Source of the DNA: Crocinitomicaceae bacterium
GTDB lineage: Bacteria; Bacteroidota; Bacteroidia; Flavobacteriales_D; Crocinitomicaceae
Assembly: GCA_024643545.1 (NCBI GenBank)
Contig: JAHEMR010000008.1
Span: 1 to 64,000, forward strand
DNA length: 64,000 nt
Direction of reading: 5' to 3'
The notes beneath the pieces are model-generated. The model did not search any database. It worked only from the letters and a program-made list of their open reading frames with translations, and was not told where the DNA came from. Made by a program: the position numbers and the translations under genes. Below are positions 1 through 64,000 of this stretch, in pieces (the first letter of the stretch is position 1; the number at the start of each line of letters is the position of its first letter).

Positions 1-22
1 CTAACTGTTGAATAGTTGGCAT
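1..22 (-). CDS. rpsL: 30S ribosomal protein S12, N-terminal fragment (runs off the left edge)
   Basis: Read leftward from the ATG at 22, the first codons give MPTIQQL followed by the first base of a GNN codon. This matches the usual bacterial S12 start MPTIQQLV. Only seven codons are inside the window. A well-formed promoter and a leader hairpin lie just upstream, which fits a highly expressed ribosomal gene (normally the first gene of rpsL-rpsG-fusA). The call rests on a short peptide plus the promoter context. Confidence 0.75.
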
Positions 23-51
23 AAAATACTCTTGTTTTAAAATAAATAATA

Positions 52-75
52 ACCCCCAAACGTACTTTGAGGGGT
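52..75 (-). promoter_or_regulatory. Hairpin at the 5' end of the rpsL leader
   Basis: On the transcribed strand ACCCC-T-CAAA pairs with TTTGGGGGT around a five-base loop, giving nine pairs with one bulged T. The predicted transcription start (about 71-73) falls at the outer base of this stem, so the mRNA would begin with the hairpin. A role in mRNA stability or ribosomal-protein feedback is inference. Confidence 0.45.
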
Positions 76-76
76 G

Positions 77-106
77 CAAAGATAACTATTTATTTTTATA
101 AACCAA
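77..106 (-). promoter_or_regulatory. Promoter for rpsL (Bacteroidota type)
   Basis: On the minus strand TTG (106-104), a 19-base spacer and TATCTTTG (84-77) match the Bacteroidota primary sigma factor consensus. It lies about 55 bases upstream of the rpsL ATG. Confidence 0.7.
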
Positions 107-153
107 GAGTGTTTGAAAAAAAATCAGCTTTTTATTGCTTGATAATCAAAAAT

Positions 154-177
154 AAAGAAACCCAAAGTCATTCCTTT
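154..177 (-). terminator. Possible weak terminator of the 195-2132 gene
   Basis: On the minus strand AAAGGAA and TTTCTTT form a seven-pair stem (one G-T pair) around a ten-base loop, followed by an AT-rich tract with several Ts. It lies just downstream of the stop at 195. Confidence 0.35.
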
Positions 178-194
178 TCAAAATAATTTTAGAC

Positions 195-2132
195 TTAGTG
201 AAATTGGTAGTAGGAACTTTTGTTATATGGTGCTCCAAATTCAATGTTCAGTTCTGGATAATAGTTCCCTTCTGCTTTTTTGATTTTATTCAAACGTTTC
301 TGGAAATGCAGTTCCTGACTGAGTGCAACTAATTTGAGGTTTTGAGGACCATTCAAGTTTCCATTTTGAATCGTGTTTAGACAGCGAATGATTTGTTTGA
401 ACTGATGGTCATAGAGATCAATTAAGTCATGTTCCAAAAGCAAGTCAATGCAATCTTGAACCGTCGCATCAAATTCACTCTTTGTAATTGAAATAGATTC
501 ATTGGAAAGCACAACTTCTGTCAAATAGTCGTATCCGCGCACACTTCGTTTGAAAATGTAATTGTCCCAGAAGGCTTGGTCATTAATTATCTCTTGATCT
601 GCTGTATAATTGCTTATTTTTCCAAGGTGAGTTTCTGCACATCGAAGTAGGGAGTAATTGTACCAGTACGAAAGTGGTTTAAAGTAATACCAATCATACA
701 TCGTATAACTGCCGTCTGCGTTTTTTAATAAAACATAGAATTTGAAATCTTCTTCAGTCGAATAACCTTCACCATCATAATCTTCTTGGTTATAATGCAA
801 TAGAACGGGATAAATAAAGGCGGTTTTTTCCGGATTGGAAATTAATACGTCCTTGTACGTTTGTTTTTTTGTGAATTGTTCTTCCCAGTAATCAGAAATT
901 TGTTGGGATATGCGTTGATAGAACTGGTCATATGAATTGGTCGTCTCACTCAATACCTTCGACAATTTTGGCTGAATTTCTTTTCTAATCAAGGATGTTA
1001 TTTCCGGTGAGGCCTCTTCTGTCACAAACTCAATGTGACGAAAATCATTAACGAGTAGTTCTTGGTTAAAATTATTTTTAATCCAGTTTGCCTCCGTAAA
1101 GCGATTTTCCGAATCCAATCCTGCTTTGTAAAAAGATCGAATGTGATCTAGAGAATCCCTGTCGTCAAAAGAATAATAAATACCCCATTGCCCATCTTTC
1201 TTTTCAAAATTCCATTTGGTCATTTGAATTAATGATGAATTTGCGTCTTCTTCTACCCAGATATTTTCATCTTCCAGGTACAATTCCGTTTGTTCTGGAT
1301 TTTGGTGATATGTCAGCAAGCTAATTTTCTGTTCGTCTTGACTAATAAGCGCGGCAACGGTTTCATCGAATGGTATGTGGTATGGTACTTCTTTCAAAAT
1401 TCGCTTAGCTTGTTCGGTTCCTTTAATGAGGAGATCTTTGTTGCCTAGACCAAGCTTGCTTATTTTTTCATCTGTTAAAATATCTTGTTGCGCCTTGCTC
1501 ATTAAACTAGGTTCTACATTCATTATTGCTTGTTCCAACCAATCACGCACTTTTACTTCTGAATAGAATTGCACCCAAAAACCTAACCATGCTAATGGTT
1601 GTTCTACTTCAAAATCATCTAGTAACATTCGTCCAGTAGGACAGCTTAAATGTTTCGTTTGTACCAGCGTTCCTGGTTTTTTTAAATTCCTAACCTCCAT
1701 GTCTAAAGCCGTTTCTGAAGAACTAACTTGGACATTTTTAATGGACAACTCAATGTCTGCATCTCCTAGAGATTTCAATGTCACCTTTTGCAAACTGAAT
1801 ACCATCTTATCTTCGAGTGTTATCCCATATGTTTTAAATAGGATTTCAGAGAGAGGAAAAGCTGGAAACAGATCCTCTGGGTCTGCCCCAAAACTTTGGA
1901 TCATTTCGAAATAAGATTGTTGAGTAAGGTCTCTAAATTCAAATTCTTTCTTCTTTTGATTGATTTGCTTTATTTGCGAGAGGAGTTCCTCTTTGGATTT
2001 TTTAGCCAATTCTTTACAGATAGGGTCTGTAATTTTAATGGAAGAATTGGATGTCAATAAAAAATGGTAATGATCTTGCGCAAAAGTTGTCCCAAACCAC
2101 GAGAGACTGAATAAGAGGAATAGTGTCTTCAT
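195..2132 (-). CDS. Secreted protein of unknown function, 645 aa
   Basis: I do not recognise a family. I choose the ATG at 2132 because the protein then opens with a clean signal peptide (MKTLFLLFSLSWFGTTFAQ, predicted cleavage after the Ala before Gln). A longer reading to 2213 would add 27 AT-rich, non-signal residues. The mature protein is rich in Glu, Asp, Tyr and Gln, has no further membrane span and no obvious catalytic motif, and lacks a T9SS C-terminal domain. It is probably periplasmic. It is a single gene with its own weak terminator, between rpsL and the pdhB terminator. Confidence 0.6.
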   Translation of the reverse strand: MKTLFLLFSLSWFGTTFAQDHYHFLLTSNSSIKITDPICKELAKKSKEELLSQIKQINQKKKEFEFRDLTQQSYFEMIQSFGADPEDLFPAFPLSEILFKTYGITLEDKMVFSLQKVTLKSLGDADIELSIKNVQVSSSETALDMEVRNLKKPGTLVQTKHLSCPTGRMLLDDFEVEQPLAWLGFWVQFYSEVKVRDWLEQAIMNVEPSLMSKAQQDILTDEKISKLGLGNKDLLIKGTEQAKRILKEVPYHIPFDETVAALISQDEQKISLLTYHQNPEQTELYLEDENIWVEEDANSSLIQMTKWNFEKKDGQWGIYYSFDDRDSLDHIRSFYKAGLDSENRFTEANWIKNNFNQELLVNDFRHIEFVTEEASPEITSLIRKEIQPKLSKVLSETTNSYDQFYQRISQQISDYWEEQFTKKQTYKDVLISNPEKTAFIYPVLLHYNQEDYDGEGYSTEEDFKFYVLLKNADGSYTMYDWYYFKPLSYWYNYSLLRCAETHLGKISNYTADQEIINDQAFWDNYIFKRSVRGYDYLTEVVLSNESISITKSEFDATVQDCIDLLLEHDLIDLYDHQFKQIIRCLNTIQNGNLNGPQNLKLVALSQELHFQKRLNKIKKAEGNYYPELNIEFGAPYNKSSYYQFH

Positions 2133-2200
2133 TAAACTAAGATAGTAAAAGTTAATGGAATTTTTTGATTTTATTAAGTTTAATAAGATATAGAAACAAA

Positions 2201-2226
2201 AAAAGGAACCCAAAAGGATTCCTTTT
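2201..2226 (-). terminator. Terminator downstream of pdhB
   Basis: AAAAGGAA (2201-2208) and TTCCTTTT (2219-2226) are perfect inverted arms around a ten-base loop. On the minus strand the hairpin is followed by a run of seven Ts. It lies 20 bases past the pdhB stop. Confidence 0.7.
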
Positions 2227-2246
2227 CAATAATTTAAAAATGTATT

Positions 2247-3224
2247 TTATCGATACATTGTTGCTTTTACTGCTTTAATCAATCGATCTACATTTGGTAG
2301 CGCTTCGTCAATTAACGTAGGGGAGAATGCAAATGGTGTATCCGTTTGTGTCACACGTTGAACTGGTGCATCTAAATAGTCAAATGCATAGCGTTGCAAG
2401 TGGTAAGCGATTTCAGAAGAGATCGAAGCTAGCGGCCAAGATTCTTCTAATACAACACAACGATTCGTTTTCTTAATGGATTCAACGACTGTTCCGTAAT
2501 CTAACGGACGAATCGTTCTTAAGTCGATGATTTCAACGTTGATGTTATCTTTCGCTAATATTTCAGCAGCTTCTTCAGCAACTTTAATGATTTTTCCAAA
2601 AGTAACAATTGTAACGTCTGTACCTTTTCGCAAAACGTTTGCAACGCCAATTGGAATAATGTATTCTCCTTCAGGAACCTCTCCTTTATCTCCGTACATT
2701 TTTTCAGACTCCAAGAAAACCACTGGGTCATTATCACGAATGGCTGCTTTTAACAATCCTTTCGCATCTGCGGGATTCGAAGGTGTAAGAACTTTTAATC
2801 CTGGAACATGCGCATAAAACGCTTCGAAACTTTGTGAGTGCGTTGCCGCTAATTGTCCAGCCGTACCATTTCCACCACGGAAAACGATTGGACAAGAATA
2901 TTGTCCTCCAGACATTTGCAACATTTTTGCTGCCGAGTTAATTATTTGGTCCGCTGCTAGGATAGCAAAATTCCATGTCATGAATTCAACGATTGGACGA
3001 AGTCCGTTCATAGAAGCCCCAACTGCGATTCCTGTAAACCCAAGTTCTGCGATTGGTGTGTCAATTACTCTTTTTGGACCAAATTCATCCAGCATTCCTT
3101 GAGAAACCTTGTAAGCACCGTTGTATTCAGCTACTTCCTCTCCAAGTAAAAATACACGCTCATCGCGACGCATTTCTTCGGACATTGCTTCTCTTAAGGC
3201 TTCTCTAAATTGTAATGTTTTCAT
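2247..3224 (-). CDS. pdhB: Pyruvate dehydrogenase E1 component, beta subunit
   Basis: The 325-residue length is normal for the separate E1-beta subunit of the thiamine-diphosphate-dependent 2-oxoacid dehydrogenase complex. It has the transketolase-like pyrimidine domain (LLGEEVAEYNGAYKVSQGM near residue 26, then TPIAELGFTGIAVG) and the C-terminal transketolase domain (VVLEESWPLASISSEIAY near 260). With an E1-alpha encoded elsewhere it would decarboxylate pyruvate and pass acetyl groups to E2 lipoamide. The substrate is inferred from closest family likeness; a branched-chain oxoacid enzyme is less likely. It has its own -7 box upstream and a terminator downstream. Confidence 0.88.
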   Translation of the reverse strand: MKTLQFREALREAMSEEMRRDERVFLLGEEVAEYNGAYKVSQGMLDEFGPKRVIDTPIAELGFTGIAVGASMNGLRPIVEFMTWNFAILAADQIINSAAKMLQMSGGQYSCPIVFRGGNGTAGQLAATHSQSFEAFYAHVPGLKVLTPSNPADAKGLLKAAIRDNDPVVFLESEKMYGDKGEVPEGEYIIPIGVANVLRKGTDVTIVTFGKIIKVAEEAAEILAKDNINVEIIDLRTIRPLDYGTVVESIKKTNRCVVLEESWPLASISSEIAYHLQRYAFDYLDAPVQRVTQTDTPFAFSPTLIDEALPNVDRLIKAVKATMYR

Positions 3225-3244
3225 AGTTCAAAAATTTCGAATTG

Positions 3245-3252
3245 CAAAAGTA
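3245..3252 (-). promoter_or_regulatory. -7 promoter element for pdhB
   Basis: TACTTTTG on the minus strand fits TAnnTTTG and ends about 20 bases before the pdhB ATG, in the 55-base gap after clpX. I see no good -33 element. Confidence 0.4.
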
Positions 3253-3279
3253 TAAAATCCAACTAATTCGCGGGTTATT

Positions 3280-4512
3280 TTAGGCCACTTTTAATGAGGC
3301 AATTTTAGATTTGGAGAATTTTTCTTCCGCATACTTGATGTTCACATCCAGCTTTTTAACTTCAGAGGAAGGGATATCAAACATTGCATCCGTGAGAATG
3401 GCCTCACAAATAGATCTTAATCCTCTTGCACCGAGTTGAAATTCATTGGCTTTTTTCACCATAAAATCTAAAACATCGTTGTCAATGCTGAGTTTTACCC
3501 CGTCTAATTCAAACAATCGTTTGTATTGTTTGATCAGCGCATTTTTTGGTTCTGTAAGAATGCGTTTTAAATCCGCGTCCGACAATGGCTCTAAATAAGT
3601 CAATACAGGGAATCGACCAATTAATTCAGGGATTAAACCAAAAGATCGCACATCGCTTGGTGAAATATATTTTAAAAGGGAATCTTTCTCAATCATTTCT
3701 TCCGTATCAGAAGAGAATCCGATTGTTTGACGATTGACGCGATTAGCGATTAACTTTTCTATTCCATCAAATGCTCCTCCACAAATAAACAAAATGTTTT
3801 TCGTGTCGATTTGGATCATCTTTTGCTCTGGATGCTTTCTTCCTCCTTGAGGCGGTACATTGACAACAGCTCCTTCTAATAATTTGAGTAAAGCCTGTTG
3901 AACTCCTTCACCGGAAACATCTCTTGTGATAGAAGGATTGTCATTTTTACGTGCTACTTTGTCGATTTCATCAATGAAAACAATCCCCATTTGGGCACTT
4001 TCCACATTGTAATCAGCAGCTTGTAAAAGTCTTGAGAGGATACTTTCCACATCTTCACCTACATATCCCGCTTCTGTGAGAACAGTTGCATCTGCTATGC
4101 TAAACGGCACATTCAGTAATTTGGCGATCGATTTAGCAAGTAAGGTTTTACCTGTTCCAGTTCTACCTACTAGAATTACGTTCGATTTTTCAATCTCTAC
4201 TTCGTCGGAAGTTGTCTTGTATCCAAGGCGTTTAAAGTGATTGTAAACAGCTACAGAAAGGAATTTTTTCGCCTCATTTTGCCCAATCACATATTGATCC
4301 AAATGTGCTTTGATTTCATGAGGTTTTAAGAGGTTCACTTTTACAAGTTCTAACTGTTCCTCCTTTACTTTGTCAGAAAGTTCTTCTTGAACAATTTTGT
4401 TAGCTTGTGATGCACAGTTGTCACAAATATGTCCGGAAATCCCGGCAATAAGAATACCAACTGCGGCCCTTTCCGAACCACAAAACGAACAAACAGCATC
4501 TTTTTTAGCCAT
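3280..4512 (-). CDS. clpX: ATP-dependent Clp protease ATP-binding subunit ClpX
   Basis: 410 residues, the usual ClpX length. The N-terminal zinc-binding domain has cysteines 8, 11, 30 and 33. The AAA+ core has a Walker A loop GRTGTGKT (commonly GPTGSGKT), the pore loop GYVGEDVES, Walker B IVFIDEID, the RKH loop in GGRKHPEQ, and the IGF loop (QTIGFSS) that docks on ClpP. It unfolds tagged proteins and feeds them to ClpP. It lies two bases downstream of clpP and is probably co-transcribed with it. Confidence 0.97.
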
Positions 4513-4514
4513 GT

Positions 4515-5180
4515 TTATTTCGGGTTACGAAGCAAAACTTCATCCACCATACCGTAAGCTTTCGCTTCTTCGGATGTCATCCAATAGTCACGGTCTGAAT
4601 CCGCCCAAACTTTTTCGTAGTCTTGTTTGGAATGACGCGCGATAATGTCGTACAGTTCTTTTTTCAACTTTTGAATTTCTCTCGCTGTGATTTCGATGTC
4701 AGACGCTTGACCTTGTGCTCCACCTAATGGTTGGTGAATCATCACTCGTGAGTGTTTCAATGCACTTCTTTTTCCGTCTGCTCCAGCACAAAGCAAAACA
4801 GCTCCCATAGAAGCAGCCATTCCAGTACAAATTGTTGCTACGTCCGGACGAATGTATTGCATTGTGTCGTAAATACCTAGTCCAGCATAAACAGAACCAC
4901 CTGGAGAATTTAAATAAATCTGAATGTCTTTTTTTGCATCTACAGATTCCAAGAATAACAACTGAGCATTAATAATGTTAGCTACTTGGTCATTGATTCC
5001 TGTTCCAAGAAAAATAATTCGATCCATCATCAATCGGGAGAACACATCCATTTGGGTCATGTTCATCGGGCGTTCTTCGATGATGTAAGGAGTTAATGAG
5101 GACTCGATGTAATGGTCAACAACCATGCTATTGAGGCCGATATGTTTTGTCGCGTATTTGCGGAATTCGTTACTATCCAT
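4515..5180 (-). CDS. clpP: ATP-dependent Clp protease proteolytic subunit ClpP
   Basis: 221 residues. The serine-protease triad is visible: Ser in [11 protein letters not shown], His in [10 protein letters not shown] and Asp in DSDRDYWM. It forms the tetradecameric peptidase barrel used by ClpX. It is the first gene of a clpP-clpX pair with a strong -7 box about 20 bases upstream of the ATG. Trigger factor, often directly upstream of clpP in other bacteria, is encoded 23 kb away here. Confidence 0.97.
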
Positions 5181-5199
5181 TTTTTTTGATTTTAGGAAA

Positions 5200-5207
5200 C
5201 AAAGTTA
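5200..5207 (-). promoter_or_regulatory. -7 promoter element for clpP-clpX
   Basis: TAACTTTG on the minus strand matches TAnnTTTG exactly. The predicted start is about 15 bases before the clpP ATG. The -33 region is weak. Confidence 0.5.
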
Positions 5208-5247
5208 CGTAAATTCGTGAAGAACAGATAAAATGTTTAAGCAAAAA

Positions 5248-5271
5248 AAAATCCCGATTTCTCGGGATTTT
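5248..5271 (-). terminator. Terminator downstream of the 5291-7018 gene
   Basis: AAAATCCCGA and TCGGGATTTT are perfect arms around a four-base loop. On the minus strand the hairpin continues into about nine Ts. It separates this gene from the clpP promoter. Confidence 0.85.
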
Positions 5272-5290
5272 GTATTCGCTTTTAAACAGG

Positions 5291-7018
5291 TTACTTTACG
5301 ATGTTTGTAAAGGTAGATTCTGTTGATATTTTCAAGAATTCACGGTCTTTAGCTGCTTTATCTTTCAAAGAAGCATTTTTCGAAATGGCTATTTTTAATT
5401 GTGCCACAACTGCGTCAACACCTTCATTAGAACGAGCAGCAATAATGGCTTTTAAGTAAGCCGTTTCAGCTGTTTCAGTTAAGCCAGAAACTGTTTTCTT
5501 CGCAGCATCTAATTTCCCAGATAGAACTTGAGCAAGAGCTTTGTTGAAGCTATTGTCAGAGAAATTCCCATCGGCAGCAGTGTATTTAGCCTCCATAATG
5601 TTCAAAATTCCTTGATTATAGTTCACGGCTGTTTTTTGTGTTGCATCACCTTTTGAGTCAAAAGCTGTTTTCGCTTGAGCAATTAGTTTTTTAGCATTTG
5701 TTGTATTTCCATCTAAAATGAGAGATGCAGCTAAATTGTTTTTAGAAATCCCATTATCCTTGATGGCTGCAGCTTTTTCGAATGAACTTTTCGCTTCTGC
5801 TGTTTTGTTTAATTGGAAACGTGCAGCACCTAGGTTGGTGTGTGTGCGGTAATCGTTAGCAAAGTTTGTTGCTGCAACACCGTAAATTCGTGCCTTATCG
5901 TTCAAGTCTGTAGTTAATTTATTTGCCGTAAACAATAATTCTTCTACTGAAAGTGAATTAGGATTGTTACTAGCCGCAGCTTTTAATTCGTCGTCAGTTA
6001 ATCCGAACTCCGTATATTTAACAACCACCATCGCACGACGAATTTTAGGAAAAACATCTTTTTCCAATTCACTGTATGACTTTCCTAGGTTGTACATTTC
6101 TTTTTCACGTTGTTCTAAGTCTTTCGTCATCTCCAAAATACGAATGAACAAGTTTTTGTCCGCTTCTGTTATCGTAGTTGATAAAGCCAATTGTGTTTTG
6201 AAGCCTTCGAAATCCTCACCGTACTTTGTTAATTTGTACATATTAGTGTCAGTGAAAGCGGTTAAATTCGCTTTTTTCATTAACGCGATAATTGCCGTTC
6301 TCGTTGTTGCGGTGCGATCAAAAGAAAGGTTGTCGTTTTTAGAAACTTCCCCGTCAGGAGAAGCGTATCCATTGATCTCAATTTTATTGATTTTTATTTT
6401 AGGATTTGATTGTGCAGCTTGAATCCAAGAAACCAATGCGGCAATATCTGTATCTTTCAATTCTGTTGCACGAACATCAGATTTTCCTTTTTCGAAGTTG
6501 AAAGTGGCGTCAGTTGTTTTTTCAAATTGACGAACTAATGCATCCTCTTCATAAAGCACTTTAAACGTTTTATTTACCAAATAAGGAGTAATGATTGTTG
6601 CATCAGCAATTTTCATTTCCGGCAATGCATCTTTCTCTTTCGTTTGCTTGTAGATTTTCCCAGTTACAACTAAATCAGCTGCTTCCATTTCAGGTAAATA
6701 TGGAACGGTTTGCTCAAATGTAGCGGTTCCACCATTTTTAAAATTAATGGTTGTACCGTTTTCCGTTACCTTTTCCCCATTAACATACCAAGTACCGATG
6801 GCATAAGAACCTAATTTGGGAGTTATCTCAGCTTTTGCTTTTTTCTTAATTCCTTTTGCTGGAACATTAACAGTGATGGCGATTTTAACGCTGTCAGCAT
6901 GCATTTCAAGTGGATTAGGACTAACGGAGTAAGTCACATCCTTAACTAAATCACATGAAGCTAGGAACATCATACCTGAACCTAAGAAGAACAAATTGCT
7001 TGCACGAAATAATTTCAT
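5291..7018 (-). CDS. OmpA-like and tetratricopeptide-repeat lipoprotein, 575 aa
   Basis: I start at the ATG at 7018, which gives a lipoprotein signal with lipobox LASC (Cys22); an ATG at 7054 would overlap the -7 box. After a beta-rich N-terminal region, residues about 180-280 resemble an OmpA C-terminal peptidoglycan-binding domain (FNFEKGKSDVR, then INKIEINGYASPDGE). From about 370 to the end there are alpha-helical repeats of TPR type (NFANDYRTHTNLGAARFQL, GISKNNLAASLILDGN). It probably sits in the outer membrane facing peptidoglycan. The order, OmpA-like first and TPR last, is unusual. It is monocistronic, with its own promoter and terminator. The exact role is unknown. Confidence 0.75.
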   Translation of the reverse strand: MKLFRASNLFFLGSGMMFLASCDLVKDVTYSVSPNPLEMHADSVKIAITVNVPAKGIKKKAKAEITPKLGSYAIGTWYVNGEKVTENGTTINFKNGGTATFEQTVPYLPEMEAADLVVTGKIYKQTKEKDALPEMKIADATIITPYLVNKTFKVLYEEDALVRQFEKTTDATFNFEKGKSDVRATELKDTDIAALVSWIQAAQSNPKIKINKIEINGYASPDGEVSKNDNLSFDRTATTRTAIIALMKKANLTAFTDTNMYKLTKYGEDFEGFKTQLALSTTITEADKNLFIRILEMTKDLEQREKEMYNLGKSYSELEKDVFPKIRRAMVVVKYTEFGLTDDELKAAASNNPNSLSVEELLFTANKLTTDLNDKARIYGVAATNFANDYRTHTNLGAARFQLNKTAEAKSSFEKAAAIKDNGISKNNLAASLILDGNTTNAKKLIAQAKTAFDSKGDATQKTAVNYNQGILNIMEAKYTAADGNFSDNSFNKALAQVLSGKLDAAKKTVSGLTETAETAYLKAIIAARSNEGVDAVVAQLKIAISKNASLKDKAAKDREFLKISTESTFTNIVK

Positions 7019-7038
7019 ATTTGGTTTTTTATTTTTTA

Positions 7039-7046
7039 CAAATGTA
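7039..7046 (-). promoter_or_regulatory. -7 promoter element for the OmpA/TPR lipoprotein
   Basis: TACATTTG on the minus strand matches TAnnTTTG. It ends about 20 bases before the chosen ATG at 7018. TTTC about 19 bases further upstream may serve as the -33 element. Confidence 0.5.
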
Positions 7047-7078
7047 TAAAACATTTTACTACTGCGAAAATAAACACT

Positions 7079-7528
7079 TTAGCTGTTAATGAAATGATAA
7101 AATGAATCTTGTTTATTAATAATTTCTTGCAGTGGAATCATTACGAATGCTCGATTTTTAAAATGTGGATGAGGAATCGTTAATTGATCTGATTGAATTT
7201 CATCTTGATTATAGAAAATCACATCTATATCAATGCAGCGATCTTCATATCCGGATATTGATTTATTTCGACCCATTGACGCCTCGATTTCTTTAATCTT
7301 TTCAAGAAGTTCAGTGGGGGTGAGTTTGGTAAAACATGTTAAACACAGATTCACAAATTCATTCTCGGATTGAAAACCCCAAGGTTCAGAATAATAATGT
7401 GAAGAAATATATTCCAGTTCTCCAACTGAAACTTTGATGGCTTCAATGGCCTTTTCCAAATGCTCAATTTTGTCACCTAGGTTAGAACCTAAGGACAGCA
7501 ACACGCGATTTAAACTTACTTTTTCCAT
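7079..7528 (-). CDS. folK: 2-amino-4-hydroxy-6-hydroxymethyldihydropteridine diphosphokinase
   Basis: 149 residues, a single HPPK domain. Family motifs: LLSLGSNLGDK at the N-terminus, PWGFQSENEFVNLCL, and the metal/ATP-binding RCIDIDVIFYN. It transfers pyrophosphate from ATP to the pterin alcohol in folate synthesis. Its first 13 bases overlap the 3' end of gldD, so the two are translationally linked. It is the last gene of the ssb-gldE-gldD-folK run. The next pathway relative, folB, is separately encoded near 36.6 kb. Confidence 0.95.
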   Translation of the reverse strand: MEKVSLNRVLLSLGSNLGDKIEHLEKAIEAIKVSVGELEYISSHYYSEPWGFQSENEFVNLCLTCFTKLTPTELLEKIKEIEASMGRNKSISGYEDRCIDIDVIFYNQDEIQSDQLTIPHPHFKNRAFVMIPLQEIINKQDSFYHFINS

Positions 7529-8100
7529 TCAAAATGGCGAACGAGTTCGAGTAAGTCTGTTTTCAAATATTCGAGCGTTGGTCGGAGTGAATCATAATTT
7601 GGTCGACAATTGAGTAAAACCTCTCCGCGAACAAAATTCGTTGTGGAATCAGTTAAGTAAAATTGAAAATTCGTTGCAACGTTTCCTTTCAACTCAAAAA
7701 AAGTTCCAAAAACCCTTTTTTTTGCTTGAATAATCTGTTCGAAGTTGATTTTGTCTGCTTTGATTTTGTGCTCATCAACTTTATCGTTAGCGAAATTAAT
7801 GATTTCGGCCAACGAATCTTTACTTGGTAATTTCAGGTAATACAAGTATAATTTACCATTTAGTGGACCAAGGTCGATTTCTTGAATACAGTAATTGGAT
7901 TGCGGTTGCTCGGTCGCGGTTGGCAAATAAAGATTTGATAATTTCATCGAATAAGGACAATCGCTTTTAAATACTCGGTAGCTATGTTCGGGTAAATTCA
8001 TGCGAAGATATGTCGATGGTTTAGGCACAGGGTTTTCATCGGAACAAGCAGAGAAAATTCCAAGAATGAGAATAAACGGCGCTATTATTCGAAGAATCAT
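7516..8100 (-). CDS. gldD: Gliding motility lipoprotein GldD
   Basis: 194 residues with a lipoprotein signal (lipobox FSAC, Cys19), followed by the family signature YLRMNLPEHSYRVF and CPYSMKL. GldD is essential for gliding in Flavobacterium and is linked to T9SS function; its biochemical role is not settled. It overlaps the upstream gldE stop by four bases and folK downstream by 13. The ssb-gldE-gldD order is conserved in flavobacteria, which supports the call. Gliding itself cannot be concluded, because non-gliding relatives keep these genes. Confidence 0.92.
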   Translation of the reverse strand: MILRIIAPFILILGIFSACSDENPVPKPSTYLRMNLPEHSYRVFKSDCPYSMKLSNLYLPTATEQPQSNYCIQEIDLGPLNGKLYLYYLKLPSKDSLAEIINFANDKVDEHKIKADKINFEQIIQAKKRVFGTFFELKGNVATNFQFYLTDSTTNFVRGEVLLNCRPNYDSLRPTLEYLKTDLLELVRHFEWKK

Positions 8101-9425
8101 GGCAGTTTGATTTTAATGGTTTTCATGCGTTTTTTATCGGATGATTCTACAATAAATTTCACTTCATCTATAAAAATGTATTCATTGTTTTTTAAAATTC
8201 TTCCAGCTTGTTCAAGCACTAATCCACCAATAGTTTCCGCTTCGCCTTTTACTTGTTCAAAGGAAGCTTGATAGGTTTCTCCAATTACTTTATAGAAGTC
8301 ATTCAACGATGTTCTTCCTTCAAAAATAAAGGTTTGATCATCCAACTTTGTATACGTAATTTCGTGGTCATCAAATTCATCGGTGATATCTCCTACAATT
8401 TCCTCTAAAATATCTTCCAAGGTCACAATTCCACTGGCACCGCCATATTCATCGACAACAATTGCCATGTGCATGCGCATGCTTCTGAATTCTTGGAGTA
8501 AATCGTTGATTTTTTTGTTTTCAGGAATGAAAAAAGGTTTCCGAAGCACAGTTTTCCAATCAAAATCTTTACCAGCATTCAAATGCGGTAACAAATCTTT
8601 GATGTATAAAATGCCGACAATATTATCCGGGGATTCATTGAATATCGGCATACGTGAATATCCAGCTTCAAGAACGGTTTGCATCACTTCTTCAAATGTT
8701 GCTTCTGCGTCGATGGCTTCCACTTCAATTCTAGGTGTCATGATTTGACTGGCATCTGTCTTTCCAAATTTTACGATGCCCTCAAGAATCTTATGATCCT
8801 CTTCGGAACTAGAATCTTCACGGGTCAATGCGAGTGCTTGTTCTAATTCATCCTGGTTAACTTTTACGGATGTCTTACTGCGTTTCTGAATAAAACTTGT
8901 TCCGAATACAAGCGCCGTTTTTAACCAAGAAACGGGTGGGATGGAACCGAGAAAATAGAGTGGGTAGGACATCCATCGCACAACGCTCATGGTGTTTCGA
9001 GCGGCAAAAATCTTTGGAACAACCTCGCCGAGCAACAGAATTAAAAAGGTAATGCCAACTACCTCCAATAAGAATCGTTTCAACTCTGTACCGGGCATTG
9101 GTGGGTACACATCGTTCAAGATAAAAGTGGAGAGAATCACAATCCCAACATTTACAAAGTTGTTGGTGATTAAGATAGTTGCAAGGAGTTCTTTTGGTTT
9201 TCCTAGTAAGTTCAATATCAGTTTGGAACGCGAACTATTTTCCTTTTTCAGGTCTTCATTATCAGATGGCCGAAGGGAGAAAAAAGCACTTTCAGAACCG
9301 GACATCAACGCTGAAACAAAGAGTAAAAGCGCGATGCAAATGATGTAAATTACTGTGGTAGAATCAAAACCACTCGGTAATGATTTCACTAAACAGATAA
9401 AACTGGGAGGCTCAATTAGGCTCAT
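8097..9425 (-). CDS. gldE: Gliding motility-associated membrane protein GldE (CNNM/CorC-type, CBS domains)
   Basis: 442 residues. The N-terminal CNNM/DUF21 domain has about four membrane spans (first near residues 24-45, VIYIICIALLLFVSALM). A CBS pair follows (SQIMTPRIEVEAID; IVVDEYGGASGIVTLEDILEEIVGDI), then a C-terminal CorC/HlyC-type domain. By architecture this is a CNNM-type transporter-like protein; the adjacent gldD identifies it as GldE, a suppressor and partner of GldD. It starts two bases after ssb ends, so it is in the same operon. Confidence 0.92.
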   Translation of the reverse strand: MSLIEPPSFICLVKSLPSGFDSTTVIYIICIALLLFVSALMSGSESAFFSLRPSDNEDLKKENSSRSKLILNLLGKPKELLATILITNNFVNVGIVILSTFILNDVYPPMPGTELKRFLLEVVGITFLILLLGEVVPKIFAARNTMSVVRWMSYPLYFLGSIPPVSWLKTALVFGTSFIQKRSKTSVKVNQDELEQALALTREDSSSEEDHKILEGIVKFGKTDASQIMTPRIEVEAIDAEATFEEVMQTVLEAGYSRMPIFNESPDNIVGILYIKDLLPHLNAGKDFDWKTVLRKPFFIPENKKINDLLQEFRSMRMHMAIVVDEYGGASGIVTLEDILEEIVGDITDEFDDHEITYTKLDDQTFIFEGRTSLNDFYKVIGETYQASFEQVKGEAETIGGLVLEQAGRILKNNEYIFIDEVKFIVESSDKKRMKTIKIKLP

Positions 9426-9427
9426 GG

Positions 9428-9871
9428 TTAAAAAGGTAAAGAATCTTCAATATTGTTTTCTAAACCGCTCATTGGTGAAGGATTAGCGGGCTTTCCTTCT
9501 GGGGAATATGGGGCATTGTTACGTTCAGATTGTTCACTGCGCGTTAAAATGGTTAAATCATCTCCAACAACTTCTGTTGCGTAACGTGTATTTCCTTCTT
9601 TGTCTTGCCAAGAACGTTTTTTTAATTTGCCCTCGATGTAAACTTTTGATCCTTTTCGAACATACTTTTCAGCAATTTCTGCTAGTCCACGCCACAATAC
9701 AATGTCGTGCCAGTCTGTTATTTCCTTACGGTCTCCAGTTTGCTTATCGTTATAGATCTCTGATGTAGCAAGGGGAAATGTCGCAACAACTGATCCGTTT
9801 TCAAGACGTCGAACCTCAGGGTCTTTACCCAAGTTTCCAATTAAAATTACTTTATTGACACTTCCATTCAT
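9428..9871 (-). CDS. ssb: Single-stranded DNA-binding protein
   Basis: 147 residues: an OB-fold (residues 1-105: [46 protein letters not shown] split across two motifs), a short disordered linker, and the acidic tip EDSLPF, a version of the DDDIPF peptide that recruits repair and replication proteins. It starts the ssb-gldE-gldD-folK operon. A -7 like TAGTTTTG lies at 9877-9884 on the minus strand, which would leave almost no 5' leader before the ATG at 9871. Confidence 0.95.
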
Positions 9872-9907
9872 TTGGACAAAACTAAAGGTTTACGGTATCA
9901 ATAATAC

Positions 9908-12226
9908 TTATTTTTTTTTAAATGCACGTTTTTTTGCTGGTTTTGCCGCATCACTTTTAGAAATCTCGATGCATTCTTCCAAACTTAATTTTTCAGCTTC
10001 GGTTCCTTTCGGAAGTTTAAAATTGTCTTTTCCGATTTTCATGTAAGGACCATATCGACCGTTGAGTAATTGAATATCGGGACGCTCATCGAAACTTTTA
10101 ATCAAGCGATTTGCTTCTACTTGTAGCTTTTCCAAGTAAATTTCCAACGATCTTTCGTAAGTAATCGACATTGGGTCTTCACCTTTCGGGATAGAGGCGA
10201 AAATCTTTCCAACTTGAACATATGGTCCAAAACGGCCATTATTTACTTTGATATCTTGATCTTCATATTGACCAACAACTCTCGGTAATTGAAACAACTT
10301 CAATGCATCTTCCAGTGAAATATTTCCAATTGACTGATTTGGTTGAAGGGATGCAAACAAGGCTTTTTCACCATCTACTTTTTCATCTCCAATTTGAACC
10401 ATTGGCCCAAACTTGCCAATACGCACAATAATTTTTCTTCCGCTTTCAGGATGAACACCTAATTCGCGTTCTCCCGTAGCTCTTTCGCTATGTTCAAGTG
10501 TATTTTCGACAACAGTATGGAAAGGTTTGTAGAAATTATCCATCATGCTGGTCCATTCTAAACGTCCTTGTGCAATCTCATCAAATTCCGCCTCAACTTT
10601 CGCGGTAAATTGGTAATCCATGATTTGATCAAAGTGCTCTTTCAGGTAATCTGTAACGACGATTCCGATATCCGTAGGGAAAAGTTTATTACGGTCTTTT
10701 CCAGTGGTTTCCGATTTTTCTTCTTTCGAAATTTCACCTTTTGTCAAGGTTAACAAGCAATAATTCCTGATTTCACCTTCGCGTTCTTGTTTTTCAACGT
10801 AAGTACGTTTCTGAATAGTTGAAATTGTCGGTGCATAAGTAGATGGACGACCAATTCCAAGTTCTTCCAATTTCTTAACCAAGGAAGCTTCAACATAGCG
10901 AGAAGGTGGACGCGTGAAACGTTCAATTGCTGTGCAAATGGATAAATCTAACGGCTCTTTTGCATTTACTTTTGGCAATAATCCATCAGCTTCTTCATCT
11001 TGCTCGTCATCCAAACTTGACTCCATGTAAACTTTTAGGAATCCGTCGAAAACAATGACTTCACCTTTCGCCGTAAAATAATCAGCTGTCGGTAAACCGC
11101 CAATTTTCACTGTCGTGCGCTCTAGTTTCGCATGCGCCATTTGGCTTGCGATTGATCTTTTCCAAATCAATTCATAAAGCCTTGTTTCGTCACGTTCTGA
11201 ATCAATCGTTGTTTTACCAAAGTCTGTTGGACGAATGGCCTCATGGGCTTCTTGGGCACCGGAACTTTTGGTCGTATATTTTGTCGGTTTCGAGTAGTCG
11301 CTCCCGTAAAATTCCTCGATTGCAGCTTTTGCTCCGTTTACAGCTGTATCAGAAAGATTCACGGAATCTGTTCTCATGTATGTGATGTGTCCAGACTCGT
11401 ACAAGCGCTGCGCAACACTCATTGTTTTGGTTACAGAGAAACCAAGTTTTAAACTGGCTTCTTGTTGAAGTGTTGATGTGGTAAATGGTGCTGAAGGTGA
11501 TTTTGTGCTTGGTTTTTGTTGCACATCATCCACAATAAAAGAGGTGGTTTTACACAATTCTAAAAATTCTTGTGCTTCTTTTTCTCCGTTCAGATGCCTG
11601 TTTAATTCTGCTTTTAAGACACCGTTGTTCGCACCAAATGTTCCGTTCACTCGAAAGAAAGGGTTGACATTAAATGCTTGTATTTCACGTTCGCGGTCTA
11701 CAATTAATCGAACCGCTACGGATTGAACACGTCCGGCAGACAAACTTGGACGAACTTTTTTCCAAAGAACAGGGGATAGTTCAAATCCCACAATCCTGTC
11801 TAGCACACGTCTTGCTTGCTGGGCATCGACAAGTTCTTTGTTGATTTTTCGTGGATTTTCAATGGCCTTCAAAACTGCTGTTTTGGTGATCTCATTAAAG
11901 GTGATCCGGTGCGTATCTTTTTTCGCTAAATCTAATGTTTCAAATAAATGCCAAGAAATTGCTTCTCCCTCGCGGTCCTCATCGGTCGCTAGCCATACAA
12001 CTTCTGCTGATTTTGCTAGTTTTTTCAATTCAGCTACTACTTGTTTCTTGTCGGCACTGACTTCGTATAATGGATTGAAGTGATTATCAATTTCAATGGC
12101 TAATCCCTTTTTGGTTAAATCCCGAACATGCCCAAAACTTGACTTTACAATGAAATCTTTTCCGAGGTATGATTCGATGGTTTTTGCCTTTGCAGGGGAC
12201 TCAACGATAACGAGATTTTTTGACAT
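9908..12226 (-). CDS. topA: DNA topoisomerase I (type IA)
   Basis: 772 residues from the ATG at 12226; an earlier ATG at 12283 would place the promoter inside the gene. The TOPRIM domain holds VIVESPAKAKTIESYLG and TDEDREGE (81-88). The catalytic Tyr283 is in ITYMRTDSVN. The C-terminus has three copies of a G(K/R)(F/Y)GP(Y/M) motif (GKFGPMVQIG, GRFGPYVQVGK, GRYGPYMKIGK) and a lysine-rich tail instead of four-cysteine zinc fingers. It relaxes negative supercoils. A second type IA enzyme, topB, is at the right end of the window. Confidence 0.96.
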   Translation of the reverse strand: MSKNLVIVESPAKAKTIESYLGKDFIVKSSFGHVRDLTKKGLAIEIDNHFNPLYEVSADKKQVVAELKKLAKSAEVVWLATDEDREGEAISWHLFETLDLAKKDTHRITFNEITKTAVLKAIENPRKINKELVDAQQARRVLDRIVGFELSPVLWKKVRPSLSAGRVQSVAVRLIVDREREIQAFNVNPFFRVNGTFGANNGVLKAELNRHLNGEKEAQEFLELCKTTSFIVDDVQQKPSTKSPSAPFTTSTLQQEASLKLGFSVTKTMSVAQRLYESGHITYMRTDSVNLSDTAVNGAKAAIEEFYGSDYSKPTKYTTKSSGAQEAHEAIRPTDFGKTTIDSERDETRLYELIWKRSIASQMAHAKLERTTVKIGGLPTADYFTAKGEVIVFDGFLKVYMESSLDDEQDEEADGLLPKVNAKEPLDLSICTAIERFTRPPSRYVEASLVKKLEELGIGRPSTYAPTISTIQKRTYVEKQEREGEIRNYCLLTLTKGEISKEEKSETTGKDRNKLFPTDIGIVVTDYLKEHFDQIMDYQFTAKVEAEFDEIAQGRLEWTSMMDNFYKPFHTVVENTLEHSERATGERELGVHPESGRKIIVRIGKFGPMVQIGDEKVDGEKALFASLQPNQSIGNISLEDALKLFQLPRVVGQYEDQDIKVNNGRFGPYVQVGKIFASIPKGEDPMSITYERSLEIYLEKLQVEANRLIKSFDERPDIQLLNGRYGPYMKIGKDNFKLPKGTEAEKLSLEECIEISKSDAAKPAKKRAFKKK

Positions 12227-12242
12227 AAAAAGAATTTTGGGA

Positions 12243-12274
12243 CAAATGTATATGGAAAACACGGCAATTCGCAA
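12243..12274 (-). promoter_or_regulatory. Promoter for topA
   Basis: On the minus strand TTG (12274-12272), a 21-base spacer and TACATTTG (12250-12243) match the Bacteroidota consensus. The predicted leader is about 12 bases. Confidence 0.55.
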
Positions 12275-12308
12275 GTTGTTCACAGCAAAATTTTTCGACT
12301 ATTTTCCT

Positions 12309-12323
12309 TTAACCTATGGTTAA
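12309..12323. repeat. Short palindrome between the divergent topA and miaB promoters
   Basis: TTAACC-TAT-GGTTAA is a six-base inverted repeat with a three-base centre, flanked by imperfect TTTTC/GAAAA arms. Its place between two divergent promoters suits a regulator operator, but no regulator is identified. Confidence 0.4.
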
Positions 12324-12372
12324 GAAAAATTTCTGTATGAAAAAAACTTATTTAATGAATTTGGCCTGTCAA

Positions 12373-12404
12373 TTTGTCATGCGTTTTAATTTGTCGTAAT
12401 TTTG
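12373..12404 (+). promoter_or_regulatory. Promoter for the miaB operon
   Basis: TTTG (12373-12376), a 20-base spacer and TAATTTTG (12397-12404). The predicted start is about 20 bases before the miaB ATG. Confidence 0.6.
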
Positions 12405-12428
12405 CTTCCCGAGAATTAAACATAAGAA

Positions 12429-13862
12429 ATGGAATTTGAAAATAAAGTGATAGATGAATCAATGCAGGGAACTGCCATCGAATTGCAAAATCAAGGAGGA
12501 GAAGGAAAGAAAAAGCTATACCTGGAAAGTTATGGTTGTCAGATGAATTTTTCTGACAGTGAGGTTGTTGCTTCCATTTTAGCACAAGATGGATATGAAA
12601 CTACGCGAAACATGGATGAGGCTGATGTGATTCTTTTGAATACTTGCTCCATTCGAGAAAACGCGGAGCAACGTGTCCGTAATCGATTGACTGAATTCAA
12701 AATCAAAAAAGAAAATAACCCTGAATTGGTGGTAGGAGTTTTAGGTTGTATGGCTGAACGACTGAAAAAGAATTTACTGGAAGAAGAAAAACTGGTGGAT
12801 TTAGTTGCTGGTCCAGATGCCTACCGAGATTTACCGAATTTAATTGAAGAGGTTGGAACAGGACAAAAAGCAGTGAATGTATTGCTTTCGCGAGATGAAA
12901 CATATGCAGACATATCTCCCGTACGTTTGGATCAAGGTGGAATTGCCGCATTTGTCACAATCATGCGTGGGTGTGATAACATGTGTTCGTTCTGTGTTGT
13001 ACCTTTCACACGTGGGAGAGAGCGTTCTCGTGATCCTCATACAATTGTAGAAGAGTGTAAAGATTTATTCGATCGTGGTTACCGTGAAGTAACCTTACTC
13101 GGACAAAATGTGGATTCTTACCGTTGGAATTTAAGTTCTAAAGGAGAAGTGAAAAATCCGGATGAACCAACGACAAATTTTGCCGAATTAATGGAGATGG
13201 TGGCTCTGGTTTCACCTGAATTACGCGTTCGATTTAGTACTTCTCATCCCAAAGACATGACGGATGATGTACTTGAAATCATGGCGAAATACGAAAATAT
13301 TTGTCCCTACATTCATTTACCAGTTCAGTCTGGAAATACCGATGTCCTATACCGAATGAACCGTGGATATTCAAGAGAATGGTACATGGAACGCATAAAT
13401 GCGATACGTCGAATTGTTCCGGATTGTGCAATTTCAACCGATGTGATTACCGGATTTTGCGGAGAAACGGAAGAAGAACACGAAGGAACCCTTTCATTGA
13501 TGGATTTCGTTGAATACGATTTTGCATATATGTTTAAATACTCAGAACGTCCAAAGACATTGGCAGAAAGAAGATTCGAAGATGATGTTCCGGAAGAAGT
13601 AAAAGGACGTCGCTTAAATGAAATCATTGAAAAGCAATTGGCTCATTCATTGAAGTCAAATCAAAAACAAATTGGAACCGTGCAAAAAGTTTTGATTGAA
13701 GGTACTTCCAAACGTTCCGAGGAGCATTTATGTGGAAGAACTGGAAGGAACTCAATGGTTGTTTTTCCAAAAGAATCTTTCGAAAAGGCACAGTATGTGA
13801 TGGTGCGCATCGACAGTTGTACTTCTGCCACGCTGATGGGTGAAGTTGTTTCAGTATGTTAA
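12429..13862 (+). CDS. miaB: tRNA-2-methylthio-N6-dimethylallyladenosine synthase MiaB
   Basis: 477 residues. The N-terminal methylthiotransferase domain carries the three cluster cysteines Cys37 (YGCQMN), Cys73 (NTCSIRE) and Cys107 (GCMAE). The radical SAM CxxxCxxC is Cys182/186/189 (GCDNMCSFC). A C-terminal TRAM domain ([14 protein letters not shown]) binds tRNA. It adds a methylthio group to i6A37 of tRNAs. It is the first gene of a five-gene operon; a sigma-54 activator starts 11 bases after its stop. Confidence 0.95.
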
Positions 13863-13873
13863 CCTTAGGATAA

Positions 13874-15118
13874 ATGAATATTCAACAAGTTAAACAGCGC
13901 TTTGGCATTATTGGGAATTCTCCCATGTTGAACCGCGCTTTGGAGGTTGCGATGCAAGTTGCACCTACGGATATCTCCGTACTTGTTACAGGAGAAAGCG
14001 GAACAGGGAAAGAAATTATTCCTCAAGTAATTCATCAATTAAGTTCGCGTAAACACGGAGAATACATCGCAGTAAACTGCGGTGCAATTCCGGAGGGAAC
14101 AATTGATTCTGAATTATTTGGACACGAAAAAGGATCGTTTACAGGTGCGAGCGGTAGCCGACAAGGTTATTTCGAAGTGGCAAATGGAGGAACAATATTC
14201 TTGGATGAGGTAGCAGAATTACCCATGCAAACACAAGTCCGTTTGTTACGTGTATTGGAAACAGGTGAATTCATCCGTGTTGGATCCTCCAAAGTAATCA
14301 AAACAAACGTACGTGTTGTTGCTGCGACCAATGAAAACATGCAGCAAGCAATACACTCCGGAAAATTCCGCGAGGATTTATTTTACCGTTTGAGTACCGT
14401 GCCAATTCAGCTACCTGCATTGAAAAATAGACAGGAAGATGTGCATTTATTGTTTCGAAAATTCGCCAATGACTTTGCTGAAAAATACCGAATGCCTGCC
14501 ATCAAATTATCTGATGAGGCGGTTGTCTTACTGCAAAATTATCCGTGGCCAGGAAATATTCGCCAATTAAAAAATTTGGTTGAGCAATTATCGGTTATCG
14601 AGACAGCTCGGGATATTGATGCAATGATGCTGGCGTCATACCTTCAACCAATAACCGAAAAATCCAGTTTTTTGGTTAAAAATGACCAAACGCAAGAATC
14701 GATTTCTGAACGTGAATTGATGTACAAGTTTCTTTTCGACATGAAAAAAGACTTAACTGAACTCAAAAAATTGGTCTTGGAAGTTATCAATAATGGTCAA
14801 TCCGTGAACTTAAACCAAGATCAAACAGCTTTGGTCAATCGCATTTACCAAGACGTGTACGACGAGGCACCAGTTTCAACACGCATGCTCCCACCTGGAA
14901 CGGCAAATGAAGCACATACTACATATCCTACAGCATCTGAAACGTTTGAAATTCACGAAGAAATTGAGGAATCCTTATCTTTGGAAGATCGGGAAAAAGA
15001 ATTGATTCAGAAAGCCTTGGAAAAACACAGAGGAAAACGTAAGTATGCGGCCTTGGAATTAGGGATTTCTGAACGAACACTTTACCGTAAAATTAAAGAA
15101 TACCAACTCGGGGAATAA
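13874..15118 (+). CDS. Sigma-54-dependent transcriptional activator lacking a receiver domain
   Basis: 414 residues. The protein opens almost directly with the AAA+ sigma-54 interaction domain: Walker A GESGTGKE near residue 40, the sigma-54 contact loop GSFTGA (usually GAFTGA), Walker [14 protein letters not shown], and an R-finger region [16 protein letters not shown]. The C-terminal Fis-type helix-turn-helix is [20 protein letters not shown]. With no receiver, GAF or PAS domain its activity must be set by another protein or by its level. It lies within the miaB-secG operon, directly abutting lptE. Its target promoters are unknown. Confidence 0.9.
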
Positions 15119-15628
15119 ATGAAAATCATCCTATTCATTTTCGTGGCAATTGGATTAAGTGCTTGCTGGCCAAGTAGCTTTTCGTTCAGAGATACGGGAG
15201 GAATGCCTGAGGAATGGAAAACATTTACATTGAAAACCCTGACCTTGGAAGCAGCTACTTGTCCATTGAATTTCGCCGCGCTTTTGTCTGAAAACATGAA
15301 GGACGGAGTTCAAAACAACACACCGCTACTGTTAAATACGTCGTATGGTAAAGGGGAAGTAAATATGGAAGGGAAAATCACCCAATATTCTGTCCAACCT
15401 TTAGCTGTTCAAGGAGATAATAATGCTTCTCAAAATCGACTTACGATGACAGTTGTTATGTCCATTAACATCACAAAACCGAAAGAAGAACAATGGACCT
15501 TAACCAGCACGCGTTTTGCTGATTTTAGTTCCGGAACGAATCTATCTCAAGTAGAAACGAAATTGTTTGAAGATATTTCTGCGCAAATGGTGCAAGATTT
15601 GATCAATAAATTATTAAGTAATTGGTGA
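15119..15628 (+). CDS. lptE: LptE-family lipoprotein (LPS assembly)
   Basis: 169 residues with lipobox LSAC (Cys16), followed by a short beta/alpha domain of the Bacteroidota LptE type. LptE plugs the LptD barrel and helps insert lipopolysaccharide in the outer leaflet. Sequence conservation is low in this family, and the conserved position between the sigma-54 activator and secG adds weight. It starts on the base after the activator's stop. Confidence 0.8.
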   Translation: MKIILFIFVAIGLSACWPSSFSFRDTGGMPEEWKTFTLKTLTLEAATCPLNFAALLSENMKDGVQNNTPLLLNTSYGKGEVNMEGKITQYSVQPLAVQGDNNASQNRLTMTVVMSINITKPKEEQWTLTSTRFADFSSGTNLSQVETKLFEDISAQMVQDLINKLLSNW

Positions 15629-16689
15629 TGTTAAGCAGCGAGTCCATCCACCAACAAATGCGCAACACTGCTAGTTGTTCCACACTTCAGTTAAATGAAT
15701 TGAAGGAACTTATGGATTTGTATCCGTACGCATCAAGCATAGTTACGTTGTATCTTAAATCGTTGGCAAATGACCAAGATTTGCGCTTGAGTTCTCAATT
15801 GGAAAAATATGCATATCAAATTCCCAATCGTGCGTTGTTATACGATTTACTCGTAACTCAAACCAATAACCAAAAAAATCACACAGAAGCGCACGCTGAC
15901 GACATTCAAGAAGTAGCTAAGGTAATTCCGATGCACGTGGAATCTTTGGAATCGATTCATGAAACAACACCAATTTCAACAGTGGAAGTTCCAGTTCTAG
16001 TTCCTGAAGTCGAAATTGAAAAATTACCAGAAGAAGAAACGGAGGAATTAGAAACCTTGCTTGAACCAGTTGCTAAATCAGAAACACTTAGATCGGAAGA
16101 AATTGTTGAGGAAACAGTTACTGCGGAAGAAGGGGCGGAAGAAAGTTCCTTGAATATTCCACACCAAATAGAGGTGAATCGGGAAATGGATGAGGTGGAT
16201 ACGATGATTCAATCTGCCGTGATTTCCTCATCTTATTTGCAATTAGCGTATCCCGGAGCAGCGGAAGAAGTCGAAAGAAACGAAATAAATTCACTTGACG
16301 CGGAAACGGATAACGAATTCGAAGAAACCGAACGCATTCCAGAAATCGAAAGCACCGCTAAAGTGGAGCCTAAGTCTTTTACGGATTGGTTGAAAATGGG
16401 AGAAATTCTAGATGGAGGGAAGGAAGAATTGGAGGTAGAGGAGAAAAAACCTAGTTTCTATCACTTCGAAAAACCGAAGAAAGAATTCTATTCACCAGCG
16501 AAAAAAGCAAAGGAAAGTGTCAGCGAAAATGCTATGCCTGTGAGTGAAACACTTGCCCAAATATTTGCCTTACAAGGAAATATTAACAAGGCAATTCACG
16601 TTTATGATCAATTAAGTTTGTCTTTTCCGGAAAAAAAGAGTTTCTTTGCAACCCAAATTAGAAATTTAAAGAGAAAACTTAATTCTTAA
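15628..16689 (+). CDS. Acidic protein with a C-terminal TPR-like motif, 353 aa
   Basis: I choose the ATG at 15628, which overlaps the lptE stop as TGATG; TTG and GTG codons six and three bases upstream are less likely. Residues 1-75 form a helical domain (LNELKELMDLYPYASSIVTLY). Residues 90-280 are a highly acidic, probably disordered linker rich in Glu, Val and Thr. The last 50 residues hold one TPR-like hairpin (SETLAQIFALQGNINKAIHVY). No signal peptide, so probably cytoplasmic. Function unknown; its place between lptE and secG recurs in flavobacteria. Confidence 0.75.
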   Translation: MLSSESIHQQMRNTASCSTLQLNELKELMDLYPYASSIVTLYLKSLANDQDLRLSSQLEKYAYQIPNRALLYDLLVTQTNNQKNHTEAHADDIQEVAKVIPMHVESLESIHETTPISTVEVPVLVPEVEIEKLPEEETEELETLLEPVAKSETLRSEEIVEETVTAEEGAEESSLNIPHQIEVNREMDEVDTMIQSAVISSSYLQLAYPGAAEEVERNEINSLDAETDNEFEETERIPEIESTAKVEPKSFTDWLKMGEILDGGKEELEVEEKKPSFYHFEKPKKEFYSPAKKAKESVSENAMPVSETLAQIFALQGNINKAIHVYDQLSLSFPEKKSFFATQIRNLKRKLNS

Positions 16690-16691
16690 TC

Positions 16692-16991
16692 ATGGATTTA
16701 TTATTATCAATACTTATCATCGCAGCAAGTATCTTGTTGATTTTAGTTGTTTACGTTCAAAACCCAAAAGGTGGGGGCTTGAGTTCTGATTTTGGTTCTC
16801 CATCTCAATTAGGCGGTGTTCAAAAAACGAACGAGTTGATTGATAAAATGACTTGGGGATTGGCAGCAACAATTGTCGTTGTAAGTTTGGTGATGACGAT
16901 TCGTCAACCAAAAGCAGCGAAACCAGTTGCTCCTCAACAAACTCAGCAAGGACAAGGGCAAGGTCAAGCGCCAGCTCAAGGAAATAAATAA
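16692..16991 (+). CDS. secG: Preprotein translocase subunit SecG
   Basis: 99 residues with two membrane spans (3-22 and about 55-75), joined by the family loop VQNPKGGGLSSDFGSPSQLGG split over two motifs, and a Gln/Gly-rich cytoplasmic tail. It is an accessory subunit of the SecYEG channel. It is the last gene of the miaB operon, two bases after the preceding gene and followed by a strong terminator. Confidence 0.95.
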   Translation: MDLLLSILIIAASILLILVVYVQNPKGGGLSSDFGSPSQLGGVQKTNELIDKMTWGLAATIVVVSLVMTIRQPKAAKPVAPQQTQQGQGQGQAPAQGNK

Positions 16992-17010
16992 CATTCGGTT
17001 TCGACCGTTG

Positions 17011-17046
17011 AAATGTCAGTATGTCACGCATGCTGACATTTTTTTT
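17011..17046 (+). terminator. Terminator of the miaB-secG operon
   Basis: A 13-pair stem (AAATGTCAGTATG with CATGCTGACATTT, one G-T pair) closes a five-base loop and is followed by a T run. It separates secG from the groESL promoter. Confidence 0.9.
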
Positions 17047-17062
17047 GCCCTAAAGCGAAAAA

Positions 17063-17093
17063 TTGTCCACTTTCGAGTAGTGGCATAATATTG
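17063..17093 (+). promoter_or_regulatory. groES-groEL promoter with an embedded palindrome
   Basis: TTG (17063-17065), a 20-base spacer and TAATATTG (17086-17093) approximate the Bacteroidota consensus. The spacer contains the inverted repeat CCACT-N7-AGTGG (17067-17083). This is not the CIRCE element of HrcA-regulated operons. An operator role is inference. Confidence 0.5.
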
Positions 17094-17122
17094 GTGAATT
17101 GAATATCCAAAATAAATAAACA

Positions 17123-17398
17123 ATGTCAGTAAATTTTAAACCTTTGGCAGACAGAGTTCTGGTAGAACCTGCGCCAGCAGAACAAAAAACAGCAAGTGGA
17201 ATCATTATTCCAGACACAGCAAAAGAAAAACCATTGCGCGGAATTGTTGTAGCAGCTGGTTCCGGTAAAAAAGATGAGCCAATGTCAGTGAACGTTGGAG
17301 ATTCAGTTTTATACGGACAATATGCTGGAACGGAAATCAAAATCGATGGTACAAACTACCTGATTATGAGAGAATCTGATATTTATGGAATTTTTTAA
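17123..17398 (+). CDS. groES: Co-chaperonin GroES
   Basis: 91 residues. It has the family N-terminus [19 protein letters not shown], the mobile loop region with [15 protein letters not shown], and the closing strands ([29 protein letters not shown]). It caps the GroEL ring during protein folding. It forms a bicistronic unit with groEL 22 bases downstream. Confidence 0.98.
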
Positions 17399-17402
17399 TT
17401 AA

Positions 17403-19058
<1,656 letters not shown>

Positions 19059-19065
19059 GATTTAT

Positions 19066-19083
19066 AAGAGCCTTCGGGCTCTT
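19066..19083 (+). terminator. First hairpin after groEL
   Basis: AAGAGCC-TTCG-GGCTCTT is a perfect seven-pair stem with a stable UUCG loop, but the downstream tract is only partly T-rich. It may stabilise the mRNA 3' end or act together with the next hairpin. Confidence 0.55.
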
Positions 19084-19135
19084 TCCCGTTTCCTACTTCC
19101 CGATTTATTCGGATAGCTGGAGACGACTCTATATG

Positions 19136-19162
19136 GCCACTCGCAAGAGTGGCTTTTTTTTT
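19136..19162 (+). terminator. Second, strong terminator after groEL
   Basis: GCCACTC-GCAA-GAGTGGC forms a seven-pair stem with a GNRA loop, followed at once by nine Ts. It lies 50 bases before the ATG of the next gene. Confidence 0.88.
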
Positions 19163-19211
19163 GATCCATAGTCAAATCTTGTTTCTTAACTTTAGCACTC
19201 ATTCTTACGTT

Positions 19212-19922
19212 ATGTGTTACGCAAATTCATCTACCTCAGTCAACATTGACTTAGCGAAACGATACCAGAAGGTAGTGCCCGAGTTGATTCCGGATAAGCC
19301 CATTTTTTATGCATCAGGATTTGATCATCCAATGTGGCGCATTGTTACGAATGATGCGCAGATCCAACAAATGAATTGGGGATTAATTCCCTTTTGGTTT
19401 AAAGGTCAAAATACACTGGATGTAAGCAATAAAACCTTAAATGCTCGAATCGAAACGTTGGAAGAACGTAGTTCCTTTAAACATTTATGGAACCGACAAC
19501 ATTGCTTGGTGCCTTCCACTGGATTTTTCGACTGGCAACACCAAGGAAAGAACCGAATTCCATACTTTATTCGATGCAAAGAACAAGAACTCTTTACGCT
19601 TGCGGGGATGTATGATTCATGGTTAAATCCACAAACGCGAGCGGTTGAACACACTTTTACAATCGTGACCTGCGAAGCAAACGAATTAATGGCGGAAATT
19701 CACAATGTAAAAAAACGAATGCCCCTAATTTTATCCCCTGAATTAGAAAGTGAATGGTTGAGTGGAAACTTTCAATGGGACCTTTCCAAGCGTATTTCTT
19801 CAGAGAAATTAATGGCACACACCATTAATAAACGCTTAATACTTTCGAATCAAGCAAATAGCGTAGAAATACATAAAGAATTTATAGATGATAGTCAACG
19901 TCAAACAAATCTATTTGACTAA
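19212..19922 (+). CDS. SRAP-family protein (HMCES/YedK-like abasic-site DNA-protein crosslinker)
   Basis: 236 residues from the ATG at 19212. This start puts the conserved Cys at position 2 (MCYANS), as the family requires after Met removal. Other landmarks are Asn77 in LNARIET and His164 in AEIHNVKKRMPLIL. The family crosslinks through Cys2 to abasic sites in single-stranded DNA and shields them. In the motif usually read as GF(Y/F)EW, here GFFDW, Asp107 replaces the glutamate equivalent to E. coli YedK Glu105. A TAACTTTA -7 candidate lies at 19187-19194. It is monocistronic or leads into the next gene. Confidence 0.9.
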   Translation: MCYANSSTSVNIDLAKRYQKVVPELIPDKPIFYASGFDHPMWRIVTNDAQIQQMNWGLIPFWFKGQNTLDVSNKTLNARIETLEERSSFKHLWNRQHCLVPSTGFFDWQHQGKNRIPYFIRCKEQELFTLAGMYDSWLNPQTRAVEHTFTIVTCEANELMAEIHNVKKRMPLILSPELESEWLSGNFQWDLSKRISSEKLMAHTINKRLILSNQANSVEIHKEFIDDSQRQTNLFD

Positions 19923-19952
19923 TTTTGGCATTACATTTGATTTCCATCGCAC

Positions 19953-20627
19953 GTGAAAAAAGTTACCATTCTTCTAGTTTTATTTTTATCCTTGGTTTCT
20001 TGTATTGAAATCTCGGATGATCTAACCATGCACAATGATGGATCTGGAACATTACGTTATAAAGTGAATTTATCGGCAAGCAAGGTGAAAGTCAATTCCA
20101 TTCTTGCGCTAGACAGCCTAGATGGTAAAAAAGTTCCAAGCATTCAAGAAATCAGTGCCAAAGTCGGTGATTTTGCACGCATACTCGATGCGCAAACAGG
20201 TATTTCGAATGTACTTATTGAAGAAAATTATACTGATTTCATCTTAAAATTCTCTTGTGATTTCACAAGTATTATGGCTTTGCAAGCTGGATTAGCAAAT
20301 GCCATTGAAGCGGTGTCTAAGGAAAAACTTGGTCCAGAAGCAGATGAAATTTGGATCACCTGGGACGGTAATAAACTCAAACGTTCGATTCCTGCGTTTG
20401 CCCGTGCGAAAGTGAAAGCCTTTAAATCGAATGATTTGGAGCTATTAAAAGAAGGTTCGTATACGACAATTACGCGCTTTGATCGCCCGATTGATCGTTT
20501 TGAAAATACACTTGGAACACTTAGCAAAAACAAACAAGCGGTCATGATGAAAGTAAGTGCGTTTAGCATTAAAGAAAACCAAGACCTACTTGAAAATACA
20601 ATCTATTTGATATCTTCGAAAAACTAA
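19953..20627 (+). CDS. Putative lipoprotein of unknown function, 224 aa
   Basis: The GTG at 19953 starts a clean lipoprotein signal (MKKVTILLVLFLSLVSC, Cys17). The rest is a single soluble domain opening with IEISDDLTMHNDGSGTLRYKV. I do not recognise the family. It is the first of three consecutive envelope genes of unknown function on this strand. A -7-like TAATTTTG lies at 19920-19927, overlapping the stop codon of the preceding gene. Confidence 0.65.
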   Translation: MKKVTILLVLFLSLVSCIEISDDLTMHNDGSGTLRYKVNLSASKVKVNSILALDSLDGKKVPSIQEISAKVGDFARILDAQTGISNVLIEENYTDFILKFSCDFTSIMALQAGLANAIEAVSKEKLGPEADEIWITWDGNKLKRSIPAFARAKVKAFKSNDLELLKEGSYTTITRFDRPIDRFENTLGTLSKNKQAVMMKVSAFSIKENQDLLENTIYLISSKN

Positions 20628-20672
20628 CGAGATAATGATTAAATTCGCTTCATATTTCATTTGAAAACGCCT

Positions 20673-22526
20673 GTGAAAAAATCACTTTTTTACTCCATTG
20701 TATTGTTGTCAAACAGTTTCTTGTTTGGACAAAAATCAGAAAACTTAATACCAAAAGACGCTGTAACGGTTTTCAGTATTAATAACATCAATTTATTGCA
20801 AAAAATCTCCATGGATGATTTGGTGCAATATGAATTCATGGAGGAAGTTCATCAAGAGTTATTTGATGGTTCAACATCGGGAAAAACATTGAAAGATGCC
20901 GGAATTGATTTTGACCAAAGGTTAAATTTATTCTACGGGAAAACATACCAGAATGAAATTTCAGGCTTTACGTTTGGCGTAAAAAGCCGTGAACAATTAT
21001 TTGATGTTTTTGATGATTTTCAAAAGCTAGACCTGAATTATCCGGGAGTGGATTTTTATGGCACATTCTTCAATAACCTCATTATTAAAGGAAATACAGC
21101 TATCTTAATTCGCATTGAACCGACCATGGATTACATCGATCAAATGACCGACTCTTTGTGGTACGCACGTGGCAATGAAATGCCATATGAATTGTTTGAA
21201 GATGAAGAGGTACAAGAAGAGGAAGAGATTTTAAATGAGCAAGAGTTTGAAAACAATCAAGTTGTTGAGGAATCTAGCTACCCAGAGGCAACAGAAAATC
21301 CGAATGTTAAAAATTACTATGAATTAAGGGATAGCGTTCAAACGGTGCTTCAAAGTAAGGAATTGGATCGATTGATGAAAGAATTGTTCGTTGATGGAGT
21401 CAATTTGCATTCGCAAGATGCTCGCTTTGCTGGACAATTGACGCACGAAGCAATTGGTACTTTTTACTTGGATAATTCAAGAAATTTCGAAAAATCTCAA
21501 GGTCTATGGTATTTTCAAACCGTTCTTCCTTCTTTGTACAGAGACATTCAAGAATTGTATACTGGAAATGTAATCTTAGGAGACTTGATCTTGAAAGAAA
21601 ACATGGTAGAGTTCCATGTTGAAGCAAATTATGGCAAAGAATTAGGTTCTATCTACAAGGAAATGAACGATTCTAAGTTTGATAAGCATGTGCTCAAATA
21701 TATTCCGCAATCAAGTACGGGGTATTTTACCTACAATGTGAACCTGCGTCAAGCTTATGAACAGGCATATAAAGTGATTATGCCTATTTTGAGTGACGAA
21801 AAGAATGCACAAATCTCCATGAATGTCCTCACAATAGAATTGTTAAATGAATTCGTGAATAAGGATGCGTTATTTGGCACGTACAAAGGAAGTATGTTTG
21901 GAACGTTCAATGGAATCAAAAAAATAAAGACAAAGAAAATTGAGTTTTTCTACGATGAGGAGACTTTCGAATACGGTGAACGTGAAGCAGAAGCAGAGGA
22001 AGACATGCCTATTTTTACGGTAGGATTTTCCATTGATCGTTCTGATATCCCAGAGAAAGTCATGAAACATATGAGTCAACTGACATCCAAGTTTAAAAAT
22101 TGTGGTGATTATTGGAAATTTGAGAATGCCATTTTGGATGCCGCGCCGATGTATTTCATCAACCGAAATGGTTTGTTCATTTTAACGAACGACGAGGATT
22201 TAGCAGTAAATCATTTTGATGGCTATGGATCTGAATCCCTCTCACGAAAAGAATGTAAGACAGCGAAGAAAAGTGGATTTATGTATGGGCACGTCGATAT
22301 TCAAGAAACATTGAATCGCTTCCCAGTTGGGGTACTCAATCCAAGACAAGAAGAAATTCTTCAGTCCTTGAAAGGTAAATCTGGTCAATTTGAGTTGAAT
22401 TCTAGTAATACGACTAGCGAGCAAACAAAATTCAACCTACAATATTCCTTTGAAGGAGAGGAGACAACAGGTAAACACTTGTTGGATTTAATCAATTCAA
22501 TTTATGTTGTGACTACTTTTAATTAA
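20673..22526 (+). CDS. Secreted protein of unknown function (DUF4836-like), 617 aa
   Basis: I prefer the GTG at 20673 (MKKSLFYSIVLLSNSFLFGQ, a clean signal peptide); a TTG at 20661 would add four residues. The mature start, IPKDAVTVFSINNINLLQK, recalls DUF4836-type proteins of Bacteroidota (weak, from memory). A strongly acidic segment (EDEEVQEEEEILNEQEFE) lies near residue 175. No T9SS domain. It starts 46 bases after the preceding lipoprotein and ends five bases before the next gene, so these are probably co-transcribed. Confidence 0.65.
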   Translation: MKKSLFYSIVLLSNSFLFGQKSENLIPKDAVTVFSINNINLLQKISMDDLVQYEFMEEVHQELFDGSTSGKTLKDAGIDFDQRLNLFYGKTYQNEISGFTFGVKSREQLFDVFDDFQKLDLNYPGVDFYGTFFNNLIIKGNTAILIRIEPTMDYIDQMTDSLWYARGNEMPYELFEDEEVQEEEEILNEQEFENNQVVEESSYPEATENPNVKNYYELRDSVQTVLQSKELDRLMKELFVDGVNLHSQDARFAGQLTHEAIGTFYLDNSRNFEKSQGLWYFQTVLPSLYRDIQELYTGNVILGDLILKENMVEFHVEANYGKELGSIYKEMNDSKFDKHVLKYIPQSSTGYFTYNVNLRQAYEQAYKVIMPILSDEKNAQISMNVLTIELLNEFVNKDALFGTYKGSMFGTFNGIKKIKTKKIEFFYDEETFEYGEREAEAEEDMPIFTVGFSIDRSDIPEKVMKHMSQLTSKFKNCGDYWKFENAILDAAPMYFINRNGLFILTNDEDLAVNHFDGYGSESLSRKECKTAKKSGFMYGHVDIQETLNRFPVGVLNPRQEEILQSLKGKSGQFELNSSNTTSEQTKFNLQYSFEGEETTGKHLLDLINSIYVVTTFN

Positions 22527-22531
22527 TAAGC

Positions 22532-23860
22532 GTGTTTCGTAAAATAAGTACCCTACTTTTACTTGCCGGTGCCCTCGGATTGGTGCTTTTCCTGAAAAAC
22601 ATTTTGTTTCAGAAACCAATACCACCAAGATTAATTGACCGATTACCTTCGGCAGACTTCATTGCTACAGCAAACATTCTCGAATTAGCAAAGGAAACAA
22701 ATGGAATGTTGCAGTACAACAAAATTTCAGCTCGGGATTTTACAACCTACGAATTTTTGCTTGGCCAAGGAAAAATGTACGGAATTGACCTACAGGAAAA
22801 TGTATACCTTTTCGGTAACGAAGATGGAAATTGGGGTGCAATGGCACAATTGAGTGACAGTTCAAAAATCATGGGAGGTATCGAACGGATTCGAAAGTTT
22901 GTAAAGATTTCCGATTCAACATTCAACGACCATAAATATTTTTATAACCTCGAAGATAAGTCTTACCTACATTATGGGGATGGGTATGTGCTTTTTTACA
23001 AAGGAAGTGAATTCAAGGAAGTACTTGAACAAGTGATTTCTGCGAAAAACAAAGGAATTCACAAGGATTGGAAACGTTTTTTAGCCCAAAAACAGTTTAA
23101 AAATGAACATTTAGTGATTTATTCAAATTGGTCGAAATTGAAATCACTCGGGATTGAAACGGCCATGTTTGCTCATGATAGTGATTCCTCAAGTTTCAAA
23201 TTGAAAAGTTACTTAAAGAAAACAAAACCCCTTTATTTTAAAGAGAAAGTAAATGCTTTAAGTTATGCTTCCTCATTGGGTACGCAACGCATGATTGATG
23301 TTCATTTGGATATCGAGGAATTGAAAAAGAACAAAGAAGATTCCATGTTCGTGCAATTCTCAAAAATTGGTCGTCGCTTTGGCTTTCCAATTGCAGAGTT
23401 TATTCAAGCCTGGACTGGAGATTTATGTTTCATCGAAGGCGGTATGCAAAAAGTAAAAGAACGTTACATTGAAACGGTGTTGGATGAAGATTTTAACGAA
23501 CAAGAAGTTTCCCGCGAAAAAGATGTGCTCATTCCGGCGTATTCTGCCATGATTTCCATGAATGCATATGGACAAACTTTCCTAAATAAATTAATGAAAA
23601 AAGGAATTTTAAGAAAGGAAGGAGAGGATTTTCGATTCTTATTTTCTCCATTATTAAAACTAAAAAAATTGGGCGACATTTATCAATTTTACTCTGGACC
23701 TTCGGCGCCACAATTAGTACCGAGCACAAACAATCACGTGACATGGACTTACGAAGGAACAAAGTATTTTTTTAGTATAGATTCCTTAACAAAACACGAA
23801 GTATTTGGAAGTCTCCACATACCAGTTAGACGAATCTTCCGCCGAAACAAATTGCTTTAG
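22532..23860 (+). CDS. Membrane-anchored protein of unknown function, 442 aa
   Basis: GTG start, with one N-terminal hydrophobic segment (ISTLLLLAGALGLVLFLKNIL) and no obvious cleavage site, so it is probably anchored in the inner membrane. The following LPSADFIATANILELAKE resembles the mature start of the upstream 617-residue protein, suggesting distant relatives. No catalytic motif is seen. Its last four bases overlap the convergent dusB. Confidence 0.62.
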   Translation: MFRKISTLLLLAGALGLVLFLKNILFQKPIPPRLIDRLPSADFIATANILELAKETNGMLQYNKISARDFTTYEFLLGQGKMYGIDLQENVYLFGNEDGNWGAMAQLSDSSKIMGGIERIRKFVKISDSTFNDHKYFYNLEDKSYLHYGDGYVLFYKGSEFKEVLEQVISAKNKGIHKDWKRFLAQKQFKNEHLVIYSNWSKLKSLGIETAMFAHDSDSSSFKLKSYLKKTKPLYFKEKVNALSYASSLGTQRMIDVHLDIEELKKNKEDSMFVQFSKIGRRFGFPIAEFIQAWTGDLCFIEGGMQKVKERYIETVLDEDFNEQEVSREKDVLIPAYSAMISMNAYGQTFLNKLMKKGILRKEGEDFRFLFSPLLKLKKLGDIYQFYSGPSAPQLVPSTNNHVTWTYEGTKYFFSIDSLTKHEVFGSLHIPVRRIFRRNKLL

Positions 23861-24867
23861 TTGTTGTCCGAAGCAAGTGCGAAGTGAAACTCATCTGCAT
23901 GTGCTTCAATATATTGGAGAATACCTAAAATTTCATCAAGATCAAAACTGGAAACTAACTTTGTTCGGTATTCTTTGAAATGTGAAATTCCTTTAAAGTA
24001 ATTGGTGTAATGACGCTTCATTTCATTGATTCCAAGCTGCATTCCCTTCCATTTGATGCTCATTTCTAGGTGATCACGACACGCTTGAACTCTATCTTGT
24101 ATACTTGGTGCAGCTAGGTGAGTCCCGGTGGCCATGAAATGCTTTATTTCATTAAACACCCATGGATAACCGATGCTTGCGCGTCCAATCATGATGCCAT
24201 CAACGCCGTAACGGTTTTTGTATTCCACTGCTTTTTCAGGAGAGTCAATGTCGCCATTTCCAAAAACAGGAATGCGCATGCGTGAATTGTTTTTCACTTC
24301 CCCAATTAACGTCCAGTCAGCTTCTCCTTTGTACATCTGCTTGCGCGTTCGACCATGAATAGAAATAGCTTCAATGCCGATGTCTTGCAGTCGCTCTGCC
24401 GTTTCAACAACATATTTAGTGTCATCATCCCAGCCCAAACGGGTTTTAACGGTAACCGGAAGCGAAGTTGCTTTTACAATTGCCTCGGTCATTCGAACCA
24501 TTTTCGGGATGTCTTGTAATAGTCCTGCTCCTGCGCCTTTACAAGCAACTTTCTTTACCGGACATCCATAATTAATGTCCAGTAAATCAGGTTTCACTTG
24601 ATCGATGATTTCTGCGCATTGAATCATGCTTTCGATATCCGAACCGAAAATTTGAATCCCAATCGGACGTTCATATTCAAAAATGTCCAGTTTCTGAACA
24701 CTTTTTGCAGCGTCACGAATGAGTCCTTCAGAGGAAATAAATTCGGTATACATTAAGTCTGCACCGTGTTGTTTGCACAGTGCTCGAAACGGTGGGTCAC
24801 TTACATCCTCCATTGGAGCAAGTAAGAGTGGAAATTCTCCTAATTCAATGTTGCGAATTTTTACCAT
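23857..24867 (-). CDS. dusB: tRNA-dihydrouridine synthase (DusB type)
   Basis: 336 residues. The FMN-binding TIM barrel begins PLLLAPMEDVSDPPFR. The catalytic-Cys motif is DINYGCPVKKV. Substrate and FMN motifs include VKTRLGWDD, ISIHGRTRKQMYKGEADW and PVFGNGDI. It reduces uridines in the tRNA D-loop. It overlaps the preceding guanylyltransferase gene by one base and lies in the same leftward operon. DusB rather than another Dus is inferred from overall likeness. Confidence 0.92.
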   Translation of the reverse strand: MVKIRNIELGEFPLLLAPMEDVSDPPFRALCKQHGADLMYTEFISSEGLIRDAAKSVQKLDIFEYERPIGIQIFGSDIESMIQCAEIIDQVKPDLLDINYGCPVKKVACKGAGAGLLQDIPKMVRMTEAIVKATSLPVTVKTRLGWDDDTKYVVETAERLQDIGIEAISIHGRTRKQMYKGEADWTLIGEVKNNSRMRIPVFGNGDIDSPEKAVEYKNRYGVDGIMIGRASIGYPWVFNEIKHFMATGTHLAAPSIQDRVQACRDHLEMSIKWKGMQLGINEMKRHYTNYFKGISHFKEYRTKLVSSFDLDEILGILQYIEAHADEFHFALASDNN

Positions 24868-25958
24868 TATTTCTGAAAGTATTCGGGACGGTTTGTTTCA
24901 ATTACTTTTAAGTAATTTTTAAGTTGTTGCTCATTCGACGATTTCAAAATCATCAACATGTGTTCCGATTCCACAACGATGTAATCATTCAAGCCATCTA
25001 AAAGAACCAATTTATCTTTGGGCACATTTACCAAGCAATTGCTTGAATCAAAAGCAAACACGTTGTCTCCAATAATAGAATTCGCCTCATTATCCTTTGG
25101 TAAGTGCTCTGTTAAACTTCCCCAAGTTCCGAGGTCACTCCAATCAAAATCAGAAAGAACAACGGAAACATTTTTTGCGTGTTCCATTACTGCGAAGTCG
25201 ATGGAAATATCTTCACATTGGTCAAATGCTTGGTATAAAAAGTCGGTTTCTTTGGTACTGCCATAGGCACTTGTATCGGACATGAAAATTTCATGAAGCA
25301 TTGGCTGAAATTTATGCAACGCATCAAGAATCACATCTGCTCGCCACACAAAAATACCTGCGTTCCAATAAAAGTTTTTCGCATCTAAAAATTGTTGAGC
25401 TGTTTCAACATTTGGTTTCTCGCGAAACTGAATGACATCGGTTGCTTGTCCTTTTTGAACACCACTACTTAAGTCAAATTCAATGTATCCATATCCAGTA
25501 TCAGGACGACTTGGTTCGATCCCAAGAGTCACTAAGTGTTTATTTTCATTTGCTACAGCAATTGCTGTAGAAATAATCTCTTGAAACCTTGTTTCGTTCA
25601 CGATGAGGTGATCAGAAGGAGAGATAATCAAAGTAGCCTCTGGATTACTTGCGTGAATTTTTGCCGCGGCATACGCGATGCATGGAGCGGTATTCTTGCG
25701 CATTGGTTCGCACAAAATTTGCTCGAAACTTAGCTCAGGTAATTGTTCCTTTACCAATTCACGGTACGAAGTATTTGTTAAAATATAAATGTGTTCTGTT
25801 GGAACGGATTTTTGCATTCGCTCAAATGTCAATCGCAACAATGATTTACCAATTCCCAAAACATCGAGGAATTGTTTCGGTTTTTGTGGAGTGGACATCG
25901 GCCAAAAACGGCTTCCTACTCCGCCAGCCATGATTAGTCCGTAATTATTTGTGCTCAT
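24867..25958 (-). CDS. Mannose-1-phosphate guanylyltransferase
   Basis: 363 residues, a single nucleotidyltransferase domain without the fused phosphomannose isomerase domain of longer ManC proteins. Motifs: IMAGGVGSRFWPMSTPQKPKQ (in part), EPMRKNTAPCIAYAA, IISPSDHLI and FREKP. It makes GDP-mannose for surface polysaccharide. It overlaps sprT-like by 14 bases and dusB by one base, indicating tight co-transcription. Confidence 0.93.
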   Translation of the reverse strand: MSTNNYGLIMAGGVGSRFWPMSTPQKPKQFLDVLGIGKSLLRLTFERMQKSVPTEHIYILTNTSYRELVKEQLPELSFEQILCEPMRKNTAPCIAYAAAKIHASNPEATLIISPSDHLIVNETRFQEIISTAIAVANENKHLVTLGIEPSRPDTGYGYIEFDLSSGVQKGQATDVIQFREKPNVETAQQFLDAKNFYWNAGIFVWRADVILDALHKFQPMLHEIFMSDTSAYGSTKETDFLYQAFDQCEDISIDFAVMEHAKNVSVVLSDFDWSDLGTWGSLTEHLPKDNEANSIIGDNVFAFDSSNCLVNVPKDKLVLLDGLNDYIVVESEHMLMILKSSNEQQLKNYLKVIETNRPEYFQK

Positions 25959-26577
25959 ATTTTTCGATTAATTCAACGGTTGCAAGGGCATGCACCAAAT
26001 AAGGCTTGCCTGTTTTTATTTCCGTACAAAGATAGCGACTTCTGCGCAGTAAGCCTTTCTCGAATGATTTTCCATTCAAATGAAACATGCTTTTATCTGG
26101 TATTTCTTCTAAGGTTGTACTGGGAGTCTTGTCGTATTGCTTTAATGTTCTGCTTAGTTGGATATCAGTACAAGAGGAAGCTTTCGTATTTGTGAAGTTT
26201 TTCCACAGTGCTTTTTCAACATCCTCTGGCAATTTTTTACTGATTAAAATAGGTTCCATTAAACGTCGGTACGCTTGTTTCCACTCGATCCCATGTGCTT
26301 GAATGCGAAGTCCGTGGTCGCGAAAAGCTTCTAAATGAGCCAATTCATGGATTGCGGTCACCAGAAAGGAGAATTTGTTTAAATCACCATTCACGGTAAT
26401 GGTCGGTTTTTCTTCACCGGATTTCACGCGGAAATCACCAAGTTTTGTGCTTCTTCCAGGAACTATTTTGAACTTGACTTTTGCAGATAAAATTAAATCC
26501 GTCAGGTATTCCGTAAACGCTTCAGGAGCGAAACGGTTTAAGGTCACAATAAAATGTTCTCGTTTGGAAATTGACAC
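25945..26577 (-). CDS. SprT-like zinc metalloprotein
   Basis: 210 residues from a GTG at 26577; a TTG at 26595 would add six residues. The zinc-binding HELAH (His77, Glu78, His81) is followed by a third histidine in IQAHGIEWK (His95), the SprT/Spartan core. The C-terminal part has no clear four-cysteine zinc ribbon. Relatives are annotated as SprT-like proteins, and eukaryotic Spartan is a DNA-protein crosslink protease. It is the first gene of the operon with the guanylyltransferase and dusB, a pairing I recall from other flavobacteria. Confidence 0.82.
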   Translation of the reverse strand: MSISKREHFIVTLNRFAPEAFTEYLTDLILSAKVKFKIVPGRSTKLGDFRVKSGEEKPTITVNGDLNKFSFLVTAIHELAHLEAFRDHGLRIQAHGIEWKQAYRRLMEPILISKKLPEDVEKALWKNFTNTKASSCTDIQLSRTLKQYDKTPSTTLEEIPDKSMFHLNGKSFEKGLLRRSRYLCTEIKTGKPYLVHALATVELIEKYEHK

Positions 26578-26648
26578 AAACAAAGTTAAAAACAAAATGA
26601 AAGCAAAATCACTTAAACCACCTTAGAAAATATCCTTAACTTAGCTTC

Positions 26649-27392
26649 GTGAAATTATTGCAGAACATAGGAAAGTACACGTTGATGTTGACCATGGTTT
26701 TTACAAAGCCAAAGAAATGGAAAATATTCTTTTCGCGCCTGATAAATGAGCTCGACAACATCGGCATTAGTTCGTTGCCAATCGTTGGGTTGATGTCAAC
26801 GTTCATTGGAGGGGTTATTGCACTGCAAACAGCATCGAACATGTCGAACCCTTTGCTTCCAAAGTATACCGTTGGATATATTACACAATCAAGTACCATT
26901 CTAGAATTTTCACCTACCATTATCTCCCTCATTCTTGCTGGAAAAGTTGGTTCAAATGTCGCATCAGAAATTGGAACCATGCGTGTTACTGAACAAATCG
27001 ATGCCCTCGAGATTATGGGCGTAAATTCCCTAAATCACCTTGTTTTACCGAAGGTGATGGCAGCAATCTTGTTTTTTCCAATTTTGATTATTTTTTCGAT
27101 GGCCTTAAGTATGTTTGGTGGTTGGATGTCATTGATGATTTCTGATTTGACTACGACAGAAACATATGTGTTAGGATTACGCGCCTTCTTTAATCCATTT
27201 CATATTACGTATGCATTAACAAAAACGGTCGTTTTTGGATTTCTTATCGTTTCGATTTCTTCTTTTTATGGCTACTATGTTAAAGGAGGATCCATTAATG
27301 TAGGACTCTCGTCAACTCAAGCGGTAGTTAGCAGCAGCATTGCAATCCTCATTGCGAACTTCATTTTAACTCAGTTATTGTTGTTGTCATGA
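26649..27392 (+). CDS. mlaE: MlaE-type ABC transporter permease
   Basis: 247 residues with about five membrane spans. It carries the MlaE/permease core (PIVGLMSTFIGGVIALQTA, then ISLILAGKVGSNVASEIGTM and EQIDALEIMGVN). It is the permease of a phospholipid-trafficking system. The start is a GTG, only four bases after a -7-like TAACTTAG (26637-26644). It overlaps mlaF by four bases. The MCE substrate-binding subunit is not next to it. Confidence 0.92.
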   Translation: MKLLQNIGKYTLMLTMVFTKPKKWKIFFSRLINELDNIGISSLPIVGLMSTFIGGVIALQTASNMSNPLLPKYTVGYITQSSTILEFSPTIISLILAGKVGSNVASEIGTMRVTEQIDALEIMGVNSLNHLVLPKVMAAILFFPILIIFSMALSMFGGWMSLMISDLTTTETYVLGLRAFFNPFHITYALTKTVVFGFLIVSISSFYGYYVKGGSINVGLSSTQAVVSSSIAILIANFILTQLLLLS

Positions 27393-28156
27393 TCGAGGTG
27401 AAGCAAGTAAATAAGTCCTTTAATGGACAGCAAGTTCTCTTCGATATAAACCATCAATTCGAAAAGGGAAAAGTGAACCTTATTATTGGTCAATCCGGAC
27501 AAGGGAAATCCGTTTTGGCGAAATGCATGGTTGGACTTTACGAAGTAGACGAAGGTCAAATTTTATTTGATGGAAGGAACTTTACCGATATGGAGCGTTT
27601 CGAAAGAAGTCAAATTCGTGAAGAAATTGGCATGTTGTTCCAAGGAGTTGCATTATTCGACTCCCTAACTGTTGAAGAAAACATCATGTTTCCGTTAACG
27701 ATGTTCACGAACATGACCAAAGGAGAAATGCAAAAGCGCGTGGATTTTTGTTTGGAGCGCGTGAACTTAACTGGTCGAAACAAATTATATCCAGCGGAAT
27801 GTAGCGGTGGAATGCAAAAACGGATCGGAATTGCACGAGCAATTTCGATGAATCCAAAATATTTGTTCTGCGATGAGCCAAATTCTGGATTAGATCCAAA
27901 AACATCGATTGTGATTGATGGCTTAATCAAGGACATTACAGCAGAATTTAACATGACCACTGTCGTCATTACACATGACATGAATAGTGTGATTGAGATA
28001 GGGCAAAACATCATTTTCATACACCAAGGTAAGAAATGGTGGAGTGGCGATAATAATTCAATTATCACCACGGATAATCCGGAAATCGTCAGTTTTGTGT
28101 TTGCATCTGAATTCATGAAGGAAATTCGTTCCATTATGCAAGAAAAAAGAACATAA
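27389..28156 (+). CDS. mlaF: MlaF-type ABC transporter ATP-binding protein
   Basis: 255 residues. Walker A is GQSGQGKS near residue 36, signature CSGGMQKRIGIARAI, Walker B YLFCDEPNSGLDP, and the switch histidine is in VVITHDMNS. It powers the MlaE permease. The ATGA overlap with mlaE shows translational coupling. The last 10-20 residues are basic and lack further domains. Confidence 0.92.
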   Translation: MIEVKQVNKSFNGQQVLFDINHQFEKGKVNLIIGQSGQGKSVLAKCMVGLYEVDEGQILFDGRNFTDMERFERSQIREEIGMLFQGVALFDSLTVEENIMFPLTMFTNMTKGEMQKRVDFCLERVNLTGRNKLYPAECSGGMQKRIGIARAISMNPKYLFCDEPNSGLDPKTSIVIDGLIKDITAEFNMTTVVITHDMNSVIEIGQNIIFIHQGKKWWSGDNNSIITTDNPEIVSFVFASEFMKEIRSIMQEKRT

Positions 28157-28170
28157 TTTTCGTTCGACAC

Positions 28171-28200
28171 TTTCATTTTAAAAAATTAACTTTATCTTTG
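28171..28200 (+). promoter_or_regulatory. Promoter for tRNA-Leu
   Basis: TATCTTTG (28193-28200) matches the -7 consensus, with TTTC (28171-28174) 18 bases upstream as a possible -33. It would give a precursor with a 5' leader of about 59 bases. Confidence 0.55.
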
Positions 28201-28263
28201 CACCCCAACATGAGAGAAATTTCATACGGCACGGGTGAGCGATCCCGATGTTTTAATAGAATT

Positions 28264-28345
28264 GCGGATGTGGTGAAATTGGTAGACACGCCAGACTTAG
28301 GATCTGGTGCCGAGAGGTATGCGGGTTCGAGTCCCTCCATCCGCA
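28264..28345 (+). tRNA. tRNA-Leu (anticodon UAG)
   Basis: 82 bases with paired acceptor ends (GCGGATG/CATCCGC, discriminator A), the Leu-type D-loop, an anticodon stem CCAGA/TCTGG with loop CTTAGGA giving UAG (28298-28300), a variable arm, and the T-loop GGTTCGAGTCC. CCA is not encoded. It reads CUN leucine codons. Confidence 0.96.
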
Positions 28346-28350
28346 CAAAA

Positions 28351-28380
28351 GGTCTCGTTGGTAACGAGGCCTTTTTTTTT
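28351..28380 (+). terminator. Terminator after tRNA-Leu
   Basis: GGTCTCGTT pairs with AACGAGGCC (one G-T pair) around a three-base loop, followed by nine Ts. The tRNA is therefore its own transcription unit, separate from tig. Confidence 0.9.
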
Positions 28381-28408
28381 AACATAAATTGATAAAAAAC
28401 ACAACAAA

Positions 28409-29761
28409 ATGAACATTACTCGTCAAGAAGTAGATGCACAGAATGCTGTACTTAAAGTGAACATTGCTCCAGCTGATTACCAAGGAAAAGTGAAAGCTTC
28501 TTTGGAGAAATATAGAAAAACTGCGAAAATCCCAGGTTTTCGTCCAGGGAATATTCCCATGGCACTTATTCAAAAACAAGTTGGAAGATCTGTATTAGCA
28601 GAAGAGTTAAATAAATTGACGAATGACGCTTTGTACAGATATATCTTGGATGAGAAATTGGAAATTCTTGGAAATCCAATTCCAAAAGCGGATGAAGGAA
28701 TGACAGGTAGTTTCGAACAACCTGAAAATTTTGAATTTTCTTTTGAAATTGGTTACAGCCCATCGTTTGAATTACCAATCAATCCGAAATCAAAATTCGA
28801 TTACACAACTGTAAAGATTGACAAAGAATTAATCAACAAGCAAGTTGAAGATTTACGCCGTCGTTACGGTAAACTTGTTTCTTCTGAATCAGTAGGAGAC
28901 AAAGATATGGTCATGGGTAAATTTGAAGAAAGAGATGCAGATGGATCTGTCAAAGCAGACGGAATCAGTCACTCTTCAACAATTTCCATGGAATTCCTTG
29001 AGAACAAAGCGGGAATTAAGGCTTTGAAAGGAAAGAAAGTGAATGAAGTTGTTGAGTTGGATCCGAAAAATGTTTCCAAAGACGACAAAGACTGTGCATC
29101 CCTTTTAGGAATTACGGAAGAGCAAGTTGCGGGTTTAACTTCGAATTTTCAATTTACCATTGCTGATGTGAAACGCATGGAAATGGCAGATTTAAATGAA
29201 GAATTATACACGAAGTTATTCGCGGAAGAGGTTAAGACAGAAGAAGAACTCCATGCGCGCATCTCTACCGATCTTACACGCATGTTTGCAGAGGATGCTG
29301 ACCGTGTTTTTACACGTAATGTATACACTCATTTAGTGAATGAAACAAAAATGACTTTCCCTGTAACGTTTTTGAAACGTTGGATTCAAGTATCTTCGGA
29401 AAAACCAGTTACTGAAGAGGAAATCGAAGCAGAATTTGACGCTTACTTGAAATCATTGAAGTGGCAGTTGATTCAAACGCGAATTTTTAAAGACAATAAT
29501 ATTCAATTGACAAACCAAGAGGTGATGGATTACACAAAAGGATTGTTGGTGAGTAATTACGCACAATATGGTTTGCCAGCTCCGGATGATCAAGAATTAA
29601 CAGAAACAGCAGCTCGCGTGTTACAAGATAAAGATCAAGTGAATGGCATTTATGACCGTTTAGCTGAACAAAAGTTAACGGAGTTCTTCAAAACAGCTGT
29701 TAATTTGGTGAAAAAAGAAGTGAAATACGATGACTTCGTTAAATTGGCATCTGCACAATAA
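28409..29761 (+). CDS. tig: Trigger factor
   Basis: 450 residues. The N-terminal ribosome-binding domain has the signature FRPGNIPMALIQKQVG (residues 44-59). A divergent central PPIase-like domain and a long helical C-terminal chaperone domain follow. It binds nascent chains at the ribosome exit. It stands alone here between tRNA-Leu and oxyR, not next to clpP-clpX. Confidence 0.93.
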   Translation: MNITRQEVDAQNAVLKVNIAPADYQGKVKASLEKYRKTAKIPGFRPGNIPMALIQKQVGRSVLAEELNKLTNDALYRYILDEKLEILGNPIPKADEGMTGSFEQPENFEFSFEIGYSPSFELPINPKSKFDYTTVKIDKELINKQVEDLRRRYGKLVSSESVGDKDMVMGKFEERDADGSVKADGISHSSTISMEFLENKAGIKALKGKKVNEVVELDPKNVSKDDKDCASLLGITEEQVAGLTSNFQFTIADVKRMEMADLNEELYTKLFAEEVKTEEELHARISTDLTRMFAEDADRVFTRNVYTHLVNETKMTFPVTFLKRWIQVSSEKPVTEEEIEAEFDAYLKSLKWQLIQTRIFKDNNIQLTNQEVMDYTKGLLVSNYAQYGLPAPDDQELTETAARVLQDKDQVNGIYDRLAEQKLTEFFKTAVNLVKKEVKYDDFVKLASAQ

Positions 29762-29784
29762 GCGAACGATGTGAAAAGATAAGG

Positions 29785-29814
29785 AAAGGGGTGAAGTAAT
29801 TCATCCCTTTTTTA
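29785..29814. terminator. Bidirectional terminator between tig and oxyR
   Basis: AAAGGGGTGAA pairs with TTCATCCCTTT (eleven pairs, one G-T) around GTAA. A T run follows on the plus strand. It overlaps the last bases of oxyR and probably serves both convergent genes. Confidence 0.8.
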
Positions 29815-30735
29815 TTTCCAGTCTAATACCTGAAGTTCCTTGGATTTCAAGGATTGTCCAAATGCAAATTGAATGCTGCGCGCAAGAGCTTCAATGCTTT
29901 GCATCTTGGAAGTTCTATTCGAACATAATGCGATGATTTCACGCGCAGGAGATGCTGACATGTCACGGATGGATTTTATTCCACCTTGCTGTATTTTCGT
30001 AAGGGGAAAATTACTTGGAATCAATGTGTATCCACCATGACGGTCTACCATTTCCATGATGAGCGGGATGTTTCCGCCTTCGTAATTCCACTCGTTTTCA
30101 TTTAGCGTTTTTTTCAATTGGCAAAAATGAATCATTTGTGTACGCAGGCAATTCCCTTGATTCAATAGCCAAGGATGCATGTGTTGCAGGTCGGATAAGC
30201 TCAGGGTTTCGGCACTAACTTCTGGGGCGTAAACAAAGATTTCCTCTTGAAATAACGGGATATTCCTTAAACGTTGATCCAAATGTGGACCAGCAATGAT
30301 TCCCAAATCAATTTCTTTGCGTTCCATTGCTTCCAATACTTCCGTCGTTTTCATTTCGTGAATACTCAATTTGATGTGATCAAACATTTTTTGCCATTCA
30401 CCGAAAAGTTGTGGAATCAAGTAACAAGCAACGGTTGGAATGATTCCAATTCGAATTTCTTCCTTCACATTTCCTTTTAATTGTTCGGATAACCATTTGA
30501 TTTTTTCGTTCTCATTGAGAAGTTCGCGGAGAATGGGCAATAACTTTGCTCCAGCTGGTGTCAAACGAAGAGGATTTGAATCTCGGTCAAAAACCAAATA
30601 ACCAAGCTGTTCCTCCGCTTTTTTTATTTGCATGGAAAGCGTTGGTTGCGTGACAAAACAGCGCTCACTGGCTCGTTGGAATTGTTGTTCTTCGCTTAGA
30701 ACGACAATGTAGTGCATTTGTTGAATGGATATCAT
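29812..30735 (-). CDS. oxyR: LysR-family peroxide sensor OxyR
   Basis: 307 residues from the ATG at 30735; an ATG at 30780 lies upstream of the -7 box. The N-terminal winged helix (FQRASERCFVTQPTLSMQIK) is followed by a LysR substrate domain. Cys196 and Cys205 in GNCLRTQMIHFC match the E. coli OxyR redox pair 199/208 in motif and spacing, so a disulfide switch is expected. It is divergent from ahpC, its likely target. A -7 box at 30752-30759 lies within reach of an autoregulatory operator. Confidence 0.93.
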   Translation of the reverse strand: MISIQQMHYIVVLSEEQQFQRASERCFVTQPTLSMQIKKAEEQLGYLVFDRDSNPLRLTPAGAKLLPILRELLNENEKIKWLSEQLKGNVKEEIRIGIIPTVACYLIPQLFGEWQKMFDHIKLSIHEMKTTEVLEAMERKEIDLGIIAGPHLDQRLRNIPLFQEEIFVYAPEVSAETLSLSDLQHMHPWLLNQGNCLRTQMIHFCQLKKTLNENEWNYEGGNIPLIMEMVDRHGGYTLIPSNFPLTKIQQGGIKSIRDMSASPAREIIALCSNRTSKMQSIEALARSIQFAFGQSLKSKELQVLDWK

Positions 30736-30751
30736 ATAAATAAAATCTATG

Positions 30752-30759
30752 CAAATATA
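30752..30759 (-). promoter_or_regulatory. -7 promoter element for oxyR
   Basis: TATATTTG on the minus strand matches TAnnTTTG. The predicted leader is about 11 bases. No TTG is found at the usual -33 distance. Confidence 0.45.
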
Positions 30760-30883
30760 AAAAGTATTGAATAAGCACATGGTTTATTTGGGTGTATCTT
30801 TGTCTTGTCAAAGAGAAAATAGGATTTTGCTTCAATCTTGCATTTTAGCGCCTTTTTGTAAGCATAAGAAAACCTTTTCGCCG

Positions 30884-30891
30884 TAACTTTG
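30884..30891 (+). promoter_or_regulatory. -7 promoter element for ahpC
   Basis: TAACTTTG matches the consensus and would give a leader of about 30 bases. The nearest TTTG (30855-30858) is 25 bases upstream, too far for a good -33. This suits a promoter needing an activator such as OxyR (inference). A second TATCTTTG lies at 30795-30802. Confidence 0.5.
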
Positions 30892-30925
30892 TACTAATAA
30901 ATAAGTAACTAATTAAATAAATTAT

Positions 30926-31546
30926 ATGTCAACATTTGTAGGGAAACAATTTCCAGACGTAACTGTCAAAGCAATCGATGAAATGGGTGATGCATTTCAA
31001 ATCAATGTCCTTAAACAAGCAATCGATAACAAGAAAAAAGTAGTTTTATTTTGGTATCCAAAAGATTTCACATTTGTTTGTCCAACTGAAATCCATGCAT
31101 TTCAAGAGGCAGCTGCTGAATTCGCGAAAAGAAACACAATCGTGATCGGTGCATCTTGTGATACTGCTGAAGTTCATTTTGCTTGGTTGAACACGGCAAA
31201 AGATAACGGTGGAATCGAAGGAGTGAAGTTTCCACTTATTGCGGATTCAACACGTAACTTGGCTATGGAGTTAGGGATTTTGGATTACGACATGTTCGAT
31301 GAAGATTCAGTTGGTGATAATGTGCCTTACCGTGCAACTTACTTATTGGATGAGACCGGAATGGTATTCCATGAATCAATTAATCACTTCCCTGTTGGAC
31401 GTAATGTTCAAGAGTACATTCGTTTGATTGATGCTTTCACACACGTACAACAACATGGTGAAGTTTGTCCAGCGAACTGGGAAGAAGGTAAAGATGCAAT
31501 GAACGCGACACGCAATGGTGTTGCAGATTACTTAAGCAAACACTAA
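30926..31546 (+). CDS. ahpC: Typical 2-Cys peroxiredoxin (AhpC/Prx1 class)
   Basis: 206 residues. The peroxidatic Cys52 is in FTFVCPTEIHAF; the resolving Cys181 is in GEVCPANW near the C-terminus, as in dimeric 2-Cys enzymes. It reduces hydrogen and organic peroxides and is recharged by a thioredoxin-like partner, probably the next gene six bases downstream. It sits opposite oxyR. Confidence 0.95.
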   Translation: MSTFVGKQFPDVTVKAIDEMGDAFQINVLKQAIDNKKKVVLFWYPKDFTFVCPTEIHAFQEAAAEFAKRNTIVIGASCDTAEVHFAWLNTAKDNGGIEGVKFPLIADSTRNLAMELGILDYDMFDEDSVGDNVPYRATYLLDETGMVFHESINHFPVGRNVQEYIRLIDAFTHVQQHGEVCPANWEEGKDAMNATRNGVADYLSKH

Positions 31547-31552
31547 TCAATC

Positions 31553-31867
31553 ATGTTTACTGAAATAACGGAAGATCATTTGGATCAACTTTTGGCTAAT
31601 AATCCAAAAGTAATGGTTCAATATGGAGCGACGTGGTGCGGGAATTGCAAAATCACCAAACCAAAATTCAAACGCATGGCGGAGGAAAACGAAGGCATTG
31701 AGTTTTATTACATCGATGCAGAAAAATTTCCAAATTCACGTCAATTTGCGAATGTAAGCAACTTGCCAACTTTTGCTGGATTCATAAATGGATCCTTGGT
31801 AAAAGAAGCTCAAGGAAATAAAATAGAAACCATTCAAGAAGTATTAAATGCGGTTACCAGTCATTAA
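31553..31867 (+). CDS. Thioredoxin-family protein with a WCGNC active site
   Basis: 104 residues, one thioredoxin fold. The active site is Cys29-Gly-Asn-Cys32 instead of the common CGPC; the Pro-to-Asn change should alter redox potential. The cis-proline region is SNLPTFAGF. It is probably the dedicated electron donor to AhpC, being between ahpC and the DUF6952 gene, whose start overlaps its 3' end by 20 bases. Confidence 0.9.
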   Translation: MFTEITEDHLDQLLANNPKVMVQYGATWCGNCKITKPKFKRMAEENEGIEFYYIDAEKFPNSRQFANVSNLPTFAGFINGSLVKEAQGNKIETIQEVLNAVTSH

Positions 31868-32102
31868 ACACATCGTCGAATTCATTGAGAATAATGATGA
31901 AGACTACGTAATTGAAACAATGGAGACACTTGAGAATTTAATCGAGGCTCCTGGTATCAAAGACGAAGAATTAGATGTTATCGGCGAGTTATTATCGAAT
32001 TATTCTGGCGCATTAGAAGTGCACAAGGACATTCAAACAGGTACGGCTAAAAGAGATGCATTGAATGCATTCATGAAGCGTGTAACCGGTTCGATTGACT
32101 AA
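31848..32102 (+). CDS. Small conserved protein of the DUF6952 type, 84 aa
   Basis: The protein starts MRLPVIKHIVEFIENNDEDY, as I recall for this flavobacterial family. It is acidic and all-helical, with no cysteine and no signal peptide. Its function is unknown. It overlaps the thioredoxin gene by 20 bases in another frame and is the last gene of the peroxide operon before a strong terminator. Confidence 0.8.
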   Translation: MRLPVIKHIVEFIENNDEDYVIETMETLENLIEAPGIKDEELDVIGELLSNYSGALEVHKDIQTGTAKRDALNAFMKRVTGSID

Positions 32103-32121
32103 AACTTGAATCAACTTATCC

Positions 32122-32151
32122 AAAAGCCAACGAATTTCGTTGGCTTTTTTT
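32122..32151 (+). terminator. Terminator of the ahpC operon
   Basis: AAAAGCCAACG pairs with CGTTGGCTTTT around a five-base loop and runs into seven Ts. Confidence 0.9.
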
Positions 32152-32181
32152 GTTTCCAGATGTAAGGAATGAAGGCAATTC

Positions 32182-32212
32182 TTTGCTTTCGCAGATGTTC
32201 TTCTTATCTTTG
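32182..32212 (+). promoter_or_regulatory. Consensus promoter abutting the prfA start codon
   Basis: TTTG (32182-32185), a 19-base spacer and TATCTTTG (32205-32212) are a perfect Bacteroidota promoter. The ATG at 32217 follows the -7 box by only four bases (CTTC), so the mRNA should have a leader of 0-3 bases. Confidence 0.8.
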
Positions 32213-32216
32213 CTTC

Positions 32217-33296
32217 ATGTCAGATTTACTTTCGAAATTAGAAGCGATACACTACCGTTTTGTAGAAGTTGGAACCATGATCACCGATCCGGATATTATT
32301 TCGGATATGGAACGTTACGTGAAACTCAACAAAGAATACCGAGATTTGGAATCGTTGGATGAAATGTACAAAACGTACAAGAATGTCCTTGAAAATTTAA
32401 GCAGCTCGAAAGCCATGTTGGAGGTTGAAACAGACCCCGAAATGCGTGAAATGGCAAAGATGGAAATCGATGAATTGGAAACGTCGCGTCCGATTATGGA
32501 AGAAGAAATCAAACTGATGTTGATTCCAAAAGATCCAGAGGATGACAAAAATGCGATCATTGAGCTTCGTGCAGGAACAGGTGGAGATGAAGCATGTATT
32601 TTTGTCGAAGATATTTTCCGCATGTACACCATGTATTTCAAAGAAATGGGTTGGCAATACGAAGTAATCAATTCATCAGAAGGAACGGTGAAAGGATACA
32701 AAGAGATCTCTATTGATGTTGCAGGAGCAGGAATCTATGGAATGCTGAAATTTGAATCTGGAGTTCACCGTGTGCAACGCGTTCCCGAAACAGAATCTCA
32801 AGGACGAGTACATACTTCAGCAATTACTGTTGCGGTGTTACCAGAGGCAGAAGAGGTAGATTTTAATTTAGATATGAACGATGTGCGTAAGGACACGTTT
32901 CGTGCCTCTGGAGCAGGTGGACAGCACATTAATAAAACAGAGTCAGCGATTCGTTTGACACACATTCCAACTGGAGTGGTTGTGGAATGTCAAGATGGAC
33001 GCTCACAACATAAAAACCTTGAAAAAGCGATTTCAGTATTACGTTCTCGTTTGTATCAAGCTGAGTTAGATCGTGTTCACAACGAGCGAGCTGCACAACG
33101 TAAAACGCTTGTTTCAACGGGTGATCGATCTGCTAAAATTCGCACATACAATTATCCACAGGGAAGAATTACAGATCACCGAATCAATAAAACCATGTAC
33201 AACCTGAGTTCATTTATGAATGGAGATGTACAAGAAATGATTGACGCCTTGAAAATGGCCGAAAATGCAGAGAAATTGAAAGGACAAGCGCTATGA
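32217..33296 (+). CDS. prfA: Peptide chain release factor 1
   Basis: 359 residues. The GGQ peptidyl-hydrolysis motif is in [17 protein letters not shown] near residue 225; upstream is the PCRF domain ([16 protein letters not shown]). It ends translation at UAA and UAG. I choose the ATG at 32217; an in-frame ATG at 32169 lies upstream of the promoter and cannot be transcribed from it. It overlaps pyrF by four bases. Confidence 0.95.
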
Positions 33297-34108
33297 CAAA
33301 ACAAGAATTAATTGAACAAATTCGCTTAAAAGAATCGTTTCTTTGCGTTGGATTAGATCCAGATATGAGTAAAATCCCAGCGCATCTTTTGGAAATGGAT
33401 GATCCGATATTTGAATTTAACAAAGCAATTATTGATGCAACACATCCGTACGCCGTTGCTTTTAAACCAAACACAGCTTTCTTTGAATGTCATGGTTCAA
33501 AAGGATGGGATTCTTTGGAGAAAACAATCAATTACATTCCGAAAGAATGCATGATCATTGCAGATGCAAAACGAGGAGACATCGGAAACACATCGACATA
33601 TTATGCGAAAACATTTTTTGAAACACTTCAGGCGGATGCAGTGACTGTTGCTCCGTACATGGGATCAGATAGTGTTTTACCCTTTACAAAATTTGATGGA
33701 AAATGGGTAGTGTTATTGGCTTTAACTTCAAATGAAGGAGCGAAAGACTTTCAATTAAAACCTGGTCAAGATGGACTTTTGTTTGAAAATGTATTGAAAA
33801 CGTCTATGCAATGGGCGAGTTCAGAAAAGATGATGTTTGTGGTTGGTGCTACCAGAGCGGAAGATATTGCCGAAGTGAGAAAATTGGCGCCCGATTATTT
33901 TTTCCTAGTACCTGGAGTAGGTGCACAAGGTGGAAGTCTAGAGGATGTGGTGAAATTTGGTGCGAATAAAGAATGTGGACTTTTGGTTAATTCTTCGCGC
34001 GGAATTATTTATGCTTCTTCAGGATTAGATTTTGCAAACGAAGCAAAAAAAGAAGCGCTGAAAATACAAAACCAAATGGCCCTGCATGTTCAGCGCTGGA
34101 ACTTATAA
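33293..34108 (+). CDS. pyrF: Orotidine 5'-phosphate decarboxylase
   Basis: 271 residues, the longer class of the family (compare about 235 for E. coli PyrF). The substrate loop [14 protein letters not shown] and the catalytic Asp-Lys-Asp array [11 protein letters not shown] are clear. It converts OMP to UMP. The ATGA overlap with prfA makes a two-gene unit. Confidence 0.95.
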
Positions 34109-34118
34109 GCTGATCGAA

Positions 34119-34259
34119 TTATTTCGACGCTAAGTCTGAATTTTCTGTTTGTTGAATACTTCCGTATGCATCACAGCTAGCCGTTCTTCCAGCTCCACAA
34201 GAAGCCAATACTACTGATACTACCGCTGCACAGATTAAAAGAGTGAATTTCGTTTTCAT
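34119..34259 (-). CDS. Small lipoprotein, 46 aa
   Basis: A short gene read leftward from the ATG at 34259 to the TAA at 34119. It encodes a clear lipoprotein signal (lipobox LASC, Cys21) and a 25-residue mature peptide starting CGAGRTASCDAYGSIQQT with one more cysteine. Its size recalls entericidin-like lipoproteins, but I see no sequence match. It is alone on this strand between the end of pyrF and the divergent barrel gene. A -7-like TAACTTTA lies about 45 bases upstream. Confidence 0.65.
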   Translation of the reverse strand: MKTKFTLLICAAVVSVVLASCGAGRTASCDAYGSIQQTENSDLASK

Positions 34260-34366
34260 TGTTGTTTGTTTTGTTGTTTGTGGCTTCTCTAACGAAGCAC
34301 ATTTTATAAAGTTACAATTTTTTCAAAAAAGAGGAGTTATATCCTCATAAGTTTCGATTTTTACGT

Positions 34367-36052
34367 GTGAAAAAACGACTATTTTCTTTATTCTTTATTG
34401 GTGTTTTGCCCTTATTTGTGTTTGGGCAAAAAAAAATGGTGTTTTTTCAAGAACATGGTATAGCGTTTCCCGTTTCGGTGGAAAAAATCTTCATGGAACA
34501 ATCGTCGAATCAAGTACAAAAAACGGTGCGGTCCATTCAACTTCAAAGCATAGAAAAAGGTTATTTTTTATGTGGTATTGAATTGGTCCATGCCTCGGAT
34601 ACCTGCGATTCGTTTCTTGTTGAACTTGGTCAACGGTATACAGGATTGAATTTAAACATCAATGATCGTACACAAAAATTACTTCAGGGTATCTTTCCAT
34701 CTGAACGGGTACTTTCAAAGGAGACAAAACAATTGAGTCCAGCAGCGTATCACCGATTCATGACACGTGTATTAACGTTTCATTTGGAGCACGGTTATCC
34801 ATTTTGTAATGTATACCTCAAAGAGGTGGTAACAAATCAAGATGTTATCGAAGCGGAACTGGTTGTCGATCGCGGTCCATACTATATATGGACAGAAATA
34901 CATTTAAAAAATGACCTCCCTGTTTCCGCGAATACCTTACAAAGTATAATTGGAATTCGCTTACAAGATGAGTACAACGAATCCCTTGTAAATACAATTG
35001 AACAACGCGTAATGCAAACGGGAATCTTTGCTTTAAAGAAAAAATGCGAGGTTCTTTTTACGACAAAAGGTGCTGAATTATTTGTTTATTTAGAGCGCGT
35101 TAAATCAAGTTCGGCACAAGGAATAATTGGATTCCAACCGAATCCTACAACCAATGCGTTAAGCTTTACTGGTGATATGCAGCTTAAACTGATTAATTCT
35201 GTGAAGCACAATGAATCATTTCAATTTGCTTGGAAAAGTATTCAGCCAAGAACACAAGCGCTTCAAAGTAGTTTAATTGTTCCTTACTTATTCAAGTCTC
35301 CTTTTGGTGTGATTGGTGATTTTCAATTGTATAAGCGGGATTCAAGTTTTTTAGATGTTAAATCTTCCCTAGGTATTCAGTTTCAATTTCAACATGGATG
35401 GCAACTTCGTGCAAATTATTATTTCGTGAATTCATCTGTCATCTCACAAACCAATGCAAATCCTATTTTTTCAAAATTGGCCAGTTTAAAAACGAATAGT
35501 TATGGTTTAGTACTCTTTCAACGTAAACTAGATTACATTCCAAATCCAAGAAAAGGATATTCCATTTATTTAGAAGGACAAATAGGACAGCGGAAAATGG
35601 AACAAAATTCACAATCCATTTGGAAGACCAATGCCAAGATTTCTTATTTTCTTCCATTAGCTGGAAGAATGACCTTTCTCACGCATTTGGAGTTCGACAC
35701 CTATCACGCGCCAAGTATTTATCAAAATGAACTGTATCGTTTTGGTGGAACAAATTCTTTACGCGGATTTAATGAGGAGAGCATCTTCGCAACGACTAAA
35801 GCAATTTTAACCTTTGAATACCGTTTTCTTTTGGATAAAAATTCAGCGGTTTTTGCCTTTTTCAATCAGGGATTTTATGAAAACACCTCTGTGAATTATG
35901 TGAAAGATCATCCATATGGTTTTGGCTTTGGTATTTCGGCGGGAACGAATTTGGGTATTTTTCGTTTGGCGTATGCACTAGGTAAAGAATTTAATAACCC
36001 CATTCAAATGAACGCGGGTAAAATACACATCGGATACATTTCTTATTTTTGA
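34367..36052 (+). CDS. BamA/TamA-like outer membrane protein, 561 aa
   Basis: GTG start with a signal peptide ending FVFGQ. The N-terminal third looks like POTRA repeats (DRTQKLLQGIFPSERVLS; VIEAELVVDRGPYY). The C-terminal part is a 16-strand-type barrel of the bacterial surface antigen family, with the conserved YRFGGTNSLRGFNEE and VFAFFNQGFYEN, ending in an aromatic residue (YISYF). It is smaller than BamA and probably a TamA- or lipid-related paralogue. It ends four bases before rdgB. Confidence 0.8.
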   Translation: MKKRLFSLFFIGVLPLFVFGQKKMVFFQEHGIAFPVSVEKIFMEQSSNQVQKTVRSIQLQSIEKGYFLCGIELVHASDTCDSFLVELGQRYTGLNLNINDRTQKLLQGIFPSERVLSKETKQLSPAAYHRFMTRVLTFHLEHGYPFCNVYLKEVVTNQDVIEAELVVDRGPYYIWTEIHLKNDLPVSANTLQSIIGIRLQDEYNESLVNTIEQRVMQTGIFALKKKCEVLFTTKGAELFVYLERVKSSSAQGIIGFQPNPTTNALSFTGDMQLKLINSVKHNESFQFAWKSIQPRTQALQSSLIVPYLFKSPFGVIGDFQLYKRDSSFLDVKSSLGIQFQFQHGWQLRANYYFVNSSVISQTNANPIFSKLASLKTNSYGLVLFQRKLDYIPNPRKGYSIYLEGQIGQRKMEQNSQSIWKTNAKISYFLPLAGRMTFLTHLEFDTYHAPSIYQNELYRFGGTNSLRGFNEESIFATTKAILTFEYRFLLDKNSAVFAFFNQGFYENTSVNYVKDHPYGFGFGISAGTNLGIFRLAYALGKEFNNPIQMNAGKIHIGYISYF

Positions 36053-36055
36053 AAC

Positions 36056-36640
36056 ATGAAATTAATTTTTGCAAGTCACAATGCGCACAAAGCAAGTGAA
36101 ATTCAAAGCATTCTTCCATCCTGGATAGAAATTGTGACACTTTCGGAACTCAATTATCTAGATGAAATTCCAGAAAATGAACCGACAATTGAAGGTAACT
36201 CTCAATTTAAAGCACGTTTTGTACAGCATAAATTCGAGCAAAACTGTTTTGCAGACGACACAGGATTAGAGATTTTTGCCCTGAATGGACGTCCAGGTGT
36301 GCATTCTGCACGATATGCTGGAGAGCAACGTGATTCGAATGACAACATGGACAAAGTCATGATGGAATTAGAAAGTTGTTCCAATCGTTCAGCACAATTC
36401 AAAACGGTTATCACCTTGTTTTGGGAGGGACTAGAATATCAATTTGAGGGAATTGTTCGTGGGAATATTTCTCGTGAAAAAACTGGTTCAGAAGGATTTG
36501 GTTATGATCCAATTTTTATTCCTGAAGGAGAAACACGCAGTTTTGCGGAAATGACCTTGGCAGAAAAAAATAACTTTAGTCACCGCGCAAGAGCGATTGA
36601 AAAGCTTGTTGCATTTTTCAATACACTTCCAAATCACTAA
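36056..36640 (+). CDS. rdgB: Non-canonical purine NTP pyrophosphatase (RdgB/HAM1)
   Basis: 194 residues. Motifs FASHNAHKASEI, CFADDTGLEIFALNGRPGVHS and GSEGFGYDPIF are diagnostic. It removes dITP and XTP from the nucleotide pool. Its 3' end overlaps the convergent folB by 23 bases. Confidence 0.96.
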   Translation: MKLIFASHNAHKASEIQSILPSWIEIVTLSELNYLDEIPENEPTIEGNSQFKARFVQHKFEQNCFADDTGLEIFALNGRPGVHSARYAGEQRDSNDNMDKVMMELESCSNRSAQFKTVITLFWEGLEYQFEGIVRGNISREKTGSEGFGYDPIFIPEGETRSFAEMTLAEKNNFSHRARAIEKLVAFFNTLPNH

Positions 36641-36986
36641 TGATGATGGCCACATTTTTAACATCTCCATTAATCGGCGGTGTTAATTTTGTGATCTTCA
36701 CGCGCAATTGGTGAATTCCTTTAAGTTCTTTGCGGATGCGTACGTTGATGCGTTCTCCCACGTGTTCGATCAATTTGGATCGAATCGCCATTTCTTCTTT
36801 CACAATCTGATTGATGGCAACATAATCAACTGTTTGCTGTAAATCGTCCGTTTCAGCAGCTGATTGAAAATCGGTTAATAAAGCAATGTCAACAACGTAA
36901 TGTCCACCGATGAGCGCTTCTTCAGGAAGGCAGCCATGATGTGCATACAATTGAATTCCGTTAACCTCAATGACTTGCTTCATCAC
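36618..36986 (-). CDS. folB: Dihydroneopterin aldolase
   Basis: 122 residues, one FolB domain: EVNGIQLYAHHGCLPEEAL with the active-site region, YVAINQIVKEEM, and the C-terminal LRVKITKLTPPINGDVKNVAI (in part). It makes the FolK substrate in folate synthesis. Its start overlaps the 3' end of gltX by 20 bases and its end overlaps convergent rdgB by 23 bases. Confidence 0.93.
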   Translation of the reverse strand: MMKQVIEVNGIQLYAHHGCLPEEALIGGHYVVDIALLTDFQSAAETDDLQQTVDYVAINQIVKEEMAIRSKLIEHVGERINVRIRKELKGIHQLRVKITKLTPPINGDVKNVAIIISDLEVY

Positions 36987-38502
36987 GCAATTTTTGTATG
37001 TGCGTTAATCCGGAATCTAATCTGTGTAATACTTCCTCTTTTCCTAAAAATGCTGAAATATCAAACATACCTGGTCCTGCACCAACTCCAGTTACACATA
37101 AACGGTAAGGCAATAATACAGCGCCAATTCCAACTTGTTTCGCTTCTAAAAAGGATTTAAATGCTTTTTCAATTTCGGATGGATTGAAATCAGTAATTTC
37201 TGAAACAATAGACTTCCATTCGGAAATGTATCCAGTTGTTTCATCTTTCCATTTTTTCAAAATGGTGTCTTTGTCGAATTCCGTAGGACGATTAAATAGG
37301 TAAGCACCTTCTGTAAGGATATCTTGTGCGAATGTTGCACGTTCCTTCATGAGTCCACAAATTTGTGATAAACGATCATGTGCCATTTCAAATCCACCGA
37401 TTTCATTTAGTTGTGTGGCAATCACATCATTATCTAAACTACGTAAGTATTGTTGTTGGAACCATTTTGTTTTCTCCGGGTCAAATTTGGCGCCTGCTTT
37501 TGAAACACGATCCAATGAAAATGCTTCACATAATTCATCAAGAGTAAAAATTTCTTGCGTCGTTCCTGGATTCCATCCAAGCAATGCCAACATGTTAATA
37601 AATGCATCCGGCAAATATCCTTTTTCACGGTATCCAGAATATAATTCACCTTCGGAAGTTGTCCAATTTGTTGGGAATACAGGGAAGCCTAATCGGTCAC
37701 CATCTCGTTTCGATAGTTTTCCATTTCCATCTGGACGTAATAATAATGGTAGATGCGCAAATTCAGGACAATCCCAACCAAATGCTTCATACAATAAGAC
37801 GTGAAGTGGGGCAGAAGGCAACCATTCTTCTCCACGAATGACATGACTAATGTTCATGGTATGGTCATCCACGATATTGGCCAAGTGATACGTTGGCATT
37901 CCATCGCTTTTGAATAGAACTTTATCATCTAAATTGTTTGTATTCACGACCACCCAACCACGGATTAAATCGTGAAAACGGATATCTCTGTTGCGTGGCA
38001 TTTTCATACGGATTACGTATGGATGTCCTTCCGCAAGTAACTTTTCAACCTCTGTTTGAGGCAAGGTTAACGAATTTTTCAAGGAAGCACGTGTCACGCT
38101 GTTATATTGCCAGTTCGGCATACCCATTGCTTTTGCTTGGTCACGCATGGTATCTAATTCTTCTGCTGAATCAAATGCGAAGTATGCTTTGTCCTCACTT
38201 ACCAATTGTTCTGCATATGGACGATACATTTCTTTTCGTTCCGACTGAATATAAGGTCCAAAATCTCCACCAAGTCCAGGTCCTTCAGTAGGCATAATCC
38301 CGCACCAATTCAATGCATCCATGATGTACTCTTGTGCACCTGGAACGAAACGTGTTTGATCCGTATCTTCGATGCGAATTAAAAAGGTACCGTTGTGCTT
38401 TTTAGCGAATAGGTAATTGTATAATGCTGTACGCACACCACCCATGTGTAATGGTCCAGTTGGTGAAGGTGCAAAACGAACGCGAACGGCTTTTTCTGAC
38501 AT
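36967..38502 (-). CDS. gltX: Glutamyl-tRNA synthetase
   Basis: 511 residues from the ATG at 38502 (MSEKAVRVRFAPSPTGPLHMGG in part, HIGH motif as HMGG). The KMSKS motif is KLSKR in GKLSKRDGD. An in-frame ATG at 38571 lies upstream of the -7 box. It charges tRNA-Glu. It is transcribed with folB. Confidence 0.96.
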   Translation of the reverse strand: MSEKAVRVRFAPSPTGPLHMGGVRTALYNYLFAKKHNGTFLIRIEDTDQTRFVPGAQEYIMDALNWCGIMPTEGPGLGGDFGPYIQSERKEMYRPYAEQLVSEDKAYFAFDSAEELDTMRDQAKAMGMPNWQYNSVTRASLKNSLTLPQTEVEKLLAEGHPYVIRMKMPRNRDIRFHDLIRGWVVVNTNNLDDKVLFKSDGMPTYHLANIVDDHTMNISHVIRGEEWLPSAPLHVLLYEAFGWDCPEFAHLPLLLRPDGNGKLSKRDGDRLGFPVFPTNWTTSEGELYSGYREKGYLPDAFINMLALLGWNPGTTQEIFTLDELCEAFSLDRVSKAGAKFDPEKTKWFQQQYLRSLDNDVIATQLNEIGGFEMAHDRLSQICGLMKERATFAQDILTEGAYLFNRPTEFDKDTILKKWKDETTGYISEWKSIVSEITDFNPSEIEKAFKSFLEAKQVGIGAVLLPYRLCVTGVGAGPGMFDISAFLGKEEVLHRLDSGLTHIQKLRDEASH

Positions 38503-38517
38503 AGCTTGATTTTTGTG

Positions 38518-38525
38518 CAAAGATA
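38518..38525 (-). promoter_or_regulatory. -7 promoter element for gltX-folB
   Basis: TATCTTTG on the minus strand matches the consensus and predicts a leader of about 10 bases. The -33 position is poor. Confidence 0.5.
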
Positions 38526-38638
38526 CATCAAATTCAAGGTTTTTCCCGACATTTTTCATGCTAGAAATCATAAGACTTCTTGACTATCGTCATGTTTTCA
38601 TGCGTAAAATCGCAGGAACTTTGTCAAAAACAATAGAC

Positions 38639-39022
38639 ATGACAACAAAAGCAAATATCATTGACCAACATTTAGAGAACCAGGATTGGTTGAAAAGACT
38701 TGATTTCTACAAAGAAGAAATCATCATTTTGAAAGAACGTTTAGATGAGGTTACAACCAAAAACAACGCGGCGGATTTTCTAAAGGAGGTTGAGCATTTT
38801 CAAAACCAATTTATTGTTCAACGAAATAACATTGATGAGTTGGGACATTCGATAAAAATGAACGAACAAAGATTGGTGAATGAAGTTAATGCCAATCCAG
38901 TTGCCGTTGATCATCGAAAAGTGGAAAATCACGAGGCTGAAGCGGACTTCATTGGGTATTTTGAAAAGAATTTTGCGGAATTACGTGCGGAATACAATGT
39001 CTTTCTATCGAAGTGGATGTAG
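38639..39022 (+). CDS. Small helical coiled-coil protein, 127 aa, unknown function
   Basis: From the ATG at 38639 the protein is almost wholly charged helix (LKRLDFYKEEIIILKERLDE; FLKEVEHFQNQFIVQRNNID), with no signal peptide, cysteine or membrane span. I do not recognise a named family. It is a single gene, divergent from gltX and ending one base before the convergent DUF4249 gene, with no visible terminator. Confidence 0.6.
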   Translation: MTTKANIIDQHLENQDWLKRLDFYKEEIIILKERLDEVTTKNNAADFLKEVEHFQNQFIVQRNNIDELGHSIKMNEQRLVNEVNANPVAVDHRKVENHEAEADFIGYFEKNFAELRAEYNVFLSKWM

Positions 39023-39023
39023 G

Positions 39024-39956
39024 CTATTCCACACAATATAAGGTGTCATAACACGGCGAGAATCCAGCCCAAACCCCAAGTAATCCGGAGATATTAGATG
39101 GAACATTAATCGGTGTTGAAAATGGATTAGCAGCTGAATTCAATTGTGCATATTTTTTATTGTAGAATGCGTAAACGCTCTGATCCATTTTCGAAAACTT
39201 AACGACAACGGAGTCGCCATGCCGATAATAGCGTTTGAATGCTTTCAAATGGGTTGTGTCTTTTCTTTTAAGTGGATTTTCGTAATAGAATTCGATGGTT
39301 TTTCCATCAAAAAATTCATCCGAAAAGAATCCTCCAAAACCTCTTTTATATAGGTTGTCGATTGGAGCACCGTTAAAGAAATTTAATCGTTTAACTTCCC
39401 ATTTGTACGCGTCGAAATGGTGAGCTGGATCACTCAATTTTGCCCAGGAATATCCATATAAATTATTTTGAGCTGAAGGTTTCCAATACAAGGTGTCCAA
39501 GGGCGTTGGAGTAGGAAGGTAAGTAGTGCCTTGGTAACTTTTACCTTGGTGTAAGATCCGCAAAGTATATGATTGATTCGCTTCTGCAATGAGTTCATTT
39601 GAACTATATACTTTTATCGGTAGTAGTAAGGCCTCGTTCCAATCCAAGCGAAGCATTTCAGCCACTTTTTTTTGACTTTCTACAGGTAATTCGGGAATTG
39701 TGTAAAGACTCAATGCAAACGTGTCGTTCCCGTGAAAAACACAAAGGCTTGCATCATATACAAAGCGAGAAATGTAAGCAGCTAAATCACTTTGCTCATA
39801 AATGTTTGCGCTTTGTGAAAGCAATACGATCGGATGTCCACCTGTTTCAATGATACCATCCACCACCAATTGGTTTTGATAACCAGGAATGTCGATTTTC
39901 ACTTCCTTCGTACAAGAAAACAATGTGATAAACAGAATAATCCACCAGCTTTTCAT
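39024..39956 (-). CDS. DUF4249 lipoprotein
   Basis: 310 residues, lipobox LFSC (Cys15). After it comes the family-like opening TKEVKIDIPGYQNQLVVDGII and a beta-rich domain with TLYWKPSAQNN. DUF4249 proteins are usually encoded with TonB-dependent receptors and may act as surface partners. It is the last gene of the six-gene operon, 17 bases after the metallophosphatase. Confidence 0.78.
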   Translation of the reverse strand: MKSWWIILFITLFSCTKEVKIDIPGYQNQLVVDGIIETGGHPIVLLSQSANIYEQSDLAAYISRFVYDASLCVFHGNDTFALSLYTIPELPVESQKKVAEMLRLDWNEALLLPIKVYSSNELIAEANQSYTLRILHQGKSYQGTTYLPTPTPLDTLYWKPSAQNNLYGYSWAKLSDPAHHFDAYKWEVKRLNFFNGAPIDNLYKRGFGGFFSDEFFDGKTIEFYYENPLKRKDTTHLKAFKRYYRHGDSVVVKFSKMDQSVYAFYNKKYAQLNSAANPFSTPINVPSNISGLLGVWAGFSPCYDTLYCVE

Positions 39957-39973
39957 GGGATGAAGTTAGGGAA

Positions 39974-40876
39974 TTATTCAATGGCATGTTTCCAACATGC
40001 AACCTTGTTAGAACTGACTTCAATTTTTCCTAAAAACAACCCAGCAAAACCAACTTGGTGTATCAAGGTATCTTTGTTTCCTTTATTTCGGTGAACGGAT
40101 GGTCCTTCCATGAACGTATGTGTATGTCCGCCCAGGATGAGGTCAATATGCTCATTTTCTAAGCCAAGCCGAAGGTCGGATGGTTTTTTCAAATCGGGAT
40201 AACTGTATCCTAAATGAGAAAGGCAAATGATGAAATCACAGCCTTTTTTGTGTAATTCTTGCGCTGTTTTATTCGCTGTATCAATCGGATTTAAATAGAG
40301 GGTCGAACCATAATTATCCGCGGAAACAAGTCCTTCGAGTTGTATACCAATGCCAAAAACGCCAATTTTTAATCCGGCTTTATGAAAGATTTTATATGCT
40401 TGTGTTTGATCCTTTAAAATGGTCTTCGAAAAATCATAGTTGGCGCATAGAAAAGGAAAGTTAGCGAATTGTTTTGCTTTTAGAAATCCGTCGAGACCAA
40501 TGTCAAAATCATGATTCCCCATAGTTGCGGCGTCGTAGTTCATGGCACTCATAAGTTTCATTTCCAATTCACCGTGGAAAAGGTTGAAGTAGGGCGTCCC
40601 TTGAAAAATATCTCCAGAATCCAGTAATAAAACATGTTCCTCTTGAGTGCGAATATCATCGATGAGTTTTGCACGACGAGCGACACCACCTTTGTTCGGG
40701 TATTTTGGATGATTTGCTGGAAATGGGTCTATTTGTGAATGGGTATCATTCGTGTGTAAAATGACCAATTTCTTTTCTTTTAAAACCTGAAGTTGCTTTG
40801 TCCATTGAAAGGAATTCAATAAAAGCATGGAACTGGATCCAAGAATACTTGTTTTTAAGAAAGACCTACGTTTCAT
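39974..40876 (-). CDS. Metallophosphatase half of a split 5'-nucleotidase
   Basis: 300 residues with a Tat-like signal (KRRSFLKTSILGSSSM). All metal ligands of the UshA-type catalytic domain are visible: HTNDTHSQ, LDSGDIFQG, MGNHDFDIG, CLSHLGYS and GGHTHTF. It would hydrolyse nucleotides or other phosphate esters. It lacks the C-terminal substrate-binding domain, which is the separate upstream gene abutting it with no gap. It probably acts in the periplasm. Confidence 0.9.
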   Translation of the reverse strand: MKRRSFLKTSILGSSSMLLLNSFQWTKQLQVLKEKKLVILHTNDTHSQIDPFPANHPKYPNKGGVARRAKLIDDIRTQEEHVLLLDSGDIFQGTPYFNLFHGELEMKLMSAMNYDAATMGNHDFDIGLDGFLKAKQFANFPFLCANYDFSKTILKDQTQAYKIFHKAGLKIGVFGIGIQLEGLVSADNYGSTLYLNPIDTANKTAQELHKKGCDFIICLSHLGYSYPDLKKPSDLRLGLENEHIDLILGGHTHTFMEGPSVHRNKGNKDTLIHQVGFAGLFLGKIEVSSNKVACWKHAIE

Positions 40877-41572
40877 TTATTGGATGCGTTTTTCGGATGA
40901 AACAATCAAGTTTTTCTGCGTTTTTGCTTCTTCAATAAAGACATCTCGCAACAATGTTTTTTTGTCGAACCGCTCAACAGCATCTTGAAAAAAGTCCATG
41001 CGGTCGCCTCCGTTTGCCAGGTAATCAGTGGTTATGACCCAAAAAAATTGAGTTGCTTCGTTTACTCCGTTTACCATGAGTTTTCCATTTGTCATGGAAG
41101 CATTTGAAATGGGTTCTCCACCGATTTGAAGCAAGTAGTTTTGTATTTTCTCTAGGGATGAAATCGGTAAGCGCAGCCAAACGACTCCGTTTTCAAATGG
41201 CATGATTCGAAAAATATCACCGAGGGTTACTGGCCCTTTTCCTATGGAAGAGCGAATTCCACCAGTATTTAACAAACAGAAGATTGGTTCCGACATTTTA
41301 ACCGATCTTGTTTGATTCACAAATAAAGCATCGCTCGCCCAATTTCCCAACAAACTAGATGGACGTCCAACTTCCATTGAGATACTCGATTCAGCGAGAA
41401 CTTGGTTCATTGCCCGATCCATGGAATCTTTAAAGGGAGCGATAAACCGACTGAGCTCATCTTGTTCAGTTGAGTCAAATTGTAAAGGAGTTTTTGATAC
41501 GGATACGTTTAAATGAGAAGAGCAAGCCAAAAGGCTTGCTCCAATCAAAAACAATATCAAGTACTTCAGCAT
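40877..41572 (-). CDS. 5'-nucleotidase C-terminal-domain lipoprotein
   Basis: 231 residues, lipobox LLAC (Cys17). It carries the 5_nucleotid_C features: GNWASDALF, LLNTGGIRSSIGKGPVTLGD, PFENGVVWL and YLANGGDRMDFF. In UshA this domain binds the nucleoside, fused to the phosphatase domain. Here it is separate and lipid-anchored. It abuts the phosphatase gene and overlaps the endonuclease gene by one base. Confidence 0.9.
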   Translation of the reverse strand: MLKYLILFLIGASLLACSSHLNVSVSKTPLQFDSTEQDELSRFIAPFKDSMDRAMNQVLAESSISMEVGRPSSLLGNWASDALFVNQTRSVKMSEPIFCLLNTGGIRSSIGKGPVTLGDIFRIMPFENGVVWLRLPISSLEKIQNYLLQIGGEPISNASMTNGKLMVNGVNEATQFFWVITTDYLANGGDRMDFFQDAVERFDKKTLLRDVFIEEAKTQKNLIVSSEKRIQ

Positions 41573-43836
41573 TATTCAATGATGAATTCACGCTGAACTT
41601 GTCCGAATGTTGTTCCAACTTTCAAGATGTACATTCCTGTTTTAAGGTTTGTCGTTGACAACTCCAACACTGGAACTTGTACATTGGAAGAAGATTGAAT
41701 CGTTCTTCCTTGCATGTCTGTAATCGTGTATTCAACGATCTCTAAACCATTTACTTGAGCAAATAATTTATCCGATGTAGGAACAGGGAACACGGTGAAA
41801 TTCGCAGCTAATTTTTCGTCAATTCCTGCATCACATGTCACATAAGTCATGTTTGCGAAATTCACGTGGCAAGCGAAGTTTACAGAATCAATATATGGAT
41901 TTCTGTTTGCTTGTTTGCTGAAAATAAATTCATTACGAGCGATTTCGTAGTTGTCAGGTAAATCGTTAAAATGCCATGTTTTCAATGACTCTTGACTTTG
42001 ATTAGAAGGCAATTGCCAGTTATTTCCACCTTGTCCATTATAACTTGTCGCCATGTAGAATATCGAACGAGCTGCGTTTCCTTTTTGTGCTGCACGTGGT
42101 TCGTAAACCAATTGACTTCCGCTATATCCAACATTTCCTTCTAGGTACGTAAATACGATTTGTCCATCGATGTCCATTAAAGGTAAATTTGAACGAGGTG
42201 TATTCGCTTGTTGTAAGTTTGTTGGCCATAAGTTGTGTTGGTCATTGTACTCAGGTTGCTCTGGATTATCACATGGGTATGTCGGCATCCAAGAGTGGCA
42301 ATAAGAGTGTTCACGTGAATATCCAACTGCAGTCCAATCAAATGGTTCGTCAAATACTTTACGTTCTCCAGAATAAACACATGTCACATAAGATTGTCCA
42401 TTTGTTGTATCACGGATTTCAAATTGATTCATCAACGTTGTTTTGTAGTTAAAATATGAGACAACGGTGTGCGGATTAATCAAAGCGCTCAAGTCACTCA
42501 AGAAAGTAGTTGAAGCAGAATTGATTCCAGCATAATAGTTTCCGATTTGTTCACCTTGACTTGTTACGTTTCCAGTTGCAGGTGTAGTTGTTTTGTAGTT
42601 TTCGAATCCAGCAGGACCATTGAAGGCAAATACTGCGAAATGGTAGTTTTGATTAGCGATGATTCCACGTGGAGTGAATCCAGTTCCACTTCCAATATAT
42701 GCAACGCGTGCATCACCAACTACATCTCCTCTTTTGTAGCTTGTTCCATCTGTTGGTACTCCAGTTACTGCTGCACCATTTTTCCAAAGCACGATGTAAT
42801 TTTCAGCATTCGTTCCCGCTGTGTATTGTCCACCAACCGTGTAGGCTTTTACCAAAGGAAATGTTAGGTTAGTTGGATTAGTTGTTGGTTCGGTAGCGAG
42901 GTTATTCGTACCAATTGCATACAAATGGATTACATATGGATTTTCATCGCTATCATCGTTTGCGATTGAAATGGTCGCTGTGCGTGTACCTGTTCCTGCT
43001 GGTGAAAATGATAATGTGTAGTTATTACTTCCAAGTCCAGCTACGGTACCAGTTGTTAAATTAATGGAGAATTCAGCAGCGTTTGTACCAGAGAAAGTAG
43101 CTCCAGAAAGGGTTAAGTTAGATACTCCAGAATTTTCAATTGTCACTGTTGTAGCAGTTGTTGTTCCAACAACATAGGTTTCGTCATTTAACACTGTTGT
43201 ACCATTTACTTTAATGTTAATCTCCCTTGCAGGTGCAACGTATGGGAAAATATCCAATAGGTTTCTAGGGATGATTTGGTAATTGGCATTGAACTGACCT
43301 AATTCTCCAACGATGGAAATTGGTCCAGTTGGTATAGCTGTTCCGTCGATGTTTGTTGAACCATTGATGCGTACGTCAAAGGTCGTTGTTCCGGAGATCA
43401 CTTGCACCGTACTGTTTCCAGTTGCGAATGTTCCCGTTTGCACAAAGTTAACATTATCAAAACGTACTAATTGTGCTTCTAATGATTCCGTTGCACTAGA
43501 GAAAGGAATGGTTTGAGCTTGGGGAAGAATTGCTGGTCCATGATTGATAAAACTGTTTGTTGGAGAAAGTTCCAACAACCCACTAAAATCGAATAATACA
43601 CCCGTTGCAGTAATTGAATCACCACGTTGCACGGAAGATAATGAGCTTCCATAACAAGCGATACCAGCGGTCCCATCCTGAATGTATCGAATGTTTCCAA
43701 GTTCACTTCCGTTTGTCGCTACACCACTTACGGTAACTGTTTGACCGATCCCTAAGTTTCTTACTTGGGAAATGGTTTGAGCTTTCCCACTGAATACAGC
43801 GAAAAAGGCTAAGGCACTAAGTATTCCTTTTTTCAT
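41572..43836 (-). CDS. Secreted endonuclease I family protein with T9SS sorting domain, 754 aa
   Basis: Order: signal peptide (MKKGILSALAFFAVFSGKAQ); OB-fold-like region, about 20-200 (GIGQTVTVSGVATNGSELG); an Ig-like anchor domain, about 215-320 (FSGTNAAEFSINL; SIANDDSDENPYVIHLY); endonuclease I domain, about 440-665 (GYSREHSYCHSWMP with the catalytic His; NDQHNLWPTN; ANTPRSNLP); and a T9SS type A C-terminal domain (FTVFPVPTSDKLFAQ ... MYILKVGTTFG). It would cut extracellular DNA or RNA. It starts two bases after the receptor gene. Confidence 0.9.
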   Translation of the reverse strand: MKKGILSALAFFAVFSGKAQTISQVRNLGIGQTVTVSGVATNGSELGNIRYIQDGTAGIACYGSSLSSVQRGDSITATGVLFDFSGLLELSPTNSFINHGPAILPQAQTIPFSSATESLEAQLVRFDNVNFVQTGTFATGNSTVQVISGTTTFDVRINGSTNIDGTAIPTGPISIVGELGQFNANYQIIPRNLLDIFPYVAPAREINIKVNGTTVLNDETYVVGTTTATTVTIENSGVSNLTLSGATFSGTNAAEFSINLTTGTVAGLGSNNYTLSFSPAGTGTRTATISIANDDSDENPYVIHLYAIGTNNLATEPTTNPTNLTFPLVKAYTVGGQYTAGTNAENYIVLWKNGAAVTGVPTDGTSYKRGDVVGDARVAYIGSGTGFTPRGIIANQNYHFAVFAFNGPAGFENYKTTTPATGNVTSQGEQIGNYYAGINSASTTFLSDLSALINPHTVVSYFNYKTTLMNQFEIRDTTNGQSYVTCVYSGERKVFDEPFDWTAVGYSREHSYCHSWMPTYPCDNPEQPEYNDQHNLWPTNLQQANTPRSNLPLMDIDGQIVFTYLEGNVGYSGSQLVYEPRAAQKGNAARSIFYMATSYNGQGGNNWQLPSNQSQESLKTWHFNDLPDNYEIARNEFIFSKQANRNPYIDSVNFACHVNFANMTYVTCDAGIDEKLAANFTVFPVPTSDKLFAQVNGLEIVEYTITDMQGRTIQSSSNVQVPVLELSTTNLKTGMYILKVGTTFGQVQREFIIE

Positions 43837-43838
43837 AG

Positions 43839-46589
43839 TTAAAATTGAATTGCGAGTGAAAGATTAAAGCGGAACCCACCACCAAACATAACGGTAGCTG
43901 ATTTCGCATCAAAAGTATTATATATGTCATTTGCATTGTTCGTTGCATCTGATATATATGTTTTATTTAAAGCATTTGTAATCGTTCCAGTGGTTAAAAG
44001 ATTGAAGGATTTAAATGGAATTTTATATCCTACAAAGACATTTAACAAGGTGTATGAAGGCATTTTCCAAGAATCCCTACCACCATCAACACCTTGTAGT
44101 GTAAATGGATCAAAATTAGAATAATAACGATCAAAATACTGAAGTTGTACTTTGAAATATAGGTTTTTAATTGGTTCATAACGAAGTGATGCGGCCATCG
44201 CTGTTTGAGCGGCATCACCCACGTGTACACCTTTTGCATCGAAGCTAAACTGCAATGAATCGTATTGAGGAACGATTACCGTTTTGGAGGAATTCCAATA
44301 CCATTGGCCAATTGAAACCATTACGTCGCCAGATAATTTTTTATTGAATTTAAATGCTGCATCGAATTCACCTCCAAGGTGAACAGCATCCATTCCATTG
44401 ATATTCACACGGATAAATTCTGTAGGATCATTTGGATCAGGTACTGCTACGCCATATGGGAAAGGTTTGTTTTTCCAATTTGTTGCATAAGCGTTTATAT
44501 TGAATCCAAATTTTTCCTTCGCATAATTGTATCCACCTTCAGCCGAGAGAATTTTTTCATTTACAATTTCACCAAAGAAAGTATTCGAGTTATTATCAAT
44601 CACGTTGGAAAATTGTGGCGTTCGATTTAGGTACCCAACGTTCACATAAGCGGTAGCATTTTTTTGCACCTTGTAACTAACACCTGATTTAAAGGTAAAT
44701 CCAGGTAGGAATTTCCAATCAGTCGAATAGTATTTCAAGTCTTTGCTACGAGCATCGTATGTGATACCGTTATAAGTAATCGTATCAAATGCACCAATTC
44801 TCAATACAGTATCACCCAAATCAAGTACCTTTTTTTGGAAACGATCAACTCCTTTGTACCCATTTACGATTCCTGAAAGGTTGACGAAAAAGGAAAGTTT
44901 TTTATCAGTGTATTCCATTTGTCCGAAGGCACCTGACCATTGGACAATTCCATCACGGTCTGCGTTAAACGCATTTTTGGCAATTTTATCTCCAACACGT
45001 TGCATTGGATCGGCGTCGTTTTTATCCGCAGTACTTACAAAATAATCTCCACCAAGTAGGTTTGTGATAACCTGATAGTGTGAACCTTGATAATACCTAA
45101 AGTCTACACCACCAGAAAGTTCAATTTTTTTATTGTATTGATAGTTGAATTGTCCCAAATATCCAGCCCAAAAGTGATTGTTCATGCTTTCGTAAATAAT
45201 CTGGCTCGCCTTAATTTCTGTTGGAGAATAAATTGGATCTGTATTTGGTGTTCCAAATAGGGAATTTATTTTGTTTTCTTGAATGACTAGGTCCCAGTTG
45301 ATGGTGCCTGTTGAGTCACGTAACAATGCAGATGAATTGAAAATACTGGTACCTCCACCTTTTCCAATCGAAACATAAGCGATATTAGAAATGGAGAGTT
45401 TATCGTTTACCGACCAAAAATCCTTCAGCGTAAATTGAGGTTTTGTGTAATAATTCATGCGCTCACTGAGGACTTCTTTTTTACCAGTTAAGGAATCGGT
45501 TTGATATCCCCAGTGTTGATTGAAACGAATGCCCATATCGTAGTAATTCGCATTTGAATCCACAATAGCACCCAAGGTTCTAGCTGTTTTTGCATCAAAA
45601 TATTGAATGGCTTGATTGTAAGCTCGTTGTCCATGTTCTTGAGGAGCAGCGAACGCTGAAATTGTCATCAAGTGTTTGTCTAATTTCTTGGATACTTTAA
45701 TGTACCCAAATTTACCTTGGCTTTGAGTTCCTGCGACCCAACCTTGCGCTTGTTTGTATGACGCGGAGAACGTGAGTCCCCAACCTGATTTTGTCATTCC
45801 TGTATTGTAGGAAAGGGTGGAGCGCAAAAGGTTTCCGGTTCCATATTCTTGACGAAATGAACCTCCTGGCTTATTTGATACACCTTGTGTAATAATGTTT
45901 ATTGTTCCCCCAATGGATGGCATGGCGATTTTAGTTGCTCCAAGTCCGCGCTGAACCTGCATTTGAGCTGTAATTGCATCAAGACCAAACCAATTGGACC
46001 AATAAACGGCACCATTTTCCATGTCATTGACCGGAACACCATCAATCATCACTCCAACATTGCGTTGATCAAATCCTCGTACGTTGATGCGCGCATCTCC
46101 GTCTCCACCACCTTGTTGTGTAGCGTATACTCCTGGAGTTCCATTCAACAACATCGGCAGATCGCGAGAACCAAGTTCTTCGGTAATTTTTTGCAACGGT
46201 ATTTTTGTCACCGCAACCGGAACATTTTGTGAATTAGCTAAGTTTCCGATGACCTTAATTTCGCGGTATTCTTGACTTGCACCAATGAAAAAATTGACGG
46301 TAACAAGTGGTTTGGATACCTGAATTTCTTGAACCATGGAATCAAATCCCATCATTTTAAAGGTCATGGAATAATCACCATAGGTCACGTCGGTCATTTC
46401 GTAAATACCTTGTGAATTCGTCATGGCTCTTTTTACCACGATTCCCTTTGTATTGTATAATGTGATTTTCGCACCACTCAATAGTTGGTTCGTCGCATTT
46501 TCACTGACCTCGCCAGTGATTTTCGCGCTTGTCTGTCCGAAACTTTGTTCAACACAGAAAACAACAAGTAGAATTAAGAAGTATTTCAT
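43839..46589 (-). CDS. TonB-dependent receptor with carboxypeptidase-regulatory-like domain, 916 aa
   Basis: Signal peptide; CarboxypepD_reg-like domain at about 22-105 (AKITGEVSENATNQLLSGAK); plug at about 120-235 (INVRGFDQRNVGVMIDGVPV; GGTINIITQG); and a long barrel ending in FNLSLAIQF with the terminal Phe. It is not paired with a SusD gene. The substrate is unknown; the neighbouring nuclease and nucleotidase genes suggest nucleic-acid fragments, nucleosides or phosphate (inference). Confidence 0.92.
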   Translation of the reverse strand: MKYFLILLVVFCVEQSFGQTSAKITGEVSENATNQLLSGAKITLYNTKGIVVKRAMTNSQGIYEMTDVTYGDYSMTFKMMGFDSMVQEIQVSKPLVTVNFFIGASQEYREIKVIGNLANSQNVPVAVTKIPLQKITEELGSRDLPMLLNGTPGVYATQQGGGDGDARINVRGFDQRNVGVMIDGVPVNDMENGAVYWSNWFGLDAITAQMQVQRGLGATKIAMPSIGGTINIITQGVSNKPGGSFRQEYGTGNLLRSTLSYNTGMTKSGWGLTFSASYKQAQGWVAGTQSQGKFGYIKVSKKLDKHLMTISAFAAPQEHGQRAYNQAIQYFDAKTARTLGAIVDSNANYYDMGIRFNQHWGYQTDSLTGKKEVLSERMNYYTKPQFTLKDFWSVNDKLSISNIAYVSIGKGGGTSIFNSSALLRDSTGTINWDLVIQENKINSLFGTPNTDPIYSPTEIKASQIIYESMNNHFWAGYLGQFNYQYNKKIELSGGVDFRYYQGSHYQVITNLLGGDYFVSTADKNDADPMQRVGDKIAKNAFNADRDGIVQWSGAFGQMEYTDKKLSFFVNLSGIVNGYKGVDRFQKKVLDLGDTVLRIGAFDTITYNGITYDARSKDLKYYSTDWKFLPGFTFKSGVSYKVQKNATAYVNVGYLNRTPQFSNVIDNNSNTFFGEIVNEKILSAEGGYNYAKEKFGFNINAYATNWKNKPFPYGVAVPDPNDPTEFIRVNINGMDAVHLGGEFDAAFKFNKKLSGDVMVSIGQWYWNSSKTVIVPQYDSLQFSFDAKGVHVGDAAQTAMAASLRYEPIKNLYFKVQLQYFDRYYSNFDPFTLQGVDGGRDSWKMPSYTLLNVFVGYKIPFKSFNLLTTGTITNALNKTYISDATNNANDIYNTFDAKSATVMFGGGFRFNLSLAIQF

Positions 46590-46620
46590 TTGAATTTAAG
46601 TTGATAGAAAACCTATCCGC

Positions 46621-47679
46621 TTATCTTAAAATAACCTTACGAATGATTTGTTGACCATTTATATCCGTCATACGAATCATATAAACGCCAGTGAAATCGG
46701 TTAAATCCAAAGAAATAATGGATTTTCCTGTAGCTAAGGTTTGCGTGTAAACTTGTTGTCCGAGTGAATTCAACACTTGAACTTTACGGATATTTCCTTT
46801 GTTACGAATATTTACTAATCCATTACTAGGATTTGGGTAAACGCTTAAAGCGATTTCTTCTAATTCCGAAACAGCCGCTGGGTTACACGAACAGTTATGA
46901 ACACCTAATGATGCCCAGTTTCCGTCTAAAATCGGGTTTCCACTCGTTCCGAACAGCGTATCACCATTTGCGTCCAAACGAACAATTACAGGTGGAATCG
47001 TATCGTATTCCAACATCGGATCAAAGAAAGATGGATTAGCTGTCGCACCTTTTACAATTGTGGACTTGCGAATCATTGAATGGTCTTTCGTTACTAAAAC
47101 ACCTAATCCTGTACTATAAGGAAACTGTGTTGACCACGCTCCATCATTTCCTGAGGATGTTCCTGTTTCATTTGCTGGATTCTCTCCAATTTTACCAAAA
47201 AGGTCAACGATGGCAAAACCTGGGACGTTCGTTGCATTGATTAATGTAGTTGCGGTTGCAGGTAATGTTCCTTTTGCCAACATGATTGCATCATTTCCAT
47301 TCCAATAAAATGAATTGGATGTATTGTAAACCGGACAATAGAATCCATCCGCTCTTGCTTGTAATGAATCCCAAATTGGCGCTTCTTGTCCTGTTCCAAG
47401 TGGATCTTGTTTATCTAAAACAGCAACATAAACATCATGTGCTGCAATTGTTCCAGTTAATTGAATTGCATTGGCTACGGTTGCTGTCGTTGCTCCGTTA
47501 GAATAACGAGCGACAAAGTATCCACTTAAGTTTATTGGATTCGACGTTGGATTATAAATTTCTAAGGCCTTATTATTTGACCATCCCTCTACATACTCAG
47601 AAATAAATAATTCGGAACAGTTTTGTGCTGTTGCCGCAAACGTTAAAACACTTGAAATAAATAGTACTAATTTTTTCAT
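46621..47679 (-). CDS. Lamin-tail-domain secreted protein with T9SS sorting domain, 352 aa
   Basis: Signal peptide, then a lamin-tail domain (LFISEYVEGWSNNKALEIYN; NLSGYFVARYSNG) and a T9SS type A C-terminal domain (LSVYPNPSNGLVNIRN; GVYMIRMTDINGQQII). In bacteria this domain is often fused to or encoded with extracellular nucleases, as here. It has no catalytic motif of its own. It is the first gene of the six-gene operon, 31 bases before the receptor. Confidence 0.85.
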   Translation of the reverse strand: MKKLVLFISSVLTFAATAQNCSELFISEYVEGWSNNKALEIYNPTSNPINLSGYFVARYSNGATTATVANAIQLTGTIAAHDVYVAVLDKQDPLGTGQEAPIWDSLQARADGFYCPVYNTSNSFYWNGNDAIMLAKGTLPATATTLINATNVPGFAIVDLFGKIGENPANETGTSSGNDGAWSTQFPYSTGLGVLVTKDHSMIRKSTIVKGATANPSFFDPMLEYDTIPPVIVRLDANGDTLFGTSGNPILDGNWASLGVHNCSCNPAAVSELEEIALSVYPNPSNGLVNIRNKGNIRKVQVLNSLGQQVYTQTLATGKSIISLDLTDFTGVYMIRMTDINGQQIIRKVILR

Positions 47680-47789
47680 AATAAACTAACATCAAGTCCA
47701 ATAGCTCCAGATTAATGCCATCAAACAAAATTCTCTTTTTATGTGGTTTCAGCAGTAGTGCATCAAGGAGGTCACATGAAAAGTTAGAA

Positions 47790-47797
47790 CAAATTTA
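47790..47797 (-). promoter_or_regulatory. -7 promoter element for the six-gene nuclease/receptor operon
   Basis: TAAATTTG on the minus strand matches the consensus. The predicted transcript has an unusually long leader of about 105 bases before the ATG at 47679. I see no named riboswitch and only short hairpins in it. Confidence 0.45.
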
Positions 47798-47917
47798 GGT
47801 CTTTTTTTGAAAAAAAATAATCTTTCTAGATGATTCTTTTGTTAATTGAATGTTACCTGGTTTCGAAGGTTGTTTAATCCGCGCACATTGCTTAATTTCG
47901 GGCTTCAAATTTATCCA

Positions 47918-50074
47918 ATGAAAAAATTGTTTTATATCCTTTTGGTCTTCGTGAGTATTAACTCTTCGGCGCAAGATTTGTCTGTTGAACGTATCTGGAA
48001 AAATTATGAATTCAATCCAAAGCGTATCGGAGGCTATCAAGCCATGAATGATGGTGAACACTACATCAAAGTATCGGATGGGAGTTTTTATGTATATTCC
48101 ATGAATGACGTGAGCGATAAAGGAGTGCTCTTCTTGGATGGATCAAAACTTGTGCTTGATGGTAAACAAATAGCATTTGATGATTTTCAATTTAATTCAG
48201 ATGAGTCAAAATTGCTGCTATTGACGAATGTAGCGTCTATTTACCGCCGAAGTTTTCAAGCGGTCTATTATTTATATGATTTAAAAAACAATAAATTAAG
48301 TTTGTTAGATCCTGTTCATTCTCCACAAACCTTAGCGGAATATTCTCCGGATGGCACGAAAGTATCCTTTATTTATGGAAATGATATATTTGTCAAAACA
48401 ATTGCAACAGGTAAAGTTGAAAAATTGACCCAAGATGGCAAACGTAATAAAATCATAAATGGAACAACGGATTGGGTATATGAGGAAGAGTTCGCGATTA
48501 CGAAAGCCTACGGTTGGTCCCCTGATAGCAAATACATCGCTTACTTGCGTTTCGATGAGAAAGCAGTTCACGAATATAGCATGGACACTTACGGTGGATT
48601 ATATCCAGAATCTTATACATTTAAGTATCCAAAAGCAGGTGAAGTAAACAGCATTGTGACAGCACATTGCGTTTCATTAGACTCGAAAAAAGCGCAGCAA
48701 ATTTCCTTAGGCACCTATGAGTACATACCTCGATTAAATTGGTCTTCCACTTCCAATCAATTGATTATACAAACAATGAATCGCCATCAAAACGAATTGA
48801 ATTACTGGCTTGTGGATGTCATCAAAGGAAAGGTGTCGAGTAAGAATTTCTTCACGGAGAAATCCAAAACATACATTGATATTGATGATAATTTGTTGAT
48901 TTTGAAAGATGGAAAATCAATCCTCCGTATTAGTGAAGAAAGTGGTTACCGCCATATTTACCAGTTGAATTTTGATGGGAGTGTGAAACAAATTACAACC
49001 GGACCTTGGGATGTTATCGATTTTCTAGGTTTTGATGAAACATCGAAACAAATTTATTATAGTTCGGCTGAGAAGGGTGCGATTCACAAGTCCATCTATT
49101 CAGTCGAAACAACTGGTGGAAATAAACGTGATTTGACGCCTACGATAGGATATAATGAGGCAGAATTTTTAAATGGGATGCATTACTTCATTCATACGTA
49201 TTCAAATGCCAATCAAGCTCCTGTTTATACACTTTGTAAAAGTGACGGATCTGTGGTTCGTTTGTTGGAGTCCAACCAAACATTCATGGATAAATTGAAG
49301 AAAGAACGATTGTCGACCAAACAATTCATTGTTGTCAATGCGAACGGTGTGAAATTAAATGCATCGGTCATTTTACCAGTTGGATTCGATCCGGCTAAGA
49401 AATACCCTATGTATGTGAATGTTTATGGTGGACCTGGTCACAACGAAGTGTTGGATAATTGGGATGGAAATGATTATATGTTCCATCAATTATTAGCTCA
49501 AAAAGGATACATTGTTTTTCAAGTCGATCCACGAGGGACAATGTACCAAGGTGAAGAATTTAAAAAAAGTACCTATTTGCAATTGGGTAAATTGGAAATC
49601 GAAGATGTCATCAATGCGGTGAAAGAATATTCGAAAAATTCCTTTGTGGATGCGAGTCGAGTTGGAATAATGGGCTGGAGCTATGGTGGATTCATGGCCT
49701 CTTTAGGAATAACGAAAGGGGCAGACGTGTTTAAAATGGCGATTGCGGTGGCGCCAGTTACCAATTGGCGTTATTACGATAACATTTATACGGAGCGTTT
49801 TATGCGAACACCACAAGAAAATGCCGATGGATACGATCGCAATTCCCCAATCAATTATGTGGATAATATTAAAGGAAAGTATTTATTGATTCATGGTGCT
49901 GCTGATGACAATGTACACTTTCAAAATACCATGGACATGACAACAGCATTAGTGAAAGCAAACAAACAATTTGAATTATTTGTATATCCGAACAAAAACC
50001 ATGGAATTTATGGTGGAAATACACGAAATCACTTGTTTCAGATGATGCTTAATTTCATCGAAGCGAATTTATAA
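47918..50074 (+). CDS. Dipeptidyl peptidase IV (S9 family)
   Basis: 718 residues from the ATG at 47918, which starts a signal peptide (MKKLFYILLVFVSINSSAQ). The N-terminal beta-propeller contains the diagnostic double-Glu motif DWVYEEEFA that holds the substrate amino end. The alpha/beta hydrolase domain has the nucleophile Ser in GWSYGGF (about 588), Asp in GAADDNVH and His in NKNHGIYGG. It releases X-Pro and X-Ala dipeptides in the periplasm or on the surface. It is monocistronic and divergent from the nuclease operon. Confidence 0.93.
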   Translation: MKKLFYILLVFVSINSSAQDLSVERIWKNYEFNPKRIGGYQAMNDGEHYIKVSDGSFYVYSMNDVSDKGVLFLDGSKLVLDGKQIAFDDFQFNSDESKLLLLTNVASIYRRSFQAVYYLYDLKNNKLSLLDPVHSPQTLAEYSPDGTKVSFIYGNDIFVKTIATGKVEKLTQDGKRNKIINGTTDWVYEEEFAITKAYGWSPDSKYIAYLRFDEKAVHEYSMDTYGGLYPESYTFKYPKAGEVNSIVTAHCVSLDSKKAQQISLGTYEYIPRLNWSSTSNQLIIQTMNRHQNELNYWLVDVIKGKVSSKNFFTEKSKTYIDIDDNLLILKDGKSILRISEESGYRHIYQLNFDGSVKQITTGPWDVIDFLGFDETSKQIYYSSAEKGAIHKSIYSVETTGGNKRDLTPTIGYNEAEFLNGMHYFIHTYSNANQAPVYTLCKSDGSVVRLLESNQTFMDKLKKERLSTKQFIVVNANGVKLNASVILPVGFDPAKKYPMYVNVYGGPGHNEVLDNWDGNDYMFHQLLAQKGYIVFQVDPRGTMYQGEEFKKSTYLQLGKLEIEDVINAVKEYSKNSFVDASRVGIMGWSYGGFMASLGITKGADVFKMAIAVAPVTNWRYYDNIYTERFMRTPQENADGYDRNSPINYVDNIKGKYLLIHGAADDNVHFQNTMDMTTALVKANKQFELFVYPNKNHGIYGGNTRNHLFQMMLNFIEANL

Positions 50075-50088
50075 TAAGTCAAATTTGA

Positions 50089-50151
50089 CCCTAAATTGTT
50101 TTTATTTTACAGGAGGCTTTCGTAGTTATGTCTTTCTTTTGTAATTTAGGG
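50089..50151. repeat. Spaced inverted repeat upstream of gltA
   Basis: CCCTAAATT (50089-50097) and AATTTAGGG (50143-50151) are perfect nine-base arms 45 bases apart, 38 bases before the gltA ATG. They may flank the promoter. Confidence 0.4.
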
Positions 50152-50188
50152 CAAACTTTTATATCAAACACATATTTCGACAGAAAAA

Positions 50189-51475
50189 ATGAGTGAACTA
50201 GCCAAAATTGAACTTGACGGGAAAGTATATGAACTTCCAGTCATTACCGGTACAGAAAACGAAAAAGCCATTGATATCTCCAAATTGAGAGACTTGACTG
50301 GTTACATTACTTTAGATACAGGATACAAGAATACAGGAGCAACGAAAAGTGCAATTACATTCTTAGACGGAGAAGAAGGAATTCTACATTACAGAGGATA
50401 TTCAATTGAGCAATTAGCGGAGAAAGCTTCGTTCATTGAAGTTGCATATCTTCTCATTTATGGGAATCTTCCAACACAAATGGAATTAAATCAATTCGAA
50501 GAAAGTATCAAGAAACATACATTGGTTCATGAGGACATGAAACAGTTTTTTGAAGCTTATCCTTCAAAAGCGCATCCAATGGGAGTTCTTTCATCTATGA
50601 TTGCTTCATTGGCGACGTTCTATCCAGAGTCATTGGATCCGAATAGAAGTAAGGAAGCAAAAAATTTGACGATTCACCGTTTGATCGCGAAATTACCGAC
50701 ATTAGCCGCTTGGGCATACAAGAACTCGATTCGCCATCCATTCATGTACCCTAAAAACGAATTCGATTACTGCAAGAATTTCTTGTACATGATGTTTGCC
50801 ATGCCAACGGAAGATTACAAAGTGGATCCAGTGGTAGTGAGCGCATTAAATACTCTTTTGATTCTACATGCAGATCACGAACAAAATTGTTCAACATCAA
50901 CTGTACGTATTGTTGGATCTTCTCAAGCGAACTTATATTCAACAGTTTCTGCAGGAATCTCCGCACTTTGGGGTCCACTTCACGGTGGCGCAAACCAAGA
51001 AGTTATCGAGATGTTGGAGAAAATTCACAACGACGGTGGGAATGTAGATAAATGGGTATTGAAAGCGAAGGACAAAGAAGATCCGTTCCGTTTGATGGGC
51101 TTCGGACACCGCGTTTATAAAAACTTCGATCCACGTGCGAAAATTATCAAAAAAGCATGCGATGATGTATTGGAGAAATTAGGTGTGAATGACCCATTGT
51201 TAGATATCGCTAAGAAACTAGAAAAAGTTGCTTTAGAGGACGAATACTTCAAAGCAAGAAACTTATATCCAAACGTAGATTTCTATTCAGGAATCATTTA
51301 CAAAGCGTTGGGAATTCCATCTGAAATGTTTACCGTGATGTTCGCTTTAGGACGTCTACCAGGATGGATTGCTCAATGGAAAGAAATGACAGAGAACAAA
51401 GAGCCAATCGGTCGTCCACGTCAGATTTACATCGGCGAAACGAATCGAGCTTACGTAGATATCTCGAAACGATAA
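50189..51475 (+). CDS. gltA: Citrate synthase
   Basis: 428 residues of the hexameric type II class. Landmarks: ITFLDGEEGILHYRGYSIEQL (in part), LHADHEQNCSTSTVR, SALWGPLHGGANQEV and MGFGHRVYKNFDPRA with the active-site histidines, and DFYSGIIYKALGIP. It condenses acetyl-CoA and oxaloacetate. A strong terminator follows 6 bases after the stop. Confidence 0.97.
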   Translation: MSELAKIELDGKVYELPVITGTENEKAIDISKLRDLTGYITLDTGYKNTGATKSAITFLDGEEGILHYRGYSIEQLAEKASFIEVAYLLIYGNLPTQMELNQFEESIKKHTLVHEDMKQFFEAYPSKAHPMGVLSSMIASLATFYPESLDPNRSKEAKNLTIHRLIAKLPTLAAWAYKNSIRHPFMYPKNEFDYCKNFLYMMFAMPTEDYKVDPVVVSALNTLLILHADHEQNCSTSTVRIVGSSQANLYSTVSAGISALWGPLHGGANQEVIEMLEKIHNDGGNVDKWVLKAKDKEDPFRLMGFGHRVYKNFDPRAKIIKKACDDVLEKLGVNDPLLDIAKKLEKVALEDEYFKARNLYPNVDFYSGIIYKALGIPSEMFTVMFALGRLPGWIAQWKEMTENKEPIGRPRQIYIGETNRAYVDISKR

Positions 51476-51481
51476 AACATA

Positions 51482-51515
51482 AAAAAGCCCCGACGTTACT
51501 GTCGGGGCTTTTTTT
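51482..51515. terminator. Bidirectional terminator between gltA and the rRNA methyltransferase gene
   Basis: AAAAAGCCCCGAC pairs with GTCGGGGCTTTTT around a six-base loop. The symmetric A and T runs let it work for both convergent genes. Confidence 0.92.
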
Positions 51516-51521
51516 ATACGT

Positions 51522-52727
51522 TTAATTTTCTACTTGCTCGTTTTGCTCATCAAACGGAAAATGTGTTCGCTTAGATCCTGCATACGTTTCAAACATACGG
51601 AAACTACATTCTAGGTCTCCGTTAAAGACTTTGTGTTTTACACTTGGTCGCAGTCCAATGGATTTTAGTCCTTCTTCACTTGAAGTAATGACCCAAGCTT
51701 GAGAATTGGTCATGGTGTGCTTCAGCCAATTCCCGATGTTTTCATAAAGTTCCTGTGTATTTGCAGCTAGACGTTCCCCGTAAGGTGGATTCGTCAGGAT
51801 AAAAATTGCTTCGTCTTCTTCTTTTTTGATTTCATCAAAGGAACAAGCTTTGGTTTCGATGAAGCGACCAAAACTCATCTGTCGTAAATTACGACGCGTT
51901 TTTAAAATCATTTCATCGGACAAATCAGAACCCATAATTCGACATGGAAGTGAGCGGACATTTCTAGGTGCGTTGTCGTAAATATCGTTCCAAACAGTTT
52001 CGTCGTAGTTTTTTAGATTTTTAAAAGCATAATGTTGACGTTCAATGTTTGATGGAATACCGGATGCAAGCAAAGCAGCTTCCATCAATAAAGTTCCAGA
52101 TCCGCAGAAAGGATCTAAAAAAGTCGTTTTTCTGTCCCATTTCGATAAACGGATTAAGCTTGCTGCCACCACTTCATTTAATGGCGCTTCACCAACTGCT
52201 TCTCGATATCCACGTTGGAACAGAGGAATACCACTCGTATTTAAAGAAAGAGTGACTTCATTTTCTTTGATGTATAAGTCAAAAAGAATTTGTGGGCGTT
52301 TTAATTCCACATCCGGACGTTCATCGAATTCATTGCGGAAAGTATCCACAATCGCATCTTTTACAACCAAGTATGGATATTGAGTGTTATTAAACAAGGT
52401 CGAAAAAACGGCGCCTTTCACTGCAAAGGTTTTAGAAACATCGAAAAGCTCTGTCCACTTTATTTTCATCGCTTTACGGTAAAGATCTTCTTCTGATTTA
52501 ATGTAGAACTTATCGAGTTCTACTAGAATCGAAATGGCGCAACGAGCATACAAATTCAAATAGTATACATCTCGCCAGGTACCTTTAATGCGAACAGCTC
52601 GGTTCAATTGTTCTGCTTTTGGATAGCCAAGTTCTTCCAATTCTTCCATTAACGTTTGCTCAAATCCAAACAAACATTTCAATGTAATTGTTAACTCTCC
52701 ATTATTTCCCGTGCTCTTCTTTTCCAT
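51522..52727 (-). CDS. THUMP-domain class I SAM-dependent RNA methyltransferase (RlmL/RlmK-N type)
   Basis: 401 residues from the ATG at 52727; an in-frame ATG at 52817 would run through the divergent patatin promoter. The THUMP domain (about 40-170) precedes the methyltransferase domain with SAM motif FLDPFCGSGTLLMEAAL and the N-methylating catalytic ILTNPPYGERL. It probably makes an m2G in 23S rRNA, as E. coli RlmL does at G2445; the site is inferred. Confidence 0.88.
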   Translation of the reverse strand: MEKKSTGNNGELTITLKCLFGFEQTLMEELEELGYPKAEQLNRAVRIKGTWRDVYYLNLYARCAISILVELDKFYIKSEEDLYRKAMKIKWTELFDVSKTFAVKGAVFSTLFNNTQYPYLVVKDAIVDTFRNEFDERPDVELKRPQILFDLYIKENEVTLSLNTSGIPLFQRGYREAVGEAPLNEVVAASLIRLSKWDRKTTFLDPFCGSGTLLMEAALLASGIPSNIERQHYAFKNLKNYDETVWNDIYDNAPRNVRSLPCRIMGSDLSDEMILKTRRNLRQMSFGRFIETKACSFDEIKKEEDEAIFILTNPPYGERLAANTQELYENIGNWLKHTMTNSQAWVITSSEEGLKSIGLRPSVKHKVFNGDLECSFRMFETYAGSKRTHFPFDEQNEQVEN

Positions 52728-52744
52728 TTTCTCGTGATAAGGTC

Positions 52745-52752
52745 TAACTTTG
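52745..52752 (+). promoter_or_regulatory. -7 promoter element for the patatin-barrel gene
   Basis: TAACTTTG matches the consensus. It overlaps the first possible TTG codon (52750) of the following reading frame, so translation must begin later. Confidence 0.5.
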
Positions 52753-52767
52753 TACAAAAGAACGAAT

Positions 52768-55056
52768 TTGCGAAGTTTCTGGACCTTTATTTTATCACTT
52801 TTTTTCATTCTTTTCACAGAATGTTTTGCGCAACAGAAAGTTGGACTTGTTTTAAGCGGTGGTGGAGCAGCAGGTGTAGCGCATGTTGGCGTTCTGAAAG
52901 CGCTGGAAGAAAGACATATTCCAATTGATTTTATTGTTGGAACATCTGCAGGTGCACTTGTAGCGAGTATGTATGCAAGTGGCTATTCTCCATCAGAAAT
53001 TGAAGCCTATGTATTGAGTGAACCTTTTCAGTTAATGGTAAAAGGAGAATTAGAAGTGGATAAAAAATTCTACTTTTTTGATGACTCCAACACCAGTAGC
53101 ATGTTCAACATCCCTTTTTCGAAAGACAGCATTCTTCAAAAGTCTATTCCAATGTCGTTTGTAGATCCGAGTTATTTTGATTTTGAGATGCTCCGAATAT
53201 TGGGACGAACAAGTGCATCAGTTGGAAATGACTTTAATCAGTTATTTGTTCCATTTCGTTGCGTAGCGTCTGATGTTGTTCGGAAAGAAAGTGTGGTGTT
53301 TTCGGATGGAAATTTAAATGAATCTGTTCGTGCATCGATGACTTTTCCGTTATATTTAAATCCCATTCGCATAAAAGGAGTGCTGTATTTTGATGGCGGA
53401 TTGTATGATAATTTCCCATTGAATGCCATGTATGAGCAGTTTGACGCAGACTTTATCATCGGAAGTAATGTTACGAAGAATGACATCAAAGCGAATGAAA
53501 ACGATTTTTTCGGGATGATTTCAAGCATGATGACCACTCCAACCAATTATACACTTCCCTGTCAAGAGGGAATCATTATTGAACCAAAAACGGAAGTAGG
53601 CACCTTTGAATTTGAGCATGTAAAACAGGCAATTGAAGACGGTTATCGCGCCACCTTATTGAAATTAGATTCTTTAGAGCAATTCATTGATGTTCGAGAA
53701 AATCCAGATTCACTGGCAAATAGACGAAAAGCTTTCCGTCTTAAAGTAAACCCAATTCTTGTTTCTTCGGTGAAAACGGCGTCTAATAAAAAGAATGAAT
53801 TCCAATATGCTAATAAATTCATATTACCGAAAGGTAGTCGCCGCATATTAGATGAGGAGGAATTAAAGGAACGTTATTTTCGACTGGCTTCCACTCCGCA
53901 GATTAATTTCATCTATCCGAATTTTGAATCTAAACCAGATGGAACTCTGCAACTAAATTTAAATGTTAAAAAAGCAAAGGAATTTCGCGCTGACTTTGGC
54001 GGACTCATTTCTTCAAGAGCGGTAAATACTGGATATTTCAATTTGAGTTACCGTAGTATTGGTCGTGTTGCACATAAAATAAACGCAGAATCATATTTTG
54101 GTAAGTTTTATGGTTCGCTTCGTACAAATTACGAGTTGGTGTTACCTTCTGTTTTTCCGATCTCCGTAAGTGGATATTTTACGTTAAATCGGTGGGATTA
54201 TTTTCGCAGTTTCGCAACGTTTTTTGAAGAGGTGCGTCCCTCTTTTCTTGTGCAAAATGAAGCATATGGAGGAGTGAAAATAAAATTACCACTGGGTAAT
54301 AATGCACGCTGGGTATTGGATGCGCGTTATTTTAGCTTGGAAGATGATTACTATCAATCGAGTGAATTTACTTCAAAAGATACGGCAGACTTCACCCGTT
54401 TTTTCGGCACATCATTGTCGGCAGAATACACGAAAAACAGTTTAAATAGAAAGCAATTTGCTTCGGAGGGACATTTTTTCCAGGTAAAAGCAAGGTATGT
54501 GAATGGATTTGAACGAACAGTTCCTGGGACAACATCCATCTTAAAAGATACGGTAGAAAAGGATCACCAATGGTTAAGTGTTCAGGCTGAGTTTCAATCT
54601 TATTTTATCAAAAAAGGTCCGTTTCATTTAGGTTTACATGGTAAAACGGTGGTCAATAGTCAGTCTTTGTTCGCTAATTATACCGCGAGTTTGTTGTCCA
54701 TGCCTACGTTCAATTTAATCCCCGACATGGAGACCTTTTTCTTGCCTGAATACCGTGCGACACAATACATGTCACTTGGAACAAATGTAGTCCTTGAGTT
54801 ATTCCATAAGTTGGATTTTCGAATGGATGTGTACTATTTCCAACCGTTTATGCAGTTGCGTCAAAATATTGATGGGACGATACAATATGTGAAGCCACAG
54901 CAGGTGAAATCGTTGGTTGCATCCTCTTCCATTTTATATCACACGCCAATTGGTCCAGTTAGAGCAACAGTAAATTATTTTCCTGCTCAAGAACATCCGT
55001 TGTTTTTTCAACTCAGTTTCGGGTATATTCTCTTTAACGAGCGTGCAATTCGATAG
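52768..55056 (+). CDS. Patatin-like phospholipase fused to an outer membrane barrel, 762 aa
   Basis: I choose the TTG at 52768, giving a signal peptide (MRSFWTFILSLFFILFTECFAQ) about ten bases after the predicted transcription start. The patatin domain has the oxyanion loop GGGAAG (31-36), nucleophile Ser60 in GTSAG and Asp in DGGLYDNFP. A POTRA-like segment (about 315-400) and a BamA-type barrel fill the C-terminal half (GYFNLSYRSIGRVAHKINAE; PIGPVRATVNYF; FQLSFGYILFN). The layout is that of PlpD-type type Vd autotransporters, with a phospholipase that may stay attached in Bacteroidota. Confidence 0.88.
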   Translation: MRSFWTFILSLFFILFTECFAQQKVGLVLSGGGAAGVAHVGVLKALEERHIPIDFIVGTSAGALVASMYASGYSPSEIEAYVLSEPFQLMVKGELEVDKKFYFFDDSNTSSMFNIPFSKDSILQKSIPMSFVDPSYFDFEMLRILGRTSASVGNDFNQLFVPFRCVASDVVRKESVVFSDGNLNESVRASMTFPLYLNPIRIKGVLYFDGGLYDNFPLNAMYEQFDADFIIGSNVTKNDIKANENDFFGMISSMMTTPTNYTLPCQEGIIIEPKTEVGTFEFEHVKQAIEDGYRATLLKLDSLEQFIDVRENPDSLANRRKAFRLKVNPILVSSVKTASNKKNEFQYANKFILPKGSRRILDEEELKERYFRLASTPQINFIYPNFESKPDGTLQLNLNVKKAKEFRADFGGLISSRAVNTGYFNLSYRSIGRVAHKINAESYFGKFYGSLRTNYELVLPSVFPISVSGYFTLNRWDYFRSFATFFEEVRPSFLVQNEAYGGVKIKLPLGNNARWVLDARYFSLEDDYYQSSEFTSKDTADFTRFFGTSLSAEYTKNSLNRKQFASEGHFFQVKARYVNGFERTVPGTTSILKDTVEKDHQWLSVQAEFQSYFIKKGPFHLGLHGKTVVNSQSLFANYTASLLSMPTFNLIPDMETFFLPEYRATQYMSLGTNVVLELFHKLDFRMDVYYFQPFMQLRQNIDGTIQYVKPQQVKSLVASSSILYHTPIGPVRATVNYFPAQEHPLFFQLSFGYILFNERAIR

Positions 55057-55075
55057 TAAGAAAAAATTTAGGAGA

Positions 55076-57655
55076 TTAAATGAGCCCTCTTGAGCGTAGG
55101 AATTCGTCCAAGCTCTCAATGTCACCAAACAACACTTCCCTTGCCTTGCTTCCTTGGAAAGAACCAATAATCCCCATTCCTTCCAATTGATCGACGATTC
55201 TTCCAGCTCTGTTATATCCTAGCTTTAATTTCCGTTGAAGCAAACTTGCCGATCCTTGCTGATTGATGACTACAATTCGCGCTGAATCAACGAACATTGG
55301 GTCAATTTCATTCATGTCGATGCTACCGCTGGATTCGCCTCCTTCTGGAGTATACTCTGGTAAAATGAGTGCTTCAGGATAGGCGCGTTGGTCACCAATA
55401 AAACTACAAATCTCTTCTACTTCAGGCGTATCTACGAATCCACATTGGAGACGCTTAATATCCGAACCAGTTGAAATGAGCATATCTCCTCGTCCAATTA
55501 ATTGGTCTGCACCAGATGCGTCAAGGATTGTTCTTGAATCAATTTTTGAAAGGACTCGGAACGCAATTCTAGCAGGGAAATTTGCTTTGATCATTCCGGT
55601 AATTACATTCACGGAAGGACGCTGTGTCGCAACGATAAGGTGAATTCCAATCGCACGAGCAAGTTGCGCAATTCGGGCAATCGGATGTTCTACTTCTTTT
55701 CCTGCTGTCATAATCAGGTCGGCAAACTCATCAATGAGCACAACGATGTATGGTAAGTATCGATGTCCTTTCTCTGGGTTTAGACGCCTAGCAATGAATT
55801 TTGCATTGTATTCTTTAATGGTTCGAACACCTGCGTCTTTCAATAATTCGTAACGTTCATCCATTTCAATACACAAGGAATTCAAGGTATTTACAACTTT
55901 CGATGTATCAGTGATAATGGCATCTTCTTCCCCAGGTAATTTTGCAAGAAAGTGACGTTCGATTTTATTGTAAAGCGTTAACTCTACCTTTTTTGGATCC
56001 ACCAAAACAAATTTAACTTGTGCTGGATGTTTTTTGTATAAAATGGAAATTAGAATGGCATTAAGTCCAACTGATTTTCCTTGTCCCGTAGCACCTGCAA
56101 CTAAAAGGTGAGGCATTTTGGTAAGGTCAAAGACAAATGTTTCGTTTGTAATGGTTTTCCCCATAACAATGGGCAATTCACCATCGAAATTTTGAAATTT
56201 ATCCGATGCAATCAGTGAGCGCATGCTGACCATTTCTGGGTTGGAGTTTGGAACCTCAATTCCGATGGTTCCTTTTCCTGGTATCGGTGCAATGATACGA
56301 ATTCCTAATGCGGATAGACTCAAGGCGATGTCGTCTTCTAGGTTTTTAATTTTGGAAATACGAACACCAGGTGCAGGAACAATTTCATAGAGCGTGACTG
56401 TTGGACCAACCGTTGCCTTAATTTTGGCAATTTCGATTTTGTAATGTTGCAGCGTTTGAACAATTTTATCTTTGTTTGTTTCAAGTTCCTCTTTGCTCAC
56501 AGAAATCCCACTTGTGCCGTAGTCCGTCATTAAGTCAAGTGGTGGTAATACGTATCCTTCCAAATCTTTGGTCGGATCATATTCACCGTATTTACTCACG
56601 AGTTCTTTTGATAAATCATTCTCGTCTGATTTCTGAGTGGCATTTGATCCCATGTTGGTTGGGCGAGGAGCATCTGGAATAAGCACATTTGGTTCTGGTT
56701 CAGATGCAATTTCAATTTCAAAATCGTCATCTGATTCGTCTTCTTGGATGCTAAACTTGGAAGAAACAGTGAGCTCGCTTTCGTCAAAAAATACGTCTTC
56801 GTCCGCATCTTCAGCTACCTCTTCTTTTTTGGAAAAATCCACTGTTTCAGAAATGACATCAGATTGAATTTCTTCATCCTTAATGGTATTGACCACGAAG
56901 ATATCTTCATAGGCATGTCTTGAGTCCTCATTTTCCGCGACGTAAGCATCAGCTACTTGATCATTCGTTTCTCTACTAAAAATGAAATCAAGTAATTTGG
57001 AATAGTTTGGATTGAAAATTAATGTAGTGATGACGTATAGAAACACCAAACTCAAGGCAAAAGCACCGAAACTACCGAGTGTGAGTATCAGCCATTCATT
57101 GACGTAAAATCCAAATGTTCCGCCAAGGTAATTCAAGTTTTCACTGAAAAAACCTAAGAAAACGGAACCCCAAATCATATATGCGATTGAAATCGTAAAT
57201 GCCCTTCCCAATGGAACAATGGTGTAATCGAAAAGAATACGAATCCCTGAGATAAACATCAGGAAACAAATTACGAAGGAAGTCACACCGAATAAGCGAT
57301 AAATCAACAGGTGAGAAGTCCATGCACCAAATTTACCTAGCCAATTCTGCACAGGCGCTTCGGTTCCGTCAAAAATATAGTCCATGAAAGACCGTTGTAA
57401 AATACGGTCTTGGTCCGCTGTCCAAGTAAAAAGATAGGATAAGCAAGCAAGAAATAAGTAAATCGAAAGCAGTGATAAAGCAGACCCAAGAATTACCTTA
57501 AATCGTTTGGTGTCGAATTTTGAGGCAAAATTCCACCTTTCAGGAGTTTTTTCCTTCGTTGGTTTTGACGTTTTGCTTTCTTTTTTAGTCGTATTTGAAG
57601 TGCTAGTATTCTCAGTTCTAGCTGTGCTTTTCGGAGTAAATTCGTTGTCTTCCAT
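55076..57655 (-). CDS. ftsK: DNA translocase FtsK
   Basis: 859 residues from the ATG at 57655 (an ATG at 57670 adds five). Four N-terminal membrane spans lie between about 50 and 225. An acidic disordered linker follows (about 230-360). The motor domain has Walker A GATGQGKSVGLNAIL and Walker B VVLIDEFADLIM. The C-terminal winged-helix gamma domain (LQRKLKLGYNRAGRIVDQLE) reads polar DNA sequences. It pumps chromosomal DNA at the division septum. The linker is short compared with E. coli FtsK. Confidence 0.96.
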   Translation of the reverse strand: MEDNEFTPKSTARTENTSTSNTTKKESKTSKPTKEKTPERWNFASKFDTKRFKVILGSALSLLSIYLFLACLSYLFTWTADQDRILQRSFMDYIFDGTEAPVQNWLGKFGAWTSHLLIYRLFGVTSFVICFLMFISGIRILFDYTIVPLGRAFTISIAYMIWGSVFLGFFSENLNYLGGTFGFYVNEWLILTLGSFGAFALSLVFLYVITTLIFNPNYSKLLDFIFSRETNDQVADAYVAENEDSRHAYEDIFVVNTIKDEEIQSDVISETVDFSKKEEVAEDADEDVFFDESELTVSSKFSIQEDESDDDFEIEIASEPEPNVLIPDAPRPTNMGSNATQKSDENDLSKELVSKYGEYDPTKDLEGYVLPPLDLMTDYGTSGISVSKEELETNKDKIVQTLQHYKIEIAKIKATVGPTVTLYEIVPAPGVRISKIKNLEDDIALSLSALGIRIIAPIPGKGTIGIEVPNSNPEMVSMRSLIASDKFQNFDGELPIVMGKTITNETFVFDLTKMPHLLVAGATGQGKSVGLNAILISILYKKHPAQVKFVLVDPKKVELTLYNKIERHFLAKLPGEEDAIITDTSKVVNTLNSLCIEMDERYELLKDAGVRTIKEYNAKFIARRLNPEKGHRYLPYIVVLIDEFADLIMTAGKEVEHPIARIAQLARAIGIHLIVATQRPSVNVITGMIKANFPARIAFRVLSKIDSRTILDASGADQLIGRGDMLISTGSDIKRLQCGFVDTPEVEEICSFIGDQRAYPEALILPEYTPEGGESSGSIDMNEIDPMFVDSARIVVINQQGSASLLQRKLKLGYNRAGRIVDQLEGMGIIGSFQGSKAREVLFGDIESLDEFLRSRGLI

Positions 57656-57740
57656 TCGTTGTGTATACAATATCCAACGAAGTTAGTGGATAAGGTCACA
57701 TTCTATCCGATTTGGTCGGAATTGTATAAACAAGATTTTG

Positions 57741-58394
57741 TTAGTTAGTTGGCGTTATCGTAGTACTTGTTCCTGCGGTTTTTTCCATAAACGCTTTCAT
57801 GCTAATTTTTTGATAATCAGCAGGAATCATGAACAGCGAAAGTGGCGGGATTTTTTGATCGATGGATTCCAAGGAATATTTGAATAATCCATGATCATTG
57901 ACAACGTAATATTGGAGCAATAATCCAGGGGCGTCTTCGTAGGCACCTAAATACTTTGCGTCGATTTTTTTTGTGTAAATCACCGTTAATTCGTTCTTCG
58001 CTAATTCATGTTTGAAATAGAGTCTTTTACCCCTGATTCCAGCAATTTTCACATGTCCAAATTGCTTTTTAAATGTATATGGTTTTGAGCTTGTATCCGA
58101 TTGATCCTCTTTGAATTGAATGGCAAAATTTCCTTCCTCTAATTGAATGAGGACATATTTCTTTTGCTGGGTCAAATGTTTGATGGTTTCTTGCTTCCCG
58201 AATTCTGAATTGAAATTGACAATTTTTAGAAGTGAATCACGAGCGAACACCAACATTTTTGCTTCGATAGAATCCTTTACGTCAACTCGCTCGATTCTAT
58301 ATGTTAATGTACCATTAAAATGCTCGGAGTTTTGACTCAAACTCTGAAAGTTTAGACCAAACAATAGCACAGAAAAAAGAAGGAATTTGATCAT
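57741..58394 (-). CDS. Secreted protein of unknown function, 217 aa
   Basis: From the ATG at 58394 there is a signal peptide (MIKFLLFSVLLFGLNFQSLSQ). The mature part is beta-rich with a GTLTYRIERVDVKDSIEAKM opening that recalls LolA-like or GLPGLI/DUF4412-type periplasmic proteins; I cannot assign it. A longer reading to 58502 would include the -7 box (TATATTTG at 58436-58429 on the minus strand). The next gene on this strand, ftsK, begins 85 bases further on. Confidence 0.62.
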   Translation of the reverse strand: MIKFLLFSVLLFGLNFQSLSQNSEHFNGTLTYRIERVDVKDSIEAKMLVFARDSLLKIVNFNSEFGKQETIKHLTQQKKYVLIQLEEGNFAIQFKEDQSDTSSKPYTFKKQFGHVKIAGIRGKRLYFKHELAKNELTVIYTKKIDAKYLGAYEDAPGLLLQYYVVNDHGLFKYSLESIDQKIPPLSLFMIPADYQKISMKAFMEKTAGTSTTITPTN

Positions 58395-58428
58395 GTCTTT
58401 TGGCTCGTAAAGTGTAGGAATCCTTGAA

Positions 58429-58498
58429 CAAATATAAGGAATTCTCGATAAGTTAAGTGATTCCAATTCGATAGTTCCTGTAGAAAGTTGTAAATTTG
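58429..58498. promoter_or_regulatory. Divergent -7 elements for the 217-aa protein and the arginase-family gene
   Basis: TATATTTG (minus, 58436-58429) and TAAATTTG (plus, 58491-58498) both match TAnnTTTG. They set the starts at 58394 and 58523 and exclude the longer readings of each gene. Confidence 0.5.
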
Positions 58499-58522
58499 TC
58501 ATGCCCGAAGAAAGGGAGTTTT

Positions 58523-59458
58523 ATGAATCGTCAATTACAATTTATCTTTAATCCCTCGGAACTAGGCGCAGGAACGCGTGGAGCTTCCTTAGGTCCAGAA
58601 GCAGTTAGAGCCGCCGCAAGAGCACAAAATTCTACCTTGTTTTCGGAATACCCTGTTTATACCTTGCCTAATCGAAATGATTTGTTGGATCGTCCAACAA
58701 ACTTTCCTTACGCAAAACGCATTGATGGTGTTCTTCAAATTTTTGAAGGAGTCAAACAGCAAGTAAAAGAAGCAATCGATTCTGGAATGTTTCCATTAAT
58801 CATTGCCGGAGATCATTCTTCAGCTGGTGGAACAATGGCTGGATTAAAATTAGCTTACCCTGGAAAACGACTTGGTGTTTTATGGATTGACGCGCATGCA
58901 GATATTCACTCGCCATATACGACACCATCCGGAAACATACACGGAATGCCTATTGCAACAGCTTTAGGAGTGGATCAGTCAGACCTTCAGAAAAATAATT
59001 TGGACCTGACCACCATGCAATATTGGAATCAGTTGAAAAGCCATTCCTTGAAGCCTGCGGATCTCATTTACATTGGAGTACGTGATGTGGAAGAAGAGGA
59101 AATTCATGCGATGAAACAACTGAATCTACGCAATTACACAGTAAAAGAACTGCGAGACAGGGGGGTGCAAATTTGCATCGATGAAATTTCAACGAAATTA
59201 CAATCGTGCGACATCGTTTATGTTTCTTTTGATGTGGATTCGATGGATCCAAGTGAAACGTCTTACGGAACAGGAACTCCGGTTCCAAATGGAATCACAT
59301 TTGATGAAGCAAAAACAATCCTTACGAGTATGTCCAAACTGAATAATTTGGCCTGCATGGAACTCGTAGAGGTGAATCCATGTTTGGATAATGAAAAAAA
59401 TAAAATGGCTGAACGATCATTTGAATTGATCAATTCACTGGTAAAAAGTTTAAAATAA
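58523..59458 (+). CDS. Arginase/agmatinase/formimidoylglutamase family hydrolase
   Basis: 311 residues from the ATG at 58523, preceded by AAAGGGAG, a rare Shine-Dalgarno-like site in this window. Manganese ligands are in AGDHSSAGGT, WIDAHADIHSP and FDVDSMDPS, and the C-terminal glutamate is in ELVEVNPCLDN. The substrate-loop region is SGNIHGMPIATALG, close to true arginases (arginine to ornithine and urea), but related ureohydrolases cannot be excluded. It ends two bases before argS. Confidence 0.85.
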   Translation: MNRQLQFIFNPSELGAGTRGASLGPEAVRAAARAQNSTLFSEYPVYTLPNRNDLLDRPTNFPYAKRIDGVLQIFEGVKQQVKEAIDSGMFPLIIAGDHSSAGGTMAGLKLAYPGKRLGVLWIDAHADIHSPYTTPSGNIHGMPIATALGVDQSDLQKNNLDLTTMQYWNQLKSHSLKPADLIYIGVRDVEEEEIHAMKQLNLRNYTVKELRDRGVQICIDEISTKLQSCDIVYVSFDVDSMDPSETSYGTGTPVPNGITFDEAKTILTSMSKLNNLACMELVEVNPCLDNEKNKMAERSFELINSLVKSLK

Positions 59459-59460
59459 CG

Positions 59461-61362
59461 ATGGAAAATCACATAAAATCACTGATTCTAGGGCACGCAA
59501 CGACTTTGTTTGGACAAGAGATTGATGAACAATTGATTCAATTTCAAGTGACAAGAAAGGATGTGGAAGGTGATTTGACTTTGGTCGTTTTCCCTTTTGT
59601 GAAATTATTGCGTTGTTCGCCAATGGAAGCGGGACAAAAACTTGGTGATTTCATCGAAAGCAATGTAACGGATGTCGATAAATGCATCATTGTCAATGGA
59701 TTTTTAAATATTGTTTTCTCAAAATCCTATTGGTTAAATCAATTGAATGAAGTTTATCATACCAACCAATACGGATTTGCACCTGCGGGTTCGAAACCAA
59801 CGGTTATGGTGGAATATTCTTCGCCAAACACAAATAAACCTTTGCACCTTGGACACCTTCGAAATAATTTCTTGGGATATTCTGTCGCAGAAATATTAAA
59901 AGCGGATGGACATGAAGTCATCAAAACACAGGTGATCAATGACCGTGGAATTCATATTTGTAAAAGCATGTTGGCGTGGGAACGTTTTTCTCCGCTTAAT
60001 GACAAAGGAGAGCGTGAAACACCGGCAAATACTGGTTTGAAAGGTGATAAACTCGTTGGGAAATACTACGTTGAATTTGATAAAAATTTGCAAATCGAAG
60101 CGAAAGCACTGATTTCAAGTTGGGAGCAAGGAGATTTCTCCATGTGCTCGGAAGAAGTTCAAACGGCATTCTTGAATTTCCAAGCCGCCAAAGAAGGAAA
60201 AGACGAAAAAGCAGTTCAGGGAATCGACGATAAAATCAAGGAATTAGCTAAAAATAACACCGGAATTTTGCTGGACGCAAAAGAAATGTTGGTGAAATGG
60301 GAGGCGCGTGATCCACAAGTTTATTTATTGTGGACAACCATGAACAGTTGGGTTTACGACGGATTTGAAAAAACCTACCAGAAAATGGGCGTGGACTTCG
60401 ATAAATTGTATTTCGAATCGGAAACATTCTTATTGGGGAAAGACCAGGTGATGAAAGGATTGAAGGAGGGAGTTTTCTATCAAAAGGAAGATGGCTCTGT
60501 TTGGATTGACTTGACAAATGAAGGATTAGACGAAAAATTAGTGCTGCGTTCAGATGGAACAGCGGTTTACATGACACAGGATATTGGAACGGCAATCGAT
60601 CGTTTTCATGATTACCCACGATTGAATGGAATGGTTTATACGGTTGGGAACGAACAGGATTACCACTTCAAGGTACTGTTCTTGATTCTAAAAAAATTGG
60701 GTTACGCTTGGGCGGAAAATTGTTTCCATTTGTCCTACGGGATGGTGGATTTACCTACGGGAAAAATGAAATCCCGTGAAGGAACCGTTGTTGATGCTGA
60801 TGATTTGATGGATGAAGTCATTGAAAAAGCGGAAGAAATGACCAAAGAACGTGGGCACATTGAATCGTTAAGTGAGGCAGAGCGAAGTACACTTTTTGAA
60901 CAAATTGGCTTAGGTGGACTAAAGTATTATTTATTGAAAGTCGATCCGAAAAAACGCATGATGTTTAATCCGGAAGAGTCGATTGACTTAACTGGAAATA
61001 CAGGTCCTTTCATTCAATATGCACATGCCCGAATCACCACGTTGTTGGATCGAGGTGGATTAATTGATACATCCGAGATTCAACAGGCAAGTTTAATTCA
61101 TGAAGAGAAGGAAATCATTAAATTGTTGACGCAATTTCCAGGAACCATTCATGAAGCGGCAAGTTCCTATTCTCCAGCAATTATCGCGAATTACATCTAT
61201 GATTTGGTGAAACATTACAACCAATTTTATCAAGCGGTGAAAATTCTTTCCGAAGAAAATGCGGCAAATAAAAACCTTCGTTTGGCTATGAGTGAATGTG
61301 TACGACGCACGATTCAACAAAGTTTAATGGTGCTAGGCATTCAGGCTCCAATGAAGATGTAA
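59461..61362 (+). CDS. argS: Arginyl-tRNA synthetase
   Basis: 633 residues. The HIGH motif is in SSPNTNKPLHLGHLRNN; the KMSKS-like site is GKMKSREGT. N-terminal Add1 and C-terminal DALR domains are present (YAHARITTLL; NYIYDLVKHYNQFYQAVKIL). It charges tRNA-Arg. It forms a two-gene unit with the arginase-family gene, both acting on arginine. Confidence 0.96.
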   Translation: MENHIKSLILGHATTLFGQEIDEQLIQFQVTRKDVEGDLTLVVFPFVKLLRCSPMEAGQKLGDFIESNVTDVDKCIIVNGFLNIVFSKSYWLNQLNEVYHTNQYGFAPAGSKPTVMVEYSSPNTNKPLHLGHLRNNFLGYSVAEILKADGHEVIKTQVINDRGIHICKSMLAWERFSPLNDKGERETPANTGLKGDKLVGKYYVEFDKNLQIEAKALISSWEQGDFSMCSEEVQTAFLNFQAAKEGKDEKAVQGIDDKIKELAKNNTGILLDAKEMLVKWEARDPQVYLLWTTMNSWVYDGFEKTYQKMGVDFDKLYFESETFLLGKDQVMKGLKEGVFYQKEDGSVWIDLTNEGLDEKLVLRSDGTAVYMTQDIGTAIDRFHDYPRLNGMVYTVGNEQDYHFKVLFLILKKLGYAWAENCFHLSYGMVDLPTGKMKSREGTVVDADDLMDEVIEKAEEMTKERGHIESLSEAERSTLFEQIGLGGLKYYLLKVDPKKRMMFNPEESIDLTGNTGPFIQYAHARITTLLDRGGLIDTSEIQQASLIHEEKEIIKLLTQFPGTIHEAASSYSPAIIANYIYDLVKHYNQFYQAVKILSEENAANKNLRLAMSECVRRTIQQSLMVLGIQAPMKM

Positions 61363-61428
61363 ATTCATATTTGTAGGTTTCGATTGATTGGAATTCTTGC
61401 TATTTCTTTTTAACTTAAAGTAAAAAAG

Positions 61429-61935
61429 ATGTGGTCAAAATTCAAGAAAAGTCAATTTAGAATTCCAAATATGGATTACCGTCAAGAGGGCGCATACTTC
61501 ATCACAATTTGCACAAAAAAAAGATTTCATTTTTTCGGTGAAATCAAAAATCGACATCTGACCATGTCACCGATTGGTGAAATTGCTAAAGCATGTTGGT
61601 TGGAAATTGAAGCTCATTTTCCAAATGTTCATTTGCGTGAATTTATTGTCATGCCCGACCATATGCACGGTGTCATTGTCATTGATAAATCCGTGATTCG
61701 CAATGAAAATGATTTGTTGTTGAAAGAAAATAGGTTTCAGAATATTGGTAGTCAATCCATTTCATCGATTGTTGGATCATATAAATCTGCCGTATCAAGA
61801 AAATCTAGGTTAATTAACCCTGCCTTCGGTTGGCAATCACGGTTTCATGACCGCGTGGTTCGGTCATCGACGGAATTGGCACGAATTGAAAATTATATTT
61901 CAAAAAACGTGGAAAATTATAATAAAAAACGGTAG
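61429..61935 (+). CDS. REP-associated tyrosine transposase (RAYT, Y1_Tnp superfamily)
   Basis: 168 residues. It has the IS200/RAYT fold signature YFITICTKKRFHFFG, the HUH-type metal motif PDHMHG (His78, His80), and a C-terminal helix with the probable catalytic Tyr156 in RIENYISKNVENY, where YI..NP is usual. The last codons and the TAG stop (61933-61935) lie inside the first arm of the REP-like palindrome that follows. RAYTs are domesticated single-copy relatives of IS200 transposases that act on REP hairpins. Intact; whether it is active is unknown. Confidence 0.9.
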   Translation: MWSKFKKSQFRIPNMDYRQEGAYFITICTKKRFHFFGEIKNRHLTMSPIGEIAKACWLEIEAHFPNVHLREFIVMPDHMHGVIVIDKSVIRNENDLLLKENRFQNIGSQSISSIVGSYKSAVSRKSRLINPAFGWQSRFHDRVVRSSTELARIENYISKNVENYNKKR

Positions 61936-61966
61936 GCGCAGGGCATGCCCTGCGCCTACCGTTTTT
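61925..61966. repeat. Perfect REP-like palindrome, 20-base arms
   Basis: The arm at 61925-61944 (A5, CGG, TAG, GCG, CAG, GGC) and its exact complement at 61947-61966 are separated by only AT. It is GC-rich against an AT-rich background. It overlaps the last four codons of the RAYT gene. Confidence 0.95.
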
Positions 61967-62029
61967 CGCCCTGCGCCTACCGTTTTTCGCCCTGCGCCTA
62001 TCGTTTTTCGCCCTGCGCCTACCGTATTC
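61947..62029. repeat. Tandem 21-base REP-like units (four copies)
   Basis: Four head-to-tail copies of a unit with core GCCCTGCGCCTACCGTTTTT start at 61947 (which lacks its first C), 61967, 61988 and 62009. Copy 3 has one C-to-T change in the core and copy 4 two changes in its T-rich tail. Each can pair with the single inverted arm at 61925-61944. Confidence 0.95.
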
Positions 62030-62037
62030 ATCCATAC

Positions 62038-62074
62038 AATTTGTTGATACAAGGCACGCTCGTATCAACAAATT
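62038..62074. repeat. Inverted repeat with 13-base arms
   Basis: AATTTGTTGATAC (62038-62050) and GTATCAACAAATT (62062-62074) flank an 11-base centre, AAGGCACGCTC. Confidence 0.9.
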
Positions 62075-62077
62075 AAT

Positions 62078-62110
62078 TTTTCATTTACGCATGCCATGCG
62101 TAAATGAAAA
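62078..62110. repeat. Near-perfect palindrome with 16-base arms
   Basis: TTTTCATTTACGCATG (62078-62093) and CATGCGTAAATGAAAA (62095-62110) are exact complements around one C. It lies 24 bases past the topB stop and could also end topB transcription. Confidence 0.9.
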
Positions 62111-62133
62111 TAACAAAAAACATTAATTGGTTT

Positions 62134-63921
62134 TTACCGTCCAAATATCACCTCGTCGGTTAATTCACGTACCATGACAAACAATTCTTCTTTGAAGGTT
62201 TGTGCCTCATAGGTGCCTTTTTCAATCTGACGTAATTTGTGTTCCCATTGACCAGTTAATTCGGGGCTTTTCAGCAATTCATTTTTGATGGTATCAATGA
62301 GGTTCATCCCTGTATCTGTTGCTACGAGGTTTTTCTTTTTCTTTTCAATGTATTTGCGTTTAAACAAGGTTTCGATAATATTCGCACGTGTTGATGGACG
62401 CCCAATACCATTCTCTTTCATGATTTCACGCATTTCTTCGTTCTCCACTAATTTCCCTGCGGATTCCATGGCACGTAAAAGTGTGGCTTCTGTATAATAT
62501 TTTGGTGCACTCGTTTTCCCCTTGTGAATTAAAGGTTGATGAGGGCCGCTTTCACCTTTTTCAAAAATCGGTAGGATTTTATCCTCGCTTTCACCTTCTT
62601 TCTTTTTACTTCCGGATTCTTTGTTTTCTGCCTTCAGATCATCGTAGATCACACGCCAACCTTTATCCAAGATTTGCTTTCCGGTGGCTTTGAATTCTAG
62701 CGCATCGACTTTTCCTAATACCGTTGTGTTCGATATTTTACATTCTGGATAAAAAACAGCAATGAATCGTCTGCAAATCAAATCGTATACGCGTTGTTCG
62801 TCCGGCGTAATACCTGACGGCGCAACTCCTGTTGGTATAATCGCATGGTGATCGGTAATTTTTTTATCGTCAAATATCTGTTTGGACTTTGGAATGGGTT
62901 TTCCTTGCAGCGCATCTGTGAATCGTTTGTAATCGCGCAATCCATTCAGGATGTTCGGGATTTTTGGGTGTAAATCCTCCGATAAATACGTTGTATCTAC
63001 ACGTGGGTAGGTCACTAACTTCTTTTCGTACAAACTTTGAATCTTCGTCAATGTTTCTTCGGCGCTATAGGCATAGTAGCGATTTCCGTCCACTTGAAGG
63101 GATGTTAAATCATACAAGCGTGGATTTCCTTCTTTTCCATCTTTTTGTTCGAAAGAGGTCACTTCGAAAGGTTTGTCTACTAAATATGCTAGACCTTTGT
63201 CAGCTTTATCTTTGGAACGTAAACGATCAATTTGACATTGAAATTCAGTCTCGCGATAGATTGTTTTTAGTTCCCAGTATTCTTCTGCTTTAAACGCATT
63301 GATTTCCTTTTGACGCTGAACAATCATGGCTAATGTCGGCGTTTGAACACGTCCAACAGATAAGGTCATTTTATCTCGACCAAATTTGCGTGTATATAAA
63401 CGTGTACCGTTGATGCCGAGAACCCAATCGCCCACAGCACGTGAATTTCCAGCCGCAAAAAGATTGTCGAATTCTTTGGAGTCTCGCAATTTATTGAATC
63501 CTTCTTTAATGGCTTCTTCTGTTAGGGAAGAAATCCATAAGCGTTTTACTGGAACTTTGCATTTCGCTTTGATGAGCACCCAACGTTGAATCAATTCTCC
63601 TTCTTGTCCAGCATCCCCACAATTAATGACTTCTTCTGCTTGGGTCATCAACGTTTCGATGACTTTGAATTGACGTTTTGCACCTTCGTCCTCGCGTAAT
63701 TTGATGCCGAATTGACCCGGAATAATCGGTAAATCTTCCAATTTCCAATATTTCCAATTTGGATTGTAATCCTCTGGATCCTTCAAGGAACACAAATGTC
63801 CAAAAACCCAAGTCACACAATAGCCGTTTCCCTCCAGGTAGCCATCTCGACGATTTTTAGCTCCTAGAATCTCCGCTAAATCGCGGGCAACACTTGGTTT
63901 TTCGGCAATGCAAAGTTTCAT
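62134..63921 (-). CDS. topB: DNA topoisomerase III (type IA)
   Basis: 595 residues. TOPRIM motifs are MKLCIAEKPSVARDLAEIL and INCGDAGQEGELIQRW; the catalytic Tyr is in LVTYPRVDTTYL; GIGRPSTRANIIETLF is a core motif. It decatenates DNA and works with RecQ-type helicases in many bacteria. It ends directly after the core, so it lacks the extended basic or zinc C-terminus of E. coli TopB (653 residues). Confidence 0.93.
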   Translation of the reverse strand: MKLCIAEKPSVARDLAEILGAKNRRDGYLEGNGYCVTWVFGHLCSLKDPEDYNPNWKYWKLEDLPIIPGQFGIKLREDEGAKRQFKVIETLMTQAEEVINCGDAGQEGELIQRWVLIKAKCKVPVKRLWISSLTEEAIKEGFNKLRDSKEFDNLFAAGNSRAVGDWVLGINGTRLYTRKFGRDKMTLSVGRVQTPTLAMIVQRQKEINAFKAEEYWELKTIYRETEFQCQIDRLRSKDKADKGLAYLVDKPFEVTSFEQKDGKEGNPRLYDLTSLQVDGNRYYAYSAEETLTKIQSLYEKKLVTYPRVDTTYLSEDLHPKIPNILNGLRDYKRFTDALQGKPIPKSKQIFDDKKITDHHAIIPTGVAPSGITPDEQRVYDLICRRFIAVFYPECKISNTTVLGKVDALEFKATGKQILDKGWRVIYDDLKAENKESGSKKKEGESEDKILPIFEKGESGPHQPLIHKGKTSAPKYYTEATLLRAMESAGKLVENEEMREIMKENGIGRPSTRANIIETLFKRKYIEKKKKNLVATDTGMNLIDTIKNELLKSPELTGQWEHKLRQIEKGTYEAQTFKEELFVMVRELTDEVIFGR

Positions 63922-63943
63922 TGAAAGGTGAACAATTGAACCT

Positions 63944-63976
63944 CAAAAATAGGAAAGAATGTGCCTTTATTTACAA
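63944..63976 (-). promoter_or_regulatory. Promoter for topB
   Basis: On the minus strand TTG (63976-63974), a 22-base spacer and TATTTTTG (63951-63944). The leader would be about 17 bases. The remaining bases to the window end hold no recognisable gene. Confidence 0.5.
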
Positions 63977-64000
63977 GGCGATATCGAGAGTTATGAACGA

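Follow-up and report, generated by a model that had tools for sequence, protein, structure and literature searches.

A RAYT-type transposase gene that ends within a REP-like palindrome raises the question of whether the hairpin belongs to the gene as its own substrate or adjoins it for other reasons. We addressed this in a window of 64,000 nucleotides, the whole stretch of DNA analysed here, and the features of the locus are summarized in Table 1.

Table 1. Features of the RAYT locus and its neighbours (window coordinates)
Feature	Position	Strand	Remarks
argS (arginine--tRNA ligase), left neighbour	59461..61362	+	TIGR00456 404.6 bits, cut-off 261.65
66-nt leader of the inserted unit	61363..61428	+	missing in empty-site relatives
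RAYT-type Y1/HUH transposase gene, 168 aa	61429..61935	+	stop codon TAG 61933-61935
Perfect 42-nt palindrome, a putative double-foot REP (GTAG...CTAC)	61925..61966		7-bp extension outside the feet
GTAG tag	61932..61935	+	its TAG is the RAYT stop codon
Right arm, copy 2	61968..61987	+	perfect
Right arm, copy 3	61989..62008	+	one substitution
Right arm, copy 4	62010..62028	+	one substitution
Second hairpin	62038..62074		GTTG and altered core here; G080 counterpart GTAGAAACAGGGCATGCCCTGTTTCTAC (by eye)
Third hairpin	62078..62110		G080 counterpart with GGCATGCC core (by eye)
topB (DNA topoisomerase III), convergent right neighbour	62134..63921	-	TIGR01056 554.5 bits, cut-off 515.75

The inverted repeat was perfect and spacerless (21 + 21 nt, 61925-61945/61946-61966), and the last codons and stop of the RAYT gene were located in its left arm, the TAG being the final three bases of GTAG. 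The earlier note had placed the stop inside one arm of a perfect inverted repeat followed by three further same-direction copies; both claims were confirmed, with an arm one base longer than described. The right-arm array was detected by TRF with a period of 21, 3.8 copies and 96% matches. The 42-nt palindrome was the longest perfect one in the window when loops of at most 8 were allowed, and two further ones with arms of 13-14 nt were seen at 51481-51514 and 32122-32148. The region 61905-62033 folded as RNA with a z-score of -5.6, and 61905-62115, which includes the two further hairpins, folded as DNA with a z-score of -8.7, each better than all 200 shuffles. In the RNA ensemble, the expected pairs of the left arm numbered 12.2 with copy 1, 6.6 with copy 2, 0.13 with copy 3 and 0.007 with copy 4. 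Since the left arm barely pairs with copies 3 and 4, alternative hairpins are plausible for copies 1 and 2 only, and the proposal that the arm can pair with any of the four copies holds for those two and fails for the others.

According to published work, GTAG helps to choose the cleavage site, and in E. coli its last two bases are contacted by C-terminal residues of the enzyme (PMC8266576); by analogy with that system, GTAG here may be regarded as the REP guide tetranucleotide. A GT[AG]G-foot REP was present within 1 kb of the RAYT gene (61932-61966), and it displayed the GTAG...CTAC double foot of subclass 2.4 with 14/14 inner pairs. Of 240 genomes from the family, 16 contained the pattern GTAGNNNCANGGCATGCCNTG, and the reversed-pattern control gave 0 in each. 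The GTAG foot and this distribution supported the assignment of the repeat as a putative REP-type hairpin, and relatives, G061 and G169 among them, carried it in dispersed copies. This locus was the only site in the window genome (G000, 93% complete) of the exact 12-mer, and likewise of the 14-mer when one mismatch was allowed; a search with up to three mismatches returned 55 places, hardly more than the 46 of the reversed control. Core relatives were present elsewhere in this genome: two near-palindromic GTAG...CTAC sequences lie at C32 and a degenerate core at C14, and the core with one mismatch was matched at two more sites. The observation that the earlier note had named as fatal to its view, a unit occurring nowhere else in the genome, therefore holds for the exact and one-mismatch unit but not for its core relatives. 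At C32 (L177, positions 1481 and 2904), identical near-palindromes GTAGCCCAAGGCATGCCATGGGCTAC stand 1.4 kb apart in closely similar context, which suggests a duplication that carried a REP.

In the protein, His78, His80 and Tyr156 were invariant in an alignment of 45 sequences, bearing out the earlier description of an intact HUH/Tyr RAYT gene. REP_Tyr_transpos was the sole NCBIfam match at E up to 1 (E 3e-13), its 49.7 bits falling short of the cut-off of 80; Pfam Y1_Tnp likewise scored under its cut-off (19.4 against 23), and PHROGs gave two weak matches of unknown function. A profile of 11 relatives searched against PDB sequences matched only TnpA_REP (4er8, E 8e-5) at E up to 0.01. The fold of the AlphaFold2 model (pLDDT 86.7, pTM 0.80) matched those of ISDra2, IS608 and E. 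coli TnpA_REP 4er8, the last despite 16% identity in the fold alignment. The protein thus has the predicted Y1 HUH fold, the HUH motif and the one catalytic Tyr expected of a RAYT/TnpA_REP protein. Residues W94, Q95 and R104 of 4er8, tied to GTAG recognition (PMC6006769), corresponded to W135, Q136 and R145 (profile alignment, mapped by eye), and H replaced Q at the GTAG-related position in L009/L010. The RAYT dN/dS of 0.08-0.22 (10 pairs among the window and its orthologues) is a rough value because dS was about 1 or more in 9 of the 10 pairs.

Subclass 2.4 REPtrons, as covered in the available parts of PMC6006769, resemble the window unit in the Y1/HUH core, the WQ motif and the GTAG...CTAC double-foot REPs, and characteristically carry REPs within the transposase coding sequence. 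The window unit differs in that its REP lies at the C-terminus and gives the stop, and its gene held no internal palindrome with arms of at least 12. Its motifs DHMH/WQ/YISKNV share only WQ with the subclass 2.4 set NH[IFV]H/WQ/YIxNNP. E. coli REPs are imperfect and bulged, and the C-terminal extension of E. coli TnpA_REP is longer (PMC8266576); by comparison, the window palindrome is perfect and the window protein ends 12 residues past the catalytic Tyr.

Flanked by convergent genes and composed of an A-tract, a G+C-rich stem and a T-tract, the palindrome might merely serve as a bidirectional intrinsic terminator with no tie to RAYT action. A terminator scan (3 sites versus a shuffle mean of 0.9) indeed reported it as terminator-like on the minus strand and did not report it on the RAYT strand, a result that counts against the REPtron-like reading developed below. 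In five close relatives (G084, G015, G070, G057 and G002), however, the stops of argS and topB are separated by 3-5 bp (three of the five by eye), leaving no room for a native hairpin, whereas 665-771 bp separate the two genes in the four carriers measured; moreover, the GTAG foot and GGCATGCC core are common to REPs inside RAYT genes and elsewhere. Since the five relatives lack the unit of about 0.7 kb, the locus holds an inserted REPtron-like unit rather than a native terminator, and the comparison of empty and filled sites indicates that leader, RAYT gene and hairpins form one unit. We consider the terminator explanation quite improbable. Among the nine Rfam matches at E up to 1 in 61300-62300, none reached the gathering score, and the promoter scan (2 sites versus a shuffle mean of 3.7) was not above the shuffles.

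On balance, we lean toward a one-sided REPtron-like unit, in which the 3' end of a TnpA_REP/RAYT-type gene is joined to the gene's own double-foot REP and GTAG acts as both guide and stop. Against this reading count the profile scores under their cut-offs, the missing upstream REP, the non-dispersal of the exact unit in this genome, the confinement of the covariation to three sequences and the departures in L009/L010. No close inverted repeat or REP was found upstream of the gene (61363-61428), all three hairpins lying downstream, and because of this one-sidedness we filed the gene as RAYT-type and not as a two-sided REPtron; it is in this respect unlike the rayt genes flanked by two REPs described by Nunvar 2010 (PMC2817692). 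A RAYT match was found in 35 of the 150 genomes searched (the window genome counted), and, besides the window genome, five carried a RAYT of at least 74% identity (G067, G080, G068, G061 and G075). All six of these copies (74-100% identity) stood after argS. Transposition of the unit from elsewhere in the genome was rejected, as the window genome had no second RAYT copy, and so was an IS200/IS605 insertion sequence, which would be multi-copy: there was a single match in the own genome.

In a host tree of 13 genomes, carriers and empty genomes were intermixed, with support of 37-83 at several nodes and 100 at three. Between G000 and the empty G084 (L147, L146), topB was 100% identical in every 100-nt window from 100 to 1500, whereas the last 700 nt of argS showed 75-91% identity per 100-nt window, which points to recombination on the RAYT-bearing side of G000. 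Judging from these sequences, that side was most likely acquired by homologous recombination with a breakpoint beside the RAYT unit. G070 is empty, yet on both sides of the junction its flanks match G061 and G068 at mostly 92-97% identity.

The 3' end was assembled in four of the five orthologues (G067, G080, G068 and G061), and in all four, as in the window, the stop was the TAG of GTAG at a hairpin with the GGCATGCC core. GTAG was invariant in the alignment of these five sequences. The perfect stems including the tag measured 21 bp in G000, 22 bp in G067 and 21 bp in G080, and all 21 pairs of the fully paired double foot held in these three. Four pairs were changed on both sides, a covariation carried by these three sequences, and one of the double-sided changes fell on the final codon, at its first base (CGG/AGG, Arg in either case). 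In G068 and G061, the C-terminus differs (NYHS) and a 10-bp perfect stem begins after the stop, and GTAG falls outside the perfect stem in L009/L010. The fifth orthologue, G075 (L011, L048), breaks off: one contig ends within the RAYT gene and another begins in the right half of the palindrome, so that draft genomes may understate how often these loci occur. In another RAYT lineage of the genus (L014, L015 and L016), the stop is the TGA within CGTTGA, which in L014 and L015 looks by eye like the left end of half-arm repeats of a GTTG-tagged hairpin.

Under the one-sided REPtron-like reading, the GTAG-bearing strand would fold into a hairpin when single-stranded, and RAYT would bind the hairpin foot and nick nearby, with the hairpin as cis substrate. 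Repair or template-switching at the hairpin may then copy one arm into the other and may likewise duplicate the right arm in tandem, and therefore the gene end and the noncoding arm would change together. The folded transcript might also mark the mRNA end. The empty site, sites filled with one, two or four right-arm copies, and orthologues whose arms have changed make up a natural series. It allows arm copying and half-REP duplication to be traced, and it bears on how REPs originate and spread from a transposase. One hairpin arm is here constrained as protein code, and from one relative to the next the hairpin changes along with the gene end; the orthologue series and the half-REP arrays deserve to be followed further.

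Paired changes could also arise neutrally, if template-switching by the polymerase homogenises the arms with no selection for the hairpin. Such homogenisation of inverted-repeat arms is described in the available parts of PMC8604942, PMC8794818 and PMC7202029, the first reporting it in coding DNA of yeast. Of the 21 distinct double-foot REPs that share the window core, 13 paired perfectly for at least 5 bp beyond the feet (maximum 19 bp; seven of the others extended 0 bp and one 1 bp), in some cases inside coding sequence (L026, L041), as neutral homogenisation would predict. By itself, however, it leaves unexplained the unchanged GTAG in five sequences and the occurrence of arrays only at RAYT-associated REP-like hairpins (loci from the best 80 of 411 matches). 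As an account of the paired changes, template-switch homogenisation fully rivals selection, and we hold the neutral account to be a tentative but real possibility, somewhat short of an even chance.

The overlap may also be a chance REP insertion at a gene 3' end, as at any gene, with the stop irrelevant to RAYT. We surveyed named RAYTs among the best 80 of 411 confirmed matches, a choice biased toward likeness to the query, of which 79 were usable since L103 ran off its contig; all p-values are from Fisher tests and uncorrected. Plain GTAG stops occurred in 9/79 of these RAYTs (best 80 of 411) versus 15/237 neighbouring ORFs, and an enrichment by this measure was rejected as not significant (p 0.11), in keeping with chance insertion. 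When the GTAG stop also had to open a stem of 6 or more net pairs, the counts were 8/79 (best 80 of 411) versus 6/237 (p 0.009); such stops are thus commoner at RAYTs, although they also exist at other ORFs, and by eye two of the eight are doubtful (L098, where the REP begins a few bases further on, and L141, whose stem is imperfect), as is one of the six (L069). REP-supplied TAG stops at ORFs in general were reported by Di Nocera 2013 (PMC3733652), where, in the parts available, REPs overlapping the 3' ends of tyrosine transposase genes are also marked. A stop overlapped by a REP is accordingly a known kind of event, and its description as unusual in the earlier note was overstated. Against chance insertion, the arrangement is kept in the window and four orthologues despite high synonymous distance, and we regard this explanation as possible but on the doubtful side. 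Compared with PMC3733652, as far as its available parts go, the window adds the orthologue series with paired changes in the coding and noncoding arms, the empty sites and the right-arm-only array.

A larger set of 98 loci combined the 79 named ones (best 80 of 411) with 19 of 30 further loci, several of them near-duplicates; left out were L011 and L017, cut by contig ends, and the partial matches L022, L023, L025, L026, L028-L031 and L033. In this set (including the best 80 of 411), GTAG stops were present in 14/98 loci and an internal perfect palindrome with arms of at least 12 in 36/98, an undercount of internal REPs because some left-out partial matches are genes split by a REP or insert. 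Of these 36 palindromes, 29 start 220-325 nt before the stop and 28 hold GTAG and CTAC; since each ORF was taken to begin at the in-frame stop before it, a few of the palindromes may lie ahead of the true start. The idea that the usual C-terminus was replaced by the REP stood only in part. The tail after the catalytic Tyr is short in the window clade, 10-12 residues compared with a median of 16 for the 84 RAYTs that lack a GTAG stop, though 7 RAYTs outside this clade are equally short; a general association of GTAG stops with altered tail length was rejected (14 versus 84, p 0.31).

Tandem arrays were detected in 27 of 76 usable one-kb RAYT windows versus 16 of 272 others (p 4e-10; best 80 of 411). 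The 98-locus version (including the best 80 of 411) gave 36/95 versus 18/306, and the counts were repeated on named loci only because several of the 19 added loci are near-duplicates. An array lay within 30 bp of a REP-like hairpin in 30/114 cases at RAYTs versus 0/27 elsewhere (p 0.001; best 80 of 411), a measure that partly counts clustered REPs because TRF arrays and REP clusters overlap. RAYT windows in which no REP-like hairpin was detected had arrays in 3/14 cases versus 24/62 with one (p 0.35; best 80 of 411), a non-significant difference that counts against the REPtron-like reading. The arrays of the window and G067 begin no more than 2 bases from the palindrome's dyad centre (TRF phase), which would fit a restart at the hairpin apex. 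In L037, L040, L043 and L072, short tandem arrays adjoin REPs in or near RAYT genes and reach the REP foot (partly by eye).

A still broader proposal, which we rate as rather unlikely, is that RAYT loci rewrite themselves: enzyme action or hairpin replication would copy arms and duplicate half-REPs, rewriting the C-terminal codons, the stop and the HuH-Y linker. Selection would keep in-frame units, a step suggested by array periods divisible by three in 17/19 in-gene versus 1/6 post-stop arrays (one array per locus, best 80 of 411). Such rewriting of coding sequence goes beyond the proposal of Nunvar 2010 (PMC2817692) that BIMEs at rayt genes grow through RAYT activity, which multiplies whole REPs. 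In that paper, REPs are also described as following rayt stops immediately, and rayt 3' ends as lying inside BIMEs; Bertels and Rainey 2011 (PMC3116915) found whole REPINs clustered in tandem next to every RAYT in a single Pseudomonas genome. These systems are alike to ours in the REP adjoining the stop and the local tandem multiplication at rayt, but their units are whole REPs or REPINs, whereas those of the window are half-REPs of one arm. Within the open-licence literature searched, as far as its texts were available, no description of arrays of single REP arms or of in-frame arrays inside RAYT genes was found; half-REP arrays, in-gene in-frame arrays and paired change of coding and noncoding arms appear to have been less clearly described before.

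Finally, an unrelated gene, seen in three genomes at G000:C14:257839 (L176), L042 and L180:3334, seemingly takes C-terminal codons from a REP-core palindrome (by eye), its L042 copy having the tail ...KYRLVGSGHAL....
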